Origin: Rhodospirillaceae bacterium
GTDB taxonomy: Bacteria > Pseudomonadota > Alphaproteobacteria > Rhodospirillales > JABHCV01
Assembly (NCBI GenBank): GCA_018662005.1
Contig: JABJHA010000027.1
Span: forward strand, 1-64,000
DNA length: 64,000 nucleotides
Reading direction: 5' to 3'
The notes under the pieces are model-generated. The model saw nothing but the letters and a program-made list of their open reading frames with translations. It ran no database searches and was not told the DNA's origin. Shown here piece by piece: positions 1-64,000 of the stretch (within the stretch, counting starts at the first letter, position 1; every line of letters begins with the position of its first letter). The position numbers were made by a program, and so were the translations under genes.

Positions 1-2304
1 CGACGAGGACAGTTCTTCGGCTGCCGAGGCTACCGTCTGAACGTTGGTCGAGGCTTCTTCGGAAGCCGCGGCCACCGCCGTCGCCTGGGTCGAGGTTTCT
101 TCGGAAATTGCCGTCATCGACTGGGCCGAGGACTGCAATTCTGTCGCCGCTGAAGAAACGGTCTGAACGACGCCGCCAACACTGGCCTGGAAGTCGTCGG
201 CCATTTGGTTCATCAGACGGGTTTTTTCCGCAGCAGCGCGTTTTTCCTGCTCCGCCGCTTCGGCTTCCATCTCCTTGACGCGGATGGCGTTTTCCTTAAA
301 GACCTGAACGGCAGCCGCCATTTCGCCGATTTCATCCTCCCTGTCCTGGGCCGGAATATCGGCGTCCAGATCGCCGCCAGCCAGAACACCCATGGAATCC
401 GTCATGTCAACAATCGGGTTGGCCAGCGAACCGGCGACAAAGAAGCCGATGCCGCCAATCAGAACGACGCCAATAACACCGATGATTATAATCTGCATAC
501 GGATGGTATTTGCCGCGTCGAAGGCTTCTGCTTCATCGATTTCGGCAATCATCGCCCAAGTGGTATTGCCGATCTGAAGGGGAGCAAAAGCCGATAGAAC
601 GGGGTTGCCGTTATAGTCGGTGATAATTTCCGATCCGGTTTCACCTGCCAGCGCCTGCGTGGCCGCATCGGTATTGACACTACCCGTTTCAGGATTGGCG
701 AATGAGGCCGCTACCGAATGGCCTTCCGGATCAAGGAAGGAGTCTGAACGCATCAGTTTGTCCGAACCGACCAGATAGGTCTCGCCGGTCTCGCCCATTC
801 CTTCACGCTGTTGCATGACGCTGTTGATCGCATCAAGCGACAACTGCAGAGCAACGACCATTTCCAGTTCATTGTCAGCCGGGTGGATGATCGGCATGGC
901 GACAAAGCCAGCTGGCGCTCCGTTTGAGGGTGCGTAGGGCGCAAAGTCGGCAACACCGTACTTGTTGGTTTTCAGAACCTCGCGCATCAGATCACCAAGA
1001 CCTGAATCCTTGTATTTGCCGCTCAGGATGTTGGTTTGGTAATCAGGCTCGCGAAACGCCGAGTAGAAGATGTAACCGTCCGGCATGATCAGGAACAGAT
1101 CATAATAGCCGTATGCATCGACGTACTTTTTGTAAAATTCCTTACCTTCTGAATCCGTAGGGACGAAAGCTTCGGCAACATCAATTTCAGTCAATACGGC
1201 CCATCGCAAACCAAGGAAGTTCAGTGGTGCATAGGACGACAAGACCGGGTTGCCATTATAATCGATAATAATGTCGGAGCCAGATTCACCCTTGAGGGCA
1301 TTCTGCGTAGCCTCGGTGTCGGCCCGGCCTTTTGCGGGGTTGGCAAAAGATGCAGAAACCGTGTGGTTCTTGGGGTCAAGGAACGAGTCCGAACGCATCA
1401 GTTTATCGGGTCCAACAAGATAACTTTCGCCGGTTTCGCCAAGGCCAGTACGCTCGGTCATGATGGCATTGATCTTGCCAAGCGGCATTTGGACAATCAG
1501 CGCGCCTTTATACTGACTACCGTTATAAACCGGTGTCGCTAGGAAGCCGGCTGGTGCGCCGGCGCTTGGCGCGTAAGGGGACAGATCCGTAAAGGCAACT
1601 TCACCCTTTTTCTTATTTTCCTCAACCATGGAAAATACCTTGGCAAGGTCACTGTCTTTCCACTGCCCGTTTTTCAGGTTTGTGGCGTAATCCAGCTCTT
1701 TGTAGACTGAATAAATGACATTACCCGAACGATCGACCAGGAACACATCGTAGTACTCACGCTCCAACAACCACTGGCGGAACCAGGGGTGATACTTGGC
1801 GTGGGTTTGAGAATATCCTGAACCGTCACTGGCAGCATCAAGGTTTAGCTTTTCACCAGCCGGGTGGGGATTATCGTTGATATAAAGATTTTGCAAGGAC
1901 ACGGTTTGACCGCCGCCCAATTCATTCCAGCCATTGCTGAAAGCAACGATGGCTTCTGCAACGCCCTGGTTATTGGCCATGATCTGGGTGTCCTGGCGAA
2001 TGCCTTCCAGATAGGATTTGATTTGTCCGTGTTTGATGGCGCGAATTGCTTCCAGTTTGGAAAATGCCTCTTCCATCAAGGTGGTGGCTGTTTCAGCCAG
2101 AACGCCCGCATCGCCCTTTCGTTCTTCAAAGAATTTTTCAATCTGCGCTTTTTTAATACCACGCACGCCGTCAAGCTGATTAAAGCTGGCGGTTTTTAGT
2201 GCAGCATTGGTTTGAACCAGCGAGATGACGCCGATGATGGCAAAAGGCAGGATGCCAACGAGTAAAAAGGCAGCAATCAGTTTTGGGCGGACACGTAAAT
2301 TCAT
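1..2304 (-). CDS. Methyl-accepting chemotaxis protein with two tandem Cache-like sensor domains (3' end outside window)
   Basis: Transmembrane chemoreceptor that should sense a periplasmic ligand and control CheA. Reading from the ATG at 2302-2304 gives 768 codons without a stop, so the C-terminus lies beyond the window. A first membrane segment lies at about residues 8-31 and a second at about 603-628, followed by a HAMP region and the start of the coiled-coil signalling domain, rich in Ala/Ser/Glu. The periplasmic part holds two copies of one module of about 210 residues (about 165-377 and 385-595). Both contain [21 protein letters not shown] and DYNGNPVLS. This is a direct duplication of a Cache-type sensor. 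The start fits the hydrophobic N-terminus directly after it. The ligand is unknown. Confidence 0.93.
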
Positions 2305-2574
2305 GATCGATACTCCATTCAAACAGAAAGTCGGCTGTTATCTGTCTTCCTGACAGACAAAATCGCTAATACTGGTGCAGCACACAACAGCAGCAAAAGC
2401 ACTCAACAACACGCTATGAAGCGGTTGCTAACCTGCATTTTTTCACAAAAAAAGGGTTAGTAACTCCCAGATCTCAACAAAAATCAGCACCATACATCGG
2501 CGACTTTTGTTTCTATTGAATCCCCCACAAGCTCATCTCAATACATTAATGATTCAAAGCCCGGGTACGCAAGC

Positions 2575-3462
2575 TTAAAAACCACGAATATAGTGTGGTC
2601 TTAGCGCCGTTTCTCCTGACAGGGCATGTTCAATTTCAGCCAGTAACCGGGACTTGTCCTTGGGCAGGTTACCCGCCAGGGCCAGTGAATTAGAGGCATG
2701 GTTGGAACGGAAGATGACAGGACGGACAGGGTCAAGCCCGCTAACCAACTGATTGAGCTCTTCCAGGGTGTCCGTTTCATCCTGCCATTCAAAAGCGCCG
2801 CCCAATCTGGCGAAGCGTTGCATGAAACGTGGGCTTTGGGCTTCTTCCAGACCCAAAAGCAGGGTTGAAAGATAGGTCGGGGCGGTTTTGTTGATCAGTT
2901 CTACGGTGCCCATAATATGCTCGCGCCACAACGTGCGTCCACCAAGACCCAGAATGACCGTCGCCGAAACCTTGATGTCGGCGTCCCGGGCCCGGGCCAA
3001 CGCCTTTTCAATGGAGGCGGGACTGGCCCCCTTGGTCACCCGCTTGAGAATTTCCCGGGAGCCCGATTCAATACCGACATAGACAAGACTGAGACGCAGG
3101 GCTCGCAGTTGTTCAAGTTCCTGAGCGGTTTTGCGCAACAGGTTTACCGGTGTCGCGTAAGCTGACACGCGCTGTAAATTGGGAAATGTTTCAGTCAGTT
3201 TGAGCAAAATCTGCTTTAAGTCATCGTAATCCAGGCCCATGGCGTCACCATCGGCCAGAAAAACCCTGTGAGCTTGCGGCCAGTCACGGGCGGCGTCTTC
3301 GATATCGGTGAAGATGTCACCCATGGGGCGGACCCGGTATGACTTTGATTTGTACATCGAACAGAACGAGCATTCATTGAACGAACAACCGTATGTGACC
3401 TGAATGATCAGGTTGGAACCTTCGGACGGGGGGCGGTACAGGGGCATGTCGTAAAGCATCAT
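2575..3462 (-). CDS. Radical SAM superfamily protein
   Basis: A 295-residue enzyme expected to bind a [4Fe-4S] cluster and cleave S-adenosylmethionine. The cluster motif is C26-x4-C31-x2-C34, inside YGCSFNECSFC. The x4 spacing differs from the common CX3CX2C but is seen in a group of COG1032-like radical SAM proteins. Later blocks typical of the barrel are visible: VFLADGDAM, YVGIESGSREILKRVTKGA and ATVILGLGG. No B12-binding or extra cluster domain is present, so the substrate is unknown. Two ATG codons stand at the start (3457-3462) and either could be used. It stands alone between the chemoreceptor and a divergent regulator gene. Confidence 0.85.
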   Translation of the reverse strand: MMLYDMPLYRPPSEGSNLIIQVTYGCSFNECSFCSMYKSKSYRVRPMGDIFTDIEDAARDWPQAHRVFLADGDAMGLDYDDLKQILLKLTETFPNLQRVSAYATPVNLLRKTAQELEQLRALRLSLVYVGIESGSREILKRVTKGASPASIEKALARARDADIKVSATVILGLGGRTLWREHIMGTVELINKTAPTYLSTLLLGLEEAQSPRFMQRFARLGGAFEWQDETDTLEELNQLVSGLDPVRPVIFRSNHASNSLALAGNLPKDKSRLLAEIEHALSGETALRPHYIRGF

Positions 3463-3616
3463 CGGGGCATTTTGTCGATTTAAGCCGCCGGAGCAATCTT
3501 TTGTTTACCTGATGGGAATAACTTTAAAAATATACCGCCGCTGTTGACGATACCCATGCAGGGAGTCACCATTGCAAACCGTTCCCATTTTGCTAAACCT
3601 GTCCTAGAGGATCCCA

Positions 3617-5404
3617 TTGAAAAAGAGTTTACGAAATTTCTCTGACGGCGATGTCATTTTCCGGGAAAGTGACGCCAGTAACTCACTTTATTTCCTGAGT
3701 CAGGGAATTGTCGAGCTGAGTAAAGCTGGCGAACGCGGACCGGTCATGCTGGCCATGCTGGAACCCGGTGAAATGTTCGGCGAAATGGGCATCCTTGATG
3801 GCGGACCGCGTAGTGCTACGGCGGTCGCCGTTGGACCCGTTGTTATTGAAGAAACCGAACGCCAGGACTTCCTTGATGCGCTCGGCAATGAACCCGAACT
3901 GGCTCTGAGCGTCATGAGCAAGCTGGTTGAACGGCTACGCCAGGCCAATGACCGCCTGTCTCATCCCAGCACCGCTACTGAGAAAATTCCAAAGGGCAAC
4001 GGCGGCTTTTCCATTGGCGGTATGTTCAAGAAACTGACCGCCGCCACCGATGGAGGAACCGGGCGCATTGAAATCCGGGTCTTTCCTTTTGTTGGCGAAG
4101 TTCCCGAAGTTGCCGAGGCGCAAAGGCGTCATGTCATCAATTCCCTGGGCAAACGCCCCGGCATCAAGGTCAAGGCGTTAAATAAAATCCCGGAAATTGA
4201 TCCCGATCTTCATCCTGATGACCGGCTGATGAAGTTGGTGGACTATGCGCAGGAAGCGATGGCGTCTTCTGCCAGCGACCTGATCATGTACGCTGACATT
4301 CCCGCACCCGGCACAACCCTGCACCTGCGCTTCTTTTCGGCCCACTCCGATGACAATGACCGGCCCGGCTTTACCCTGCCCACTAGTGTTTTGACATTAC
4401 CGGTGGATTTCGAGCCCGAACTCGCCGAATTGCTGCTGGCTGTGGCGCTGGCGGCGACAACCGCCGGTGATGATGGCAAACGGGTGCGCCTGGGTCAGGC
4501 CCTGTCTGAAACCCTTTATGCCGCCATGCCGGCGGTACAGAGCCTGCCGCAAGACCTGACAACGCGGGAGCGCGCATCGATCCAGATGTGTTATGGCAAT
4601 GCCATTGCCACCCTTGCCCATCAGCGTGGAACGGCCGAGTTGTATCAAGTCGCGGTGCAAACCTACCGCGCAGCCCTTGAGCAATTGTCCCGTGACGACA
4701 ATCCTATTGACTGGGCCTTGACCCAAAAACACCTGGGTGCCTCGCTGCAGGCCATTGCCGAGCGGACAAACGACGAAGAAACCCTCAATCAGTCCGCCGA
4801 GGCCCTGGAGGCAGCCCTTGAGACCTTCCGTCCGGAAATCTACCCCATACAATGGGCATCGGCGCAAAACCGCCTGGGCCTGGTTTTGTATAAACTTGAT
4901 TTGAAAACCGGGGATGCGGAAACCCTGAAAAAATCACTGAACGCCTTTCAGTCCGCCCTGCATATCTTTAACCGGAACGACCATCCTGCGCGTTGGGCCG
5001 ATGTCATGAACAACTTTGCCCAGGCGGCCCAGGTGCTGGGTGAACAACTGCACAGCACCGAAGTGCTCGAAAAGGCCGTCAACGCTTGCATGGGCGCCTT
5101 GGAAATCCGGCGCAAGGAAAAGGGCCCCCTGCTTTGGGCGGCGACCCAGAACAACCTGGGATCAGCGCTGTTCCTGCTTGGAAAATTAACCGGTGACGAG
5201 GATCGCCTTGAAGGCGCCGCCGGGGCTTTTGATCAGGCCCTGGGGGTGTATACGGATTTCAACGCCGAACGGCTCGCTTCCGTGGCCAGGAAAAACTTAT
5301 CGAGAGTCAGTTTGTTGCTGCAGGAAATCCACGGACCTGTTGAGCGCAACGGGTCCACGGTTCCGAAACTGGACTGGGAAGATGGCGTTGAGAGAAATTC
5401 TTAG
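3617..5404 (+). CDS. Cyclic nucleotide-binding domain protein with C-terminal TPR-like repeats
   Basis: A 595-residue cytoplasmic protein. Residues 5-110 form a CRP/cNMP-type beta-roll, with the phosphate-binding cassette readable as GEMFGEMGILDGGPRSAT (G52 to T68, Arg at 65). Residues 110-300 are unrecognised. From about 310 to 580 there are helical repeats with the W-A-x-x-Q-x-x-L-G pattern (DWALTQKHLG, QWASAQNRLG, LWAATQNNLG), a TPR subtype often found in large signalling proteins. There is no helix-turn-helix, so it is not a classical CRP regulator. It is more likely a scaffold whose partners depend on a nucleotide or similar ligand. The TTG start at 3617 is supported by AGAGGA at 3606-3611. 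Confidence 0.8.
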   Translation: MKKSLRNFSDGDVIFRESDASNSLYFLSQGIVELSKAGERGPVMLAMLEPGEMFGEMGILDGGPRSATAVAVGPVVIEETERQDFLDALGNEPELALSVMSKLVERLRQANDRLSHPSTATEKIPKGNGGFSIGGMFKKLTAATDGGTGRIEIRVFPFVGEVPEVAEAQRRHVINSLGKRPGIKVKALNKIPEIDPDLHPDDRLMKLVDYAQEAMASSASDLIMYADIPAPGTTLHLRFFSAHSDDNDRPGFTLPTSVLTLPVDFEPELAELLLAVALAATTAGDDGKRVRLGQALSETLYAAMPAVQSLPQDLTTRERASIQMCYGNAIATLAHQRGTAELYQVAVQTYRAALEQLSRDDNPIDWALTQKHLGASLQAIAERTNDEETLNQSAEALEAALETFRPEIYPIQWASAQNRLGLVLYKLDLKTGDAETLKKSLNAFQSALHIFNRNDHPARWADVMNNFAQAAQVLGEQLHSTEVLEKAVNACMGALEIRRKEKGPLLWAATQNNLGSALFLLGKLTGDEDRLEGAAGAFDQALGVYTDFNAERLASVARKNLSRVSLLLQEIHGPVERNGSTVPKLDWEDGVERNS

Positions 5405-5407
5405 GAA

Positions 5408-5782
5408 CTATTGACGACGCGGCTTTACGTGGGCGATGTAAACTTTGCAGTTGGAATAACGGTCATTATAAAAATGATAGGTGATATTGGGTTTGGCCAG
5501 ACCCGTCGGGTCGTTCAAATTCCATTCGCGGGTCGCGATCCCGGTCACGCCCATGCCTTTTTTGCCTAAATATCCAATATTTAGCGTTTGTATTTTTTTC
5601 TGATTAAAAAGATTGCGCTGACAGGCATCGGACAGCGCGCCGTTGTACTGCCCGACATTCCAATAAGGTAAATTGGTGGTGGTGAATTTGCCTGATCCGG
5701 CCATGGCGGGCGCGCCAAAAGTAAGTGTCGCAAAGCTGCCTAAGGTCACCAACAGGGCCTTCCAGGACAAGGAAAAATTCAT
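5408..5782 (-). CDS. Small secreted protein of unknown function
   Basis: A 124-residue protein with a typical Sec signal peptide: a short N-terminus, a hydrophobic core around ALLVTLGSFATLTF, and a likely cut after APAMA. The mature part has two cysteines (DACQRN and SNCKVY) that could form a disulfide. I do not recognise the family. I chose the second ATG (5780-5782) over the one at 5788, because AAGG lies 8 bases before it and only 2 bases before the first. The gene converges with the cyclic-nucleotide protein, with only three bases between the two stop codons. Confidence 0.7.
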   Translation of the reverse strand: MNFSLSWKALLVTLGSFATLTFGAPAMAGSGKFTTTNLPYWNVGQYNGALSDACQRNLFNQKKIQTLNIGYLGKKGMGVTGIATREWNLNDPTGLAKPNITYHFYNDRYSNCKVYIAHVKPRRQ

Positions 5783-5844
5783 CAACATGGCCTTACCATA
5801 GCAGAATTCTGCGGAAAATACATATTTGAAAGCCTTGAGGGAAA

Positions 5845-5921
5845 TGGCGCGCCCGGAGAGACTCGAACTCCCAACCTTCTGATTCGTAGTCAGATGCTCT
5901 ATCCAATTGAGCTACGGGCAC
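5845..5921 (-). tRNA. tRNA-Arg (anticodon ACG)
   Basis: Read on the minus strand, the acceptor arms GTGCCCG and CGGGCGC pair over seven bases with one G-U. The D arm AGCTC, the anticodon stem TCTGA/TCAGA with loop CTACGAA, and the T-loop TTCGAGT are all in place. The discriminator G is followed by an encoded CCA at 5845-5847. The anticodon ACG is the inosine-modified form that reads CGU/CGC/CGA arginine codons. No other RNA gene is visible nearby. Confidence 0.96.
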
Positions 5922-6195
5922 ATGCTTGCGCGGGGACACGACCCCCCCTCGCGAAGGCTGGCGACACTACTCCAGAGGCATTGCCATGGCAAGTGCTTAG
6001 AGGGGCTGTTTTCACGCTCAAAATTGAAGTAAGTAAATCGGTCCTTGTCGCGCCTAGTGGCTTTGAGTAATATCCTGAAAAACCAAAAGAGTGGGGGCGA
6101 TATTTCTTAAACTATGGAATAATCGTCGTGTATGTTATTTGCGTCTCTTAATAAAGAGAGCGAAAAAATATTTTAGGTAAGGGCTCAGTCACTTC

Positions 6196-7368
6196 ATGAA
6201 GTTTTCAATGTTCCGGAAATCATCAGGATATCGAGCCGCCGTCATTGCTGCGGTGCTGCTCCTTCCTGCGTGCTCTTTCACCGAAGATGCGCTGTGGCCA
6301 TCGCTAACCGGCGAGGACCCTAAAGGGGCGCCAGAAGCAACCCAGAGCGAACAAGAAGCCCAGGCGCCTGTACTGGCAACGCCGGCAACGGCGCAACCGG
6401 CTTTGGGCACCACCAACTTCCAGCCTGAGGGTGTGACGTCCGGTACGGCATCGGGCACCTTCGTTGGCAAGAAGGTCGTCGAATTGCGAAGCGAACTGAA
6501 ACGCTTGCAGGGGTCGATCTCGCAACACAATGCAACGCTGCAACAGGTGCGCGCCACCATTGTGCAAAATTCGCAACGCTACCACGGTACCGTTGCCGCC
6601 ATTAACACCCGTTTGCAGGTTGGCACCACGCCGGGCAACCCGATTTTGGTGCAGCAATTCAATAATGCGCGCGGCAATCTTGAGCAAATCAGCAATGACA
6701 CGGGCGAGCTGAACCGGCTGGCCACGGCTGTATCAGCGGATTCAACCATGTCGGCGTTCCTTTCGGAATCGACCCGCGCCGCCTTTAGCGTTTCGGGTGC
6801 TGTCGATGAGGACCACAAACAACTGGCGATCCTTGAAGACGAGGTCAACCGGACTGTCGTCCTGATTGAACGGCTGCTTAAAGAGCTTGCAGAAGATGTG
6901 CGCCGTCAAACCAATTATGTTGCCACCGAACGTTCCAACCTGAACCTGCTGTCAGCCGGTATCAAGGGTGGGGAAATCTTTGGCGCCAGCCTGGCCAATC
7001 AAGCCATTGTTTCGGCTGCCGGAAACTCCATCTTCCAGGGACCGGCAAGGGCCCAGGACACAACGGGTCGCCGTCCGCTGGTGGTGATTCGCTTTGACCG
7101 CCCGGATATTCCTTATCAGCAGGCCCTTTACGCCGCCGTTAGCCGGGTTTTGGAGCGTCGTCCCGACGCCGTCTTTGATCTTGTCGCCGTCGCCCCGGGC
7201 GCCGGTGGTCCGGCCCGGATCGCATTGAATTCCAACAAGGCGCAACGTTTTGCCGAAGGCGTTTTAAGATCGCTGATCGAAATGGGTTTGCCGCCTTCGC
7301 GTGTGGCCATGTCAGGCAAAACAAGCGCTCAGACAAAGTCCAACGAGGTCCATTTATACCTCAGGTAA
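6196..7368 (+). CDS. Coiled-coil lipoprotein of unknown function
   Basis: A 390-residue predicted lipoprotein. The signal peptide ends in the lipobox LLPAC, so Cys26 should be acylated. The next 60 residues are Pro/Ala/Gln-rich and probably act as a linker from the membrane. Residues from about 90 to 260 are polar helices with heptad-like spacing (VVELRSELKRLQGSISQHN and onward), suggesting a coiled coil. The C-terminal 100 residues (RRPLVVIRFDRPDIPY, then NSNKAQRFAEGVLRSL and NEVHLYLR) resemble the fold pattern of OmpA-like peptidoglycan-binding domains, but the canonical motif is weak, so this is an inference. A terminator follows at 7391. Confidence 0.75.
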   Translation: MKFSMFRKSSGYRAAVIAAVLLLPACSFTEDALWPSLTGEDPKGAPEATQSEQEAQAPVLATPATAQPALGTTNFQPEGVTSGTASGTFVGKKVVELRSELKRLQGSISQHNATLQQVRATIVQNSQRYHGTVAAINTRLQVGTTPGNPILVQQFNNARGNLEQISNDTGELNRLATAVSADSTMSAFLSESTRAAFSVSGAVDEDHKQLAILEDEVNRTVVLIERLLKELAEDVRRQTNYVATERSNLNLLSAGIKGGEIFGASLANQAIVSAAGNSIFQGPARAQDTTGRRPLVVIRFDRPDIPYQQALYAAVSRVLERRPDAVFDLVAVAPGAGGPARIALNSNKAQRFAEGVLRSLIEMGLPPSRVAMSGKTSAQTKSNEVHLYLR

Positions 7369-7390
7369 GCGAATCGGCCCTTTCTCAAAT

Positions 7391-7431
7391 AAACCGGCAG
7401 TCCTTACAAATTGGGCTTGCCGGTTTTTTTT
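7391..7431 (+). terminator. Rho-independent terminator after the lipoprotein gene
   Basis: A 9-bp stem, AAACCGGCA (7391-7399) with TGCCGGTTT (7418-7426), is followed by an unbroken T run to 7431. It lies 22 bases after the stop codon of the lipoprotein gene. Confidence 0.88.
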
Positions 7432-7567
7432 GCAGAATCTTCCCCTGTGCCTATAACGACCTACCCATTGTGAAATAGGGCATAAACCTATTGAAAATAA
7501 TGCATTTTTTTGTGTTATTTTTGCAACACTCGCCTCATGGTAATGCGTGTCTTTATATTAGAGATAC

Positions 7568-7573
7568 TATAAT
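7568..7573 (+). promoter_or_regulatory. Possible -10 box ahead of the FadL porin gene
   Basis: TATAAT at 7568-7573 lies in an AT-rich stretch 135 bases before the porin start. No convincing -35 hexamer stands 16-18 bases upstream, so the promoter may need an activator or lie elsewhere. The 339-base gap from 7369 to 7707 otherwise holds only the terminator at 7391-7431. I see no other gene in it. Confidence 0.4.
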
Positions 7574-7707
7574 ACTACAATTCTACGGCCTGTTCCCGTA
7601 TATTGAGCCCGGTTCCATGAGGATAACGGGGGACGTGGCGGCTGCGTATAATGCTCGCCAGCGTTTGTGATCCTTGTAATTTTGTTTTTGAGTAGGGGGT
7701 TTCCCGC

Positions 7708-8982
7708 ATGTTTTCGAGCAAGTTTAAACTTACAGTTTTAACGGCAGCTGCCGTTGCTGTGTTCGCACCGTTTAATGTAGCCCAGGCTACCAACGGTTAT
7801 TTCTCTTCCGGTTACGGTGTTTCAGCCAAGGGTATGGCCGGCGCCGGCGTCGCCTTAAAAGGCCAGGACGCGCTATCGGGCGCCACCAATCCGGCGTCGA
7901 TGGTGAATGTGGGTAACCGCGTCGATGTTGGCATCGCTGCCTTTAACCCAAACCGAAAAATTACTGCTTCGGGCGGCGGAACAATTTCAAACGACACCTA
8001 TAAAAGTTCCAGAAACTGGTTCGCAATTCCTGAATTCGGTGTCAACACGATGCTGGATGATGACACGTCTTTAGGCTTTGTCATGAACGCAAATGGCGGC
8101 ATGAACACGGCTTACAGGGGCAATAACCCGTTCACAAACTTCGGCTCCAATGCCACCGCAACTGCCGGCGTTGATTTGGGGCAGGCCCTGCTTGGCGTCA
8201 CCTACGCTAAAAAATTCGGCAACCATTCTGTTGGCATCACACCAACCCTCGCCGTCCAGTATTTTTCCGCATATGGTCTTCAGGCCTTTACCGGCATTTC
8301 GACTTTTGCCGATAACGTAACGAACAAGGGCTACGATTACTCTGCAGGTTATGGTCTTCGTGCCGGTTATCAGGGCAATCTCGGCCCTCTATCTCTTGGT
8401 GCCTCTTTACAGTCACGTATGATGATGCAAAAGTTCGACAAGTATAAAGGCTTGTTTGCCGATGGTGGTACATTTGACATTCCGGCTTCCGCAACCCTTG
8501 GTCTTGCTTACACCGTTCCCGATAGCGGCCTTTCCCTCGCCCTCGATTATCAAATGATTGCCTTTAGCTCCGTTGATTCCGTTGGAAACTCAGGCGCGGG
8601 TGCTCTGTCAACCTGTTCCGGAGACAAAAGACTTGGTGCCAAAAACGGTTGTGGCTTTGGCTGGGACGATGTTCATGTCATCAAAATTGGTGGCACGTAT
8701 GACGTTGATGAAAACTTGACGCTTCGTGCTGGTGGCAGCTGGAACACGCAGTCCTACGATAATGCCGAAATCCTGTTCAACATTATCGCCCCGGCTGTTG
8801 TTCGCATCCACGCCAGTGTTGGTGCGACATACGATTTCATGGACAATCAGGCTGTCAGCTTTGCTTACACCCGGGCCTTTGATGACAGCATTACCGGCGG
8901 ACATCCTAATAACGGGGCCGGTGATGTAAAGCATCAGATGAACCAGAATGAGATCGCCGTCGGTTACACATACAAGTGGTAA
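7708..8982 (+). CDS. OmpP1/FadL/TodX-family outer membrane protein
   Basis: A 424-residue outer membrane beta-barrel of the FadL family, which carries hydrophobic compounds such as long-chain fatty acids across the outer membrane. The signal peptide ends near NVAQA. The mature N-terminus TNGYFSSGYGVSAKGMAGAG and the following DALSGATNPASM are the conserved hatch-region features. Alternating hydrophobic strands run to the C-terminal IAVGYTYKW, whose final aromatic residue is the usual barrel-assembly signal. AGTAGGGGG precedes the ATG. It is a single-gene unit with its own terminator. The actual substrate is not visible. Confidence 0.92.
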   Translation: MFSSKFKLTVLTAAAVAVFAPFNVAQATNGYFSSGYGVSAKGMAGAGVALKGQDALSGATNPASMVNVGNRVDVGIAAFNPNRKITASGGGTISNDTYKSSRNWFAIPEFGVNTMLDDDTSLGFVMNANGGMNTAYRGNNPFTNFGSNATATAGVDLGQALLGVTYAKKFGNHSVGITPTLAVQYFSAYGLQAFTGISTFADNVTNKGYDYSAGYGLRAGYQGNLGPLSLGASLQSRMMMQKFDKYKGLFADGGTFDIPASATLGLAYTVPDSGLSLALDYQMIAFSSVDSVGNSGAGALSTCSGDKRLGAKNGCGFGWDDVHVIKIGGTYDVDENLTLRAGGSWNTQSYDNAEILFNIIAPAVVRIHASVGATYDFMDNQAVSFAYTRAFDDSITGGHPNNGAGDVKHQMNQNEIAVGYTYKW

Positions 8983-9027
8983 TCGCCTGATCTTCTAGAG
9001 TGTCATAAGTAATCTGCCTCTACTCAT

Positions 9028-9062
9028 AAAAACGCCCGGTGCCCCCCGCACCGGGCGTTTTT
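9028..9062. terminator. Bidirectional terminator between the porin and yqaA genes
   Basis: A perfect 15-bp inverted repeat: left arm 9028-9042, right arm 9048-9062, loop of five C. It has an A run on the left and a T run on the right. It can therefore stop transcription of the FadL gene on the plus strand and of the yqaA-panCB unit on the minus strand. Confidence 0.92.
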
Positions 9063-9069
9063 CTTTTGG

Positions 9070-9498
9070 CTATATGATCCCGTCCGCCAACCACAGCACC
9101 GCGGCGTAGCGCCCGGCCTTGCCGATGGTGACCAGCACCAGAAACACCCATACATTGACCCTGAGCAAGCCTGCGACGAAAGTGAGCGGATCGCCAACCA
9201 GCGGCACCCAGGCCAACAAGAGTGACCATGTTCCGAAACGCCCGAACCAGTTTTCGGCCCGGCCCAACTGGTCGGGTTTGAAAGGAAACCATTTGCGATC
9301 CTGCCAGTGCAACAGATAACGCCCCAGCCACCAGTTGACCAAAGCACCAAGCACGTTTCCGGCACTGGCGACCAGCCACAGGGTCACAGCTTCCCCGCCA
9401 CCGGCGGCATAAAAAGCGGTCAGAACAATTTCCGATGAAAAAGGCAGGATGGTGGCCGCCAGGAAGGCGCTCAAAAAAACGCCGGTCAGACTTTCCAT
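9070..9498 (-). CDS. YqaA family inner membrane protein
   Basis: A 142-residue integral membrane protein of the YqaA group within the DedA/VTT superfamily. The sequence shows a hydrophobic first segment (VFLSAFLAATILPF, then SSEIVL), the conserved GNVLGALVNWWLGRYL, and RFGTWSLLLAWVPLVGDPLT, a typical VTT-domain signature. About four membrane spans are expected. The molecular role of this group is not settled; VTT proteins are linked to lipid scrambling or flipping. Its ATG overlaps the TAA of panC by one base (TAATG), so the two are probably translationally coupled. This association with panC does not by itself imply a role in pantothenate synthesis. Confidence 0.85.
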   Translation of the reverse strand: MESLTGVFLSAFLAATILPFSSEIVLTAFYAAGGGEAVTLWLVASAGNVLGALVNWWLGRYLLHWQDRKWFPFKPDQLGRAENWFGRFGTWSLLLAWVPLVGDPLTFVAGLLRVNVWVFLVLVTIGKAGRYAAVLWLADGII

Positions 9499-10334
9499 TA
9501 GAGCGCCACGTTATCGATCAGCCGGGCCCGGCCCAGCTGTGCCGCCACCAGCACCCGGCCCGGCCTGGAAGCATCGTCGTAAGGCTCGAGGGTTTCACTA
9601 TCCACGACGCTTAGATAATCGACACCGGCAAAGCCCGCCGCCACTATCTGTGCACTGCCCCAGGCCTCTGCCTCAGCAAGGGGCGCACCCGCCTTAATCT
9701 TTGTCGCCACGTCGCAAATGGTTTTATACAAAGCCGGTGCGCCCTGACGTTCTTCGGTGCTCAAATATACATTGCGCGAAGACAGAGCCAGGCCATCGGC
9801 CTCGCGTACCGTTGCAACCCCTTCAATGCGGGTCGGGATATTGAGATCACGGGCCATGGTGCGGATCACCAACAATTGCTGGTAATCCTTCTCGCCAAAA
9901 AAAGCGGCATCGACGGCGGCCTGATTGAGCAGCTTGCAGACGACCGTGGCGACACCGTCAAAAAATCCAGGGCGAGAACTTCCTTCCAGGATATCACCAA
10001 GGCCACTGACCGCCACCCCGGTGGCGAAGCCAGCCGGATACATCTGTTCGGTTGTCGGGGTAAAAAGCAGATCGACCCCCGCATTTGTCAATTGTTCCGC
10101 GTCGCTTTGCTCATTGCGGGGGTAGCTCTCCAGATCTTCACCCTGTCCGAATTGTTTGGGATTGATAAACAGGCTGGCAATGGTGCGCTCCATGGTTTCA
10201 ACAGAGCGCCCGGCAAGCGCCATGTGGCCACTGTGCAGGGCCCCCATGGTCGGCACCAAACCAACATTTAAGCCTTGCCCGCGCCAGTCGGCAACGCGTT
10301 CTCGCAAATCATCGACGCTGCGAACGATGTCCAT
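9498..10334 (-). CDS. panC: Pantothenate synthetase
   Basis: A 278-residue enzyme that condenses pantoate with beta-alanine, using ATP, to make pantothenate for coenzyme A. It belongs to the nucleotidyltransferase fold. The PTMGALHSGHMAL segment holds the HIGH-like nucleotide-binding motif, followed by FINPKQFGQGEDLESYPR, FFDGVATVVCKLLN and FFGEKDYQQLLVIR, all conserved in PanC. The KMSKS-equivalent loop is ALSSRN. Length matches the family. It follows panB with three bases between genes and overlaps yqaA by one base, so panB-panC-yqaA form one operon. Confidence 0.96.
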   Translation of the reverse strand: MDIVRSVDDLRERVADWRGQGLNVGLVPTMGALHSGHMALAGRSVETMERTIASLFINPKQFGQGEDLESYPRNEQSDAEQLTNAGVDLLFTPTTEQMYPAGFATGVAVSGLGDILEGSSRPGFFDGVATVVCKLLNQAAVDAAFFGEKDYQQLLVIRTMARDLNIPTRIEGVATVREADGLALSSRNVYLSTEERQGAPALYKTICDVATKIKAGAPLAEAEAWGSAQIVAAGFAGVDYLSVVDSETLEPYDDASRPGRVLVAAQLGRARLIDNVAL

Positions 10335-10337
10335 GAA

Positions 10338-11177
10338 TTATTCCGCGTCCTCGTCGGGGCGGCGCATGCCAAAGCAGTGTTCGGGACCAGGGAAGCGCCC
10401 GGAGCGGACGTCTTCGGAATAGCTTTTCGCCGCATCGGCGATTTGCTGGCCCAGGTCGGCGTATCGCTTGACGAACTTCGGCGTAAAATCGGAGAACAGG
10501 CCAACCAGATCTTCTGTGACAAGAATCTGGCCATCACATGCCGGGGAGGCACCAATACCGATGGTCGGAATGGCAATGGTTTCGGTAATCGAGCGGGCCA
10601 GCGGCTCGACCGTCCCCTCGACCACAGTGGCGAAAGCCCCGGCTTCGGCAACGGCGACGGCGTCGGCCAGAATGCCCGTCGCCTCTCCGTCTTCCTTGCC
10701 GTGAGAGCGAAACCCACCGGCCGTGTTGACCGATTGCGGCAGAAGCCCGACATGGGCGAGAACCGGAATGCCGCGTTTGGTCAGAAAATCAATAGTCGGT
10801 GCCATCTCACGGCCACCTTCCAGCTTGACCCCGGCACAGCCGACTTCCTTCATCACCCGGGCCGCATTGCGGAAGGCGACCGCCGGGCTTTCCTGATAGG
10901 AACCAAAGGGCATGTCGACGATAACGCAGGCTTTATTTGCACCGCGCATAACCGCCTTGCCATGGGCGATCATCATATCAAGCGTCACCCCCAGGGTATC
11001 TTCCAGCCCGTAAAGGACCATGCCAAGGCTGTCACCAACCAGCAACAAATCGGTGTTTTCATCGAGCAGTTGGGCCGTCAGGGATGTGTAGGCGGTCAGG
11101 CATACCAACGGGTCGCCACCCTTACGGTCGCGAATATCGATAACGGTAATTTTCCTGTTTTCACGGTGGACGCTCAA
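10338..11177 (-). CDS. panB: 3-methyl-2-oxobutanoate hydroxymethyltransferase
   Basis: A 279-residue TIM-barrel enzyme that transfers a hydroxymethyl group from 5,10-methylenetetrahydrofolate to alpha-ketoisovalerate, the first step of pantothenate synthesis. Conserved blocks are [50 protein letters not shown] and [15 protein letters not shown]. The metal-binding aspartates sit in VGDS and IVDMPFGSY. Length and order agree with the family. It is the first recognised gene of the panB-panC-yqaA unit; a 38-residue membrane peptide lies 77 bases upstream on the same strand. Confidence 0.96.
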
Positions 11178-11254
11178 GGGCCAGAGTTCCTATAAAGCAG
11201 TGGACTTGTCAATGACGCCGATCCTAATCCCTTTTCAGGGCGAATTAAACCGCC

Positions 11255-11371
11255 CTAATTCTTCGGCGGACGACGAAATCGTGAGCGGAAGGCCCAAAAC
11301 AGCACGCCAGCGAAAAACACCAGCATCCAGGCCACTTTGTATTCGTTAAACCAGGCAATAAACGAGTCCAT
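11255..11371 (-). CDS. 38-residue single-span membrane peptide, CcoQ-like
   Basis: Starting at the ATG at 11369-11371 and ending at the TAG at 11255-11257, this reads a 38-residue peptide. It has a membrane span (VAWMLVFFAGVLFWAF) followed by a basic tail, RSRFRRPPKN. The ribosome binding site AAGGAG lies 8 bases before the ATG, which strongly supports translation. The pattern of short N-terminus, single span with FF.GVL.WAF and Arg/Pro-rich tail resembles CcoQ/FixQ, the small subunit of cbb3 cytochrome oxidase. No ccoN, ccoO or ccoP is in the window, so that assignment is an inference. It could equally be a small membrane peptide of another role. It may be co-transcribed with panB. Confidence 0.6.
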   Translation of the reverse strand: MDSFIAWFNEYKVAWMLVFFAGVLFWAFRSRFRRPPKN

Positions 11372-11463
11372 TTATGACACTCCTTAGGCAAAGACTATTT
11401 GCCGCAGCCGTTCAAAGGCAACAAAATATTCCCATCGTTGATGTCAAAGGGTAGCATGGCTGC

Positions 11464-13272
11464 ATGAAAATAATGGGCATTCCCGGGAAATTTGCTTTTG
11501 CACTACTGGCAACCGTTCTGCTTGGCGCCTGTGCAAAAAAAACAGGCGAGCCGGAACCTGCCGTTGATATTAATCCAAAGGCCGCCCCCGAAGCGGCACT
11601 TGTCGTTGCGCAAAAGGTCAAGCGCGATCCTGTCCAGGCCGAAAAATGGATGATCGCCGTCGCCAACCCGTTGGCGGCGGAGGCCGGGCGAGAAATTTTA
11701 CGCGCTGGCGGCAGTGCTGTCGACGCGGCAATCAGCGCCCAAATGGTGCTGAATCTTGTCGAACCGCAATCCTCCGGCATTGGCGGTGGCGCTTTTATGA
11801 TGCATCTGGATGCACAAAGTGGACAGATGGCCGCCTATGACGGGCGCGAGACGGCACCGGCCAAGGCCCACCCGGAAATGTTTTTAGGTCCTAACGGCAC
11901 CCCGCGAAAATTCTTTGACGCCGCCGTCGGCGGCCTTTCCGTCGGTGTCCCGGGCTTACTCAAAATGTTGGAAATGGCCCACAACGAGCACGGAAAATTA
12001 CCTTGGGCAGAACTTTTTGATACTGCTATCACATTGGCGGAAAAGGGGTTTTATGTCTCACCCCGGCTGAATGGTCTGATCAGCAAAGACCGCTTCCTGA
12101 AAATCTTTCCGGCAACCGCCAGCTATTTCCATGAAAGTGATGGCACCCCACTAGGCATTGGCCGCACGCTGAAGAACCAGCCGTTTGCCGACAGTTTACG
12201 AAAAATTGCCGAAAATGGAGCCGATGCCTTCTATAGCGGTGAACTGGCCCGCAATATCATCGACACCATCAGCAACGCCAGCCAGAACCCCGGCCTGCTG
12301 ACTATGGACGATATGTTGTCTTACAAGGCAGTCAAGCGCGACCCTGTTTGCCTTTTCTACCGACAATGGCTGGTCTGTGGCATGGGGCCACCCTCATCGG
12401 GCGGACTGACGGCCTTGCAAATACTGGGTATCCTGCAATCCTTCGATTTGGCCGAGATGAAACCCGATGAAGAAGGCCTCATGGACGCCCAGGCCCTGCA
12501 TCTGATCGCTGAAGCCTCAAAGCTTGCCTTCGCCGACCGCAACACCTATATCGCCGACCCGGATTTTGTGCCCGTTCCCGGAGCCGGGATGCTGGACCCC
12601 GGTTACCTGGAATTGCGGGCCGCAGAAATTTCACCGGGTAAGGCCCTCGAAAAAGCTTTCCCGGGGATGCCTGGCCTCAGCACCAGCTGGAATTTCTCTG
12701 GCAGTGACAATGAGCCCGGATTATCAACCTCTCATATCAGCGTCATTGACGGGGCGGGCAACGCCGTATCGATGACATCAAGCATCGAAAATGCCTTTGG
12801 CTCACGAATGATGTCCGGTGGTTTCCTGCTCAATAATCAATTGACTGATTTTTCCTTTGCCCCCGAACGTGACGGTGGGCCCGTCGTCAACCGGGCCGAG
12901 GCTAGCAAGCGGCCGCGTAGTTCCATGGCGCCGACCCTTGTCATTGATGGCGAGGGGAAAGTGGTTCTGGCCATTGGCTCGCCCGGCGGTTCGCGCATTA
13001 TTGGCTATGTCGCCCAGGCTATTATCGCCGCCCTTGATTGGGATATGGATATTCAAAGCGCCCTGGACATGCCCCACATGACCAACCGCAACGGGTCAAC
13101 GGATCTGGAAGCAGGAACTGGCCTTGAGCAACTGACAACGGCCCTGGAAGCCCTGGGTCACACCGTCAAGGTCAGAGACATGACCAGCGGCCTGCACGCT
13201 GTTCAGGTCAAGGATGGCAAGCTGCTGGGCGCCGCCGATTACCGCCGGGAAGGTGTCGCCCTGGGTGATTAA
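11464..13272 (+). CDS. ggt: Gamma-glutamyltransferase, predicted lipoprotein
   Basis: A 602-residue Ntn-hydrolase precursor that transfers or hydrolyses the gamma-glutamyl group of glutathione. It should self-cleave before the catalytic threonine in GLSTSHISVIDGAGNAVSMT. The large subunit shows AANPLAAEAGREIL, GGSAVDAAISAQ, SSGIGGGAFM and GPPSSGGLTALQIL; the small subunit shows the GSPGGSRIIG oxyanion loop. The N-terminus has a lipobox, LLGAC, so the enzyme is probably membrane-attached rather than freely periplasmic. An ATG nine bases downstream (11473) is an alternative start. It is transcribed alone and converges on the nap operon. Confidence 0.95.
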   Translation: MKIMGIPGKFAFALLATVLLGACAKKTGEPEPAVDINPKAAPEAALVVAQKVKRDPVQAEKWMIAVANPLAAEAGREILRAGGSAVDAAISAQMVLNLVEPQSSGIGGGAFMMHLDAQSGQMAAYDGRETAPAKAHPEMFLGPNGTPRKFFDAAVGGLSVGVPGLLKMLEMAHNEHGKLPWAELFDTAITLAEKGFYVSPRLNGLISKDRFLKIFPATASYFHESDGTPLGIGRTLKNQPFADSLRKIAENGADAFYSGELARNIIDTISNASQNPGLLTMDDMLSYKAVKRDPVCLFYRQWLVCGMGPPSSGGLTALQILGILQSFDLAEMKPDEEGLMDAQALHLIAEASKLAFADRNTYIADPDFVPVPGAGMLDPGYLELRAAEISPGKALEKAFPGMPGLSTSWNFSGSDNEPGLSTSHISVIDGAGNAVSMTSSIENAFGSRMMSGGFLLNNQLTDFSFAPERDGGPVVNRAEASKRPRSSMAPTLVIDGEGKVVLAIGSPGGSRIIGYVAQAIIAALDWDMDIQSALDMPHMTNRNGSTDLEAGTGLEQLTTALEALGHTVKVRDMTSGLHAVQVKDGKLLGAADYRREGVALGD

Positions 13273-13279
13273 CCAGGAG

Positions 13280-13876
13280 CTAGTTCCAACCCTCTACACC
13301 TGACATATCCGGCAGTTCGTGGGCAATTCCCTTGTGGCAATCGATACAGGTTTTATCACCGGAAGCCAGATAGCGTTGATGCTGATCAGATGCACGCGGG
13401 CTTTGCAAGGTAATGTCCATTGAGTCGTATGAATGACAGTTGCGACATTCAAGGGAATCATTGGCCTTGAAACGGGCCCATTCGTGCTTTGCCAGCTCAA
13501 GACGTTTTTGCTGAAACTTCTCGCGGGTGCTGATAGTGCCGAAGAGCTTGCCCCAGACTTCTTTCGTCGCCGCCATTTTACGGGCGATCTTGTTGGTCCA
13601 GTCATGGGGCACATGACAATCGGGACAGGTTGCGCGGACCCCTGAACGGTTGCTGTAGTGAATGGTGGGCTGCAGCTCGCTAAACACATTGTCACGCATT
13701 TCATGACAACTGGTGCAAAAGGTCTCGGTGTTGGTCAACTCCAGGGCGGTGTTAAAACCACCCCAGAAGATAACACCGGCGAGAAACCCGCCAAAGGTCA
13801 GGAAGGCGAGACTGAAATGGCGGCTGGGGGCATTGAGTGTGCGCCACAGCTGTTTGATCTTTGCGAAGAGCGTCAC
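13280..13876 (-). CDS. napC: NapC/NirT tetraheme cytochrome c
   Basis: A 198-residue membrane-anchored quinol dehydrogenase that passes electrons from the quinol pool to NapB and NapA. One N-terminal span ([21 protein letters not shown]) anchors it. Four CXXCH heme motifs follow: CTSCH, CPDCH, CRNCH and CIDCH, the number typical of NapC. The conserved FCTSCHEM with the downstream Met is the NapC/NirT heme 1 signature. It is the last gene of napEDABC, three bases after napB. It ends eight bases from the convergent ggt gene. Confidence 0.96.
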
Positions 13877-13879
13877 TGT

Positions 13880-14344
13880 TTAATTGCCCTTCTGGATCAG
13901 CGTTTCGACATCGACGAAACTGTTACCAACCAATGACTTGACCCCATATCTTGGCACATGACATTGGGTGCAAAAATAACGCCTGGAGGTGACCGACGTC
14001 AGCACCTGACCGTCAGCATCCATAAAGTGGGTGATACTGATCATCGGTGCCTGCGAGCGTTCAACCGCCGTGCGGCTGTGGCAGCTCATACATTTATTGG
14101 CGTTTAAATTAACCGGATAACCACGGATTTTGTGGGGGATGGTCGGTGGTTGTTCGGGATAGTTGCGCGATTGGCGCAAACTGCTGTTGGATTGACGGGA
14201 CATCGCCGGGGCACTGGCTTCATCGCTAAGAACAGTGCCGCCACGTAACGTCGCAATAGGTTCCCCGGCTGGCGCGTTCGCCACCAGCAGAAAAACAAAG
14301 AGCCCGGACAGGAGGCCAAGCATCCCTTTTGTTAGGGCGCTCAT
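13880..14344 (-). CDS. napB: Periplasmic nitrate reductase diheme cytochrome subunit
   Basis: A 154-residue periplasmic diheme cytochrome c that receives electrons from NapC and passes them to NapA. A signal peptide ([20 protein letters not shown]) precedes the mature protein. The two heme sites CMSCH and CTQCH are in the usual places, with the conserved [20 protein letters not shown] stretch ahead of the first. I chose the ATG at 14342-14344. It overlaps the napA stop codon as ATGA, a coupling arrangement. A longer in-frame reading would run into napA. Confidence 0.95.
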
Positions 14345-16857
14345 ACCGAAACAACCTTGACTGCGCATTTTTTGTAATCCGTCTGTTTGGAAATGGGGTC
14401 CGTGGCGTCCAGGGTCACCTTGTTGATGAGTTGGCTGGCATCGAACCATGGCACGAACACCAGCCCCCTTGGCGGCCGGTTTCGACCACGAGTTTCAACG
14501 CGGGTCTTAATCTCGCCGCGCCGCGACTGGACAAGCACTTCGCTGCCGCGTTTAAGGCCGCGCGCCGTGGCGTCATCGGGATGCATGAAAACGACGGCGT
14601 CGGGAAACGCTTCATAGAGTTCCGGCACCCGCTGGGTCATCGAACCCGAATGCCAGTGTTCAAGCACCCGACCGGTAGAAAGCCACAAGTCGAATTCACT
14701 ATCCGGGCTTTCAGCCGCTGGCTCGTAAGGCAGGGCGAAAATAAGCGCCTTGTTATCCTTCTTGCCATAAAACTGGACATCCGTTCCCAGGTCCACATAA
14801 GGATCATGGCCGACCCGGTAGCGCCATTTCGTCTCTTTGCCGTTGACCACCGGCCAGCGCAGTCCGCGCTCTTTATGATAGGTGTCGAAGGGGGCCAGAT
14901 CATGAGCGTGACCGCGACCGAATTCGGCATATTCCTCGAACAGGCCCTTTTGAATATAAAAGCCGAAATCCTTGGCTTCATGGTTTTCATAATCAAGGTT
15001 GGTATGGGTCATGGGGTATTTGTCGACGTTACCGTTCTTGAACAACACCTCGTACAGGGTTTTCCCCTTATATTCCGGTGACTTATCGAGGATTTCCTTG
15101 GTCCACACTTCATCGGTGGTGAAGCGTTTGGAAAATTCGACCAGTTGCCACAAATCCGACTTGGACTGACCGGGTGCATCGACAAGCTGGTACCAGAACT
15201 GGGTGCGCCGTTCGGCGTTCCCGTAAGCGCCTTCCTTTTCGACCCATATTGCGGTTGGCAGAATAAGGTCAGCGGCCTCGCAGGTCACCGTTGGATAGGC
15301 GTCCGATACGACAATGAAATTTTCCGGGTTGCGGTATCCGGGCAGGGTTTCCTCGTTCATGTTAGCCGCCGCCTGGACGTTGTTGTTAACCTGCACCCAG
15401 TAAGCGTTGATGTCGCCATCTTTCAGCTTGCGGTTATGAAGCACTGCGTGAAAACCGGGTTTGCCGGGAATCGTGCCTTCAGGCAGTTTCCATATTTTCT
15501 CAGCGATCGCCCGGTGGGCCGGGTTTTTAACGACCAGATCAGCCGGCAGACGGTGCGAGAAGGTTCCGACCTCGCGGGCCGTACCGCAAGCCGAAGGCTG
15601 GCCGGTCAGCGAAAACGGGCCGTTTCCGGGTTCGGAAATTTTTCCCGTCAACAAGTGGATGTTGTAGATCAGGTTATTACACCAGACCCCGCGGGTGTGC
15701 TGATTAAAGCCCATGGTCCAAAGTGACATCACCTTGATTTTAGGATCGGCGTAAAGTTCGGCCATTTCGATCAGCCGGTTTTTGGGAATCCCCGAAAGTT
15801 CCGAAACGCTATCGACGTCATAGTCGCTGACAAATTTGGCGTACTCTTCAAACGTCATCGGCTTGGAACCACCGGCCTTGCCGGCGTTCATGGCCTTTTT
15901 CTCGAGCGGATGCTCGGGCCTTAGGCCGTAACCGATGTCGGCATTACCGAGACGGAAATTGGCGTGCTTTTTCACGAACTCATGATTTACGCGGTCGGTT
16001 TGAATGATGTAATTGGCGATGAAGTTAAGAATCGCAAGATCGGTCTGCGGCGTAAAGACCATGGGAATATCGGCCAAATCGAAGCACCGGTGTTCGAAGG
16101 TCGAAAGCACTGCCACCTTGACGCCGGGTGTGCTCAGGCGACGGTCGGTAACGCGGGTCCACAATATCGGATGCATTTCGGCCATGTTCGATCCCCACAG
16201 CACAAAAGCATCGGCTGCTTCGAAATCATCGTAACAGCCCATCGGCTCATCCATTCCGAAGGTGCGGATAAAACCGCCAACGGCCGAAGCCATGCAGTGG
16301 CGGGCATTGGGTTCAATATTGTTGGAACGGAAACCGGCTTTCATCAGCTTCGACGCCGCATACCCTTCCCAAACTGTCCACTGACCGGAACCGAACATGC
16401 CGACCGCCGTTGGTCCTTTTTCACGCAGGGTTTTCTTGAATTTTTCGGCCATGATGTCGAAGGCCGCGTCCCAGCTTATCGGCGTGAAATCGCCGTTCTT
16501 GTCGTATTTGCCGTCGGTCATGCGCAGCATCGGTTCGGTCAGACGGTCCTGACCGTACAGAATCTTCGACAGGAAATAGCCTTTGACGCAGTTGAGACCA
16601 CGATTGACCGGCGATTTTGTGTCGCCGTGGGTGGCAACAACGTGACCATCCTTTGTTGCCACCATGACACTGCAACCGGTGCCACAGAACCTGCACGCTG
16701 CTTTCGACCATTTGAGCCGGGTTTTTTCCTTATCGGTGACAAGATTGGCGGCGCTTGCCGGTGTTGGCATTCCGGCGGCGGCGGCGGCGATAGCAACGGC
16801 GTTAGCCTTGATGTAGTCACGACGGCTTAATTGAATACCTGATTTTTTATTACTCAT
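14341..16857 (-). CDS. napA: Periplasmic nitrate reductase catalytic subunit
   Basis: An 838-residue molybdopterin enzyme that reduces nitrate to nitrite in the periplasm. The N-terminus carries a twin-arginine signal ([11 protein letters not shown]), so it is exported folded. The [4Fe-4S] site is readable as CRFCGTGC with a fourth Cys in NRGLNCVKG. The molybdenum ligand cysteine is in [13 protein letters not shown]. The bis-MGD-binding blocks [10 protein letters not shown] and [13 protein letters not shown] are present, and the C-terminal domain contains [15 protein letters not shown], typical of NapA. The ATG at 16857 overlaps napD by eight bases; a longer reading upstream would lack the signal peptide in its proper position. 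Confidence 0.97.
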
Positions 16858-17146
16858 CGTCTTCCTCGATCTGATGGTAAACCAGCGATGTGGTGATAAC
16901 GCCTTTGGTTTGTTCAACGTGGGTGATCGCTTCCATCAGGCTTTTGTCGTTTTCGGCCTCTACAGTAAGGATCATCTTCCCCCTGGCATCCGAATCATGG
17001 ACCTCGATACCACCCAGTAAATTGAGCGTGTCTGTCAGTCCAGGGATGTGTTCCGGGCGCGCCTGCACCAGCAGGCTGGCGATATGAAATCGCTGTTCGG
17101 TAAAACGCGCCGAAATCAGGTCGCGTCGTGACGGTCGTGTCGTCAT
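16850..17146 (-). CDS. napD: NapA signal-peptide-binding chaperone
   Basis: A 98-residue cytoplasmic chaperone that binds the twin-arginine signal of NapA and holds back export until the cofactor is inserted. The ferredoxin-like fold pattern is visible: [14 protein letters not shown], then [19 protein letters not shown], then [21 protein letters not shown], a close match to NapD. The chosen ATG (17144-17146) has AGGAT about six bases upstream. Longer in-frame readings run back into napE and add residues that do not fit the family. The end overlaps the napA start by eight bases. Confidence 0.93.
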
Positions 17147-17201
17147 CTGGGGTATCCTTTTATTGAAAATATTACGCTCTAAATCAGTCATGCCAAGGTG
17201 A

Positions 17202-17387
17202 TCAGGAAACACCGGGGGGCCCTGCAAGCAATTGGTATATCCAGATCGCGAATCCGTAACTGCCAACCAGGGCGATGGCCAGCCCAGGGGCCAGCAGGAC
17301 GGTTAGTAATAAGAAGCCTTTCAGCTCTTGTTCGCGGGTCGGAACCTCTTCGGAAGTGGGGTCGCTCACGTCTTGATACCCTTTCAA
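17202..17387 (-). CDS. napE: Periplasmic nitrate reductase accessory membrane protein
   Basis: A 61-residue protein with a polar N-terminus and one membrane span (FLLLTVLLAPGLAIALVGSYGFAIW, in part) ending in YQLLAGPPG, which is the NapE pattern. Its exact role is unclear; it commonly begins nap operons in alphaproteobacteria. It starts this napEDABC unit. napF, napG and napH are absent from both ends. No clear FNR box (TTGAT-N4-ATCAA) is visible in the 88 bases between napE and tam. Confidence 0.9.
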   Translation of the reverse strand: MKGYQDVSDPTSEEVPTREQELKGFLLLTVLLAPGLAIALVGSYGFAIWIYQLLAGPPGVS

Positions 17388-17475
17388 ACAATCACCAAAT
17401 CTTGAAATAATGGTAGGCTCATCTTGATGACATGGGAAGGCTTAACTAGGCGATCATAATCCCTTTTTCGGCATT

Positions 17476-18258
17476 TTATTTGACGGCAATCAAGAACAGG
17501 CGACGAAATGGGAAAAGCGTGCAACCATCGCTTCGTTGCGGGTAAGCTTTTCTCAAACATTGCTTGAAGTCGTCACAGAATTCCGCCTTCCATTGTGGGT
17601 TCTGACTGCCTTCCAACGCATACAGCAACGGCTTCAACGCCGTTCCCCGAAGCCATTCAAAGACAGGGTCCACGCCTTCCAGTATGTGTACGTACTGGCT
17701 TTCCCAAATATCAATGGAGCGCGCCTGTGCGGCCAGCAGATCATAATAGTTTTCTGTGGACCCGACCGGACTTTCGCGCACAAGCGGTGCCAGTAATTCC
17801 GCCCACGGGCCGCTACGGGCCACTTCCGCCATCAGGGTATGAGACGGGGCTTCGTGGTTTTTCGGCATCTGCACCGCCAGGACCCCACCGGGGGCAAGCC
17901 TTTCCATAAACCCCGGGAACAGATTCTGATGATCATTACACCAGTGCAAAGCGGCGTTGGAAAAAATCAGGTCAACCGGCGCCTCGGACGTCCACGCCGT
18001 GATATCGCTTTCAAGCCACCGGATGTCAGGGGCTTCCCTGGCGGCGCGGGCCAGCATCTGGGGAGATGAATCGATACCTGTGATGTCCGCCCCCGGCCAG
18101 CGTTCGGCCAGCAAGCGGGTTACCGTACCCGGCCCACAGCCCAGATCGTAAATGGTTTTCGCCTCCGGGGCATTTATGCGGGCCATCAGATCGAGGGCCG
18201 GGCGCAACCGTTGATCGGCGAATTTCAAATAGTGTTCCGGGTTCCAGCGCACCGACAC
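17476..18258 (-). CDS. tam: Trans-aconitate 2-methyltransferase
   Basis: A 260-residue class I SAM-dependent methyltransferase. The start, RWNPEHYLKFADQRLRP, and the block DLGCGPGTVTRLLAERWP followed by GIDSSPQML closely follow E. coli Tam, as do DLIFSNAALHWCNDHQNLFP and GVLAVQMPKNHEAPSH. Tam methylates trans-aconitate, an inhibitor formed spontaneously from cis-aconitate. The gene begins two bases after the sensor kinase stop and is the last member of a four-gene unit with TVP38, flavoprotein and kinase genes. Substrate identity is inferred from overall similarity. Confidence 0.88.
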   Translation of the reverse strand: MSVRWNPEHYLKFADQRLRPALDLMARINAPEAKTIYDLGCGPGTVTRLLAERWPGADITGIDSSPQMLARAAREAPDIRWLESDITAWTSEAPVDLIFSNAALHWCNDHQNLFPGFMERLAPGGVLAVQMPKNHEAPSHTLMAEVARSGPWAELLAPLVRESPVGSTENYYDLLAAQARSIDIWESQYVHILEGVDPVFEWLRGTALKPLLYALEGSQNPQWKAEFCDDFKQCLRKAYPQRSDGCTLFPFRRLFLIAVK

Positions 18259-18260
18259 CC

Positions 18261-19718
18261 TTATAAAGCCTGTTTTGGAATGGCCAGCCGGAAGGCGGTT
18301 TTCTCTCCGGCGGCTGAAGTCAGAGCCATGTCACCGCCATGGGCGCGCACGATGTCACGAACAATAACCAATCCAAGCCCCGTACCGCCTTCTCTGCTTG
18401 AACTGGCAAAAGGCTGGAATAGTTTGTTGCGGGCGTTTTCCGACAATCCGGGGCCATTGTCGGAAATGTCGATAACAACACTGGGCTCCTTATCTTCAGC
18501 TGAAATGATAACCTGACTGGCGCCAATCTGACGGGCGTTCAGGGTCATGTTACTAAGCGCCCGGAACAATTGATCCCGGTCCGCTTGTATATCGATTTCA
18601 AAATCGACCTCGTTTATCACCATAAAGGACGGGTTGGCGATCGTACCCGTCTCGCCGCCGATGGTCATCTCGTCGCGAGTCGCGGCGGCAACCTCGGAAA
18701 TCAGTTCACGCAGATGAAAATGGCTGATTTGTAATTTTGTCGAACCACCGCTGACGTAATTGAGAGTCTGGCTGCACAACACCACCGCCTTATCAATCGC
18801 CGTATACAGCCGTGGCGTTACTTTTTTGACTTCCGGATCATCAATATCGGCGAGCCGGTCAGACACCAGCATCGCCGTCGATAAGGAATTCCGCAGGTCG
18901 TGATTGATTTTGGCGACCGCCGCCCCCAGCGTCGCCAGCCTGTTCTTTTGCTTGAAGGCGGCGCGCACATCTTCTTTCATCATCGCCAGTTCACGTAAGG
19001 CAACGCCAATCTCGTCATTACGCTTGCTGGGTTGCAATTGTCTGGTCGTATCTTCCGGATCTTCACGAAAGCGAACCATGGACTGGGTTATGTGACGCAA
19101 AGGGCGGACCATCAGCCACAGCAGACTGAAATAGACAAGGCCCGCCGTGAGCAGGGAAATAACAATGGAAAGTTGAAGGATACGGGCCGAAAAGCCGAGC
19201 ATGGCTTGACGCATTGGCGCTTCATCCAGGGTCACTTCGACAACCACGTCCATGGCCTTGGGGGAAATGCCAATAACCTGCATGACCCGGTTGCCGTCGC
19301 TAAAAAGAACCTCGAAAGCATCCAATATCCACATGCGGAAATCCCCCTGACGCATATCAAAGATAACGTCGATACGGGGCAGGTTGGTTTGACTTAACAT
19401 CAAAACCCGCCTTGTCGGATGTTTCAGGGTAATTGAGTAGGCTTCGGCGTGGTACAACAGCTCTTCTTCAAGTTCGCGGTTGACCATGTTATCTGGCGTC
19501 GCCTCAAGGGCCAGGGACGCCAGATGGGCCGTGGCGATATGATCTTCAAGATAATCCTTGCGAAAGCGCGAGATCGACGGCGTATAGATCAGGAATTCCG
19601 CGACCATGACGAAAAAAATGGTCAGCACCAGAAGTTTGGCCGACAGGCCGGAAAAACCCTTTGGCATTGGCTCCGTTGAATCGGGCTTTGTCGCTGGTGT
19701 GGTTTCCTGCTCACTCAT
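18261..19718 (-). CDS. Membrane sensor histidine kinase
   Basis: A 485-residue two-component sensor. The first membrane span is near residues 24-45 (LSAKLLVLTIFFVMVAEFLIY), with a periplasmic segment and a second span near 175-200. A HAMP region follows (MVRPLRHITQSMVRF). The phospho-acceptor region is KINHDLRNSLSTAML, with His followed by Asp-Leu-Arg-Asn. The ATPase domain has an N box with NARQIG, G1 DNGPGLS and G2 GGTGLGLVIVRD. No response regulator is adjacent, so it is an orphan by position. It sits 12 bases after the flavoprotein gene and 2 before tam. The sensed signal is unknown. Confidence 0.9.
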   Translation of the reverse strand: MSEQETTPATKPDSTEPMPKGFSGLSAKLLVLTIFFVMVAEFLIYTPSISRFRKDYLEDHIATAHLASLALEATPDNMVNRELEEELLYHAEAYSITLKHPTRRVLMLSQTNLPRIDVIFDMRQGDFRMWILDAFEVLFSDGNRVMQVIGISPKAMDVVVEVTLDEAPMRQAMLGFSARILQLSIVISLLTAGLVYFSLLWLMVRPLRHITQSMVRFREDPEDTTRQLQPSKRNDEIGVALRELAMMKEDVRAAFKQKNRLATLGAAVAKINHDLRNSLSTAMLVSDRLADIDDPEVKKVTPRLYTAIDKAVVLCSQTLNYVSGGSTKLQISHFHLRELISEVAAATRDEMTIGGETGTIANPSFMVINEVDFEIDIQADRDQLFRALSNMTLNARQIGASQVIISAEDKEPSVVIDISDNGPGLSENARNKLFQPFASSSREGGTGLGLVIVRDIVRAHGGDMALTSAAGEKTAFRLAIPKQAL

Positions 19719-19730
19719 AGCGACATTATA

Positions 19731-21155
19731 CTATCCAAACAGCCTTAAAAAGCGGATCAGTTTTTTTGTCCGTGGGCCAAACAGGGCCTCCGTATAAAAA
19801 CTGCCCGCGGCCCGCTTGGAGACTTCGCCCAGAGTCGGATACGGGGCAATCATCGATGCGACATCGCCAATCTTCAATTTTCTCGACATCGCCAGAACCC
19901 ACATCTGAATGAGTTCACCGGCGTGGGCCCCGGCGATTCCGACACCAAGGATATGGCCCTTGCGGTTCGTCACAACCTTGATCAGGCCATCGGTCAGGCG
20001 CTCTGCCTGGGCTCGGTCATTTTCCGCGAAGGGCCAGGTCAAGACTTTGATATCATTCTGTTTTTTTCTAGCCTCATCTTCTGTTAATCCGACCTGGGCC
20101 AACTCCGGCGCGGTATAGGTGACCCATGGGGTAGCCCGCATATCGGCCTTGGCGGGTAACCGGAACAAGGCGTTACGGATGACAATACCGGCGTGATATC
20201 CGGCAACATGGGTAAACTGGAACCCGCCGGCGACATCACCAATGGCAAAAATTTTCTTGTTGGAAGTGCGCAGTCTGGCATCAACGGTAATGCCCATGGG
20301 GGAATGCTCGACGCCGGCTTTTTCCAGATCCAAAGAACCCACATTGGGCCTGCGACCGGCGGCAACGAGAAGGTCAGAACCTTCGATTGTTTCCTCCGCG
20401 CCATCTTTTTCAATGATCACGGCAACCCCGGCGGGCGTCTTCTCGACGCCGACAACCTTAATGCCTTCGATGATGGTGATACCGTCCTGATCCAAAGCCC
20501 GGCGCACCACGGCGACCAGTTCCGAATCATCCTTGGGCATGATCGCGAACATTTCCAGGACCGTCACCTTGCAGCCCAAATGACGATGGGCCTGGGCCAT
20601 CTCGATGCCAATAGGACCGCCGCCAATAACGACAAGGTGGTCAGGTAGAACAGGGCCGTTAAAAATAGTTTCGTTGGTCATGTAAGGAACCTGATCCAGT
20701 CCCTTGATCGGTGGCACAAAAGCGTGCGAGCCGGTGGCGATAACGAAACGTCGGGCCCGCACGGTGGTCTCACCGGCAACCACTTCACCGGGTCCCGTAA
20801 AGCAGGCTTCGGCCTCAATCACCTTAACGCCCATCCCTTCAAAGCGTTCAACCGAATCGTTGGGGGCAATGGCGGCGATGGTATCGCGGATATGGCCGTA
20901 GACTTTTTCCGAACTGATCTCGGGTTTACCGCCATTGACGCCGAAATCCGCAGCGTGCTCAAAAGCCTTGGCCGCGTGACCGGCGGCCAATAGCGCCTTC
21001 GAGGGAACACAGCCGTAATTCAGACAATCGCCACCCATCAAACCCTTTTCGATAAGAGCCGTCGAAGCGCCCATCTGTTGGGCCCCGGCGGCCACCGACA
21101 GGCCGCCTGAACCGGCGCCGATGATGCATATATCAACCTTCACATGCTCTGCCAT
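19731..21155 (-). CDS. FAD-dependent pyridine nucleotide-disulfide oxidoreductase, MerA/Lpd-like
   Basis: A 474-residue flavoprotein of the class I disulfide reductase family. The FAD-binding Rossmann motif is GAGSGGLSVAAGAQ, the redox-active cysteine pair lies in GGDCLNYGCVPSKAL, and the NAD(P) site is VIGGGPIGIEMAQ. The second FAD block is FAIGDVAGG. Where lipoamide dehydrogenases have HAHPT, this protein reads APYPTLGE, with Tyr at the catalytic His position as in mercuric reductases. The C-terminal vicinal Cys pair of MerA is absent (the end is IRFLRLFG), so mercury reduction is unlikely. It follows a TVP38-family gene, a pairing seen in many bacteria. Its substrate is unknown. Confidence 0.88.
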   Translation of the reverse strand: MAEHVKVDICIIGAGSGGLSVAAGAQQMGASTALIEKGLMGGDCLNYGCVPSKALLAAGHAAKAFEHAADFGVNGGKPEISSEKVYGHIRDTIAAIAPNDSVERFEGMGVKVIEAEACFTGPGEVVAGETTVRARRFVIATGSHAFVPPIKGLDQVPYMTNETIFNGPVLPDHLVVIGGGPIGIEMAQAHRHLGCKVTVLEMFAIMPKDDSELVAVVRRALDQDGITIIEGIKVVGVEKTPAGVAVIIEKDGAEETIEGSDLLVAAGRRPNVGSLDLEKAGVEHSPMGITVDARLRTSNKKIFAIGDVAGGFQFTHVAGYHAGIVIRNALFRLPAKADMRATPWVTYTAPELAQVGLTEDEARKKQNDIKVLTWPFAENDRAQAERLTDGLIKVVTNRKGHILGVGIAGAHAGELIQMWVLAMSRKLKIGDVASMIAPYPTLGEVSKRAAGSFYTEALFGPRTKKLIRFLRLFG

Positions 21156-21164
21156 AAGTTTGTC

Positions 21165-21896
21165 CTAAGTATCCGATTTAATGAATTTTTTATAAATCAC
21201 CGGAATCAATGCCAGTGCCGCAAGGCCGATGATCGGGATGAGAATTTCCGGAGCCAGAATAAGCCCCAGATCAGGTTCACCCCCACCTTCAAAGACCATG
21301 CCCAACCCGTTTCCAACGCTGGCGTAAACAAGGGCCCCCGGGATCATTCCGAAAAAAGTGCCCAGCACATAAACCCGCAGCGAAACATTCAGGAAAGCCG
21401 GCACCAGATTGACCAGCCAGAACGGGAACAGCGGAACCAGCCTGAGCACCAGCATGTAGCTCAACTGGTTCTCCTTAAAGCCCGCCTCCATTTTGGTAAC
21501 CGCCGCCCCGCACTTGGCGCGAAGGACATCGGCAAAGGCGAAACGGGCGGCCAGAAAAACCATTGTCGCACCGGCCGACGCCCCGGCAAGGGAAAGAAAG
21601 CCACCAGCCACGGTGCCGAACATAAAACCGCCCGCCAGAGTCATCCACAGGCCGACAGGCACTGAAAGGCCACTGAGAACGGCGTAAGAAGCGACAAAAC
21701 TCAGGGTCGCTATGAGAAAATTCTCATCACGCCAGTGCATCAACAGGTCGCGGTTGTCTTTGAGCGCCTGAAACGACAGATATTGATCCAGCCCAAGCCA
21801 GAAAAAAGAAATAAATCCGGCAACCATGACGACCAGCGGCAACAATTTTTTAACGGAGAACGTCTCCCCTGTTGTCTGGGTATCCGGCTGGTCCAT
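21165..21896 (-). CDS. TVP38/TMEM64 (DedA superfamily) membrane protein
   Basis: A 243-residue protein with about six membrane spans. The VTT/SNARE-associated domain is visible in GLSVPVGLWMTLAGGFMFG, followed by GASAGATMVFLAARFAF, and the conserved LRLVPLFPFWLVNLVPAFL. The family is linked to lipid scrambling and membrane homeostasis. I chose the ATG at 21894-21896, because CAGGA stands nine bases before it but directly abuts the ATG three codons upstream. It heads the tight unit with the flavoprotein, sensor kinase and tam. Confidence 0.88.
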   Translation of the reverse strand: MDQPDTQTTGETFSVKKLLPLVVMVAGFISFFWLGLDQYLSFQALKDNRDLLMHWRDENFLIATLSFVASYAVLSGLSVPVGLWMTLAGGFMFGTVAGGFLSLAGASAGATMVFLAARFAFADVLRAKCGAAVTKMEAGFKENQLSYMLVLRLVPLFPFWLVNLVPAFLNVSLRVYVLGTFFGMIPGALVYASVGNGLGMVFEGGGEPDLGLILAPEILIPIIGLAALALIPVIYKKFIKSDT

Positions 21897-22147
21897 GTAT
21901 GTCATTCCTGGAATCTTGTTAACAACTTGAAAACAATAGCAAACTTTACCCCAAAGACGACAATCGATCAGCTTTTTTCGGGCGCTTCCTTTATAAATTG
22001 CCACTCCCGGGCCTTGCCAGTCACCTTTACGTTACCGCCAGGTTACCGGCCCGTCCCGGAAAATAAGGGATAAAGGCGCAGATGGCGTTGACTTCCCCCC
22101 GCCAAGACCCTATACACCGGGCTTGTTTTTTGACGGGAGTGAACCCT

Positions 22148-22282
22148 TTGAAACGTACTTATCAACCTAGCAGGCTTGTCCGCAAGCGTCGGCATGGCTT
22201 TCGTAGCCGTATGGCCACCGTTGGCGGCCGCCGTGTTCTTGCAAACCGCCGGGCCAGAGGCCGCAAGCGCCTTTCTGCTTGA
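22148..22282 (+). CDS. rpmH: 50S ribosomal protein L34
   Basis: A 44-residue basic protein of the large ribosomal subunit near the exit tunnel. The sequence [18 protein letters not shown], then [20 protein letters not shown], is the L34 signature. The start is a TTG at 22148; GGGAG lies about 8 bases upstream. An in-frame GTG at 22139 would add three residues. Its TGA overlaps the TTG of rnpA, giving coupled translation. Confidence 0.96.
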
Positions 22283-22647
22283 GCCTTAGTCTCGTGTCTG
22301 CAATTCCACGCCTAAAGCGCCGTCCTGAATTTCTGAAGGTCGCCGCCACCCGGCGTAAGTGGGTCGCGTCGGGACTGATTGTACAGTCGCGTCCGCGCCC
22401 CGACGAAGAGACGGACATCAGGCAAGCACGCGTTGGCTTTACGGTCAGCCGCAAGGTCGGCAACGCGGTTGCCCGTAACAGGGTCCGCCGCAGACTAAGA
22501 GCCGCCGCCGAAAACGTGATGACAGAACACGCCCAACCGGGTATGGATTTCGTTATCATCGGACGCAGGAATTCGCTGAAAAGATCGTTTTCTGATCTGG
22601 AAGACGATTTAACGACGGCCTTGAAAAAGCTGGATGCCTATCAATAA
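22279..22647 (+). CDS. rnpA: Ribonuclease P protein component
   Basis: A 122-residue protein that binds the RNase P RNA and helps mature tRNA 5' ends. The signature [24 protein letters not shown], only partly quoted here as [17 protein letters not shown], is intact, as is the preceding [12 protein letters not shown]. The TTG start at 22279 overlaps the rpmH stop by four bases. The RNA component itself is not in this window. Confidence 0.95.
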
Positions 22648-22661
22648 AGACTACCGGGGTT

Positions 22662-22964
22662 TTGGATTTGAAAAAGCTGGCAGGTTTTCCCGATAACGCG
22701 CTGTGGCATTTGCCCAGACGCATCGCCACGAGCCTGGTCCGCGGCTATCAGTTGCTGATCTCGCCGGTGTTGCCGGGCAGTTGCCGCTTTTATCCATCCT
22801 GCTCCAGCTACGCCATGGACGCTTTTAGCCATCACGGTTTTGTCAAAGGGGCGTGGCTCGCCTTAATCCGTATTGGCCGTTGCCATCCCTGGGGCGGAGA
22901 GGGTTTTGATCCGGTTGCCGGTTCCAGCCTTGACTGCCATCACCATAATCACAAACCAGTTTGA
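22662..22964 (+). CDS. yidD: Membrane protein insertion efficiency factor YidD
   Basis: A 100-residue inner-face membrane protein that assists YidC/Sec insertion. The conserved core is GYQLLISPVLPGSCRFYPSC followed by SSYAMDAF, and later RIGRCHPWGGEGFDPV, all typical of YidD. Starts at TTG 22662 or TTG 22668 both read in frame, and no strong ribosome binding site separates them. It lies between rnpA and yidC, the standard order. Confidence 0.93.
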   Translation: MDLKKLAGFPDNALWHLPRRIATSLVRGYQLLISPVLPGSCRFYPSCSSYAMDAFSHHGFVKGAWLALIRIGRCHPWGGEGFDPVAGSSLDCHHHNHKPV

Positions 22965-22990
22965 CCTTTAAGATGACGGAAAAATAATCA

Positions 22991-24763
22991 ATGAACGATA
23001 ATCGTAATCTTATTCTGTCGATCGTCTTTTCCGTCGTCATTCTGGTCAGCTATGAGTTTTATAATTCCTGGCGCTATCCAGATGCGACGATCCCCCTGGG
23101 AGATGAGAGAACCGCCACGGACACAACGACGCCAACCCCTGCGCCTCAGGCCCCGTCCACAGTTCCCGGCACAACCGGCAATGCAAATTTAAACGCTCCC
23201 TCGATTCCCGGCAGCGCAGCACCCACGGCTGCCGAAGCTCAGATGGCCGGTCGCGCCGATTTGCTTGAAAAAAGCGCCCGTGTCAAAATTAACTCGCCGC
23301 GTCTGCATGGTTCGCTGTCGCTTGTTGGCGGACGCCTTGATGACCTGACCTTGTCGGACTATCACGAGGAACTGGACAAATCGAGCCCGGCCATTGTACT
23401 GCTCTCACCCAGCGGTGCCGAAGGTGCCTATTTCACTGACTACGGCTGGGTTGGTGAAGGGATCAGCTTACCCAATTCAGAAACCCTGTGGAGCGCCACC
23501 TCGCAAACGTTAAATCCGGAAAAACCGGTGACCCTGTCATGGGACAATGGCGAGGGACTGGTTTTCAAACGCACCTACACCATTGACGACGGTTACATGT
23601 TCACGGTTACCCAGGCGGTCGAAAACAACAGCGGCAAGCCTGTCACCCTGCATCCCTACGCCCTGATGTCACGTCATGGCCTGCCGGAAGTCACCGGTTT
23701 TTACATTCTTCATGAAGGCCTGTTGGGTGTCTTTGATGAAACCCTGCAGGAAGTCGATTATGACGATATGCAGGAAACCAATTCGGTTCAGAACAAGACC
23801 ACCGGCGGCTGGCTGGGCATTACCGACAAGTACTGGCTGGTGGCCCTTGTCCCCGACCAGAAAACACCGATCACATCGCGCTTTACCTATCGCAACGATC
23901 AGGGTCTTGAAAAGTTTCAGGCTGACTTCCTGGGCCAACCTGTATCCATCGCGGCGGGTGCCAGCGGGGCTGTCACCAGTCACCTGTTCACCGGCGCCAA
24001 GGAAGTCAAATTGCTGGACCGTTACGAGGCAGATATCGGTATCGCCCGTTTCGACCTGGCCATCGATTTTGGCTGGTTCTATTTCCTGACCAAACCGATC
24101 TTCTACACCATGATTTTCATCAACGAGCATGTCGGCAACTTCGGCATCGCCATTTTGCTGCTGACAGTTCTGATCAAGCTGTTGTTCTTCCCGCTTGCCA
24201 ACAAGTCCTACACGTCCATGAGCAAGATGAAAAAATTGCAGCCCGAAATGGTCAAGCTGCGCGAACGCTTCGGTGACGACAAGACCAAGCTCAATCAGGA
24301 AATGATGGCCCTGTACAAGCGCGAGAAAGCCAATCCGGCGTCCGGTTGTCTGCCGATGTTGGTGCAGATTCCGGTGTTCTTCTCGCTCTACAAGGTTTTG
24401 TTCGTGACCATCGAAATGCGTCACGCGCCGTTCTTCGGCTGGATTCAGGATCTTTCAGCCCCCGATCCGACTGACGTCTTCAACCTGTTCGGCCTGATCC
24501 CGTGGGATCCTTCAACGGTGCTGCCCGAACCCCTGCTGGTTGGCGTGTGGCCGCTGATCATGGGCATTACCATGTTCTTGCAGCAGAAACTGAACCCGCA
24601 ACCCGCCGATCCGGTACAGGCCAAGGTCTTTATGTTCCTGCCGATCATGTTTACTTTCCTGCTGGCCCGCTTCCCCGCCGGTCTGGTCATTTACTGGGCC
24701 TGGAACAACCTGCTTTCCATCATTCAGCAAAAAGTCATCATGATAAAAATGGGCGTTAAATAG
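22991..24763 (+). CDS. yidC: Membrane protein insertase YidC
   Basis: A 590-residue inner membrane insertase. The first span (LILSIVFSVVILVSYEFY) is followed by a Pro/Thr/Ala-rich linker and a large periplasmic domain. The core has five spans: FGWFYFLTKPIFYTM, FGIAILLLTVLIKLLFFPL, PMLVQIPVFFSLYKV, GVWPLIMGITMFLQQKLNPQ and FLLARFPAGLVIYWAWNNL. The cytoplasmic hairpin between core spans 1 and 2 carries SYTSMSKMKKLQPEM, which is conserved. It is a little longer than E. coli YidC (548) because of the linker. It sits in the rpmH to argB group. Confidence 0.96.
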   Translation: MNDNRNLILSIVFSVVILVSYEFYNSWRYPDATIPLGDERTATDTTTPTPAPQAPSTVPGTTGNANLNAPSIPGSAAPTAAEAQMAGRADLLEKSARVKINSPRLHGSLSLVGGRLDDLTLSDYHEELDKSSPAIVLLSPSGAEGAYFTDYGWVGEGISLPNSETLWSATSQTLNPEKPVTLSWDNGEGLVFKRTYTIDDGYMFTVTQAVENNSGKPVTLHPYALMSRHGLPEVTGFYILHEGLLGVFDETLQEVDYDDMQETNSVQNKTTGGWLGITDKYWLVALVPDQKTPITSRFTYRNDQGLEKFQADFLGQPVSIAAGASGAVTSHLFTGAKEVKLLDRYEADIGIARFDLAIDFGWFYFLTKPIFYTMIFINEHVGNFGIAILLLTVLIKLLFFPLANKSYTSMSKMKKLQPEMVKLRERFGDDKTKLNQEMMALYKREKANPASGCLPMLVQIPVFFSLYKVLFVTIEMRHAPFFGWIQDLSAPDPTDVFNLFGLIPWDPSTVLPEPLLVGVWPLIMGITMFLQQKLNPQPADPVQAKVFMFLPIMFTFLLARFPAGLVIYWAWNNLLSIIQQKVIMIKMGVK

Positions 24764-24778
24764 CCCGAAAGATGACCG

Positions 24779-25420
24779 ATGACAGACACCGCCCCCTCTG
24801 CCGATAACGAATTCGGTCGCTGGCTGTTTTCCCAGTCCTGCAGCTTTGTCATCGGGGCTGTCAAACTGGATGACCTGCCGCAGGGCGAGATGGTGGAAAT
24901 CGCCTTTGCCGGACGCTCCAACGTCGGCAAGTCGAGCCTGATCAACGCCCTGACCAATCACAAGGATCTGGCCCGCACCTCCAACACGCCGGGGCGAACC
25001 CAGCAGCTTAATTTCTTTGATCTTGGCGGCAAGCTGATGATCGCCGACCTGCCCGGTTACGGTTATGCCCGTGCGCCCAGGGAAACTGTCCGTCAGTGGA
25101 CGGACCTTGTCGGCGACTACTTGCAGGGTCGCCCGCAATTACGCCGCACCTGTCTGCTGATTGATGGCCGCCACGGCATTAAAGACAGTGACCGCGAAGT
25201 CATGAAGATGCTCGACGACAGTGCGGTTTCCTATCAGGTGACGCTGACCAAGTGTGACAAGGTCAACGTGACAGAAATGGAAAAGCGGATCAGCGCCGTT
25301 GCCGAGGAACTTAAATCCCATGTCGCGGCCCATCCCGACCTGATCGTCACCTCGTCGATCAAGGGAGACGGGATCGAGAGCTTGCGCGCGGCCCTTGCAG
25401 CTTTGGTCAGTGAACGATAG
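24779..25420 (+). CDS. engB: Ribosome biogenesis GTPase EngB (YihA/YsxC)
   Basis: A 213-residue GTPase needed for late assembly of the large ribosomal subunit. All G motifs are readable: G1 GRSNVGKSS, G2 threonine in TSNTPGRTQQLNFF, G3 DLPGYGYA, G4 TKCDK and G5 SSIKGDG. The gene is 15 bases after yidC and 9 before argB, so it is part of the same run. Length is usual for the family. Confidence 0.95.
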   Translation: MTDTAPSADNEFGRWLFSQSCSFVIGAVKLDDLPQGEMVEIAFAGRSNVGKSSLINALTNHKDLARTSNTPGRTQQLNFFDLGGKLMIADLPGYGYARAPRETVRQWTDLVGDYLQGRPQLRRTCLLIDGRHGIKDSDREVMKMLDDSAVSYQVTLTKCDKVNVTEMEKRISAVAEELKSHVAAHPDLIVTSSIKGDGIESLRAALAALVSER

Positions 25421-25429
25421 ATTCTTCCG

Positions 25430-26341
25430 ATGAGTAAAAAAGACACATCCAATGACACGGACAAATGGCTGGCCCAGGCCCGCACCTTGTCCGAAGCGTT
25501 GCCCTATATGCGTCGCCATTCCGGCCAGACCCTGGTCATCAAGTATGGCGGTCACGCCATGGGCGATGAAGAACTGGCCAAGTTGTTCGCGCGCGACATC
25601 GTGCTTTTGCGGCAAATCGGCTCAAACCCGGTTGTCGTCCATGGTGGCGGTCCGCAAATCGGTGACATGCTCGACAGGCTGAAGGTCAAAAGCGAGTTTG
25701 TCGAAGGCTTGCGGGTCACCGACAAGGAAACCATCGATGTCGTCGAAATGGTCCTGTCGGGCAGCATCAACAAACAAATCGTCTCGTCCATCAACGCCGC
25801 TGGCGGTTTTGCTATTGGTTTGTCGGGCAAGGACGGCAACCTGATCGTCGCTGAGAAACTACGGCGCAGTAAGCGCGACCCGGATTCCAATATCGAGCGC
25901 ATTCTCGATCTGGGCCTGGTAGGCGAGCCCAAGGTCATCACCACCCATGTTCTCGATAATTTTGAAGAATCCGATATCACCCCGGTCATTGCGCCGATCT
26001 GCGTTAGCCCGAAAGGCGAAACCCTGAACGTTAATGCCGATACGGCAGCTGGCGCCATCGCCGCTGCCTTAAGCGCCAAGCGCCTGTTGATGCTGACCGA
26101 CGTCGTCGGTGTCCTTGATGGCGAAGGCAAGTTGATCCCTCATCTGGGCGTCAGTGAAGCTGAAAAACTGATCAAGGACGGGGTTATTGAAGGCGGCATG
26201 ATTCCAAAGGTCGAAACCTGCCTGAACGCCATTGAGCAAGGCGTCGACGGCGCGGTGATTATCGATGGGCGGGTGCCCCACGCCCTGCTTCTGGAACTGT
26301 TCACCGAACACGGTGCGGGAACACTGATTGAGCCCGACTAG
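25430..26341 (+). CDS. argB: Acetylglutamate kinase
   Basis: A 303-residue amino acid kinase that phosphorylates N-acetylglutamate, the second step of arginine synthesis. Key blocks are [57 protein letters not shown] and [13 protein letters not shown]. The ELLYMRR-like N-terminal helix ([14 protein letters not shown]) suggests an arginine-inhibited hexameric form, as in many alphaproteobacteria; this last point is inferred. It converges with a DUF2336 gene one base away. Confidence 0.96.
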
Positions 26342-26342
26342 G

Positions 26343-27629
26343 TTACTTGGCCAGATCTTTCAAAAAATTAATCTGCCAGTTCATATCTTCTTCACTAAGC
26401 GGGTAATTTTCTCCGGCGGGCGTCGTCAAAACGTCTTCTCTGGGAATTTTACACATCCTCAGTTGCAGCTGTTCAACCAGCCATGGCTCTAAAGATGCCT
26501 TCCAGGCGATGGCGATGATAGCCTTGGCGCTGCGCGTGGAAATCGCGTGCATGACGGCTTTTTCTTCCAGTTCGGACATCACAACCAGGGCGGCGGCGGC
26601 AAAATCGCGTTCCCCTTTCTGCAATGCCTCGTTCAACCGGTCAGGGGTCAATCCGCCTTCATGATTAAGCTCCTTGACCATCTTCATCTTGGAAGGAGAA
26701 ATGGTTTCAATATCAGCTGACTCTTCATCATCCGGCTCGCTCTGCTCTTCTTCAAGACGACGGTTCACAATTGTCCGGACTTCATCGGCTGTCTCCTCGT
26801 CCAGATCTTTTCTGGCGGTCAAAATATCAAGCAGATTCCCGGCCACAAACCGGGCCAGACGGCCAGCCGCGCCGGCCGGCAATTTAGGACGGTGGGCAAG
26901 TGGTTCGTGCCAGGTTTCGTAATCAACAGCCCGGTCAATAAGGTTATTCAGGGTTTCCTCGCGGATTTGCGCGCTCTTGTTAGCAAGCAACGAAGTGATT
27001 GCTTCCTGATCATCACTGGCGGCAATGGCGGTGGAGACAGACTCACCCAAATCATGACGCCTTGAAACGGCGCCCAAAACCCCGCCGACCGGTTCATTTG
27101 CAATAATTTCCAGCAGGTCATCAACACTCAACACCGGTGAGAACTCAAGGATCGGCCCCGAAACCACCAGTTCCACATCACGGGCCAACTGGCGGATCAC
27201 TTCGGGCGGCGCATCGGCAACGTCTTTTAAGGTTTCGGCGAGAATTTGACGAACCCGGGTCATCTGGTCACGGGCCAGAATTTCAAGCGCCTCGTAAGTC
27301 ATTTTGCGAATGCTGTCTTGTTCGTCGGCGCTCAGGCCCGGGGCCAGCAGTGCTATTTTCTCGGCCATGCCAACGCGCACATCGTGATCTTCATCAACGA
27401 CAAGCAGAAGATCGGCCATGCGCGGCGTCGCAGCATTGGCTGCGATAGCGCGGCGAACGGCGGGGTCCTTATCCTCGGCCAGATAGTACAGCAATTCGGG
27501 CTTGACATCATCGCGCCCGGCAAGTTCCAGGCGCACATCCGCATCACCGTTTTGGGCCAGTTCCCTGGCCTTCTCGTAGGCCATGGGCTTTTTATTCGTC
27601 AAACCCTGAAGAATTTTTTTAATAACCAT
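26343..27629 (-). CDS. DUF2336 protein, second copy
   Basis: A 428-residue protein of the DUF2336/COG5330 family, found mainly in alphaproteobacteria and without an assigned biochemical role. The N-terminal half consists of HEAT-like helical repeats (KARELAQNGDADVRLELAGR, then PAVRRAIAANAATPRMADLL). The middle holds VELVVSGPILEFSPVLSVDDLLEII, conserved in the family. Acidic residues cluster near 300-310. It is a paralogue of the next gene, with the same domain order and many shared blocks (SGPILEFSPVL against AGPVLECSPVL, QIREETLNNLI against QIREETLDDLI). It lies 18 bases after its partner. Confidence 0.85.
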   Translation of the reverse strand: MVIKKILQGLTNKKPMAYEKARELAQNGDADVRLELAGRDDVKPELLYYLAEDKDPAVRRAIAANAATPRMADLLLVVDEDHDVRVGMAEKIALLAPGLSADEQDSIRKMTYEALEILARDQMTRVRQILAETLKDVADAPPEVIRQLARDVELVVSGPILEFSPVLSVDDLLEIIANEPVGGVLGAVSRRHDLGESVSTAIAASDDQEAITSLLANKSAQIREETLNNLIDRAVDYETWHEPLAHRPKLPAGAAGRLARFVAGNLLDILTARKDLDEETADEVRTIVNRRLEEEQSEPDDEESADIETISPSKMKMVKELNHEGGLTPDRLNEALQKGERDFAAAALVVMSELEEKAVMHAISTRSAKAIIAIAWKASLEPWLVEQLQLRMCKIPREDVLTTPAGENYPLSEEDMNWQINFLKDLAK

Positions 27630-27647
27630 TAGCGCATACCGGCAACA

Positions 27648-28922
27648 TTATCGTCCCGTCTTGTTAACTCTCGTATTGAAGTAAGCGAGCTGCCAAACCA
27701 TTTCATCTTTGCCCATGGAATAACTACCCTCGGAAATCGTGTCGAGAATTTCCGTCGGGGCTATACCGGCCATGCGTTGTAAAATCATAGCCGCCATCTT
27801 GGCTGACAAGCCCGACTTCCATACCAGTGCCGTTACCCCCTTGGCGCTGTGGGATGAAAAAATTTTATGGGCCACCCCGATATCAACCCCGGCCCTGACC
27901 ACCAATGCGGCAAAGACAAACGGATGATCGTTGGCGTTCAGTGCCTTGCCGATAACATTGTCATCAAGCCGATCGGCCGCCAACAGGCGTTCGGCAACTT
28001 CAATGGGCGGGGCGACTTGCAGGAAGTCCAGCGCATGGACGGAAGAAGAGCTGTCCCCCTTGCCGCCGGTTGATATACGGTGATGGACCATTGATTTCAC
28101 CGCTTCCAGGGTCTCGTCGTCGAGGTCGTCGCGACCTGAAAGTTTTTCAAGCAAGCTATCGGCTACAAACTGGGCAAGCCGTGTTGCGGCCCCGCTTGGC
28201 AACTTTGGCCGACTGACCAGGGGGGCGTGCCACAGCTCAAAGCTGTCGGCCTTGGCGATCAAATCATCCAGGGTTTCCTCGCGAATTTGCGCCGTGCCGT
28301 TACCCAGCAGGTCGGCAATCGCCTCTTCATCATTGGTCGCAACGATGGCCTCGGAAACCCCTTCGCCGACGCCCTGACGCTTAGATATGGCATTTAATCC
28401 CCCCTTCACGGTGCCCAGGGAGATAATCTCGATCAGATCCTCGTCATTGAGAACCGGGGAGCATTCCAGCACCGGCCCGGCGACAGCCAGTTCTCCATCC
28501 ATGGCCAGATGTTTGATCACGTCCGCCGGGGCATTGGTGACATCTTTCAGGGTCTCTGAAAGAATTTGCCGGACCTTGGTAATTTCATCCTTGGCCAGCA
28601 GGGTCAGGCTCTCATGGGTGCTCTGTCGCAATTTGTCGCGCTCGTCATCGCTTAAATCAGGGGCGATGCGGGCCAGTTTTTCGGCCAGGCCAAAACGAAC
28701 CTCTTCATCTTCATCCTTGGCAAGAAGGGTGTGGGTTTGACGTGGTGCGTTGGCGTTGGCGGCGACTGTTCTGCGCACCTCGGGGGCGGCATCTTCGGCC
28801 AGAAAATACAAAATTTCGGCTTTAACATCGTCGCGAGCGGCAAGTTTGCGACGAACTTCCGGATCATGATCATGGGCCATATCGCGCGCTTCGTCATAAC
28901 TTAAGGGAACCTTATTGTTCAT
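27648..28922 (-). CDS. DUF2336 protein, first copy
   Basis: A 424-residue DUF2336 protein made of HEAT-like helices (YDEARDMAHDHDPEVRRKLA, APEVRRTVAANANAPRQ). It resembles the following gene along its whole length, so the pair arose by tandem duplication. Its start codon directly abuts the stop of the diguanylate cyclase gene, which implies co-transcription. HEAT repeats usually bind other proteins, so a role in signalling from the cyclase is possible but not shown. No catalytic motif is visible. Confidence 0.85.
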   Translation of the reverse strand: MNNKVPLSYDEARDMAHDHDPEVRRKLAARDDVKAEILYFLAEDAAPEVRRTVAANANAPRQTHTLLAKDEDEEVRFGLAEKLARIAPDLSDDERDKLRQSTHESLTLLAKDEITKVRQILSETLKDVTNAPADVIKHLAMDGELAVAGPVLECSPVLNDEDLIEIISLGTVKGGLNAISKRQGVGEGVSEAIVATNDEEAIADLLGNGTAQIREETLDDLIAKADSFELWHAPLVSRPKLPSGAATRLAQFVADSLLEKLSGRDDLDDETLEAVKSMVHHRISTGGKGDSSSSVHALDFLQVAPPIEVAERLLAADRLDDNVIGKALNANDHPFVFAALVVRAGVDIGVAHKIFSSHSAKGVTALVWKSGLSAKMAAMILQRMAGIAPTEILDTISEGSYSMGKDEMVWQLAYFNTRVNKTGR

Positions 28923-30638
28923 TTAAGTTTCTCCCGCAGCGGCGGCGACGTGAAAGCCGCTCTTGCCGGCCCGCTTGACTTCGTACATGGCGGCATCGGC
29001 ACGGGCAACCAGAGATTCCAGGTCTTCGCCGGAACTCGGATCATAAACGGCAATACCGATTGAAACACCCAGCGGATGATCCGGGTCCCCGGAAAATTCC
29101 CGAAGACACTGACTGGCTTCCATGATGGTCTCGACACGCTTTAACATCACATCCTGGGGTATCCCGTCCATCCACAAGGCAAATTCATCACCCCCCATGC
29201 GGACCATGGCGTCGCCGGGGCGGGAATATTCTATCATCATGTCACGAAGACAAAGAATAGCCTCATCACCGCGTTGGTGACCATGAATGTCATTGACCAT
29301 CTTGAAGTTATCCAGGTCCAGATAAAACAATGCTGCACCCTGACCGTTATGTTCAAGACGCTTGAAACGGCGGGGTAATTCATCTTCAAAAAAGGCGCGA
29401 CGGTTCAAAAGGCCGGTCATGCCGTCTGTGCGTGACAAGTTGACGATGCGTTCGTGATTGGCGATCTGCTCGTTGGCAATACCGATCTGATTGGCCACAT
29501 CGCCAATCAGGATGTGGAAATTGTCATCCCAGCCTTCATCATCAAGCGGTTTCCATATGCAGATACCGCCGTTAATGGCCTGACGATAATGGGTCGATGT
29601 GGCCAGCATCCGCCAGGGACCGATCTCGGCCGGATGAGCGCCGATTTGATCGCCAATTTTTGTCAACAAATCCTCAATGCCGTCGGTGTTTTCAACATCA
29701 CCGTATTCAGCCGCCATGTTGTAGGTGTCATCTTCGGTTTTGCGATAAATCCGGCAACCACTGGCGCCCAGCGCCTGGGATGTCGCCGTCGCCGCCTTGG
29801 TCAGCATGTTTAAGGGATCAAGTTCGTCGCGAATGGAATTGACGATGTAGCCCAACAGGTATTCACGTTCCTGGGCGCTGCGCAGGGCGGCTTCCCGCTC
29901 CCTGTCCTCTGTCACGTTGCGGCAGATACCGCGGGCGCCGTGCCATTCGCCCGGCTCGCCCATCAAAGGCAAGCAGGAAGCGACCACGCAGGCGTCTTTA
30001 CCTGTCGCCGATTTCATCCAGATTTCCACACTGTCCATGGGCCTGTCGCTCAAAAAAGGCAAAGGCTGGTAATGTTCGGCGTCAATCACGAATTCCTCGG
30101 GATGGTGGCCGACGATCTCATCGGGGGTAAAGCCCAGAGCGCCTTCGGGGGAGACGAAACTGAAGGTTCCTTCCGGGCTGATTTCCCAGGCGAAATCGCT
30201 GGAGACTTCGACCAGGTCCTTGTAGCGCTGGCGCGATTCGACGAGGGCCGAGCGCAGGTTCCTTTCCATGGTCACATCGTGGGAGAGAACCAGAAAATCA
30301 CCACTGGCCTCTGCCGTTGAGGAAAGTTGGGGAATGACCGACACCTCCAGCAGGATTTCTCCTTTTATGCTCTTGAACAGGATCGGACCGACAACCACCG
30401 TCATCTCCGCCGCAGCCTTGGCAATCATGTCAGGGATAGCGTCCGCTTCGCCATGTTCCAGCAAGGCTTTAAGGCCCATACCCTTTTCATTGGCAGCTAT
30501 GACGGAACAATCGCCACGCACCATCAAAGCGGCGTCAGGATAGCCTTCAAGCAGCTTGTTGACTGATTCGTTTTCACCTGACGACATCGCTTTAAAAAAC
30601 CTCCGGTCCGTCGAAAAATCGACCGATCCTGTTTCCAT
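28923..30638 (-). CDS. PAS-GGDEF diguanylate cyclase
   Basis: A cytoplasmic enzyme that should make cyclic di-GMP from two GTP. Two PAS regions (about residues 20-125 and 140-260 of this reading) precede a GAF-like segment. The cyclase domain at the C-terminus has LDLDNFKMVNDIHGHQRGDE and an intact active site, VRMGGDEFALW. RPGD stands five residues before GGDEF and matches the RxxD product-inhibition site. No EAL domain follows. The start is uncertain: I used the ATG at 30638, since the one at 30698 leaves only 21 bases before the divergent gene; a third Met at 30587 is also possible. Two DUF2336 genes follow. Confidence 0.88.
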   Translation of the reverse strand: METGSVDFSTDRRFFKAMSSGENESVNKLLEGYPDAALMVRGDCSVIAANEKGMGLKALLEHGEADAIPDMIAKAAAEMTVVVGPILFKSIKGEILLEVSVIPQLSSTAEASGDFLVLSHDVTMERNLRSALVESRQRYKDLVEVSSDFAWEISPEGTFSFVSPEGALGFTPDEIVGHHPEEFVIDAEHYQPLPFLSDRPMDSVEIWMKSATGKDACVVASCLPLMGEPGEWHGARGICRNVTEDREREAALRSAQEREYLLGYIVNSIRDELDPLNMLTKAATATSQALGASGCRIYRKTEDDTYNMAAEYGDVENTDGIEDLLTKIGDQIGAHPAEIGPWRMLATSTHYRQAINGGICIWKPLDDEGWDDNFHILIGDVANQIGIANEQIANHERIVNLSRTDGMTGLLNRRAFFEDELPRRFKRLEHNGQGAALFYLDLDNFKMVNDIHGHQRGDEAILCLRDMMIEYSRPGDAMVRMGGDEFALWMDGIPQDVMLKRVETIMEASQCLREFSGDPDHPLGVSIGIAVYDPSSGEDLESLVARADAAMYEVKRAGKSGFHVAAAAGET

Positions 30639-30719
30639 CCGCTGCTTTTGCTTTTCCCACGACGAACATACCTGTAAGTGATGGTAAAAATCTAACATAT
30701 AGTAGCGACAACAATTGTG

Positions 30720-31412
30720 ATGAAAGCCCCTGGCAAGATGCTAAAAACCGATCAACCACCCCGCGACTGGATTTTCGACCTGGACAATACGTTGTATAGC
30801 GAGACCTGTAATCTGTTCGGACAGGTTGAGGTGCGGATAAAGTCCTTTGTCGCCGAATTCCTGAATCTGGAATTAGAGGCTGCCTTCAAGGTGCAAAAGC
30901 AATATTTTCGTGACTACGGGACAACCCTGCGCGGGCTGATGGAATGTCACGACGTTGACCCCGTAGTCTACCTGGACCATGTCCACGACATTGATCTGGA
31001 CGTGGTGCCGCCCAATCCCGACCTTAACAAAGCGCTTCAAGCCCTGCCCGGTCGCAAGATCATTTTCACCAATGCCGATCTGGGCCATGCGGAGCGGGTC
31101 ATGGAACGGCTTGGCGTTAGCCACCATTTTGAAGCCGTCTTTGACATTGTAGCCTGTGATTACGTGCCAAAACCCGACCCGGCAGTCTATCAGGCGCTGG
31201 TCGACCAATATGACCTGGAACCACAACGCACGGTGATGGTCGAGGACATGGCGCGCAACCTGAAACCGGCAGCAGATATGGGAATGACGACGGTGTGGGT
31301 GCGCAGCAACAACGACTGGGGCCGCGAAGGCTCGGACGGCGACTACGTCCATCATGTTGCCGACGACCTGACCGCGTGGCTGGGCTCTGATCACCCTGTA
31401 TTGACATCGTGA
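30720..31412 (+). CDS. HAD-family pyrimidine 5'-nucleotidase-like hydrolase
   Basis: A 230-residue haloacid dehalogenase-type phosphatase. Motif I is FDLDNTLY, motif II is IFTNAD, motif III includes KPDPAVYQAL and motif IV is MVEDMARNLKPA. The order and the early YSETCNLF segment match the bacterial pyrimidine 5'-nucleotidase group (SDT1/phm8-like) better than other HAD classes. The start is the ATG at 30720; an in-frame GTG precedes it directly. No ribosome binding site is visible, and TATAGT at 30699-30704 is a plausible -10, so the message may be nearly leaderless. It is followed by dapD. Confidence 0.85.
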   Translation: MKAPGKMLKTDQPPRDWIFDLDNTLYSETCNLFGQVEVRIKSFVAEFLNLELEAAFKVQKQYFRDYGTTLRGLMECHDVDPVVYLDHVHDIDLDVVPPNPDLNKALQALPGRKIIFTNADLGHAERVMERLGVSHHFEAVFDIVACDYVPKPDPAVYQALVDQYDLEPQRTVMVEDMARNLKPAADMGMTTVWVRSNNDWGREGSDGDYVHHVADDLTAWLGSDHPVLTS

Positions 31413-31464
31413 CCCCTGCTAGAGCATGTTCTGGTTCCTTTTTCACCATATTTGAGCCAAAAAC

Positions 31465-32316
31465 ATGAGCAATAGCGACCTGCAAAACACCATCGACGAC
31501 GCTTGGGAAGACCGCGACACCATCAGTCTGGAAACCACCGGGGAAGTCCGCGAAGCCGTCGAGGAAGCCCTTAACCTGCTCGACAGCGGCAAAGCCCGCG
31601 TCGCCGAACGCCAGGATGTCGGTCAGTGGACCGTCAATCAGTGGCTTAAAAAAGCCGTCTTACTGTCATTCCGCCTGAACGATATGGGAATGATCGAGGG
31701 CGGCCCCGGCGGCGCTCACTGGTTCGACAAGGTGCCCTCCAAGTTTAAAGACTGGGACGAAGCACAGTTCCGTAAATCCGGTATTCGCGCCGTTCCCAAT
31801 TGCGTCGTGCGTCGTGGTTCCTATGTTTCCCCGGGCGTCGTTTTGATGCCCTCGTTTGTCAATATCGGGGCTTACGTTGATAGCGGCACCATGGTCGATG
31901 GCTGGTCAACAGTTGGCTCCTGCGCCCAGATCGGCAAAGACGTCCACCTGTCCGGCGGCGCCGGTATCGGCGGTGTGCTGGAACCCTTGCAGGCGGGGCC
32001 GACGATTATCGAGGACGGCTGCTTCATTGGCGCCCGCGCCGAAGTCGCCGAAGGGGTGGTCGTCGAGGAAGGCTCTGTTCTCGGCATGGGCGTTTACATC
32101 AGCGCTTCAACCAAGGTTGTCGACCGGGCAACCGGCGAAATCTACTATGGCCGGGTTCCTGCCTATTCGGTTGTCGTGTCCGGTTCATTGCCTTCGTCTA
32201 AAGCGCCCGCTTCGCCGAACCAGCCCAATCCCAGTCTTTATTGCGCCGTTATCGTCAAGCGCGTCGATGAGAGAACCCGCGCCAAGACCTCAATCAACGA
32301 ACTACTCAGGGACTGA
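31465..32316 (+). CDS. dapD: Tetrahydrodipicolinate N-succinyltransferase
   Basis: A 283-residue enzyme that succinylates tetrahydrodipicolinate, using succinyl-CoA, on the way to diaminopimelate and lysine. The N-terminal helical part ([13 protein letters not shown]) is followed by a left-handed beta-helix of hexapeptide repeats: [20 protein letters not shown], then [20 protein letters not shown] and [15 protein letters not shown]. The blocks [10 protein letters not shown] and [17 protein letters not shown] are characteristic. Length is close to E. coli DapD (274). It is three bases from dapE. Confidence 0.96.
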
Positions 32317-32319
32317 TCC

Positions 32320-33483
32320 ATGAGCGCCATCGATCCACTTGCCTTAAGCGAAGCCCTGATCCGTTGCCCTTCGATCACGCCCGAAGACGCAGGTGCCCTG
32401 GATGTCCTTGAAGAGGCTTTGGCCGATATCGGTTTCACCTGTCACCGGTTGTCCTTTACCAGGGTCGGCACCCCGGACGTCGAAAACCTGTACGCCCGCA
32501 TTGGCACAAACGGCCCCAATTTTTGCTTCGCCGGACACACCGATGTGGTGCCCATCGGCGATCGTGACGATTGGACCATGGACCCGTTCGGTGGCCAGGT
32601 CCGTGAAAATGTTCTTTATGGGCGCGGCGCATCGGACATGAAGTGCGCTATCGCCTGCTTCGCCGCCGCCGCAGCCCAGTTCCTTGAACGCCATGGCGAT
32701 GATTTCAAGGGATCGATCAGTTTCCTGATCACCGGTGATGAAGAGGGGCCTGCGATCAACGGAACCCAGCGGGTTCTCGACTGGATGGGGGACGAAGACG
32801 AGACCATTGACGCCTGCCTGGTTGGTGAGCCGACCAATGTTGCTGTTCTGGGTGACACCATTAAAATCGGTCGCCGTGGTTCCTTAAACGGGCATTTAAC
32901 CGTCTACGGAATCCAGGGTCACGCCGCCTACCCACACCTTGCCGATAACCCGGTACCGGTGATGGTGAAAATGCTCAGCGCACTCAACATCGAACATTTT
33001 GACGATGGCTCGGAGCATTTTCCCCACTCCAACCTTGAAATTACTACCGTCGATGTCGGCAATACCGCATCCAATATTATTCCGGCCAAGGCTGAGGCCA
33101 GTTTTAATATTCGATTTAATGACATGCACATGAGTGCCGGGCTTGAACAACGTCTGCATCAGATCATCGAGGGCATCGCTGCTGAAACCGACACCCGCTA
33201 CGGGCTGGAATTTACCAGTTCCTGTGAAGCCTTTCTGGTTCCGCCCGGCCCGTTAAGCCAAGTCATCGAGAAGGCAATCAAGGACGTCACAGGACAAACT
33301 CCTGACTTAAGCACCGGCGGCGGCACATCGGACGCGCGCTTTATCAAGGACTTTTGCCCGGTCGCCGAATTCGGGTTGATCAATGCAACCGCCCACAAGG
33401 TCGATGAAAATGCCGCCGTCGATGACATAAAGAACCTAAGCGAAATCTATGTCGCCGTGCTTGAAGGCTACTTCAAAAAATAA
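32320..33483 (+). CDS. dapE: Succinyl-diaminopimelate desuccinylase
   Basis: A 387-residue di-zinc M20 peptidase-fold enzyme that removes succinate from N-succinyl-diaminopimelate. Metal and catalytic residues are in FAGHTDVVPIGD, GASDMKCAIA, TGDEEGPAING and, near the C-terminus, NATAHKVDE. The dimerisation lid starts near GHLTVYGIQGHAAYPH. Its TAA overlaps the ATG of the next gene by one base. With dapD it completes the acylated branch of lysine synthesis; dapC is not in the window. Confidence 0.96.
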   Translation: MSAIDPLALSEALIRCPSITPEDAGALDVLEEALADIGFTCHRLSFTRVGTPDVENLYARIGTNGPNFCFAGHTDVVPIGDRDDWTMDPFGGQVRENVLYGRGASDMKCAIACFAAAAAQFLERHGDDFKGSISFLITGDEEGPAINGTQRVLDWMGDEDETIDACLVGEPTNVAVLGDTIKIGRRGSLNGHLTVYGIQGHAAYPHLADNPVPVMVKMLSALNIEHFDDGSEHFPHSNLEITTVDVGNTASNIIPAKAEASFNIRFNDMHMSAGLEQRLHQIIEGIAAETDTRYGLEFTSSCEAFLVPPGPLSQVIEKAIKDVTGQTPDLSTGGGTSDARFIKDFCPVAEFGLINATAHKVDENAAVDDIKNLSEIYVAVLEGYFKK

Positions 33484-34052
33484 TGGCTGCCCCGCCCGGT
33501 GAAACGACAAACGCGCTCATCGGAATTTTCCGTCTCGCCCGTCTTGATGCGGGTGGTATCGAGTGTTTCAGGAATACACCGGGTGCTTTCTGGCGTTCTT
33601 TCAAGGTTGCCCTGATCATTGCCCCGTTTTATGCAGGCTTGCTGGGTATGCGATATGCCATGGGTGAAGTGTCAACACCGCCGTTGCGCTTCATCGCCGT
33701 TGAAACCATCGCCTATACTATTGCCTGGCTGGCCTTCCCGGTCATCGTTGAACCTATTTGCAGGACCATGGGGCGAAGTGATAAATACCTGCGCTTTATT
33801 ATCGCCTACAACTGGGCCGGTCTGCTGCAGAACATGCTTTATCTGCCACTGGCCATGTTGTCTGTAACCGCCGTTCTGCCACCGGACAGCGGCGGTGTTT
33901 TCGGTCTGATCATCTTGCTGGTGATTATGGCTTTTACCTGGTTCATCGCCAAAACGGCGCTGCAAATTGCCGCCAGCCGGGCGGCCGCTATCGTCGCTAT
34001 CGATTTCGCCATCAGTCTGCTGATTAACGGCTATGCCGAAAAAATGCTCTAG
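33483..34052 (+). CDS. Conserved multispan membrane protein downstream of dapE
   Basis: A 189-residue inner membrane protein with about five hydrophobic segments: VALIIAPFYAGLLG, FIAVETIAYTIAWLAFPVIV, MLYLPLAMLSVTAVL, VFGLIILLVIMAFTWFIA and AAAIVAIDFAISLLI. I do not recognise a function; the layout is reminiscent of Yip1-like proteins, but no motif proves it. The ATG overlaps the dapE stop (TAATG), so translation is coupled to dapE. A role in cell-wall precursor supply would be speculation. Confidence 0.7.
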   Translation: MAAPPGETTNALIGIFRLARLDAGGIECFRNTPGAFWRSFKVALIIAPFYAGLLGMRYAMGEVSTPPLRFIAVETIAYTIAWLAFPVIVEPICRTMGRSDKYLRFIIAYNWAGLLQNMLYLPLAMLSVTAVLPPDSGGVFGLIILLVIMAFTWFIAKTALQIAASRAAAIVAIDFAISLLINGYAEKML

Positions 34053-34074
34053 ATCAAATTGAGGGCAGGTTGCT

Positions 34075-34383
34075 CTAGACCCCCACTATTGAAGCCAGCC
34101 AGGCGATGCCGAGGAAAGTCAGCAGGACGGGCGAGGTTAACAGCCCGGCAAAACTGAGCAACATGCCGAAAATGCCCCAGATGATCTGCCCCGAAAACAG
34201 GGCGATAATGCTGGCCAGAAAGGCCAAGGGAACAAAAATGTAACCGGTGGTGAAAATCCCGGCGAGGGCCAGACCAATAGCGAAGTATCCGGCAATAGGG
34301 GCCGCGTCCTGGGGTGGTGGTGGTGTTGAATTGTCCTGCTCGTTATTTTCGGACGGTTGCAAACTCAGTTTGATATCTGACAT
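34075..34383 (-). CDS. Small membrane protein of unknown function
   Basis: A 102-residue protein with a polar, Pro/Gln/Asn-rich N-terminus of about 28 residues and then three hydrophobic stretches (YFAIGLALAGIFTTGYIF, VPLAFLASIIALFSG, FGMLLSFAGLLTSPVLLTFL). I do not recognise the family. It is encoded 31 bases downstream of truA on the same strand and may be its operon partner. Its stop converges with the preceding membrane protein gene, 22 bases apart; GCTCTAGA occurs at both stops as a direct repeat. Confidence 0.65.
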   Translation of the reverse strand: MSDIKLSLQPSENNEQDNSTPPPPQDAAPIAGYFAIGLALAGIFTTGYIFVPLAFLASIIALFSGQIIWGIFGMLLSFAGLLTSPVLLTFLGIAWLASIVGV

Positions 34384-34414
34384 TCAGGTTCCCCGCATTA
34401 ATGATCGAGCCATG

Positions 34415-35152
34415 TTAGTAGCTAACAGCTGTCAAATAAAGCCCGTCGGCAGGAGCGGTCTCTCCGGCGACGCGCCTGTCACGGGCCTCAAGGGCGGCTT
34501 TCAGGTCGGTAGCGGTCCATTTTCCTGTCCCTACCCGCTTCAGGGAACCTGTAAAATTGCGCACCTGATGATGCAAAAACGAGCGCGCCTGAGCGTGGAT
34601 CAAAATCATCTCGTCCTGTCTTTCCACTCGTAATGTGTTGAGCGTCCTCAGCGGTGAGTCAGCCTGACAGTTGGTGGCCCGGAAACTGGTGAAATCATGC
34701 TTGCCGATGAGCACCTTGGCGGCTTCGTGCATGGCCTCTGCGTCCAGCGGCACCGGAATCCACCAGCAGTGTCCCTTGTCAATGCTGAGTGGAGCGCGCC
34801 GGTTGACGATTTTATAGATATAGGAGCGTCCGGTAGCCGAAAACCGTGAATGAAATTCATCATCAACCAAAGCCGCCTCGAGAACAACGGCGGGAACGTT
34901 TCTCATATGATAATTAAGGGCATCGCGCACCGTATCGGTGCTGAAATCGCCTTGCAGATCAAAATGACCAACCTGGCCCAGGGCGTGGACACCTGAATCC
35001 GTACGCCCGGCCCCAAACACCCGCGGGGTCTCACCACTGAATGCGGTGACCGCTTCCTCTAGCGCCTGTTGCACGCCAAAGCCGTTTTCCTGGCGCTGCC
35101 AGCCGACGAAGCCAGAACCATCATACTCGATCGTTAATTTAAAGCGGCTCAT
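34415..35152 (-). CDS. truA: tRNA pseudouridine(38-40) synthase
   Basis: A 245-residue enzyme that isomerises uridines in the anticodon arm of tRNAs. The start IEYDGSGFVGWQRQ and the active site GRTDSGVHALGQVGHFD, with its catalytic Asp, are clear. FHSRFSATGRSYIYKI, FTSFRA and RSFLHHQVRNFTGSLKRVG are further family blocks. In related genomes truA often follows def and fmt directly. Here a divergent 359-residue gene lies between them. Confidence 0.96.
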   Translation of the reverse strand: MSRFKLTIEYDGSGFVGWQRQENGFGVQQALEEAVTAFSGETPRVFGAGRTDSGVHALGQVGHFDLQGDFSTDTVRDALNYHMRNVPAVVLEAALVDDEFHSRFSATGRSYIYKIVNRRAPLSIDKGHCWWIPVPLDAEAMHEAAKVLIGKHDFTSFRATNCQADSPLRTLNTLRVERQDEMILIHAQARSFLHHQVRNFTGSLKRVGTGKWTATDLKAALEARDRRVAGETAPADGLYLTAVSY

Positions 35153-35269
35153 ATGGGCAAATTTGTTTTCTCTGAAATCAATATCAGAATGGTTATAAAT
35201 GATATTTTCCTATTCAAGTGAATAGTTTGTTATGCAAGACTGTCAGAAGGGGCATAAAGAACGAATCAC

Positions 35270-36349
35270 ATGAACAGCAGCGATGATATCCGTGACAGCG
35301 ACAGGGATGCGCTTCATATCCTGCCACTGTCGATGTTGCCTTTCGAGACGCCGGGGCTAAAACGCGCCCGGATGATCAAGAACGTGCGCCTGGAAAGCGT
35401 GATCGAGCTTTTTTCAGAAGAAGGCACCGGCAGCGGTCAAATGGATATCCGCGACATTGGCCAGGAATTCGGCTGGCCAGATGATCAAATCCACCCCGAT
35501 CTGGTCATGCTGCGCAAACTGGCACTGCTGCCCAGTTTCGATGTCTACAGCTTGCGTATTTCCCTTCGCCAGCAGGGTATTGATGTGGAAAACCAAGATG
35601 CCCTGAAACTATCTGATGCCAAAACCCGTGATCTGACCGCCTATATGACCGGCTTCACCCACGCGCTGATCAAGGAAATTTACGGCTCCAGTGATATCAA
35701 TATCGAAAGTTTCAACGACATCATCGCCCTGTTCCGCGATCCCGATATCAAAAAGGCGAAGGAGCAACTCGACGTTATGGCCAGCAAACTTGGCATTGGT
35801 CTGGCTGAAATTCCCACCTTCCTTGAAGATTATGGCGACATCTTCCTGTCCCTTTCCTATTACCGGCAATCGCTGGATGAAATTGAACCGGTGATCGAGG
35901 AATTCTTAGGCTCCATGGATGAAATCCGTTCCAACTGGCAGTTAAAGCAGGATCAGAATCTGATGCGGACCTGCAAGATGCTGCAATCGACCATCAATGA
36001 ACTGATGGCCGAAATCACCGGCCGCTTTGAAAACTTTGAGCAGGGCACCAAGGATTTATGGAACGATATTTCCGCCAAGCGCTTCCAGCGGGTGAAGTCC
36101 CTGATCGAGAGCTATCACACCACCATTGGCGGCGTGCTGTGCGCGCTCAGTGTCAAGATTGACGCCTGGCATAACCTGTTCCCCAGTCATGATACGGGCG
36201 GCCCGGTCAAACGCGCTGAATTTATCATGTCTGAAATGAAACAGGGCATCGAGAACATTCAGAAAATTGAAACCTCGGCACCGATGCTGGCAGGCCTCGA
36301 TGATGATGATGATGGAGTCGAGGCAGAGGAAACAAAAGACGAAACCTAA
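35270..36349 (+). CDS. Conserved hypothetical helical protein
   Basis: A 359-residue protein, probably cytoplasmic: no signal peptide or membrane span. It is rich in polar helices and ends in an acidic tail ([17 protein letters not shown]). I do not recognise the family. The conserved-looking core includes [20 protein letters not shown] and TRCK-type helices in [20 protein letters not shown]. It is transcribed against its neighbours: truA lies behind, and the 3' end overlaps fmt by four bases. This makes it an insertion into the usual def-fmt-truA order. Confidence 0.72.
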
Positions 36350-37272
36350 GTCAGGATTGTCCCGACAGGTAGATCGAAACCGCGTAAGAAATCTTCCCCC
36401 GCCATCGCTCCCCGCCCCTGTTTTTGCACCCGCAGCAATGTCAACGCGCCCTCCCCGCAAGCAATACTGGGCGAGCCGTCAAGAACCTCACCGGCCGCGC
36501 CTGACTGGTTGCTTACCGACGCAGCCAACACTTTGACGCGGGTTCGGGCATGTTCAAACCAGACACCCGGCCACGGGTTAAGGCCGCGCACCTGACGTTC
36601 CAGTTCGACCGCAGGCAAACGCCAGTCCATACGACCCTCCACACGCTCCAGCTTGGCGGCGTAAGTGATCCCTTGCTGACTTTGCGGTGTCGCGCTGAGG
36701 GTGCCCTGATCGCACGCCTCAAGGGCGCGCACAATTAATTCTGCGCCCATTTCGGCAAGCCGGTCATGAAGATCTTCCGCCGTTGTTCCGGATGTGATCG
36801 GGGTTTCCCGGGCAAGCAGCATGGCACCCGTATCCAGCCCCTCATCCATGGCCATAATGGTCACCCCGCTTTTATCATCACCGGCAATAATGGCGCGCTG
36901 GATAGGCGCCGCGCCGCGCCAGCGTGGCAACAGCGAGGCGTGAATATTCAAACACCCCAGCCTGGGCGCATCGAGTACGGGCTTTGGTAAAATCAGACCG
37001 TAAGCGGCAACGATACAGGCATCGGCCTTCAAATCTGCGAAGGCCTGCTGCTCTGTTGCGTCTTTCAGGGACTTTGGCGTCCTCACCTGTAAGCCGTGAT
37101 CAAGGGCGAAAGCATGGACCGGACAAGGTGTCTCCTTATGACCGCGACCGGCTGGTCTGGGTGGTTGAGCATAGACACAAACAATTTTATGGCCGGCGTC
37201 AATAAGCGCCTGCAAGGCGGCGACGGAAAAATCCGGACTGCCCATGAAGATCAGGTTGAGCTTGCTCGTCAT
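36346..37272 (-). CDS. fmt: Methionyl-tRNA formyltransferase
   Basis: A 308-residue enzyme that formylates initiator Met-tRNA with 10-formyltetrahydrofolate. The N-terminal domain shows [40 protein letters not shown] and [20 protein letters not shown] with the catalytic His and Asp region ([17 protein letters not shown]). The C-terminal OB-fold tRNA-binding part follows. Its ATG overlaps the TGA of def by four bases, as in many bacteria. Confidence 0.96.
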
Positions 37273-37787
37273 CCCGCAGCTTCTTGTTTTTTGATTTTCA
37301 TGAGCTTGCGCAAAATCATGTTGCGCTTCAGGGCCGAAATATGATCAACGAACAAAATACCGTCCAGGTGGTCGATTTCGTGCTGGATGCAAACGGCGAG
37401 GATGCCTTCGGCGTCCATTTCACGAATTTCATTCTCATGATCCAGATAGCGCACCCGCACCCTGTCCGGGCGGATGACTTCGGAATATTGCTCGGGCAAA
37501 GACAGACAGCCTTCCTCGTGGGCCAGATCATCATCAGAGACTTCGATGATTTCAGGATTGGCCAGGCGCAGGGGGCTGGATTCTTCTTCCTCTTTGGCCG
37601 CATCGACAACAATAACACGTTTTTGCACACCGATCTGGGGCGCCGCCAGGCCGATGCCATGGGCGACATGCATACTTTCAAGCATATCGTCCATCAGCGT
37701 GCGGATCTCGTCATCAACATGCTCGACGGGTTTGCTTTTAAGTTTCAGGCGCGGGTCAGGTGCGACAATGATCGGATAGACAGTCAT
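37269..37787 (-). CDS. def: Peptide deformylase
   Basis: A 172-residue Fe/Zn metallohydrolase that removes the formyl group from new proteins. All three motifs are intact: [20 protein letters not shown] with the metal Cys, and QHEIDHLDG with the two metal His and the catalytic Glu. Length is normal. It precedes fmt in a coupled pair. Confidence 0.97.
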
Positions 37788-37964
37788 AAAATTTCAATCG
37801 GTTATTGCGGATTCGGGGACAATATTTCAGAAGCCGCTATCATAGTCCAGATTAAGGGTTGCGCTTCAGTATGCTTTATGTCGGAAAATGGACATTAAGG
37901 CGTATTTTACAACGATAAAATTATTCCAAAGGCTGGGGAATTAAAGGTTTATCGGGGGATTAAG

Positions 37965-40934
37965 ATGAATTCAACAAACATGGAAACAGCGCGTCAACAC
38001 GCGTTGGAGCAAACGCTCAGCGGTGTCCCTGCACGAACAAGTAATCAATTTTTTGGCGTCGGACCGATCACCGATATGACGGCCGATGAAGTAGACGCCC
38101 GCGCCCTTCGCAAAGAGTTTGAACGCTGGCTGGAAACCACCTACCCGAAGCGAGACGACAAGGGCAACGTCATTGGTCATTTCACAGCTGCCGAACTTGG
38201 CCGTGGTATGCACCGTGGCTACCCGGCCGACAAAGTCCTGCTTGATATGATGACGGAAATTCATCGTTATTTTGATTTTCATGCCAGCATCAAAATTGCC
38301 GTGGGCCTTGGTGGCGGTCATAGCGGCTTTACGGTAGCGGCGCTGCATCTTGTCTCGGCCAACAAGCCGAAGCAGCATATTTTTGTTGATACCCCCAGGC
38401 CAGAAACCGAGATTGCCAAACAATCAGGCTTCTTTCGCCAGTCCTGGGGCGCGCAACTTACAGAGATGATGAAATATTCAGAAAACGGCTCTGTCGAGCG
38501 GCTGCATTTTTCTGATGACGAAGGGGCCATCCCGTCTGCCGAAGCCATGAACGATATGGGCATTAAGCTGTTCTTCGGGGTCGGCCATGAAACAACCGGG
38601 GCGACCACCTATACCCAGCAGGAAATCAAAAATCTGCTCGCCTGGATCGATTTAAATCCGCAGGAACATCACGCCGTTATCGATGCCACATCGATGTTGG
38701 GGGCGATGCCCTGGGACACGGATGTGGTGGCGCAGGTGATGAGCAAGTGTTGCATGTTCACACCGTTTCAAAAGGCCATTGGCGGGGTTTCCGGGTACTT
38801 CATTTTTTCCATGACCGCCGTCGCCATGGCGATGATTGACGACAACATGAAAGACCCGTCCTGGGCGATCCCCAGGCAGCTTAAAATTGCCGTTCCGACG
38901 GATCCGAAAATGCCCCTGAGCAGTGACATCACAACAAGTCTTGGTCCGATCTATGATCCCGCCAACAACACCATGATGGGCGGTATTATCAATACCTTCA
39001 GCACCCTGGCGTTTGCTGAAACCACATTTGCCGTCCTGCATAACGAAAAGCAGATCGGCGACGTCAAAACCCTTAACGCGCGGGCCATGGAAAACAGGCA
39101 GTTTGTCTCTGACTGGGTCGATGCAAACCCGCTTTTTGAACTGGGCGTCAAAAACCCGGACTCACGCGGCGCTGCCGTCACCCTTCTGAAAATCACCGAC
39201 GCCGATATCAGTGACCCGGATATGCATGTGCGCGTTATTGCCGAAAGCAAGAAGATGCTCGGCTATGAAGGGTTGACGCACCCGGGCGGCGACCATGAAA
39301 AAGGTCTTGATGTCGCCCGTTATGTCAATGCCTTCCCCGGCACCGACGGTGATTTCCGGGCCTGGATCGGTGGCATTCGCCCGGTTGCCGATATAAAGGC
39401 GCTATTGGAAAATCTGGAATATTGTTATCACCGGGCAAAAATTCTGGTCCTCGAACAGGAACTGCAAAAAGACGGCAAGACATTCTCCCAGGCGGCTTCC
39501 GGCGCATCTGATAAAACCCGCCGTGATGACCCGAACCGCGCTTATAAAGTCCTTATCGCCGACTTGGTCGGGATGCGCTTTGATGATCAGGGCAATCCGG
39601 ATTTCAGCGAGGCAAAAGCCCATGTTGAAGCCCGCGAGGGCATCTTTCATGAAGGCTCGCAAAAGGACGCCGGCAGTCTTGAGGTCGGCAAGCTGCATTT
39701 CTTCTACGAGCCGTCCCTCTGCACCCAGGACGAGCTGCTCGCTGCGACAGGTCAGGCCCAGTATGACGCCGTCATTGCCGCTGCAACCTTCCTTCCGGCT
39801 GCCTCGAAGTTTGAATGTGGCGGTGTCCGCATGGGCGCTGGCACCGGTAATATGGGTTCGGACAGCTGGGGTGGCGGAAATGGCTCGGGTGGATCTGCCG
39901 CGCTCATGAACACGCCGAGTTTTAACTCGCGGACAACGGCGCAAACGGCAATCAAGGCGCTGCTTAAGGTGATGCCTGACTTGCAGGTTGAAGAAATGCA
40001 CAACCGGGTTGTTGAAGGCAATTTCGACACCGGCAAGAACCTGGTCGACTATCCCACCACCAAGATCGAATGCAAAACCATCGCTATTATCGGTTATGGC
40101 AACATTGGCCGCGAAGTGGCGAAGCTGGCCAAGGCCCTGGGCATGACGGTGATCATCTACGCCCGCGAGCACCATAAAGAATGGATTTTGTCGGAAGGTT
40201 TTGGCTACGCCCAAACCATCAAGGAAGCGGCGAGCGGCGCCGATGTTATCAGCCCGCATCTGGGTTTGGGGCCGCTTGACGCCGACAGCGGCTCTTTCGC
40301 CAATGAAAGATTGATTGATGCCGAGGTTTTATCGGTTATGAACCGGGGCGGCGTGGTTGTGAACTACGACCGCGGCGAACTGGTCTGTGCAAAATCCCTT
40401 GATGACGCCCTCAGCAGTGGCCAGATCAGTTACGCCGCCATCGATGCCGATTTGTTCAAGGATGCCGAAACGGGCGAGCTTTCAGGACCGATGGTGCCTT
40501 ATCTGGAAATCTACCCGAAGCATATTGGTAAAATGGAACTGCTGCCCCACGCGGCCGCCGATACCGAACACGTCTCGCGGGTTGAAGCGGCGAAACAGGC
40601 CGTTGACCAGATTTATGACGTCATCCATTTCAAACGCGTCGTTAATCTGAAAGGCGACCTGCCGGAAGGTTACAGCGATGGTAAGTCGCTGACCGTTAAC
40701 GGCGTTGGCAGCGTAACCCGCAAGGACATTGCAGGACTTTCCGCCAACGCGTTGCAGGATATCCGTCAGCTGACGGAAGACCTTGCGACCTTCTGGGGGG
40801 CGCTTGAGGCAACCAAAGATACGGAGCGCCGGGCAGACCTGATTGAAAGATACGCCAGCGACGCAACAAAATCCGCCAACCAGCTGTTGTCAACATTCGC
40901 CGAAAACGGGCTGCAAGGGCCATTTTATGAGTAA
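37965..40934 (+). CDS. Fusion of a phosphoserine aminotransferase-like domain and a phosphoglycerate dehydrogenase-like domain
   Basis: A 989-residue protein with two halves. Residues 1-475 resemble SerC of the alphaproteobacterial/archaeal type: INTFSTLAFAETTF, VIDATSMLGAMPWDTD and the likely PLP lysine K270 in FTPFQKAIGGVSG correspond to the conserved SerC segments, and FRAWIGGIRPVADIKALL matches the end of that fold. Residues 505-900 resemble D-2-hydroxyacid dehydrogenases such as SerA: MNTPSFNSRTTAQTAI, NAD motif GYGNIG at 710-715, MNRGGVVVNYDRGEL with the substrate Arg, and catalytic His862 in LLPHAAADT. The two activities are consecutive steps of serine synthesis. The last 90 residues are unassigned. 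GGGGG precedes the ATG. It is transcribed alone. Confidence 0.85.
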   Translation: MNSTNMETARQHALEQTLSGVPARTSNQFFGVGPITDMTADEVDARALRKEFERWLETTYPKRDDKGNVIGHFTAAELGRGMHRGYPADKVLLDMMTEIHRYFDFHASIKIAVGLGGGHSGFTVAALHLVSANKPKQHIFVDTPRPETEIAKQSGFFRQSWGAQLTEMMKYSENGSVERLHFSDDEGAIPSAEAMNDMGIKLFFGVGHETTGATTYTQQEIKNLLAWIDLNPQEHHAVIDATSMLGAMPWDTDVVAQVMSKCCMFTPFQKAIGGVSGYFIFSMTAVAMAMIDDNMKDPSWAIPRQLKIAVPTDPKMPLSSDITTSLGPIYDPANNTMMGGIINTFSTLAFAETTFAVLHNEKQIGDVKTLNARAMENRQFVSDWVDANPLFELGVKNPDSRGAAVTLLKITDADISDPDMHVRVIAESKKMLGYEGLTHPGGDHEKGLDVARYVNAFPGTDGDFRAWIGGIRPVADIKALLENLEYCYHRAKILVLEQELQKDGKTFSQAASGASDKTRRDDPNRAYKVLIADLVGMRFDDQGNPDFSEAKAHVEAREGIFHEGSQKDAGSLEVGKLHFFYEPSLCTQDELLAATGQAQYDAVIAAATFLPAASKFECGGVRMGAGTGNMGSDSWGGGNGSGGSAALMNTPSFNSRTTAQTAIKALLKVMPDLQVEEMHNRVVEGNFDTGKNLVDYPTTKIECKTIAIIGYGNIGREVAKLAKALGMTVIIYAREHHKEWILSEGFGYAQTIKEAASGADVISPHLGLGPLDADSGSFANERLIDAEVLSVMNRGGVVVNYDRGELVCAKSLDDALSSGQISYAAIDADLFKDAETGELSGPMVPYLEIYPKHIGKMELLPHAAADTEHVSRVEAAKQAVDQIYDVIHFKRVVNLKGDLPEGYSDGKSLTVNGVGSVTRKDIAGLSANALQDIRQLTEDLATFWGALEATKDTERRADLIERYASDATKSANQLLSTFAENGLQGPFYE

Positions 40935-41058
40935 GCGTACGTGGCTGGGCGCAGACTCTATGACAAGGTGGCTAAATTAACGCCGTTCATTAAGTATCAA
41001 CGATAGTTTCTCAAGAACCGCCTTGGGCCAACACCAAAGTCTTATAACGAAACTGAGG

Positions 41059-41096
41059 CGAATATGAATATTAGGTTCATCTAATGTTCATATTCG
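41059..41096. repeat. 16-bp inverted repeat upstream of the 33-residue-repeat protein gene
   Basis: CGAATATGAATATTAG (41059-41074) and CTAATGTTCATATTCG (41081-41096) are inverted copies with one T-G pair out of 16, separated by six bases. No T run follows, so it does not look like a factor-independent terminator of the gene before it. It ends 55 bases before the ATG of the next gene and could be an operator or a stable hairpin in the 5' leader. Confidence 0.85.
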
Positions 41097-41151
41097 TTCT
41101 GGCATTATCCCCTCTGTCAAACACACACCCCCCTTGATGGAGATTGATTAA

Positions 41152-41532
41152 ATGATGAAAACGACCACTCTGGCTCTTGCCCTGACCCTTGGGACCGCCG
41201 CAATTACTGCCGGTGCAGCCAACGCATCGGGTGCATTGTCTTCTGCTGAATTTCAGGACATGCTCCAGAATATTCAAACCAGACAGGCTGAACAACGCGC
41301 TTCGATCAAGACCCAGGTCCCCATGACCAGTGTCAAGTCGCACGCCGATTTTCACAACATGCTTGAGAAAATTCAGATGAAGCAGGCCAAACAGCGCGGC
41401 GAAATCAAGCAACTGGTTAGCAAAACCGGTGGAATGACGCACGCCGAGTTCCACAGCATGCTGACCAACATCAAGGTGAGCCAGGCGAAACAACGCGCCG
41501 CAATCATGAACACGGTTCGTAGCCACAACTAA
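41152..41532 (+). CDS. Exported protein with three 33-residue repeats
   Basis: A 126-residue secreted protein. The signal peptide (TTTLALALTLGTAAITAG) is likely cut near NASG. The mature protein is three copies of one helical unit beginning at residues 31, 64 and 97, exactly 33 residues apart: SAEFQDML, HADFHNML and HAEFHSML, each followed by I(Q/K)x(x)QA(E/K)QR and a charged residue. The pattern of Leu, Ile and Gln suggests a coiled or helical bundle rather than an enzyme. I do not recognise the family. A strong terminator at 41575 and the upstream inverted repeat mark it as a one-gene unit. GGAG lies about nine bases before the ATG. Confidence 0.78.
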   Translation: MMKTTTLALALTLGTAAITAGAANASGALSSAEFQDMLQNIQTRQAEQRASIKTQVPMTSVKSHADFHNMLEKIQMKQAKQRGEIKQLVSKTGGMTHAEFHSMLTNIKVSQAKQRAAIMNTVRSHN

Positions 41533-41574
41533 AAGCCATCTACCTGACAAGCGTTCAGGTATCACCACCAGATA

Positions 41575-41605
41575 AAGGCCGGTCCCTTAAGGGGCCGGTC
41601 TTTTA
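41575..41605 (+). terminator. Rho-independent terminator
   Basis: A 12-bp stem with two G-T pairs, AAGGCCGGTCCC (41575-41586) with GGGGCCGGTCTT (41591-41602), a four-base loop and a T run to 41604. It ends the 33-residue-repeat protein gene. Confidence 0.85.
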
Positions 41606-41634
41606 TTCACCAGTCGATGAGAGTGAGAAAAAAA

Positions 41635-43146
41635 TCAGGCAATCGCCAGTTCGTCATCTGCACGCGCCGCTGTGCGTTCGGCGTAGTTGTGATCGGAAAA
41701 TTCATTGGCAATGCGAATAAATTCGTCTTCACAGGCTACGAAAGCGTCGAGCACATCGGGATCAAAATGCCTGCCCCTGCCTTCCAACAAAATGTCACGG
41801 GCCTGCTCATGGCTAAAGGCTTCCTTGTATATCCGTTTGGAAATCAGGGCGTCATAGACATCTGCCAGGGCCATAAGCCGTCCGGAAACCGGAATGGCGT
41901 CCCCTTTAAGTCCGTACGGATAACCGCTGCCGTCCCATTTTTCGTGGTGACTTAAGCTAATTTCACGGGCGAAGTGCAAAAATGAATTCGATCCCAGTTC
42001 TTTTTCGGAAACCCTGAGCGCCTCTGCCCCAAGTTGTGGGTGGGTCTTCATGATTTCAAACTCATCGACGGTCAGTTTGCCGGGTTTGAGCAGGATATTG
42101 TCAGGGATGCCGACCTTGCCGATATCATGCAGGGGGGCTGACTTGTACAGAAGCTCGATGTTTTCATCGTTCAACACGCCCTCGAAACGCGGATGCTCCC
42201 TTAAATGTTCGGCCAACACCAGAATATAGCGCTGGGTGCGCAGGATGTGAGCGCCGGTTTCGTTGTCGCGGGTTTCAGCCAGCGAGGCCAGGGTCAGAAT
42301 GGAAACATCCCGGGTGCGACGAATTTCCTCGTTACTGTCGCGCAATCCCTTGACCATGGCGTTGGTGTGAATGGCCATGACCCCAAATTCATCGTTGGTG
42401 CCGACCGGAACAAAGCCGTCCAGGTCGCCATGTGAAGCATCTTTAAGAATGCCGTTTTCGCTTTCAAGAAAGCCGCGCAGGTTGCGAACGTAAGAGTAAA
42501 TAACGTTCAGAACATGGGCCAGTATGACACCGATGACAAAAGCGATTTCACCCAAAATCAGCATTTGAGCGGTCTCGTAACTCATCGTTCGGCCAACTTC
42601 CCTGAGCCAGATCAGGTCCTTGTTGATAACCAGCACGACAACGCCCATGATCGCGACAACACTGATTGAAGTAAACAGGCCGAGCTTTCCGGTCAGCGGA
42701 AAATAGTTTTCATCAACCTGCATGTGATGGCCGGTTTTGCAAAAATGTTCGACCAGCTTGCGCTGCCACTCTAACGCCAGGTCAATGGAAGCAAAGAAAC
42801 CCAGGGTCGCCAGACCGACGACGATTTTCAGGCCGCTTGTCAATGGGAAACCATAGGTCAAAGTGTTGAAAATCATCAGGAAAATGCCGGAGGTCAGGAA
42901 CAGGCCGTATTCACATTTGAAAACCATGAGGGTCTGATTTTGGTAGGGTGCCGGATCAACGAAGCGGGCTCGCAACGGACCGCGCAGTGCAAATTGCACG
43001 GCAAGGGCCAACAGGATCGGCACCACCAACTGGGTTACGCTCAGGGTGTCAAGAAACGGGCATACCTGAACCCCGTATACGGCTAAAATAACCGTGGCGC
43101 TCAGGTAGTGCAGGACAGCCCGCCGAGACAGTTTTTGAATTTCCAC
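41635..43146 (-). CDS. Membrane HD-GYP cyclic di-GMP phosphodiesterase
   Basis: A 503-residue protein. The N-terminal half has about six membrane spans; a HAMP-like linker lies near FVPVGTNDEFGVMAIHTNAM. The C-terminal HD-GYP domain has PLHDIGKVGIPD, followed by LGAEAL, and HHEKWDGSGYPYGLKG, all with the metal-binding His and Asp in place. The ETGAHILRTQ segment is also typical. It should hydrolyse cyclic di-GMP to GMP. It lies close to the repeat-protein gene but converges with it. Together with the GGDEF protein at 28923 it points to cyclic di-GMP control in this organism. Confidence 0.92.
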   Translation of the reverse strand: MEIQKLSRRAVLHYLSATVILAVYGVQVCPFLDTLSVTQLVVPILLALAVQFALRGPLRARFVDPAPYQNQTLMVFKCEYGLFLTSGIFLMIFNTLTYGFPLTSGLKIVVGLATLGFFASIDLALEWQRKLVEHFCKTGHHMQVDENYFPLTGKLGLFTSISVVAIMGVVVLVINKDLIWLREVGRTMSYETAQMLILGEIAFVIGVILAHVLNVIYSYVRNLRGFLESENGILKDASHGDLDGFVPVGTNDEFGVMAIHTNAMVKGLRDSNEEIRRTRDVSILTLASLAETRDNETGAHILRTQRYILVLAEHLREHPRFEGVLNDENIELLYKSAPLHDIGKVGIPDNILLKPGKLTVDEFEIMKTHPQLGAEALRVSEKELGSNSFLHFAREISLSHHEKWDGSGYPYGLKGDAIPVSGRLMALADVYDALISKRIYKEAFSHEQARDILLEGRGRHFDPDVLDAFVACEDEFIRIANEFSDHNYAERTAARADDELAIA

Positions 43147-43274
43147 AGGGTTATCTATCCTTAAACGATCCGACGATTATTCTAACATAGGGTAGAGATT
43201 ACAAAAATCTAATCATACCACTTCACATTTTTGTTATGCTCAAATGCAGATTCGCCTAACGGACAAAAAGCAAC

Positions 43275-44375
43275 ATGGATACGCTCAACCTGCTCATCAC
43301 CCTGCTCGCCCTGGCCCTTGTTATCGGCGCTGTCGTTGTCATGCGCTCTGGTCAGGCACGGGCCCATGATCAGGCCCAGAGACTAAGCGATGCCCAGGCC
43401 GAACTGACCGGCAGACTGGCCCAGATGGGCGAAGCCCAGGCCACCGCCCAGACCCAGATCAACATGACCCTGGAACAACGCCTGGACGCGGTTTCCAAGC
43501 GCATTGGTGATGGCTTGAACCATCACACGGAAAAAACCGACAAGACCATGAGCAACCTGCACGAACGTCTGGCCGTGATTGACGCGGCCCAGAAAAACCT
43601 GACGAACCTGTCCGAACAGGTCGTCGGTTTGCAGGATATTCTGTCCAACAAACAAGAACGCGGCGCCTTCGGGGAAGTCCAGCTGAACAATCTTGTGTCT
43701 TCAATCTTGCCGCCTTCAGCCTTTGAGTTTCAGGCGACCTTGTCCAACGGCAAGCGCGCCGATTGTCTGTTGAAACTACCGAACCCGCCGGGTCCGATCA
43801 TCGTTGACGCCAAGTTCCCGCTGGAAAGCTATCGCGCCCTGCTCGCCGCCAAGGACGAGGCGGCGCGTGTGCAGACATCACGAACTTTCAGCGCCGACAT
43901 TAAAAAACACGTCCATGCTATTGCCGAACGTTACATAATCCCGGGAGAGACCGCCGAATCAGCGTTGATGTTCCTGCCGTCCGAAGCGGTTTATGCGGAA
44001 CTGCATACCAACTTCCTCAACGTCGTCGATGACTCCTACCGTCAGAAAGTCTGGATCGTCTCGCCGACAACCCTGATGGCGACCCTGAACACCATTCGCG
44101 CCGTGCTCAAAGACGTCACCATGCGCGAGCAAGCTGGCCTTATTCAGTCCGAGGTCTTGAAATTGCTCGAAGACGTTGGGCGCATGGAAAAACGTGTCAG
44201 CAACCTGGACAATCATTTTGCTCAGGCGGTCAAGGATATTGCCGAAATCCAGATTTCATCGGCCAAGGTCAGCAAGCGTGGCGAGCGCATTCAGGACATC
44301 GAACTGGGCGAGGGCAACAGCGACGATCAAATCGATCCGCCGCGGCTGGTCCCCTTACCCGGTGGCAAGGAATAG
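43275..44375 (+). CDS. rmuC: DNA recombination protein RmuC
   Basis: A 366-residue protein of the RmuC family, a nuclease-like protein that limits DNA inversions at short repeats. It has an N-terminal membrane span (LNLLITLLALALVIGAVVVM), a coiled coil to residue about 100, and the RmuC domain with GAFGEVQLNNLV, DCLLKLPNPPGPIIVDAKFPLESY, DIKKHVHAIAERYI and PSEAVYAELH. Length is slightly shorter than in E. coli. It is followed after nine bases by a cytochrome c gene, so the two may be co-transcribed. Confidence 0.93.
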   Translation: MDTLNLLITLLALALVIGAVVVMRSGQARAHDQAQRLSDAQAELTGRLAQMGEAQATAQTQINMTLEQRLDAVSKRIGDGLNHHTEKTDKTMSNLHERLAVIDAAQKNLTNLSEQVVGLQDILSNKQERGAFGEVQLNNLVSSILPPSAFEFQATLSNGKRADCLLKLPNPPGPIIVDAKFPLESYRALLAAKDEAARVQTSRTFSADIKKHVHAIAERYIIPGETAESALMFLPSEAVYAELHTNFLNVVDDSYRQKVWIVSPTTLMATLNTIRAVLKDVTMREQAGLIQSEVLKLLEDVGRMEKRVSNLDNHFAQAVKDIAEIQISSAKVSKRGERIQDIELGEGNSDDQIDPPRLVPLPGGKE

Positions 44376-44384
44376 TCATCCCCT

Positions 44385-44861
44385 ATGCCCGTCAGTAAAA
44401 AGCGCAAGAAATCGTCAGGGTCCGAGGCACCGCAAACCGGGGCAGCGCCGAAAACAGCCATTCATCGCTCCACTTTTACCACCATGGCCGGGATCGTCAT
44501 TGCGCTGGGGTTGGTGGGCTGGCTGATTTTTGGTGGCGGCGGTGGCGACAGCACCATTAAAGTCATCGTGCCGACCCTTTCGGCCAAAGCCCAAAGCGGG
44601 GAGCAAACCTTCAACCGGGTTTGCCTGAAATGCCATGGCGAACACGCCGCAGGTTCAAAAAGCGGGCCGCCACTGGTCGATCCCTTTTATCGCCCGTCTC
44701 ACCACGCCGACGGGTCTTTCGTCAGCGCCATCACCCGTGGGGTGCGCCAGCATCACTGGAAGTTCGGGCCGATGCCGCCGCAGCCACAGGTCAAGGCCGC
44801 CGAAATTCCTGACCTGATTGCCTATATCCGGGAAATTCAACAGGCCAACGGGGTCTTCTAA
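44385..44861 (+). CDS. Membrane-anchored monoheme cytochrome c
   Basis: A 158-residue class I cytochrome c. The N-terminus is positively charged (KKRKKSS), followed by a span at about 34-50 (MAGIVIALGLVGWLIFGGG) that anchors it, with the heme domain outside. The heme site is C80-x-x-C83-H84; the methionine ligand is probably in KFGPMPPQP. The domain is short, with C-terminal LIAYIREIQ. It starts the accessory-looking block with the YeeE/YedE gene. Its electron partner is not identified. Confidence 0.87.
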   Translation: MPVSKKRKKSSGSEAPQTGAAPKTAIHRSTFTTMAGIVIALGLVGWLIFGGGGGDSTIKVIVPTLSAKAQSGEQTFNRVCLKCHGEHAAGSKSGPPLVDPFYRPSHHADGSFVSAITRGVRQHHWKFGPMPPQPQVKAAEIPDLIAYIREIQQANGVF

Positions 44862-44920
44862 AAGCTCTCACGACAATGTGAAACCCCTGTTATCCCCGCA
44901 TCCGATACTATCGCGCCCTG

Positions 44921-46087
44921 ATGACCAAGAATTCGACACAAAAACTGGTGCTGATGACGGGAATCTCTTTGAGCGTCCTGTTGGCGATGACACTGCTTAT
45001 GGAAAGCGACGCGCGCGCCCTGTTGTTTGTCATCGGGCTGGTCATGGGTGTTTCGCTTTATCACGGGGCGTTCGGTTTTACCGGCGCTTATCGAAAGCTT
45101 TTGAGTGAACGCGACATGACCGGTGTTGCCGCCCAGATGGTGATGCTGGTCGCGGCGATGCTTTTATTCGCACCAGTGCTGGCCCAGGGCAGTGCATTCG
45201 GGCACGGAGTCTCCGGGGCGGTGGCGCCGGTTGGCGTGGCCGTCGGCTTCGGTGCGTTTTTGTTCGGCGTCGGTATGCAGCTTGGCAGTGGTTGCGCCTC
45301 TGGTGTGCTGTATACCGCTGGCGGCGGCAACATCAGGGCCTTTCTGGTGCTGGTGTTCTTCTGTCTTGGGGCATTCTGGGGCAGCCTTGATTTGGGCTGG
45401 TGGCAGCAATTGCCGCAAACAGGCGGCATCTCGCTGGCTCGCACCTTTGGTTGGGAAATTGCCCTGCCCCTGCAAATTGGCGCACTGGTTCTGATTTTTT
45501 TGAGCCTGCGCATGGCCGGTTGGACCCTGCGACCGATAAATCGGTGGCAAGACGGCTTTTCGATTTCCGCCCTGCTTAGGGGGCCGTGGCCGTTGATCCT
45601 CAGCGCCCTGATGCTGGCCCTGCTCAACTGGGCGACGTTACTCGTCGCCGGTCACGCTTGGTCAATCACCTGGGCGTTTAGCCTGTGGGCCGCCAAAACC
45701 GCCGTCCTGTTCGGTTGGGACCCCGCCACCAGCGCCTTCTGGAGCGGTGGCTTCCAACAGGCCGCCTTGGCCCGATCGGTGCTTTCGGACACCACCTCGA
45801 TCATGAACATCGCCATCCTGATAGGGGCGATGCTGGCCGCTGCCCTGGCCGGATCATTTTACAAGCCCCTGCCCCGGGGAAACAGGCCTTTGCTGGCTGC
45901 CATTCTGGCCGGTTTGCTGATGGGTTACGGGGCGCGATTATCATATGGCTGCAACATCGGTGCTTTTTTCAGCGGCGTCGCCTCGACCAGTCTGCACGGC
46001 TGGCTGTGGATTGCCTGCGCCCTGCCCGGAAACTGGCTTGGCATCGCCCTGCGAAAACCGTTCCGCATGGATGTGGCCCCGGCATGA
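44921..46087 (+). CDS. YeeE/YedE family sulfur-compound transporter
   Basis: A 388-residue inner membrane protein with about ten spans. Signature elements are LFGVGMQLGSGCASGVLYTAGGGN and, in the second half, GYGARLSYGCNIGAFFSG and GWLWIACALPGNWLG; quoted pieces are under 20 residues. The cysteine in each repeat lies at the constriction of the thiosulfate transporter of this family, so transport of thiosulfate or a related sulfur compound is likely. It is 59 bases after the cytochrome gene and 20 before the next secreted protein. Its neighbours encode very cysteine-rich proteins, which fits a need for sulfur. Confidence 0.87.
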   Translation: MTKNSTQKLVLMTGISLSVLLAMTLLMESDARALLFVIGLVMGVSLYHGAFGFTGAYRKLLSERDMTGVAAQMVMLVAAMLLFAPVLAQGSAFGHGVSGAVAPVGVAVGFGAFLFGVGMQLGSGCASGVLYTAGGGNIRAFLVLVFFCLGAFWGSLDLGWWQQLPQTGGISLARTFGWEIALPLQIGALVLIFLSLRMAGWTLRPINRWQDGFSISALLRGPWPLILSALMLALLNWATLLVAGHAWSITWAFSLWAAKTAVLFGWDPATSAFWSGGFQQAALARSVLSDTTSIMNIAILIGAMLAAALAGSFYKPLPRGNRPLLAAILAGLLMGYGARLSYGCNIGAFFSGVASTSLHGWLWIACALPGNWLGIALRKPFRMDVAPA

Positions 46088-46107
46088 CTCATAAAACGGA
46101 GATACTA

Positions 46108-46569
46108 ATGAAACGTCTGTTCATCCTCGGTGCTGTTCTCACCGCCCCACTGATCACGCCCACAGTCCAGGCTGCCCAGCTTGTTGAATTGTCGCAAGCT
46201 CCCTGTCAGTTCCTCGATATTGAGGTTGACCACGGCTTTAAATCCACCGCCAAGGCCGATTGCGATGCGATCAACGCCAAGACGACCACACAGCGTTTGC
46301 AATCTGCCAAGGTTATGGAACTGAAAGCCGGCGACTATGTGTTTCGGGTCGGCAACAAAAATGTTCCCTACGAACTTGGTTTCTGGCTTAGGGAAAAAGA
46401 CTACGACTGGCGCAATCCCATACACAAGTTGACCAAAATCAGCGTTTCAGGCGGTGGCCTGACGACCGGTAAAAGCCGCGATTACGAAGTCACCCTGAAG
46501 CCCGGGGAATACCTGTATTCCTGCCCCCTTAATACGACCCCTGATTATCGGCTGGTGGTAACAAAGTAA
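46108..46569 (+). CDS. Secreted protein of unknown function
   Basis: A 153-residue protein with a signal peptide (RLFILGAVLTAPLI, cut near VQA). The start ATG at 46108 is preceded by ACGGAG. The mature part is beta-rich, with an early Cys in APCQF, a second in KADCDA and a third in YLYSCPLNTT. KPGEYLYSC resembles a loop of cupredoxins, but the copper-binding histidines are missing, so I do not call it one. The 3' end overlaps the convergent SUMF1-like gene by 41 bases. Its place after yeeE suggests co-transcription. Confidence 0.68.
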   Translation: MKRLFILGAVLTAPLITPTVQAAQLVELSQAPCQFLDIEVDHGFKSTAKADCDAINAKTTTQRLQSAKVMELKAGDYVFRVGNKNVPYELGFWLREKDYDWRNPIHKLTKISVSGGGLTTGKSRDYEVTLKPGEYLYSCPLNTTPDYRLVVTK

Positions 46570-47425
46570 CCAGCCGGAAGCCAATCAGAATGTGTTTGAT
46601 GGATGCGGGCCGGGAATGACGGGCGGCGGGACGGCAAATGCCGCAGCCCTTGTCATCCCAAGAACCGCCCTTGACCATAAAACGCCCGTTTCCGACGGCT
46701 TCGCTCGTCCATTCAAAAACCTGACCGCCGGCATCAAGCATCCCATATGGGCTGGCGCCATTGTCAAAGTTGCCAACGGGCACGGTATCAAAGGGCCCCT
46801 GATCGTGTGAGTTCAGACGCGCCGGATCAAAGTCATCTCCCCATGGGAAGCGCCGTCCGTCAGTTCCGCGGGCCGCCTTTTCCCATTCCGCCTCGCCGGG
46901 CAATCGCCACAATTGCCCGGTCTTGTTGCTGAGCCAGCGAGCATAGGTGCGCGCGTCGGCGTGGCTGACCAGCACCACCGGATGGTGCTCTCTGCCCGGT
47001 GGCGGGGTTTTCCCCTGCCAGGAAAATTTCCGGGTCCGTCCGAATGGATGGATCAAGCCGTATCCGGCCCATGTTGCTGCATCGACACCAGGCGGCGGAT
47101 ATCCGCTTTCCCTGACAAAAATCGCGTAAGCGGCGTTGCTGATCACATTTCGGGTGATGGCGAAGGCGGCGCTGTATGTGCTGTTTCTTGTCTCTTCGTT
47201 TTCATACCAACGCCCCTTGCGGGTGGCGCTATGACCATAGGCTTCCTCGTCCAGCGCGTATGCCGCTTGCCGTTCGGCGCGGTCCGAACCTTTGATGAAC
47301 GAACCGGCGGCGATGGTGATGGTTTTGGGTGCGGCGAATTCCTGCCCCCTGGCCGGGCCGGAAATGGGCAACACAAAGACCATCATGACAAAGAATATTG
47401 CCAGCCTGCTTGCAAATAAATTCAT
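46529..47425 (-). CDS. Exported SUMF1/formylglycine-generating enzyme-like protein
   Basis: A 298-residue protein with a signal peptide (IFFVMMVFVLPISG, cut near PARGQ) and a SUMF1/PvdO-type domain: YGLIHPFGRTRKFSW, HPVVLVSHADARTYARWLS, RLPGEAEWEKAARG, FPWGDDFD, FEWTSEAVG and MVKGGSWDD. True formylglycine enzymes have a Cys-x4-Cys pair just after KGGS; here the aligned stretch reads KGGSWDDKGCGICRPAAR with C261 and C264, so classical activity is uncertain. The family also includes periplasmic enzymes that modify other substrates. It is divergent from the CNPC-repeat cytochrome gene, about 145 bases away. Confidence 0.82.
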   Translation of the reverse strand: MNLFASRLAIFFVMMVFVLPISGPARGQEFAAPKTITIAAGSFIKGSDRAERQAAYALDEEAYGHSATRKGRWYENEETRNSTYSAAFAITRNVISNAAYAIFVRESGYPPPGVDAATWAGYGLIHPFGRTRKFSWQGKTPPPGREHHPVVLVSHADARTYARWLSNKTGQLWRLPGEAEWEKAARGTDGRRFPWGDDFDPARLNSHDQGPFDTVPVGNFDNGASPYGMLDAGGQVFEWTSEAVGNGRFMVKGGSWDDKGCGICRPAARHSRPASIKHILIGFRLVTLLPPADNQGSY

Positions 47426-47570
47426 GGACCAGATTAAACGCCAGAAACCCCTTTTTGGATGTCACAAACATGTGAAGAGCCGTGATTGGATTAACAGTGC
47501 CGGTTTTGGCATTTTTCCTGAAGTCAGTTTATGACTTTTGAAAAAAATAAATTAACAGGAGGTCGTGTCC

Positions 47571-48485
47571 GTGAAATCCCTTGAAGTGAAGCTGTTGTCT
47601 TCTACTGTTTTGCCAATCCTTTTTGGTGGCGGTTTTGTTTTAGGCGGCGCCCTTGTCGCACCGCAACCGGTACAGGCAGGCACGCCGGGCCTTGGCAATC
47701 TTAATCCTCCGGCGATTTCACGCGCCCAGGCCAATTTGTTGCATAAAACGGCATCGTGTAGTCCCTGTAATCCCTGCAATCCGTGTGCGGCAAAGAAAAA
47801 TCCGTGCAACCCGTGTAATCCCTGCGCAGCCAAGAACCCGTGCAATCCCTGTAACCCGTGTGCTGCCAAGAAAAACCCTTGTAACCCGTGCAATCCCTGT
47901 AATCCGTGTGCGGCCAAAAATAATCCGTGCAACCCGTGTGGCGCAAATACGTGTGGCGCCAATCCATGTGGCGCAAATGTCGACCCCAAGCTCGTCGTCC
48001 GTCCAAAAGGAACCATGTTGCACACGGGTGATACGACGGCACTTGTTCGTGAAGGTAAAAAGCTTTTCATGGACAACAAGCTGTCGACCAATGACATGTC
48101 CTGTCAGACATGCCACGAGGGTCTTGAGGCCTTTGAAAAGTCTTTTGCCAAACCCTTCCCGCACCAGGTTGCGATGGCTCAGGACACCAGTGGCATCAGT
48201 TCCGTTTCTTTGGATGAAATGGTTCAGTTCTGCATGGTCGTCCCCATGGAAGCTAAACCACTAGCCTGGGACTCACGCGAATTGGCGGCCATTACCGCCT
48301 ATACCGCAACCTTGCAGCAAGCCTATATCGCCAGGGGAGCAAATCCCTGCAATCCGTGCAACCCGTGTGCGGCCAAGAAAAACCCCTGCAATCCCTGTAA
48401 TCCATGTGCGGCAAAAAATCCCTGTAATCCATGTAATCCGTGTGCGGCAAAGAAAAACCCCTGCAACCCGTGCGCGGCAAATTAA
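47571..48485 (+). CDS. Exported cytochrome c with long CNPC repeat tracts on both sides
   Basis: A 304-residue protein. The signal peptide ([18 protein letters not shown], cut near VQA) is followed at about 63-143 by repeats of [10 protein letters not shown] and variants, with 18 cysteines. A single heme domain has CQTCH at 178-182 and resembles SoxA-like cytochromes in [18 protein letters not shown], then ELAAITAY. A second CNPC tract, with 11 cysteines, fills residues 258-304. About 32 cysteines occur in all. The start is the GTG at 47571, because AGGAGG (47557-47562) lies 8 bases before it; the GTG at 47565 is too close. Codons within the repeats differ, so the protein pattern is kept by selection. 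Confidence 0.85.
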
Positions 48486-48526
48486 TCCCTTGAAACTCCT
48501 CGATAGAACCTGAAATGGAAACGAAA

Positions 48527-48823
48527 ATGTTTAAAACAAAACTCACCACCACTGCCCTCAGCCTAGCTCTTTTGACCGGCGTTGGCGCCGCCATCACCAT
48601 GACCCCGGCACAGGCCGCATCAGACATTCAACTGGCCGCTGCCGGTTGTTCAAAATGTAATCCGTGTGCAGCCAAGAACCCCTGCTGCCCACAACATCCC
48701 TGCAATCCTTGCAATCCGTGCGCTGCCAAGAAAAACAATCCCTGCAACCCGTGTGCGGCCAAGAACCCCTGCAATCCCTGCAACCCGTGCGCTGCTAAGA
48801 AAAACCCGTGTGCGGCGAATTAA
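48527..48823 (+). CDS. Small exported CNPC-repeat protein
   Basis: A 98-residue protein. The signal peptide ([19 protein letters not shown], cut near AQA) is followed by a mature part made almost wholly of CNPC, CNPCAAK and related units, with about 14 cysteines in roughly 65 residues. There is no heme motif and no charge-rich tail. I chose the ATG at 48527, with GGAAACG ahead; an ATG at 48515 would add four residues. It follows the heme protein with the same repeat and is ended by the terminator at 48861. It probably binds metal, or forms a disulfide-linked or extended structure; none of this is shown. Confidence 0.8.
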
Positions 48824-48860
48824 TCCCTGCTCGGCTTCTTTAATTTCTCCCGCTCAAAGA

Positions 48861-48897
48861 ACGCGGACCTGTTTCGACCGGTCCGCGTTTTTTTTCG
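48861..48897 (+). terminator. Rho-independent terminator of the CNPC genes
   Basis: A perfect 9-bp stem, ACGCGGACC (48861-48869) and GGTCCGCGT (48880-48888), followed by a T run to 48895. It ends the two-gene CNPC unit. Confidence 0.88.
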
Positions 48898-48938
48898 TGC
48901 GACTTTGTAACCATTCCTTTTATTGTTAAAAGTAATCC

Positions 48939-49646
48939 ATGAACAAATCATCACTACCCAACCTGAAAGACGCCTCCAGGGAAGACTTGGAAATCATGCG
49001 TGAAGCGGGCTTGCAGATTCTGGAATGTTACCGGGTCTTGCAAAAATCTTCCGACAACATTGTCGGCGAGATATTGCGTGGAAATGAGCCGTTCGTCGAA
49101 CTTGATCATTATCCGACGGGCGATATCTATGATCCGGCCAGCCACAGCCAATACTACTACCACGCCCATCGGGAGGGCGAGCATGGCCACTTTCATACCT
49201 TCCTGCGTGAAGAGGGCATGGAGGCCGCCTGGCAACCTGTCGAACAGTCGCGCATGGATTATATGGATGAGCGTGGCGATACCATTTGCCACCTGATCGC
49301 CATCTCCATGGACCCGGCCGGTTATCCGCGCTCGCTGTTCACCGCCAATCGCTGGGTGACGGCGGAAAACTGGTACAGCGCCGAGGACACCATCGCCATG
49401 CTCGATCACTTCGAGATTGACCTGGTGCCTCCTTCGTGGCCCGTCAACATCTGGCTAAGCGCCATGCTGCGACTGTTCCGCCCACAAATTATCACCCTTG
49501 TCGGCGAACGCGACAAGGCCATCGAGCAATGGCGTGCCGATCATCCGGGCGAGGACGTCTTTGAAGATCGCGGGCTTGAAATCACCTCTGAATTGGCGAT
49601 CTCCGTCGAAGATCAGATCAATGCTCTCAACAAGGCCTTGAATTAA
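48939..49646 (+). CDS. Conserved hypothetical protein, possibly DUF6969
   Basis: A 235-residue cytoplasmic protein with a conserved-looking centre: [19 protein letters not shown], then [19 protein letters not shown]. The run of His, Tyr and Glu suggests a metal site. I believe it matches the family called DUF6969, but this is from memory and not certain. The C-terminal part is helical ([15 protein letters not shown]). It is convergent with recR, overlapping by four bases. No function can be stated. Confidence 0.65.
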
Positions 49647-50236
49647 AACGTATGACGGGCCTTCAGAGCAGCGCTCAAGGTGCCTTCGTCGAGATAATCC
49701 AGCTCCCCGCCAATAGGCACACCGTGGGCCAACCCTGAGACCTTGACGTTGCAATCGCTCAGACGTTCGGCAATGTAATGGGCCGTCGTCTGGCCATCGA
49801 CGGTGGCGTTGGTGGCCAGAATAACTTCCTGAACGACCTCTTCACGGGCCCGCTTGAGCAGGCCCGCAATGTTCAGGTCTTCGGGTCCGATGCCGTCAAG
49901 GGCCGACAGGGTGCCGCCCAGGATATGAAAGCGCCCGCCAAAGGCCGGGGTCCGCTCCAGCGCCCACAGATCGGCGACATCCTCGACAACGCAAATCAGG
50001 GCGTCGTTGCGTTTGGGGTTCCTGCACACGCCGCAAGGATCGCGGGTGTCGATATTGCCGCAGGTTGAACAGGTCGTCAGGTTCTCCCCTGCGTCTTCGA
50101 GGGCCTTTGTCAGAGGCACCAGAAGCGATTCACGACGCTTCATCAAATGCAAGACAGCGCGCCTGGCCGAACGCGGTCCCAGGCCCGGCAGTTTGGCCAG
50201 CAACTGGATCAGGCTGTCTATTTGGTTTTCAGCCAT
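49643..50236 (-). CDS. recR: Recombination protein RecR
   Basis: A 197-residue protein of the RecFOR pathway that helps load RecA. It has an N-terminal helix-hairpin-helix ([19 protein letters not shown]), a C4 zinc finger ([16 protein letters not shown]) and a Toprim domain beginning at [17 protein letters not shown]. The end, [20 protein letters not shown], is conserved. The ybaB gene lies directly upstream on the same strand, sharing one base. Confidence 0.96.
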
Positions 50237-50559
50237 TAAAAAGGCAGCGTCATTCCAGGTGGCAATTGCAGGCCACCGGTCAGTTCCGACATCTTTTCCT
50301 GCATCACCGTCTCAACCTTGTTCTTGGCGTCATTGAAGGCCGCCGCGATCAGATCTTCCAGAACCGCGGCCTCGTCGGCGACAATCAGCGACGGATCGAT
50401 TTTGACGGCCCGGGTTTCGTGCTTGCCCGACAATGTTACCTCGACCATGCCGCCGCCAGCGGTGCCGGTCACCTCGACCGTGGTTAATTCATCTTGCAGG
50501 GATTTCATTTTATCCTGCATCTGTTGCGCCGATTTCATCATTGCGCCTAGATTTTTCAT
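50236..50559 (-). CDS. ybaB: YbaB/EbfC nucleoid-associated protein
   Basis: A 107-residue DNA-binding protein. The start [18 protein letters not shown] and the block [19 protein letters not shown] are standard for the family. I chose the ATG at 50557-50559 because it matches the family length; the longer frame adds residues that do not fit. It overlaps recR by one base. In many genomes it sits between dnaX and recR; here two other genes separate it from dnaX. Confidence 0.94.
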
Positions 50560-50627
50560 GGACTCTCTCTCTGTGGTCTTCGATGCTGGGAATCTGTAGC
50601 GCACACTTTATCTCAGCTGAGGGACCT

Positions 50628-51458
50628 ATGCAGCATCAAAACCTGTTTGTTTTCGATATTGAGACCATTGTCGACACCGAAGCGGTCCCCAACCTGACCG
50701 GTTTTGAAAGTCCTGACATTCAGGCCCGGCGCGAGGAGATTGAGCGCTATCACCTTGACATCACCGGCGGCAAAAACCCGTTCCCCCGCCAACCCTTCCA
50801 TAAAGTCGTGGCGATCAGTTTTCTTGAGGCGGAAATTGAGCGCGACAGCGCAGGGGAATCCTATCACTTGCGCGAGCTCAGGTCAGGCGGCGAGGCCGGG
50901 TTTGACGAGAAACAGCTTCTGCAGGGGTTCTTTAGCTACTTTGAGCGTCTGAAGCCGCGATTGGTCTCGTACAATGGCCGGGGCTTCGATTTGCCGGTCC
51001 TGAAATACCGGGCCATGGTTCACGGTATTCAGGCCCCCTGGCTTTATGACGCCGGCGACAAATGGAACTCTTACCAGTCACGCTATTCAGCCGACTGGCA
51101 TTGTGACCTGCTTGAGGTCCTGTCGGATTTTGGCGCTTCATCGCGGGGCAAGCTCAACGAGATCTGCGCGGTGCTGGGCTTCCCTGGCAAGTTCGGCGTC
51201 GATGGCTCGAAAGTCGCGACCATGTTTGACGCGGGCAAGGTTCAGGAAATTCGTGATTACTGCGAGACCGATGTGCTGAATACCTATCTGGTCTACTTAC
51301 GCCTGATGCAGCACAAGGGCACGTTATCGACAGATAACTACAACCACGCCCTGGCCGATATTATCGCGCTTATTGAAGCCGAAGGCGAAGCACGGCCCCA
51401 TCTTGCCGAATTTCTAGAGGCCTGGGGCGTCGCCTCAAACAATTCGTTCATGCTTTAA
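50628..51458 (+). CDS. 3'-5' exonuclease of the PolB-like DEDD family
   Basis: A 276-residue predicted exonuclease. The DEDD residues are visible: FDIETIVD at the N-terminus, YNGRGFDLPVLKYRA in the middle and YCETDVLNTYLVYLRL near the C-terminus. The KVVAISFLEAEIE block matches predicted exonucleases related to the PolB exonuclease domain. The ATG at 50628 is preceded by GAGGGA. It should trim single-stranded 3' ends; the biological substrate is unknown. The 3' end overlaps the GST gene by four bases. Confidence 0.87.
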   Translation: MQHQNLFVFDIETIVDTEAVPNLTGFESPDIQARREEIERYHLDITGGKNPFPRQPFHKVVAISFLEAEIERDSAGESYHLRELRSGGEAGFDEKQLLQGFFSYFERLKPRLVSYNGRGFDLPVLKYRAMVHGIQAPWLYDAGDKWNSYQSRYSADWHCDLLEVLSDFGASSRGKLNEICAVLGFPGKFGVDGSKVATMFDAGKVQEIRDYCETDVLNTYLVYLRLMQHKGTLSTDNYNHALADIIALIEAEGEARPHLAEFLEAWGVASNNSFML

Positions 51459-52093
51459 AGATATGGCGCTTTTATGCCTTCGCTGGCGAAGGCGCGCTGG
51501 ACAGCGGCGCGCGCTGTCATCAATTCCAGGGTTTTCCCCAGATGTTGCATGTCCCGGGGCGGGGTTTTCAAGGTTCTTCCAAAGCGCGCCACCATCAGCA
51601 GATAATAATCGGCAGCGCTAAACGTTTCACCCAGAAGGTAAGGACCACTGGCCGCCAGATGTTCATCAATGATGGTATAAAATTCGATCAGGCGGTTTTC
51701 TGCTGCTTGCTTGACGGCGGCGGCTCCTTCTGGGTCAGTGGTATACCGATCGCAATAATAATACATCAGGATATCAGGCTGGATGGTGTTGGTCAGGAAC
51801 ATCAACCACTTGTAAAAATGGGCCCGCTCAGGTGTGCCCAGAGCCGGGGCCAACCCGCAGTCAGGGTGTCCGTCAACCAAATGCAAACAGATGGCGGCGG
51901 CTTCAAACAACACCAGGTCGCCGTCAACCATAACCGGAATCCGGCCCGACGGATTGAGCTTCAGGTAAGCCGGTGACTTGTGGGCGTTCACGGAACGATC
52001 AACTTCGGTCAACTTGAAATCAAGGCCCAGCTCTTCGAGGATGAAATGCGGCGCAAGGTTGGCGTTGCCGGGGGCAAAATGAAGTTCGATCAT
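51455..52093 (-). CDS. Glutathione S-transferase family protein
   Basis: A 212-residue protein with a thioredoxin-like N-terminal domain (HFAPGNANLAPHFILEELGL, then NPSGRIPVMVDGDLVLFEAA with the cis-Pro and the Glu-Ala typical of GST_N) and an all-helical C-terminal domain (SAADYYLLMVARFGRTL). The substrate class cannot be told. It lies 29 bases after dnaX on the same strand and converges with the exonuclease gene. Confidence 0.9.
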   Translation of the reverse strand: MIELHFAPGNANLAPHFILEELGLDFKLTEVDRSVNAHKSPAYLKLNPSGRIPVMVDGDLVLFEAAAICLHLVDGHPDCGLAPALGTPERAHFYKWLMFLTNTIQPDILMYYYCDRYTTDPEGAAAVKQAAENRLIEFYTIIDEHLAASGPYLLGETFSAADYYLLMVARFGRTLKTPPRDMQHLGKTLELMTARAAVQRAFASEGIKAPYL

Positions 52094-52122
52094 AAAAGCC
52101 TGCTTTTTAAGTTGGGAAAAGG

Positions 52123-53844
52123 TCAGTTTTTCTGGACATCGTCAATGGTAGCACCCGGGAAGGTTTCGAGTACCGCCTTGACCAATGGGTGTTCACTTGC
52201 CTGGGCCCGCTGTGAAGCCTTGGCCGCGTCCCATTGCTGTTGCAGGGTTGGTGCGCCTGCTTCATTGGAGACGGTGACGACCCAGCGCCGCGAGGTATTT
52301 TCGCTGAGGAACTTGGCCATTTCGTACGGCAGTTCACGTTTTCCATGCTCGCCCAACCCAACCTCGACCCGCCCCGGCTCAAAATGAACCAGATGAACGT
52401 TATTGATGATGTTGGCGCGCAAAATGGCTTCGCGTTTTTCGTCGGCAAGTTCAGCCACCTGCTGCAGGTTTTCAGGATCGTTTGTGCCTGCTTCAGGGAA
52501 CGGTTCGGGTCCAAATTCCGGTTGCTGCTTCAGGGCCTGAACCTGATCACGGGCCGGTGCCGACGGGGGCGGTTGTTCTGGCGGCGGCGATGGCATGATT
52601 GCGGCAGGTGCTGCGGGGGGCGACGCGGCAGGGGGCGACGCGGTTGCTTGCGACGCTGTGTCGTCCTTGTTGTCAGCCATTTTTTTCAGTGCATCGGCCG
52701 GGGTCGGCAAATCGGTTACGTAGGCCAGACGCACCAGCACCATTTCGGCAGCCTGTACCGGCGAGGGAGCATTTCTGACCTCGGCCAGGCCTTTAAGCAG
52801 CATCTGCCAGGCCCGGGCAATGGCCGCCATGGATAATCTTTCCACCATGTCTTTGCCACTGACACGCTCAATTTCCGGAACACCCGGATCATCAGCGACC
52901 GAGGGTACAATCTTGATACGGGTCAGCCAGTGGGTTATGTCGAGCAGGTCTTCAATAACACTTGCCGGGTCGGCACCTTCCACATAAAGCTTTTCAAACA
53001 ATGCCAGGGCAGGTGCAATGTCGCCTTTTAACACCGCTTCCAACAGCATGAATGTTTGCGAGCGGTCGGCAAGGCCCAGCATGTCCCTGATTTGTTGTTC
53101 ACTAACTTCACCCGAACCATGGGCGATGGCCTGATCGAGCAGGCTTAAACCATCACGGACCGAGCCATCGGCGGCCCTGGCGATCAGGCTTAGAGCGCCT
53201 TCGTTGACCTGCGCCCCTTCTTTTCCTGCAATGCCGGCAAAGTGGCTGGTCAGGGTTTCGGTATCGACCCGCCTTAAATCGAAGCGCTGACAGCGGCTCA
53301 GGACGGTGACCGGAATTTTGCGGATTTCCGTCGTCGCGAAGATGAATTTGACATGTTCCGGCGGCTCTTCCAGGGTCTTGAGCAGGGCGTTGAAGGCGTT
53401 CTTGGAAAGCATGTGGACTTCATCGATGATGTAGACCTTGTAGCGGGCAGAGGTCGGCCGGTAGCGCACCCCTTCAATCAGTTCGCGAATGTCATCGACG
53501 CCGGTACGACTGGCGGCGTCCATTTCCAGAACATCCACATGACGATCTTCGGCAATCGCCGTGCAATGCTCGCAGACCCCGCACGGGGTCGCCGTCGGCC
53601 CGCCGGCACCATCCTCGCCAATACAGTTCAACACCCGGGCGATGATGCGGGCCGTCGTGGTTTTACCGACCCCGCGAACCCCGGTCAGAATAAAGGCGTG
53701 CGCCAGTCGACCCTGTTCGATGGCGTTGGTCAGGGTGCGGACCATGGCTTCCTGGCCGATGAGGCCCTCAAACGAGGTCGGACGGTACTTGCGGGCAAGG
53801 ACCGTATATTCGTCAGCTTGTTCGGATAAGGTCTGATCGGTCAT
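52123..53844 (-). CDS. dnaX: DNA polymerase III subunits gamma and tau
   Basis: A 573-residue AAA+ clamp loader. The ATPase part shows YRPTSFEGLIGQEAMV, Walker A GVRGVGKTTTARI, a zinc finger including CGVCEHC, Walker B IIDEVHMLS and sensor FATTEIRKIP. Domains I-III end near residue 365. A seven-A run follows at residues 387-389, CTG AAA AAA ATG, where a -1 slip would read AAT GGC TGA and stop. Downstream is a Pro/Ala-rich linker and a C-terminal domain for contact with DnaB and the polymerase. The SRP RNA gene is just upstream. Confidence 0.96.
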   Translation of the reverse strand: MTDQTLSEQADEYTVLARKYRPTSFEGLIGQEAMVRTLTNAIEQGRLAHAFILTGVRGVGKTTTARIIARVLNCIGEDGAGGPTATPCGVCEHCTAIAEDRHVDVLEMDAASRTGVDDIRELIEGVRYRPTSARYKVYIIDEVHMLSKNAFNALLKTLEEPPEHVKFIFATTEIRKIPVTVLSRCQRFDLRRVDTETLTSHFAGIAGKEGAQVNEGALSLIARAADGSVRDGLSLLDQAIAHGSGEVSEQQIRDMLGLADRSQTFMLLEAVLKGDIAPALALFEKLYVEGADPASVIEDLLDITHWLTRIKIVPSVADDPGVPEIERVSGKDMVERLSMAAIARAWQMLLKGLAEVRNAPSPVQAAEMVLVRLAYVTDLPTPADALKKMADNKDDTASQATASPPAASPPAAPAAIMPSPPPEQPPPSAPARDQVQALKQQPEFGPEPFPEAGTNDPENLQQVAELADEKREAILRANIINNVHLVHFEPGRVEVGLGEHGKRELPYEMAKFLSENTSRRWVVTVSNEAGAPTLQQQWDAAKASQRAQASEHPLVKAVLETFPGATIDDVQKN

Positions 53845-53865
53845 GTGCGATACGAAATTTTATTA

Positions 53866-53968
53866 AGGTGGGAGACCGGACGGGCGACCCGAACCGAATC
53901 TCGTTACGGCTGCTTCCTTCCGGATCTGACCGGGTTGGCGAGCAGTTCGTCCGCCGCCGATCTCCCGG
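53866..53968 (-). ncRNA. ffs: Signal recognition particle RNA, small bacterial type
   Basis: Read on the minus strand, the hallmark GGTCAGATCCGGAAGGAAGC is present, with the GGAA tetraloop flanked by symmetric and asymmetric internal loops that bind Ffh. The ends pair as GGGAGATCGG (53957-53966) with CCGGTCTCCC (53870-53879). The total of about 100 bases fits the short type without an Alu domain. Its neighbour dnaX is a typical alphaproteobacterial arrangement. The exact ends are not known. Confidence 0.93.
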
Positions 53969-53972
53969 TCGT

Positions 53973-54003
53973 ATTATAACAGTTCAGCGGGCGGGTCGGT
54001 CAA
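53973..54003 (-). promoter_or_regulatory. Promoter of the SRP RNA gene
   Basis: On the minus strand, TTGACC (54003-53998) and TATAAT (53978-53973) are separated by 19 bases, or 18 if the -10 is read as TTATAA. The -10 ends about seven bases before the paired 5' end of the RNA. Both hexamers are close to consensus, as expected for an abundant RNA. Confidence 0.65.
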
Positions 54004-54041
54004 TTGATTCCGGGCCGCTTTAGCCTGGTTTAGAAAAAAAA

Positions 54042-55295
54042 TCAGCCCGCGCCGTCAAACTTGTCCTCGCCAGCAGCGCCGCCGGAACCCGGATCCGTAA
54101 TAACCACGTCTGGCGGATCGGAATAGATATCGGCAGGGGGGCCATCAACAGGTTCATAACCATCAGGCAAGGCAAGGGGCGCCTTTGGTTGCGCCGGGGT
54201 GGCATCGGTCGGCGCTGGTGGCTGTAATTCCTCGACAAACAGTTCTTCTTCATCGTCAAGGGAAACGCCATCGGTTTTCTCCGGGGTCGTATCGACGACA
54301 GGCGCATCTTCCATCTTCACCGGTTCATCTTCCATCTGCATGGGTTCGTCGTCTGAATCCATGTCCGTGCCAAAATCAAGCGGGGCCCCCGGTTCGGAAG
54401 GATCTTCAACGGGGGCGCTGACCACTGGCACATCCGGTTCTGCATCGAGCGCCGGGTCCTCGAACATGCTGTCAACAGGGTCTGGCTGTTGGGAGGCATC
54501 CGGCTCAGGTTGCAAAGCGGGGTCTTCAAACAGGCTCTCGACCGGACCCTCGTCCGGCGCTGTTTCAACCGGGACTGTCGGCGAGGCGTCAATGGGCTGC
54601 TCAGGAGCAGGATCATCGAAAAGTCCACTTGGCGGCTCGGCGGGTTCTTCTTCCTGATCATCAAACAGGCCACCCGGTGATGGTGCGGGTTCTTCTTCCT
54701 GATCATCGAACAAGCCCGTCGGTTTGCTTTCCTCCCGGGTATCTTCGATCGGTTTACGCTCAAACAATTTCAGGTGATCTAGTGGGCTTATGGGCAATTC
54801 CTTGGGTGGTTCAATGGTGATGAAGCCACCGGAGCTACCAACCATCGCCAATGAGAACATCAATGAATTGTCATCAAATTCGTAAGAGCCGTCACGCACG
54901 GCAATGAGCCGAATTTCCGTTACCTTGCCAGCCGGGATCGAAACCCCCTTCAGACAGGAAACCTTTTCAAATTTACCGCCGTCAACCCTGACCCCGGCAA
55001 CGGCAACGGCCTGAAAAAATTCCATGGCCCGGAATGTATGACCAATGTCATCGGCATTTTCAATGGCCAGAACATAGGATTTTTCCTGCAGCAGCCCCAT
55101 GTAAACCGGCAGAAAATCGCCCTGGCGGATCCGCAAGTTGAGCTTCTTGGCCTGTTGCCAGTCGACGCCTTGCAAATACGTGCCATAAGCCGTTGTGCAG
55201 CGGCCACCGGAAAAGACGGAATTATCCGGGCCGTAGGCGCACGAAGACAGCGCGATCAACGCTAAAAACAGCGCGATGGGCCGAAAAGCCAGCAT
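54042..55295 (-). CDS. Acidic proline-rich lipoprotein with tandem repeats
   Basis: A 417-residue predicted lipoprotein: the N-terminus PIALFLALIALSSCAYG has the lipobox LSSC. Residues 30-170 form a globular part (YLQGVDWQQAKKLNLRIRQG and following). Residues 170-400 are low-complexity, rich in Glu, Asp and Pro, with repeats of GLFDDQEEEPA and variants (LFEDPALQPEP, MFEDPALDAEP). I do not recognise the family. The start is at the Met directly before the hydrophobic stretch (55293-55295); an upstream reading would delay the signal peptide by 26 residues. Confidence 0.72.
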   Translation of the reverse strand: MLAFRPIALFLALIALSSCAYGPDNSVFSGGRCTTAYGTYLQGVDWQQAKKLNLRIRQGDFLPVYMGLLQEKSYVLAIENADDIGHTFRAMEFFQAVAVAGVRVDGGKFEKVSCLKGVSIPAGKVTEIRLIAVRDGSYEFDDNSLMFSLAMVGSSGGFITIEPPKELPISPLDHLKLFERKPIEDTREESKPTGLFDDQEEEPAPSPGGLFDDQEEEPAEPPSGLFDDPAPEQPIDASPTVPVETAPDEGPVESLFEDPALQPEPDASQQPDPVDSMFEDPALDAEPDVPVVSAPVEDPSEPGAPLDFGTDMDSDDEPMQMEDEPVKMEDAPVVDTTPEKTDGVSLDDEEELFVEELQPPAPTDATPAQPKAPLALPDGYEPVDGPPADIYSDPPDVVITDPGSGGAAGEDKFDGAG

Positions 55296-55508
55296 CCGAA
55301 AGACACTCTCCGTTTGCACGCCCCCAACTGCCCTTAAGGATGCGTCTGTTAACAAGGTGTTAAGAATTATCAATTGAGACGGGACAGACCAACATAAAAA
55401 TCAATTTAACCAAGATGTTAGATGTTTTTTTTGAATCAAGGTTTAAAGCTCGTTCCCGACATGTGATGATAGCAAAATTAAAAATCCTTATCAGATCAGG
55501 CGGTTACC

Positions 55509-56453
55509 ATGCCCAAGCCCATTTACTACACCAAAAACCGCCTCCTCAGGAAGCCGGAATTATTTTCCGATCCGCAGTGGGTTGATGGGCGTTTACACGA
55601 CCGAAATACCAAAATTATCCCGATTTGGCGCAATCGAAACCTGATTCTCGGTCACGATTCGCCTGCCGCCATTACTTTGAGCGGTGACCACGCGCGGGGT
55701 TTGCTCGAAATTGCTAGTCAAATAGCCCTGCTGGGTGTCGATGCTGACGAAGACAACCGGCAGGGCGATAGCGCCATTTTTGCCGTCGACGTCTCGCAGC
55801 ATGAACTGCCCGATCTGAGCCCGATGATGGGAACGGCGGAATTTGTCGATTTGCGACAGGTCGGTGTCCTGATGGACGCCCACGAAGGATCACTTCTGTC
55901 CCACGCCCGCGGCCTGATGTACTGGCATCGCCATAACTGTTTTTGTAGCGAATGTGGCTCCCCGACCAGCGCCGAGGAAGCCGGACGGGTCCGTCGTTGC
56001 AACAATGAGCTTTGCGAACGAATTCATTTTCCCCGCACCGACCCTGCGGTCATCATGCTTGTCACCCGGCCGGGGCCCGATGGCGGGGCCTGTCTTTTGG
56101 GGCGACATGAGAATTTTTCCACGGGTATGTATTCAACCCTGGCGGGCTTCGTCGATCAGGGCGAAACCCTGGAACAGGCGGTTGCCCGCGAGGTCTTTGA
56201 AGAAGCCGGCATTCTTGTCGATAACGTTACCTACCGGGCCTCGCAACCCTGGCCGTTTCCGGCTTCGCTGATGTTGGGGTTTCGGGCGCGCGCCCTGACC
56301 TTCAATATCGACACCAACAGCGACGAGCTGGAAGAAGCACGCTGGTTTACCCGCGACCAAATCGCCCGTTTTCCAGACAAGGGACTGCGTCTGTCCCGCA
56401 AGGATTCGATCTCCTACAACCTGATTAAGGACTGGCTCGATGAAAAAGTTTAG
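55509..56453 (+). CDS. nudC: NAD(+) diphosphatase
   Basis: A 314-residue Nudix hydrolase that cleaves NADH, or removes NAD caps from RNA. The zinc ribbon CFCSECGSPTSAEEAGR...C..ELC precedes the Nudix box GFVDQGETLEQAVAREVFEE. The NudC-specific SQPWPFPASLMLGF motif follows. The N-terminal domain is divergent, as is usual. The 3' end overlaps the convergent pheA gene by four bases. Confidence 0.95.
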   Translation: MPKPIYYTKNRLLRKPELFSDPQWVDGRLHDRNTKIIPIWRNRNLILGHDSPAAITLSGDHARGLLEIASQIALLGVDADEDNRQGDSAIFAVDVSQHELPDLSPMMGTAEFVDLRQVGVLMDAHEGSLLSHARGLMYWHRHNCFCSECGSPTSAEEAGRVRRCNNELCERIHFPRTDPAVIMLVTRPGPDGGACLLGRHENFSTGMYSTLAGFVDQGETLEQAVAREVFEEAGILVDNVTYRASQPWPFPASLMLGFRARALTFNIDTNSDELEEARWFTRDQIARFPDKGLRLSRKDSISYNLIKDWLDEKV

Positions 56454-57304
56454 GTGCCGTCTTCCTTACGGAAGGGATGGGCCGGGAAGACACCGAGTAT
56501 TTTCACCCATGAGGTGAAGAAACCAAGCTCCTCCATAGCCAACTCAACGCTTTTATCGCTACAGTGGCCCTCAATTTCCGCGTAAAACTGGGCCGCGTAG
56601 AAATTGCCGTCAACCATGTAGCTTTCCAGCTTTGTCATGTTGACTCCGTTGGTGGCAAACCCGCCCATGGCCTTGAAAAGGGCCGCCGGTACGTTTCGCA
56701 CCTTGAAAACAAAACTGGTCACCCAGTCGCTGCCGTCGGCTACTGGAAAATCCGCCTCGCGCGTCATAATCAGGAACCTGGTGGTGTTGTGTTCGGCGTC
56801 TTCAATGTTGGCGCGCAGGGATTCCAGGCCGTAAATCTCGCCCGCCAGCTCCGATGCAATGGCGGCGTGGGTACGATCCCCCTGCTTGGCGATCATTTCG
56901 GCCCCGGCGGCGGTATCCGCGTATACAACCGGCTCAAGCCCCAGCTCGCGGATAATGTTGCGGCATTGCGGCAGCGCATGAACATGGGAATGGACATGGG
57001 TCAGGTCTTCAATTTTTGTACCCGGCAACGCCAGTAAATGATGATCGACGCGCTGGAAGTGCTCGCCAATAATATGCAAGTTGGAATCCGGCAACAGATG
57101 ATGAATATCGGCAACCCGGCCGGCAACCGAATTGTCGATAGGGATCATCGCCAGCCTGGCCTGACCCCCCAGAACGGCCGCGAAGGTGTCTTCAAAAGTA
57201 TGACACGGCAGGGTTTTCATCTCCGGATGGACGGCCCGGCAGGCAAGGTCCGAATAAGCCCCGGGGGCACCCTGGAAAGCGATCATTTGGTTCGCGTCCG
57301 ACAT
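56450..57304 (-). CDS. pheA: Prephenate dehydratase
   Basis: A 284-residue enzyme that converts prephenate to phenylpyruvate. The catalytic domain starts FQGAPGAYSDLAC and has PIDNSVAGRVADIHHLL, and the TRF motif appears in HNTTRFLIMTRE. The C-terminal ACT domain (FVFKVRNVPAALFKAMGGF, then KLESYMVDG) is the usual phenylalanine sensor. There is no chorismate mutase domain, so it is the monofunctional form. It follows kdsB by 16 bases. Confidence 0.95.
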   Translation of the reverse strand: MSDANQMIAFQGAPGAYSDLACRAVHPEMKTLPCHTFEDTFAAVLGGQARLAMIPIDNSVAGRVADIHHLLPDSNLHIIGEHFQRVDHHLLALPGTKIEDLTHVHSHVHALPQCRNIIRELGLEPVVYADTAAGAEMIAKQGDRTHAAIASELAGEIYGLESLRANIEDAEHNTTRFLIMTREADFPVADGSDWVTSFVFKVRNVPAALFKAMGGFATNGVNMTKLESYMVDGNFYAAQFYAEIEGHCSDKSVELAMEELGFFTSWVKILGVFPAHPFRKEDGT

Positions 57305-57320
57305 CTTCTATAAACCCTTA

Positions 57321-58088
57321 TTATTGTGACGCCAGCATCTCGCGGGCGCGCTGCAAGTCCGCCGGAGTATCGACACCAAGAGGCACCGTGTCAACGAGCG
57401 CCGCGTCAATGCGCATACCTGCTTCCAGGGCGCGCAATTGTTCCAGTCTTTCGCGCTTTTCAAGGGGGGCCGGGGGAAGCCCGACAAATCTTTCCAGTGC
57501 CCTGCGGCGGAAGGCATAAAGGCCAATGTGGTGATACAGGGGCCCGTCGCCGGAAGGCACCGGCTGGCGACTGAAATACAGGGCCCGTCCCGTATCCGCG
57601 CCTGCGTTCATGGACAACACCGCCTTGACCACATTGGGGTTGGCTTTTTCATCCTCATCGGTGATCTCGCAAGCCAGGGTGGCGATGTCGGTTAGCGGTT
57701 CCTTAAGCGGTTTTAAAACCTGACGGACCACCGCCGCTTCAATGGTCGGCAAATCACCCTGAATATTAACGATGGCATCGTGATGCCCATCAGGATCGAT
57801 CACAGCAAGGGCTTCAAACGCCCTGTCAGAACCCGATGGATGATCTGGATTGGTCATCACTGCCTGCGCGCCCGCAGCTTTTACGGCATCGAAAATTTCC
57901 TGATCGCCACAAGCGACAACGACCGGCCCGACATCGGCTTCCATGGCCCGTCGCCAAACCTGGACAATCATGGGCGCACCGCCTATATCCAGCAGCGGCT
58001 TTCCCGGCAATCGGGTTGACGCCATCCTTGCCGGCACCACAACAATGGGGTTTTCCGGGGCGCTGCGAGGTTGATTATTTTCAGTCAT
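57321..58088 (-). CDS. kdsB: 3-deoxy-manno-octulosonate cytidylyltransferase
   Basis: A 255-residue enzyme that activates Kdo with CTP for lipopolysaccharide core synthesis. Motifs [44 protein letters not shown] and [16 protein letters not shown] are typical. The ATG at 58088 fits the family; an upstream Met gives an unsupported 15-residue extension. kdsB and pheA form one transcript, divergent from the cytochrome gene. Confidence 0.94.
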
Positions 58089-58186
58089 TGGCAAATCTTG
58101 ATCATGGTTTCTGGATTTCGCTGAACGGGTCATGCAGTATAACGACGGTGCGTCTGCCTGAAACGGAAAAAAAGGATTGTTGGGTT

Positions 58187-58738
58187 ATGGATTCCGGCTT
58201 CATTAAGAACATTATGATTTCCCTCGCCATCGCCTTGGGCGTGGTCATTGTCGTCAACGTCATCGGCGAGTTGTCCGTCCGCCCCCGGACCGAACTGGCT
58301 GCCCCCGAACGCAAACAAGCCGAAAAGGCCACCGAAGAAACGAAAACCGAAGCGCCTGCTGCACCGGTAAAGGCCGCCGCGCCAGACATGGCGAGCCTGC
58401 TTGCTGCCTATTCCCCGGAAGCCGGTAAAAAAGCTTTTCGCAAGTGCAAATCCTGCCACACATCGGATAAAGGTGGCGCCAATCGTGTCGGCCCCAATCT
58501 TTGGGATGTGGTCGGACGCGAAAAAGGAGGGGTCCCGGGTTTCAAGTATTCCGACGCCCTGATGCTGAAAGGCGGCACCTGGACCTACAAGGATCTGGAT
58601 CGCTTCCTGGCCAATCCCCGGACCTTTATCATTGGCACCAAAATGTCACTTAAGGGTTTTTCCGATCCGGCACTCAGGGTCAGTCTGATCGGTTTCCTGC
58701 GCGCTTTAAGCGACAGTCCCAAGCCCTTGGCGGAATAA
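58187..58738 (+). CDS. CycM-type membrane-anchored cytochrome c
   Basis: A 183-residue cytochrome c. One N-terminal span (ISLAIALGVVIVVNVIGEL) anchors it, followed by an Ala/Glu/Lys linker. The heme motif is C87-x-x-C90-H91, with VGPNLWDVVGREKG, FKYSDALMLKGGTWTY and the Met ligand in GTKMSLKGF. This is the pattern of rhizobial CycM, which carries electrons between cytochrome bc1 and terminal oxidases. It is divergent from kdsB-pheA and precedes hisN. Confidence 0.9.
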   Translation: MDSGFIKNIMISLAIALGVVIVVNVIGELSVRPRTELAAPERKQAEKATEETKTEAPAAPVKAAAPDMASLLAAYSPEAGKKAFRKCKSCHTSDKGGANRVGPNLWDVVGREKGGVPGFKYSDALMLKGGTWTYKDLDRFLANPRTFIIGTKMSLKGFSDPALRVSLIGFLRALSDSPKPLAE

Positions 58739-58744
58739 TATCTG

Positions 58745-59518
58745 ATGTATTCCAAAGAACGCGAACTGGCGGAAAAGCTGGCCGATTGCGCCCGCAGCAG
58801 TGTCCTTTCATACTTTAGAAAACCCCTGGACATCGACACGAAGGGTGATGAAAGCCCCGTGACCATCGCCGACCGGGAAACCGAAAGGCTGATGCGCGAA
58901 CTGATTGGCGAGACCTTTCCGGGTCACGGTATTCTAGGCGAGGAATTCGGGGCGGAGAATACAGATGCCCCCTATGTCTGGGCCCTTGACCCCATTGACG
59001 GCACCAAATCCTTCATAACCGGGAACCCCCTGTTTGGCACCCTTATTTCGCTGCTGAAGGATGGCCGCCCTATCATCGGTATCATCGACATGCCGGCCCT
59101 GGACGAACGATGGATTGGTTGCGAAAACCGGCAAACCACCCTCAACGGCAAAGACGTCCATGTGCGCCCGTGCGCCGACCTGGGCGATGCCTGGTTGTAC
59201 GCAACATCGCCCCACATGTTTGGTGAAAACGACTTCCAGGCATTTGAAAAAGTTCGGAAATTATCCGGGTGCGCCCTTTACGGCATTGATTGCTATTCAT
59301 ACGGATTGCTCGCCAACGGTTCCTGCGACCTGATCATCGAAGCGACCATGGGAACCCATGACTATTGCGCCCTGGTTCCGGTGATCACCGGGGCCGGCGG
59401 AACAATGACCGATTGGCAGGGGAAGCCGCTGGACCTGAATTCAGACGGTCGGGTTATCGCCGCAGGCGACCAGGCAATAGCCGAAAAAGTCCGCGCCCTG
59501 TTAAATCCGTACGACTGA
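58745..59518 (+). CDS. hisN: Histidinol-phosphatase of the inositol monophosphatase family
   Basis: A 257-residue Mg-dependent phosphatase. Metal residues are in GEEFG and WALDPIDGTKSFITG, and the second Asp is in MGTHDYCALVPVITGAGG. The KGDESPVTIADRETE and FITGNPLFGTLISLL blocks fit histidinol-phosphatases better than inositol phosphatases. It acts in the penultimate steps of histidine synthesis. It starts six bases after the cytochrome gene. Confidence 0.88.
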   Translation: MYSKERELAEKLADCARSSVLSYFRKPLDIDTKGDESPVTIADRETERLMRELIGETFPGHGILGEEFGAENTDAPYVWALDPIDGTKSFITGNPLFGTLISLLKDGRPIIGIIDMPALDERWIGCENRQTTLNGKDVHVRPCADLGDAWLYATSPHMFGENDFQAFEKVRKLSGCALYGIDCYSYGLLANGSCDLIIEATMGTHDYCALVPVITGAGGTMTDWQGKPLDLNSDGRVIAAGDQAIAEKVRALLNPYD

Positions 59519-59526
59519 TTGATGAA

Positions 59527-59560
59527 AGAAAAACCCCGGATCGTCAAAGCGATCCGGGGT
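59527..59560 (-). terminator. Terminator of the receiver-domain gene
   Basis: A perfect 11-bp stem, 59533-59543 with 59550-59560 (ACCCCGGATCG and CGATCCGGGGT) and a six-base loop. On the minus strand it is followed by a T-rich run from 59532 to 59523. On the plus strand only a short AT stretch follows. It serves the minus-strand gene at 59645 and may also stop hisN transcripts. Confidence 0.75.
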
Positions 59561-59644
59561 TATAGGGGCGCATAAGCGGCAGGGAGCGGATCCCTATCGC
59601 CAAATTGCAGCCCCTTGGGGCCTCGTGGCATTCCTTGAAAATTC

Positions 59645-60226
59645 TCAAGAAACGCTGGCATTCTCCATTCGGCGCTCTGTCCCGAAAAAGGCGCTTTCTG
59701 AATCATCGCGACGTTCGGGTCCGTTCATGCGTCCGCGCTCGCGACGGTTCTCCCCGCTAAAGGATTCCTTGTACAGGCGGCGGCGGTCGGGGCCGAAAAA
59801 TTTCTGATTGGAAATAAACATACGGCGCTTCTCGATCACCGAACAAACCCTGGAATAAACCCGGGAAGCGGAAATCGGCTTCGCCAAAAATTCAGTCATT
59901 CCGGAATCCCGGGCCGTATAGATATGGCGGGATTCAGTGTTGGCGGTAATCACAATCACCGGCACATAAGGATTAGCGCTACCATCCTGATGACGCAGTT
60001 CTTTGAGTAACTCAATACCGTTCAGGCCCGGGGCCCAATCGGTCATCACCAAATCGGCAGGGCGCTCGGTGAACATTTCGAGGGCTTCTTTAACATTGTC
60101 GCAATCACGCACATCGCGGATACCAAGTTGACGCAAAACGTCGCGCAGCAAACGGCGCATATAACCGTGCTTTTCCACGAGCATGACATTGAGATGGCTA
60201 AGGTCGTAATTTTTCACGAGGCTCAT
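59645..60226 (-). CDS. Receiver-domain protein with an atypical acidic pocket and a basic tail
   Basis: A 193-residue stand-alone response regulator. The receiver covers residues 10-135. The phospho-acceptor Asp is in LVMTDWAPGLNG, the conserved Thr in VIVITANTE and the Lys in FLAKPIS. Where most receivers have an acidic pair, this one reads LVEKHGYMRRLL, so one of the two acidic residues is Lys; Mg binding may be altered. The C-terminal 55 residues carry FGPDRRR, SGENRRERGR and NGPERRD-type repeats seen in some alphaproteobacterial regulators. The start ATG has AAAGGAT ahead. A repeat array lies upstream. Confidence 0.85.
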   Translation of the reverse strand: MSLVKNYDLSHLNVMLVEKHGYMRRLLRDVLRQLGIRDVRDCDNVKEALEMFTERPADLVMTDWAPGLNGIELLKELRHQDGSANPYVPVIVITANTESRHIYTARDSGMTEFLAKPISASRVYSRVCSVIEKRRMFISNQKFFGPDRRRLYKESFSGENRRERGRMNGPERRDDSESAFFGTERRMENASVS

Positions 60227-60277
60227 ATCCTTTGTTGAGATTGTTATATTCCCGTTAAATGACAACAACCTGACATT

Positions 60278-60342
60278 CCGTGCCGCAAAGTCCCCTTGCC
60301 GTGCCGCAAAGTCCCCCTTGCCGTGCCGCAAAGTCTCCCTTG
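60278..60342. repeat. Three tandem 21-22-bp repeats
   Basis: Three copies lie end to end: 60278-60298 (21 bases), 60299-60320 (22) and 60321-60342 (22). All share CCGTGCCGCAAAGTC and end CTTG, and they differ at one or two C/T positions. They lie in the 194-base gap between the receiver gene and yejA, which start divergently. No gene is seen in that gap, and the repeat is not CRISPR-like. Confidence 0.9.
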
Positions 60343-60420
60343 ATCAAAACCGGGGTGGAGGCCACAATCTGACCCCATTTCATGCTTATGTTTTTTTGCC
60401 AACAATCAGGAGCCCCAAAC

Positions 60421-62253
60421 GTGAACCGTCTCTTCATCGTTTTGCTAACCGCCACCTTCGTGCTGACAGGGGCCGCTACCGCCATGGCCGAACCCCGCCA
60501 CGGCCTGGCCATGCACGGCGAACCTAAATACGGCCCTGATTTCAAGCATTTTGATTATGTCAATCCGGACGCCCCCAAGGGGGGTAAGGTTAAACTGGGA
60601 TCGACGGGAAGTTTCGACAACCTGAACGGCTTTATTGTCAAAGGCGAGGCCGCCGATGGCCTGGGCGCTATGTACGACACCCTGATGACCGGCAGCGCCG
60701 ATGAAGCGTTCACCGAATACGGCCTGCTGGCAGAGAGCATCGAGGTCCCTGAAGATCGCACCTGGGTTCAGTTTGTCTTGCGCAAAGAGGCCCGGTGGCA
60801 CGATGGCAAGCCGGTCACCGCCGATGATGTCATCTGGACCTTTAACACCCTGCTTGAAAAAGGCACCCCCCGTTATCGTTATTATTACGCCGATGTTGTC
60901 GGGGCTAAAAAAATTGACGAGCGTACTGTTCGTTTCGATTTTAAAAATGGGGAAAACCGTGAACTCCCCATGATCATGGGGCAACTGGTGGTCCTGCCCA
61001 AGCATTACTGGCAGGATAAGGACTTCACCAAAACCACCCTGGAACCGCCCCTTGGCAGTGGCCCGTACCGGGTCGAAAGTCTGGAAGCCGGGCGCGACAT
61101 CAGCTACCGGCGGGTCGAAAATTATTGGGGTCGCGACCTACCCGTCAATGTCGGGCGCGACAACTTCGACGTCATAACATACGACTATTACCGTGACGCC
61201 ACGGTTCAGGTTGAAGCCTTCAAGGCCGGGGCTTTTGATTTTCGGGCCGAAAATATTTCCAAGGTCTGGGCAACCTCTTACGACATCCCGGCTGTCAAAA
61301 AAGGCCTGATCAAGAAGATTGAGGTCAAACACAACCGCACCGCCGGTATTCAGGGCTTCGTCTACAACACCAGAAGGGAAATTTTCAAAGATCCGAAATT
61401 GCGCCAGGCCCTGGCTTACGGCTTTGATTTTGCATGGTCAAACCGCAACCTGTTCTATGGCCAGTACACCCGCACCCGCAGCTATTTCGACAATTCCGAA
61501 TTGGCGGCGACGGGACTTCCGGGGAAAGAGGAGCTGGAAATTCTCGAACCTTACCGGGGCCGCATAGCCGATGACGTCTTCACCACAGAATACCAGCCAC
61601 CCAAAACCAAAGGTGACGGACGCATCCGCTCAAACCTTCGGATCGGGGACAGGTTGCTGAAAGAGGCCGGTTGGGTCATTAAGGACAACCTGCGGGTTAA
61701 CGAAAAAACCGGCCGGGTTCTTGAATTTGAAATCCTGCTGGTCAGCCCCGCCTTCGAGCGCATCGTCCTGCCCTTTGCCAAAAATCTCGAACGCCTGGGC
61801 GTCAAGACAAGCGTTCGCACCGTCGATTCGGCGCAATACCTACGGCGTCTTGAAACCTTCGATTACGACATGCTGACCTTTATCTGGGGCCAATCCCTGT
61901 CACCGGGCAACGAACAACTGGGCTATTGGGGTTCAGGGGCGGCCAGCCAAAACGGCAGCCGTAACTTTATCGGCATCAGTGATCCGGTTGTCGATGACCT
62001 GATCGCGGGCCTGATTTCCGCCCCGGACCGGGAAAGCCTGATCACCCGCACCCGCGCCCTGGACCGGGTCCTGCAGTGGGGCCATTACCTGATCCCCCAT
62101 TGGCATCTGGATTATGATCGTCTGATTTTCTGGAATAAATTTGAAAGACCGAAGGTAACGCCCATCTCCGGCGCCCAGTTTAATACATGGTGGATAAACC
62201 CGAACGCCGAAAAAGCAACGGTCGATGGTTTGAAATCTCTGAAAAGCGAATAA
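60421..62253 (+). CDS. yejA: Extracellular substrate-binding protein of a YejABEF-type peptide ABC transporter
   Basis: A 610-residue family 5 solute-binding protein. A signal peptide (RLFIVLLTATFVLTGAATAM) leads to the mature start AEPRHGLAMHGEPKYGPD, which is typical of YejA, followed by HFDYVNPDAPKGGKVKLG. ENYWGRDLPVNVGRDNFD and WGQSLSPGNEQLGYWGS also match. The GTG start at 60421 is chosen because the signal peptide begins there and CAGGAG lies eight bases upstream; a longer frame adds an odd N-terminus. E. coli YejA binds the antibiotic microcin C and small peptides. Confidence 0.93.
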   Translation: MNRLFIVLLTATFVLTGAATAMAEPRHGLAMHGEPKYGPDFKHFDYVNPDAPKGGKVKLGSTGSFDNLNGFIVKGEAADGLGAMYDTLMTGSADEAFTEYGLLAESIEVPEDRTWVQFVLRKEARWHDGKPVTADDVIWTFNTLLEKGTPRYRYYYADVVGAKKIDERTVRFDFKNGENRELPMIMGQLVVLPKHYWQDKDFTKTTLEPPLGSGPYRVESLEAGRDISYRRVENYWGRDLPVNVGRDNFDVITYDYYRDATVQVEAFKAGAFDFRAENISKVWATSYDIPAVKKGLIKKIEVKHNRTAGIQGFVYNTRREIFKDPKLRQALAYGFDFAWSNRNLFYGQYTRTRSYFDNSELAATGLPGKEELEILEPYRGRIADDVFTTEYQPPKTKGDGRIRSNLRIGDRLLKEAGWVIKDNLRVNEKTGRVLEFEILLVSPAFERIVLPFAKNLERLGVKTSVRTVDSAQYLRRLETFDYDMLTFIWGQSLSPGNEQLGYWGSGAASQNGSRNFIGISDPVVDDLIAGLISAPDRESLITRTRALDRVLQWGHYLIPHWHLDYDRLIFWNKFERPKVTPISGAQFNTWWINPNAEKATVDGLKSLKSE

Positions 62254-62262
62254 CGAAAGATC

Positions 62263-63375
62263 ATGCTCGCCTATATTCTCCGCCGCTTAGCTTTGATCGT
62301 GCCGACACTGTTCGGCATCATGGTCGTCAATTTTATTATCGTTCAGGCCGCCCCTGGTGGCCCGGTCGAGCAGGTGATCGCCAAATTACAGGGCTTGCAG
62401 GTCGAAGCCACGGCCCGGGTCAGCGGCAGCGCCGGCGGTGAAATTGCCGCCGGCACCAAATCGCGCCAACAAACGAGTAGCGGGACGACCAGCAAGTATC
62501 GCGGCGCCCAAGGCCTTGATCCGGAATTCATCAAGGACATCGAGCGCCAGTTCGGTTTCGACAAACCTGCCCCTGAGCGCTTCTTCCTGATGATGAAGAA
62601 TTATCTGGTCTTCGATTTCGGCGACAGTTTTTTTCGCGACCGCAGTGTTTTTGATCTTGTCGTTGATAAAATGCCGGTCTCGATATCGCTTGGTTTATGG
62701 ACGACCTTGTTGATCTATCTGATATCAATCCCGCTTGGCATAACGAAAGCCGTGCGCGACGGCTCACGCTTCGACATGTGGTCCAGCGGCGTTGTCATTG
62801 TCGGAAACGCGATCCCCGGTTTCCTGTTCGCTATCCTGCTGATCGTCGTCTTCGCCGGTGGACGCTATTTGGACTGGTTTCCCCTGCGTGGCCTGTTTTC
62901 AGATAACTTCGACGAATTATCGGGTTTGCAGAAAGTAACCGATTACTTCTGGCATATGGCGTTGCCGATCCTGTCCATGGTGATCGGCGGCTTTGCCGGT
63001 CTTACCATGCTGACGAAGAATTCGTTTCTCGATGAAATTAACAAGCAGTACGTCATTACCGCCCGTTCCAAGGGGTTGACCGAACACCGGGTCCTGTACG
63101 GCCACATATTCCGCAACGCCATGTTGATCGTCGTCGCCGGTTTTCCCAGCGCCTTCATCAGCATCCTTTTTACCGGTGCCCTGCTGACCGAGATTATTTT
63201 CTCGCTCGATGGCCTTGGCCTGCTTGGATTTGAGGCCGCCATCAACCGTGATTACCCGGTCATGTTCGGGTCCCTTTATTTCTTTACCCTGCTGGGGCTG
63301 GTGATGAATTTGATTGGTGATGTGATGTATCACGTCATCGATCCGCGTATCGATTTTGAGAGTCGGGGAGCCTGA
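62263..63375 (+). CDS. yejB: Inner membrane permease of the YejABEF-type ABC transporter
   Basis: A 370-residue permease of the DppB/OppB type with about six spans. The N-terminal [20 protein letters not shown] and [21 protein letters not shown] are standard YejB features, and the ABC-contact loop is [20 protein letters not shown]. The Gly/Ser-rich stretch near residues 45-80 also occurs in E. coli YejB, so it is not an insertion. It is nine bases after yejA; its TGA overlaps the next start as TGATG. Confidence 0.95.
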
Positions 63376-64000
63376 TGAACCTGACCCCTTTAACACAGCG
63401 CAGGCTTGCCAACTTTCGCGCCAACAGACGTGGTTACTGGTCACTGTGGATATTTTTAGGACTATTCGTTGCCAGCCTGTTCGCCGAACTGATTGCCAAC
63501 GATCAGCCGATTTTGATTAAATACGACGGACATCTTTATGTCCCGGTTTTGACCGATTACCCCGAAACCACCTTCGGCGGCTTCCTTGAAACAACGGCAG
63601 AGTACGCGGACCCTGAAGTCCGTGAAATGATCGAGGAAAAAGGCTGGATCATCTGGCCGCTGATCCATTTCAGTTATGACACTGTCAATTACGAACTAAC
63701 CGTTCCGGCCCCGGCCCCGCCATCGGAACTGAACTGGCTGGGCACAGACGATCAGGGCCGCGACGTCGCCGCCCGGCTGATATACGGCTTTCGCATATCG
63801 GTGCTGTTCGGCCTGACCCTGACCCTGTTCAGCTCGATCATCGGTATTGCATCGGGTGCGGTGCAGGGTTACTTCGGCGGCTTGACGGATTTGCTGTTCC
63901 AGCGGTTTATCGAAATCTGGTCGGGACTGCCGACGCTCTACCTGCTGATCATTCTGGCAAGTGTCGTCGCCCCCAATTTCTGGTGGCTGCTGGGCTTGAT
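63375..64000 (+). CDS. yejE: Second permease of the YejABEF-type ABC transporter (3' end outside window)
   Basis: The reading frame runs from the ATG at 63375 to the window end, 208 residues, and continues outside. It starts RRLANFRANRRGYWSLWIF, with a first span near residue 24, a large periplasmic segment (LIHFSYDTVNYELTVPAPAP and LGTDDQGRDVAARLIYGFR) and then the permease core. This matches DppC/OppC-type YejE. The start shares one base with the yejB stop. The ATPase yejF should follow beyond the window. Confidence 0.94.
   Translation, partial: MNLTPLTQRRLANFRANRRGYWSLWIFLGLFVASLFAELIANDQPILIKYDGHLYVPVLTDYPETTFGGFLETTAEYADPEVREMIEEKGWIIWPLIHFSYDTVNYELTVPAPAPPSELNWLGTDDQGRDVAARLIYGFRISVLFGLTLTLFSSIIGIASGAVQGYFGGLTDLLFQRFIEIWSGLPTLYLLIILASVVAPNFWWLLGL

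Follow-up and report, generated by a model that had tools for sequence, protein, structure and literature searches.

Exported CNPC-repeat proteins, one with a SoxA/TsdA-type haem domain, and their DUF6969 and FGE-like neighbours

The repeat genes and their surroundings

The window, the whole 64,000-nucleotide stretch of Rhodospirillaceae DNA analysed here, encodes two adjacent cysteine-repeat proteins, P1 and P2, which lie among the following features.

44921..46087, + strand: Sulf_transp (YeeE/YedE) membrane protein
46108..46569, + strand: cupredoxin-like small exported protein, from a sub-threshold profile match; no classic Cu ligands
46529..47425, - strand: exported FGE-like protein (PF03781), divergent from P1, with an invariant GSWDDxGCGxCR motif (C261, C264)
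47571..48485, + strand: P1, exported, 304 aa, with a signal peptide (to about 47678), an N-terminal Cys tract, a single-haem SoxA-like domain and a C-terminal Cys tract
47757..47978, + strand: N-terminal CNPC tract of P1
47985..48341, + strand: SoxA/TsdA-type cytochrome c domain of P1, by PF21342, PDB profile and Foldseek
48102-48116, + strand: CxxCH of P1
48231-48233, + strand: Cys221 of P1, the invariant candidate haem ligand
48348..48482, + strand: C-terminal CNPC tract of P1
48515..48823, + strand: P2, a small exported CNPC protein of 102 aa
48856..48893, + strand: hairpin and T-run after P2
48939..49646, + strand: DUF6969 (PF22308), 235 aa, no signal peptide

P1 begins at GTG 47571, with AGGAGG 8 nt before it, and P2 follows on the same strand after a gap of 29 nt; the start of P2 may be ATG 48527 instead of 48515, because an equivalent Met opens the P2 relatives. 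Export of both proteins, as an earlier note on this DNA had proposed, is borne out by the Sec-like signal peptides predicted at their N-termini (ending PVQA before G in P1 and AQA before A in P2). Both are built of [10 protein letters not shown] units, with a Cys spacing of 3 inside runs and AAK-type linkers between the runs. P1 holds 32 Cys, 17 CNPC and 26 NPC; P2 holds 14 Cys, 6 CNPC and 10 NPC. The earlier counts of about 32 and 14 Cys proved exact, and both reading frames are real. A CxxCH occurs once in P1 and not at all in P2. In the AlphaFold model the N-terminal tract of P1 is predicted to be disordered (pLDDT 34-41) beside a well-folded haem domain.

The repeat is not a fresh duplication, and on this point too the earlier note was right. 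No two of nine units are identical at the nucleotide level, and their mean nucleotide identity is 0.835, against 0.824 +/- 0.012 for randomly drawn synonymous codons. Since synonymous sites between units are thus randomised or saturated, the repeat must be old and its protein pattern selected and maintained; recent tandem duplication as its origin is ruled out. Elsewhere in the window, at 60278-60342, there is a 22-bp tandem repeat in 3 copies (95% match).

The hairpin downstream of P2 (-22.6 kcal/mol, z -3.8) probably ends transcription of the P1-P2 unit; a scan for consensus promoters and terminators missed it. Because this hairpin stands between P2 and DUF6969, and the FGE-like gene is divergent, the partners are linked by neighbourhood and not necessarily by a single transcript.

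The haem domain

By profile and by predicted structure, the haem domain of P1 is a single-haem member of the SoxA/TsdA Cys-ligated family. All 41 of the members tested match PF21342 (SoxA-TsdA; best 1.4e-14), the best PDB profile match is SoxA 1h31 (E 2.4e-7), and the top 12 Foldseek matches are all TsdA or SoxA at a probability of 0.98-1.00, with E values of 0.005-0.14 for a query that was the whole, partly disordered P1 model. The cytochrome c domain proposed earlier is therefore a haem domain, as claimed, of this particular family and not a generic cytochrome c; it is this assignment that leads us to rank a thiol or sulfur role above generic electron-transfer contacts.

The CxxCH and C221 are invariant in 58 of 58 members, and C221, which aligns with the Cys of SoxA INACRTSRM, is a candidate ligand of the haem. 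Enzymes of the SoxA family use the haem Cys to join thiosulfate to a thiolate (PMC4423706). In P1 the positions of the TsdA active-site residues Arg119 and Ser127, counted ungapped from the Cys, are occupied by Met (C-4) and Pro (C+4). These replacements, and one CxxCH against two haems in TsdA, set P1 apart from TsdA thiosulfate dehydrogenase as an enzyme; given the Met and Pro, P1 may act on a substrate other than thiosulfate.

Relatives and partner genes

The earlier note had suggested searching other genomes for CNPC proteins. Scanning a genome collection with P1 as query returned 118 relatives, so the repeat is not absent from all relatives; 80 loci were kept, 81 with the window. They span Alpha-, Beta-, Gamma- and Zetaproteobacteria, SAR324, Nitrospirae, Methylomirabilota and Entotheonella, many of the carriers coming from marine, groundwater and sediment samples; loci in Sneathiella, Denitrobaculum and Pelagibius are among those recovered. 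No further CNPC locus was found in the window's own genome. Together the 81 loci contain 1042 Cys-Cys spacings of 3 and 874 CNPC. Counting the window, 58 of them encode a SoxA-like haem domain, which in nearly every case has a tract on either side, so that the flanking arrangement first noticed in P1 is general among these relatives; three lack the C-terminal tract. In another 17, mostly alphaproteobacterial, the haem domain is P460-like and the tract N-terminal (against the curated cut-off of PF16694, 7 of 10 fall above, 2 just under, and 1 gave no match), and small haem-free CNPC ORFs occur in 45 loci. CNPC-type proteins at L072, L077, L080, L093 and L112 have RR (Tat-like) signal regions, with a lipobox in three; Tat-like signals there would imply folding or loading in the cytoplasm before export.

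DUF6969 is the commonest neighbour of CNPC genes. It is encoded in 65 of the 81 CNPC genomes, at the CNPC locus in 49 and elsewhere in 16. Among 385 genomes of the class it is found in 44 of the 47 with CNPC proteins versus 46 of the 338 others (OR 93, p 6e-29, without phylogenetic correction; both are found in 24 families). CNPC and DUF6969 genes share one contig in 35 genomes, and in 31 of these their starts lie within 3 kb. An alignment of DUF6969 proteins has as its invariant set H57, D65, H75, H77, E81, H84, H86, H118, N137 and R191. The predicted model is confident, and a search for PDB relatives gave nothing useful by sequence, a best E of 0.41 with Foldseek and a best Z of 4.8 over 68 residues with VIA. 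To judge from this model, DUF6969 appears to be without a recognised fold, and a missing structural match does not prove a new one.

The repeats found with DUF6969 are not confined to CNPC. We read, with wider flanks, 20 DUF6969 loci chosen for having no CNPC match, and 10 contained another exported Cys-repeat ORF; the DUF6969-linked repeats comprise CNPC, CGAC, KCGAK, NPCAA, SPCAPA and CCAAEG. No Cys-repeat ORF was found in a 533 kb background of locus flanks, in which strong CNPC ORFs are masked by construction. At one locus (L138:7931-8975) DUF6969 lies beside a small ORF that resembles a lipoprotein and is made of CCAAEG repeats, with 13 Cys in 98 aa. On two Azospirillum plasmids (L164, L165) DUF6969 lies beside an Mla-type lipid transporter, and no Cys-repeat ORF was found within 6 kb. 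Conversely, DUF6969 is missing from 16 of the 81 CNPC genomes, 10 of which have a multihaem c554-like protein (5-6 CxxCH) adjoining the CNPC genes. The c554-like loci are L011, L016, L027, L033-L036, L045, L059, L060 and L063, all but L011 without DUF6969; the copy in L035 is cut off.

The FGE-like protein matches PF03781 at E 1.7e-39, and its PDB profile matches are FGE, SUMF2, PvdO and EgtB; its invariant GCGxC is reached by none of the FGE PDB alignments shown. Its DNA pattern was found in 31 of the 385 genomes, all within the 90 that encode DUF6969. The FGE-cluster gene of several Gallionella-type loci is a different, EgtB-like one near a SAM-methyltransferase-like gene, and was left out of the count for this subtype. 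FGE acts on the sequence CxPxR. Recognition of the CxP in CNPC is an unneeded explanation, since several DUF6969-linked repeats (CGAC, KCGAK, CCAAEG) have no Pro.

Other neighbours recur as well, some of them linked to sulfur. Homologues of the Sulf_transp protein occur in 23 of the 81 CNPC loci, as does DUF302, and homologues of the cupredoxin-like protein, which has a conserved Cys and no classic copper loop, occur in 20. In Acidithiobacillia soxA and soxB have a DUF302 gene between them (PMC5037610). Most Gallionella-type loci have thioredoxin and DsbD/CcdA-type genes beside the CNPC gene, and the window's own genome encodes two SoxY. At L133:4723-8248 a divergent DUF6969 stands side by side with genes for an exported rhodanese-like protein and a Sulf_transp protein and with an exported ORF of SPCAPA repeats.

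Function and comparison with known systems

The reading we favour, with a probability of roughly 0.42, is an exported system of polythiol redox chemistry that handles sulfur, in which P1 and P2 are the effectors and are served by dedicated partners. The disordered CNPC tracts would display rows of vicinal thiols, and the Cys-ligated haem of P1 would take electrons from the thiols of the tract or make S-S bonds on them. Reduced sulfur (sulfane sulfur, thiosulfate or polysulfide) could be loaded on the tract, its electrons passing to c-type cytochromes, with P2 acting as a diffusible carrier of a CNPC tract. DUF6969, which is cytoplasmic and looks like an enzyme, would mature or service the Cys repeats together with the exported FGE-like protein. 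These two proteins, which the earlier note does not mention, are the strongest clue that the system is a dedicated one. The analysis establishes the repeat, the haem family, the partners and their linkage; the thiol-to-haem chemistry, sulfur as cargo, Cys ligation of the haem and the roles of both partners are inferred. The haem family, the invariance of C221, the sulfur-linked neighbours, the thioredoxin and DsbD genes, the L133 locus, the two SoxY, the association of CNPC with DUF6969 and the confinement of the FGE-like pattern to DUF6969 genomes all speak for this reading. Against it stand the 17 loci in which the haem domain is P460-like, of a different fold; the 16 genomes without DUF6969, 10 of them with a multihaem c protein instead; the occurrence of DUF6969 where no Cys repeat is detectable; and the apparent Met and Pro at the TsdA positions.

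It is the Sulf_transp and DUF302 neighbours, taken with the SoxA-type haem, that lead us to favour periplasmic thiol and sulfur redox chemistry, with metal buffering as its main rival. In that alternative, which seems to us rather unlikely, the tracts would be exported to chelate Cu(I), Zn, Cd or Hg, much as metallothioneins or bufferins do, and the haem protein and the FGE-like protein would control whether the thiols, or the copper, are oxidised or reduced. A very high density of vicinal Cys in disordered tracts is what such a chelator would offer, and an exported Cys peptide with a dedicated partner is the bufferin design; a Buf1, Cytochrom_C and FGE-sulfatase fusion has been reported among bufferins, for which a copper role has been proposed (PMC12452194). 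ECF sigma genes, which adjoin many beta- and gammaproteobacterial CNPC loci, and a DUF3379 gene, which adjoins a few, are also consistent with it. However, no metal exporter recurs among the main clusters of CNPC neighbours, and chelation gives no reason for the SoxA-type or P460 haem domains. Nor is the MNIO enzyme of bufferins associated: MNIO (PF05114) was not found in the window's own genome, shows no association with CNPC in the 385 genomes (OR 0.8, p 0.63) and occurs in only 3 of the 16 CNPC genomes without DUF6969. We therefore reject membership of the MNIO-type bufferins, even though P1 and P2 share one trait of bufferins and oxazolins, an exported Cys-repeat precursor with signal peptide and repeats, built on another motif.

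Peptide modification independent of MNIO is less probable again, and we consider it unlikely as the primary explanation. DUF6969 would be a maturase that oxidises or heterocyclises the tract Cys before export, the exported FGE-like protein would perform a second step, and the product would be a metallophore or a redox cofactor. FGEs oxidise Cys, and the invariant GCGxC of the FGE-like protein fits such a step, as do the conserved His, Asp, Glu and Arg of DUF6969, its confident model, for which no PDB match was found, and its occurrence with chemically similar Cys repeats that are built differently. The genomes in which either CNPC or DUF6969 stands without the other count against it, any catalytic residue or metal of DUF6969 is putative, and this reading overlaps with both sulfur redox chemistry and metal buffering without excluding them. 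We also entertain, as an idea with the odds against it, that DUF6969 represents an enzyme class of which no member was known before, one that modifies or loads the Cys repeats of exported proteins without MNIO. Together with the FGE-like protein it would then make up a maturation system of wide occurrence, yielding haem-tethered, sulfur- or metal-handling polythiols. The extended electron transfer or disulfide-linked assemblies of the earlier note, with tracts tethering or cross-linking cytochromes into a periplasmic or surface network, found no specific support and are very improbable: the multihaem c554-like neighbours and the lipoprotein-like character of some relatives would suit them, but P2-type proteins are haem-free, and DUF6969, the FGE-like protein and the sulfur-linked genes are left unexplained.

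If the polythiol redox reading is right, the locus belongs to a periplasmic system that is widespread and, it appears, not yet described. Its Cys-repeat proteins are joined to redox haem domains of two unrelated kinds, and it would add a new kind of thiol chemistry to the handling of sulfur or metals by bacteria of marine, groundwater and sediment samples. That CNPC-haem proteins almost always occur with a partner of no recognised fold suggests undescribed sulfur or metal handling outside the cell membrane, and the CNPC system offers a direct test of the role of DUF6969. A search limited to the open-access literature found no mention of CNPCNPC or DUF6969, and nothing that connects a Cys-rich repeat to P460, FGE or Gallionella.

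With SoxA and TsdA (PF21342) the P1 domain shares its fold, the CxxCH, an invariant Cys at the ligand position and a periplasmic location; it differs in having one haem only, flanked by Cys tracts, and apparently in the residues at the Arg119 and Ser127 offsets of TsdA. Cytochrome P460 (PF16694) supplies the haem domain of 17 relatives, with a C-terminal CxxCH and the Cys tract at the N terminus; P1 itself has no P460 domain. The FGE-like neighbour has the domain of the FGE superfamily, but it is exported and its Cys are spaced GCGxC after GGSW, a spacing that we take to differ from the copper-site motif of FGE. Metallothioneins resemble the CNPC proteins in their high Cys content and vicinal thiols, whereas the CNPC proteins are exported, made of repeated units and haem-tethered. 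Bufferins and oxazolins, which are MNIO-modified exported RiPPs, are likewise low-complexity Cys peptides that are exported by Sec and have a dedicated gene for an intracellular partner; theirs are the EGKCG or Buf1/Buf2 motifs with MNIO, and here the pairing is CNPC with DUF6969.
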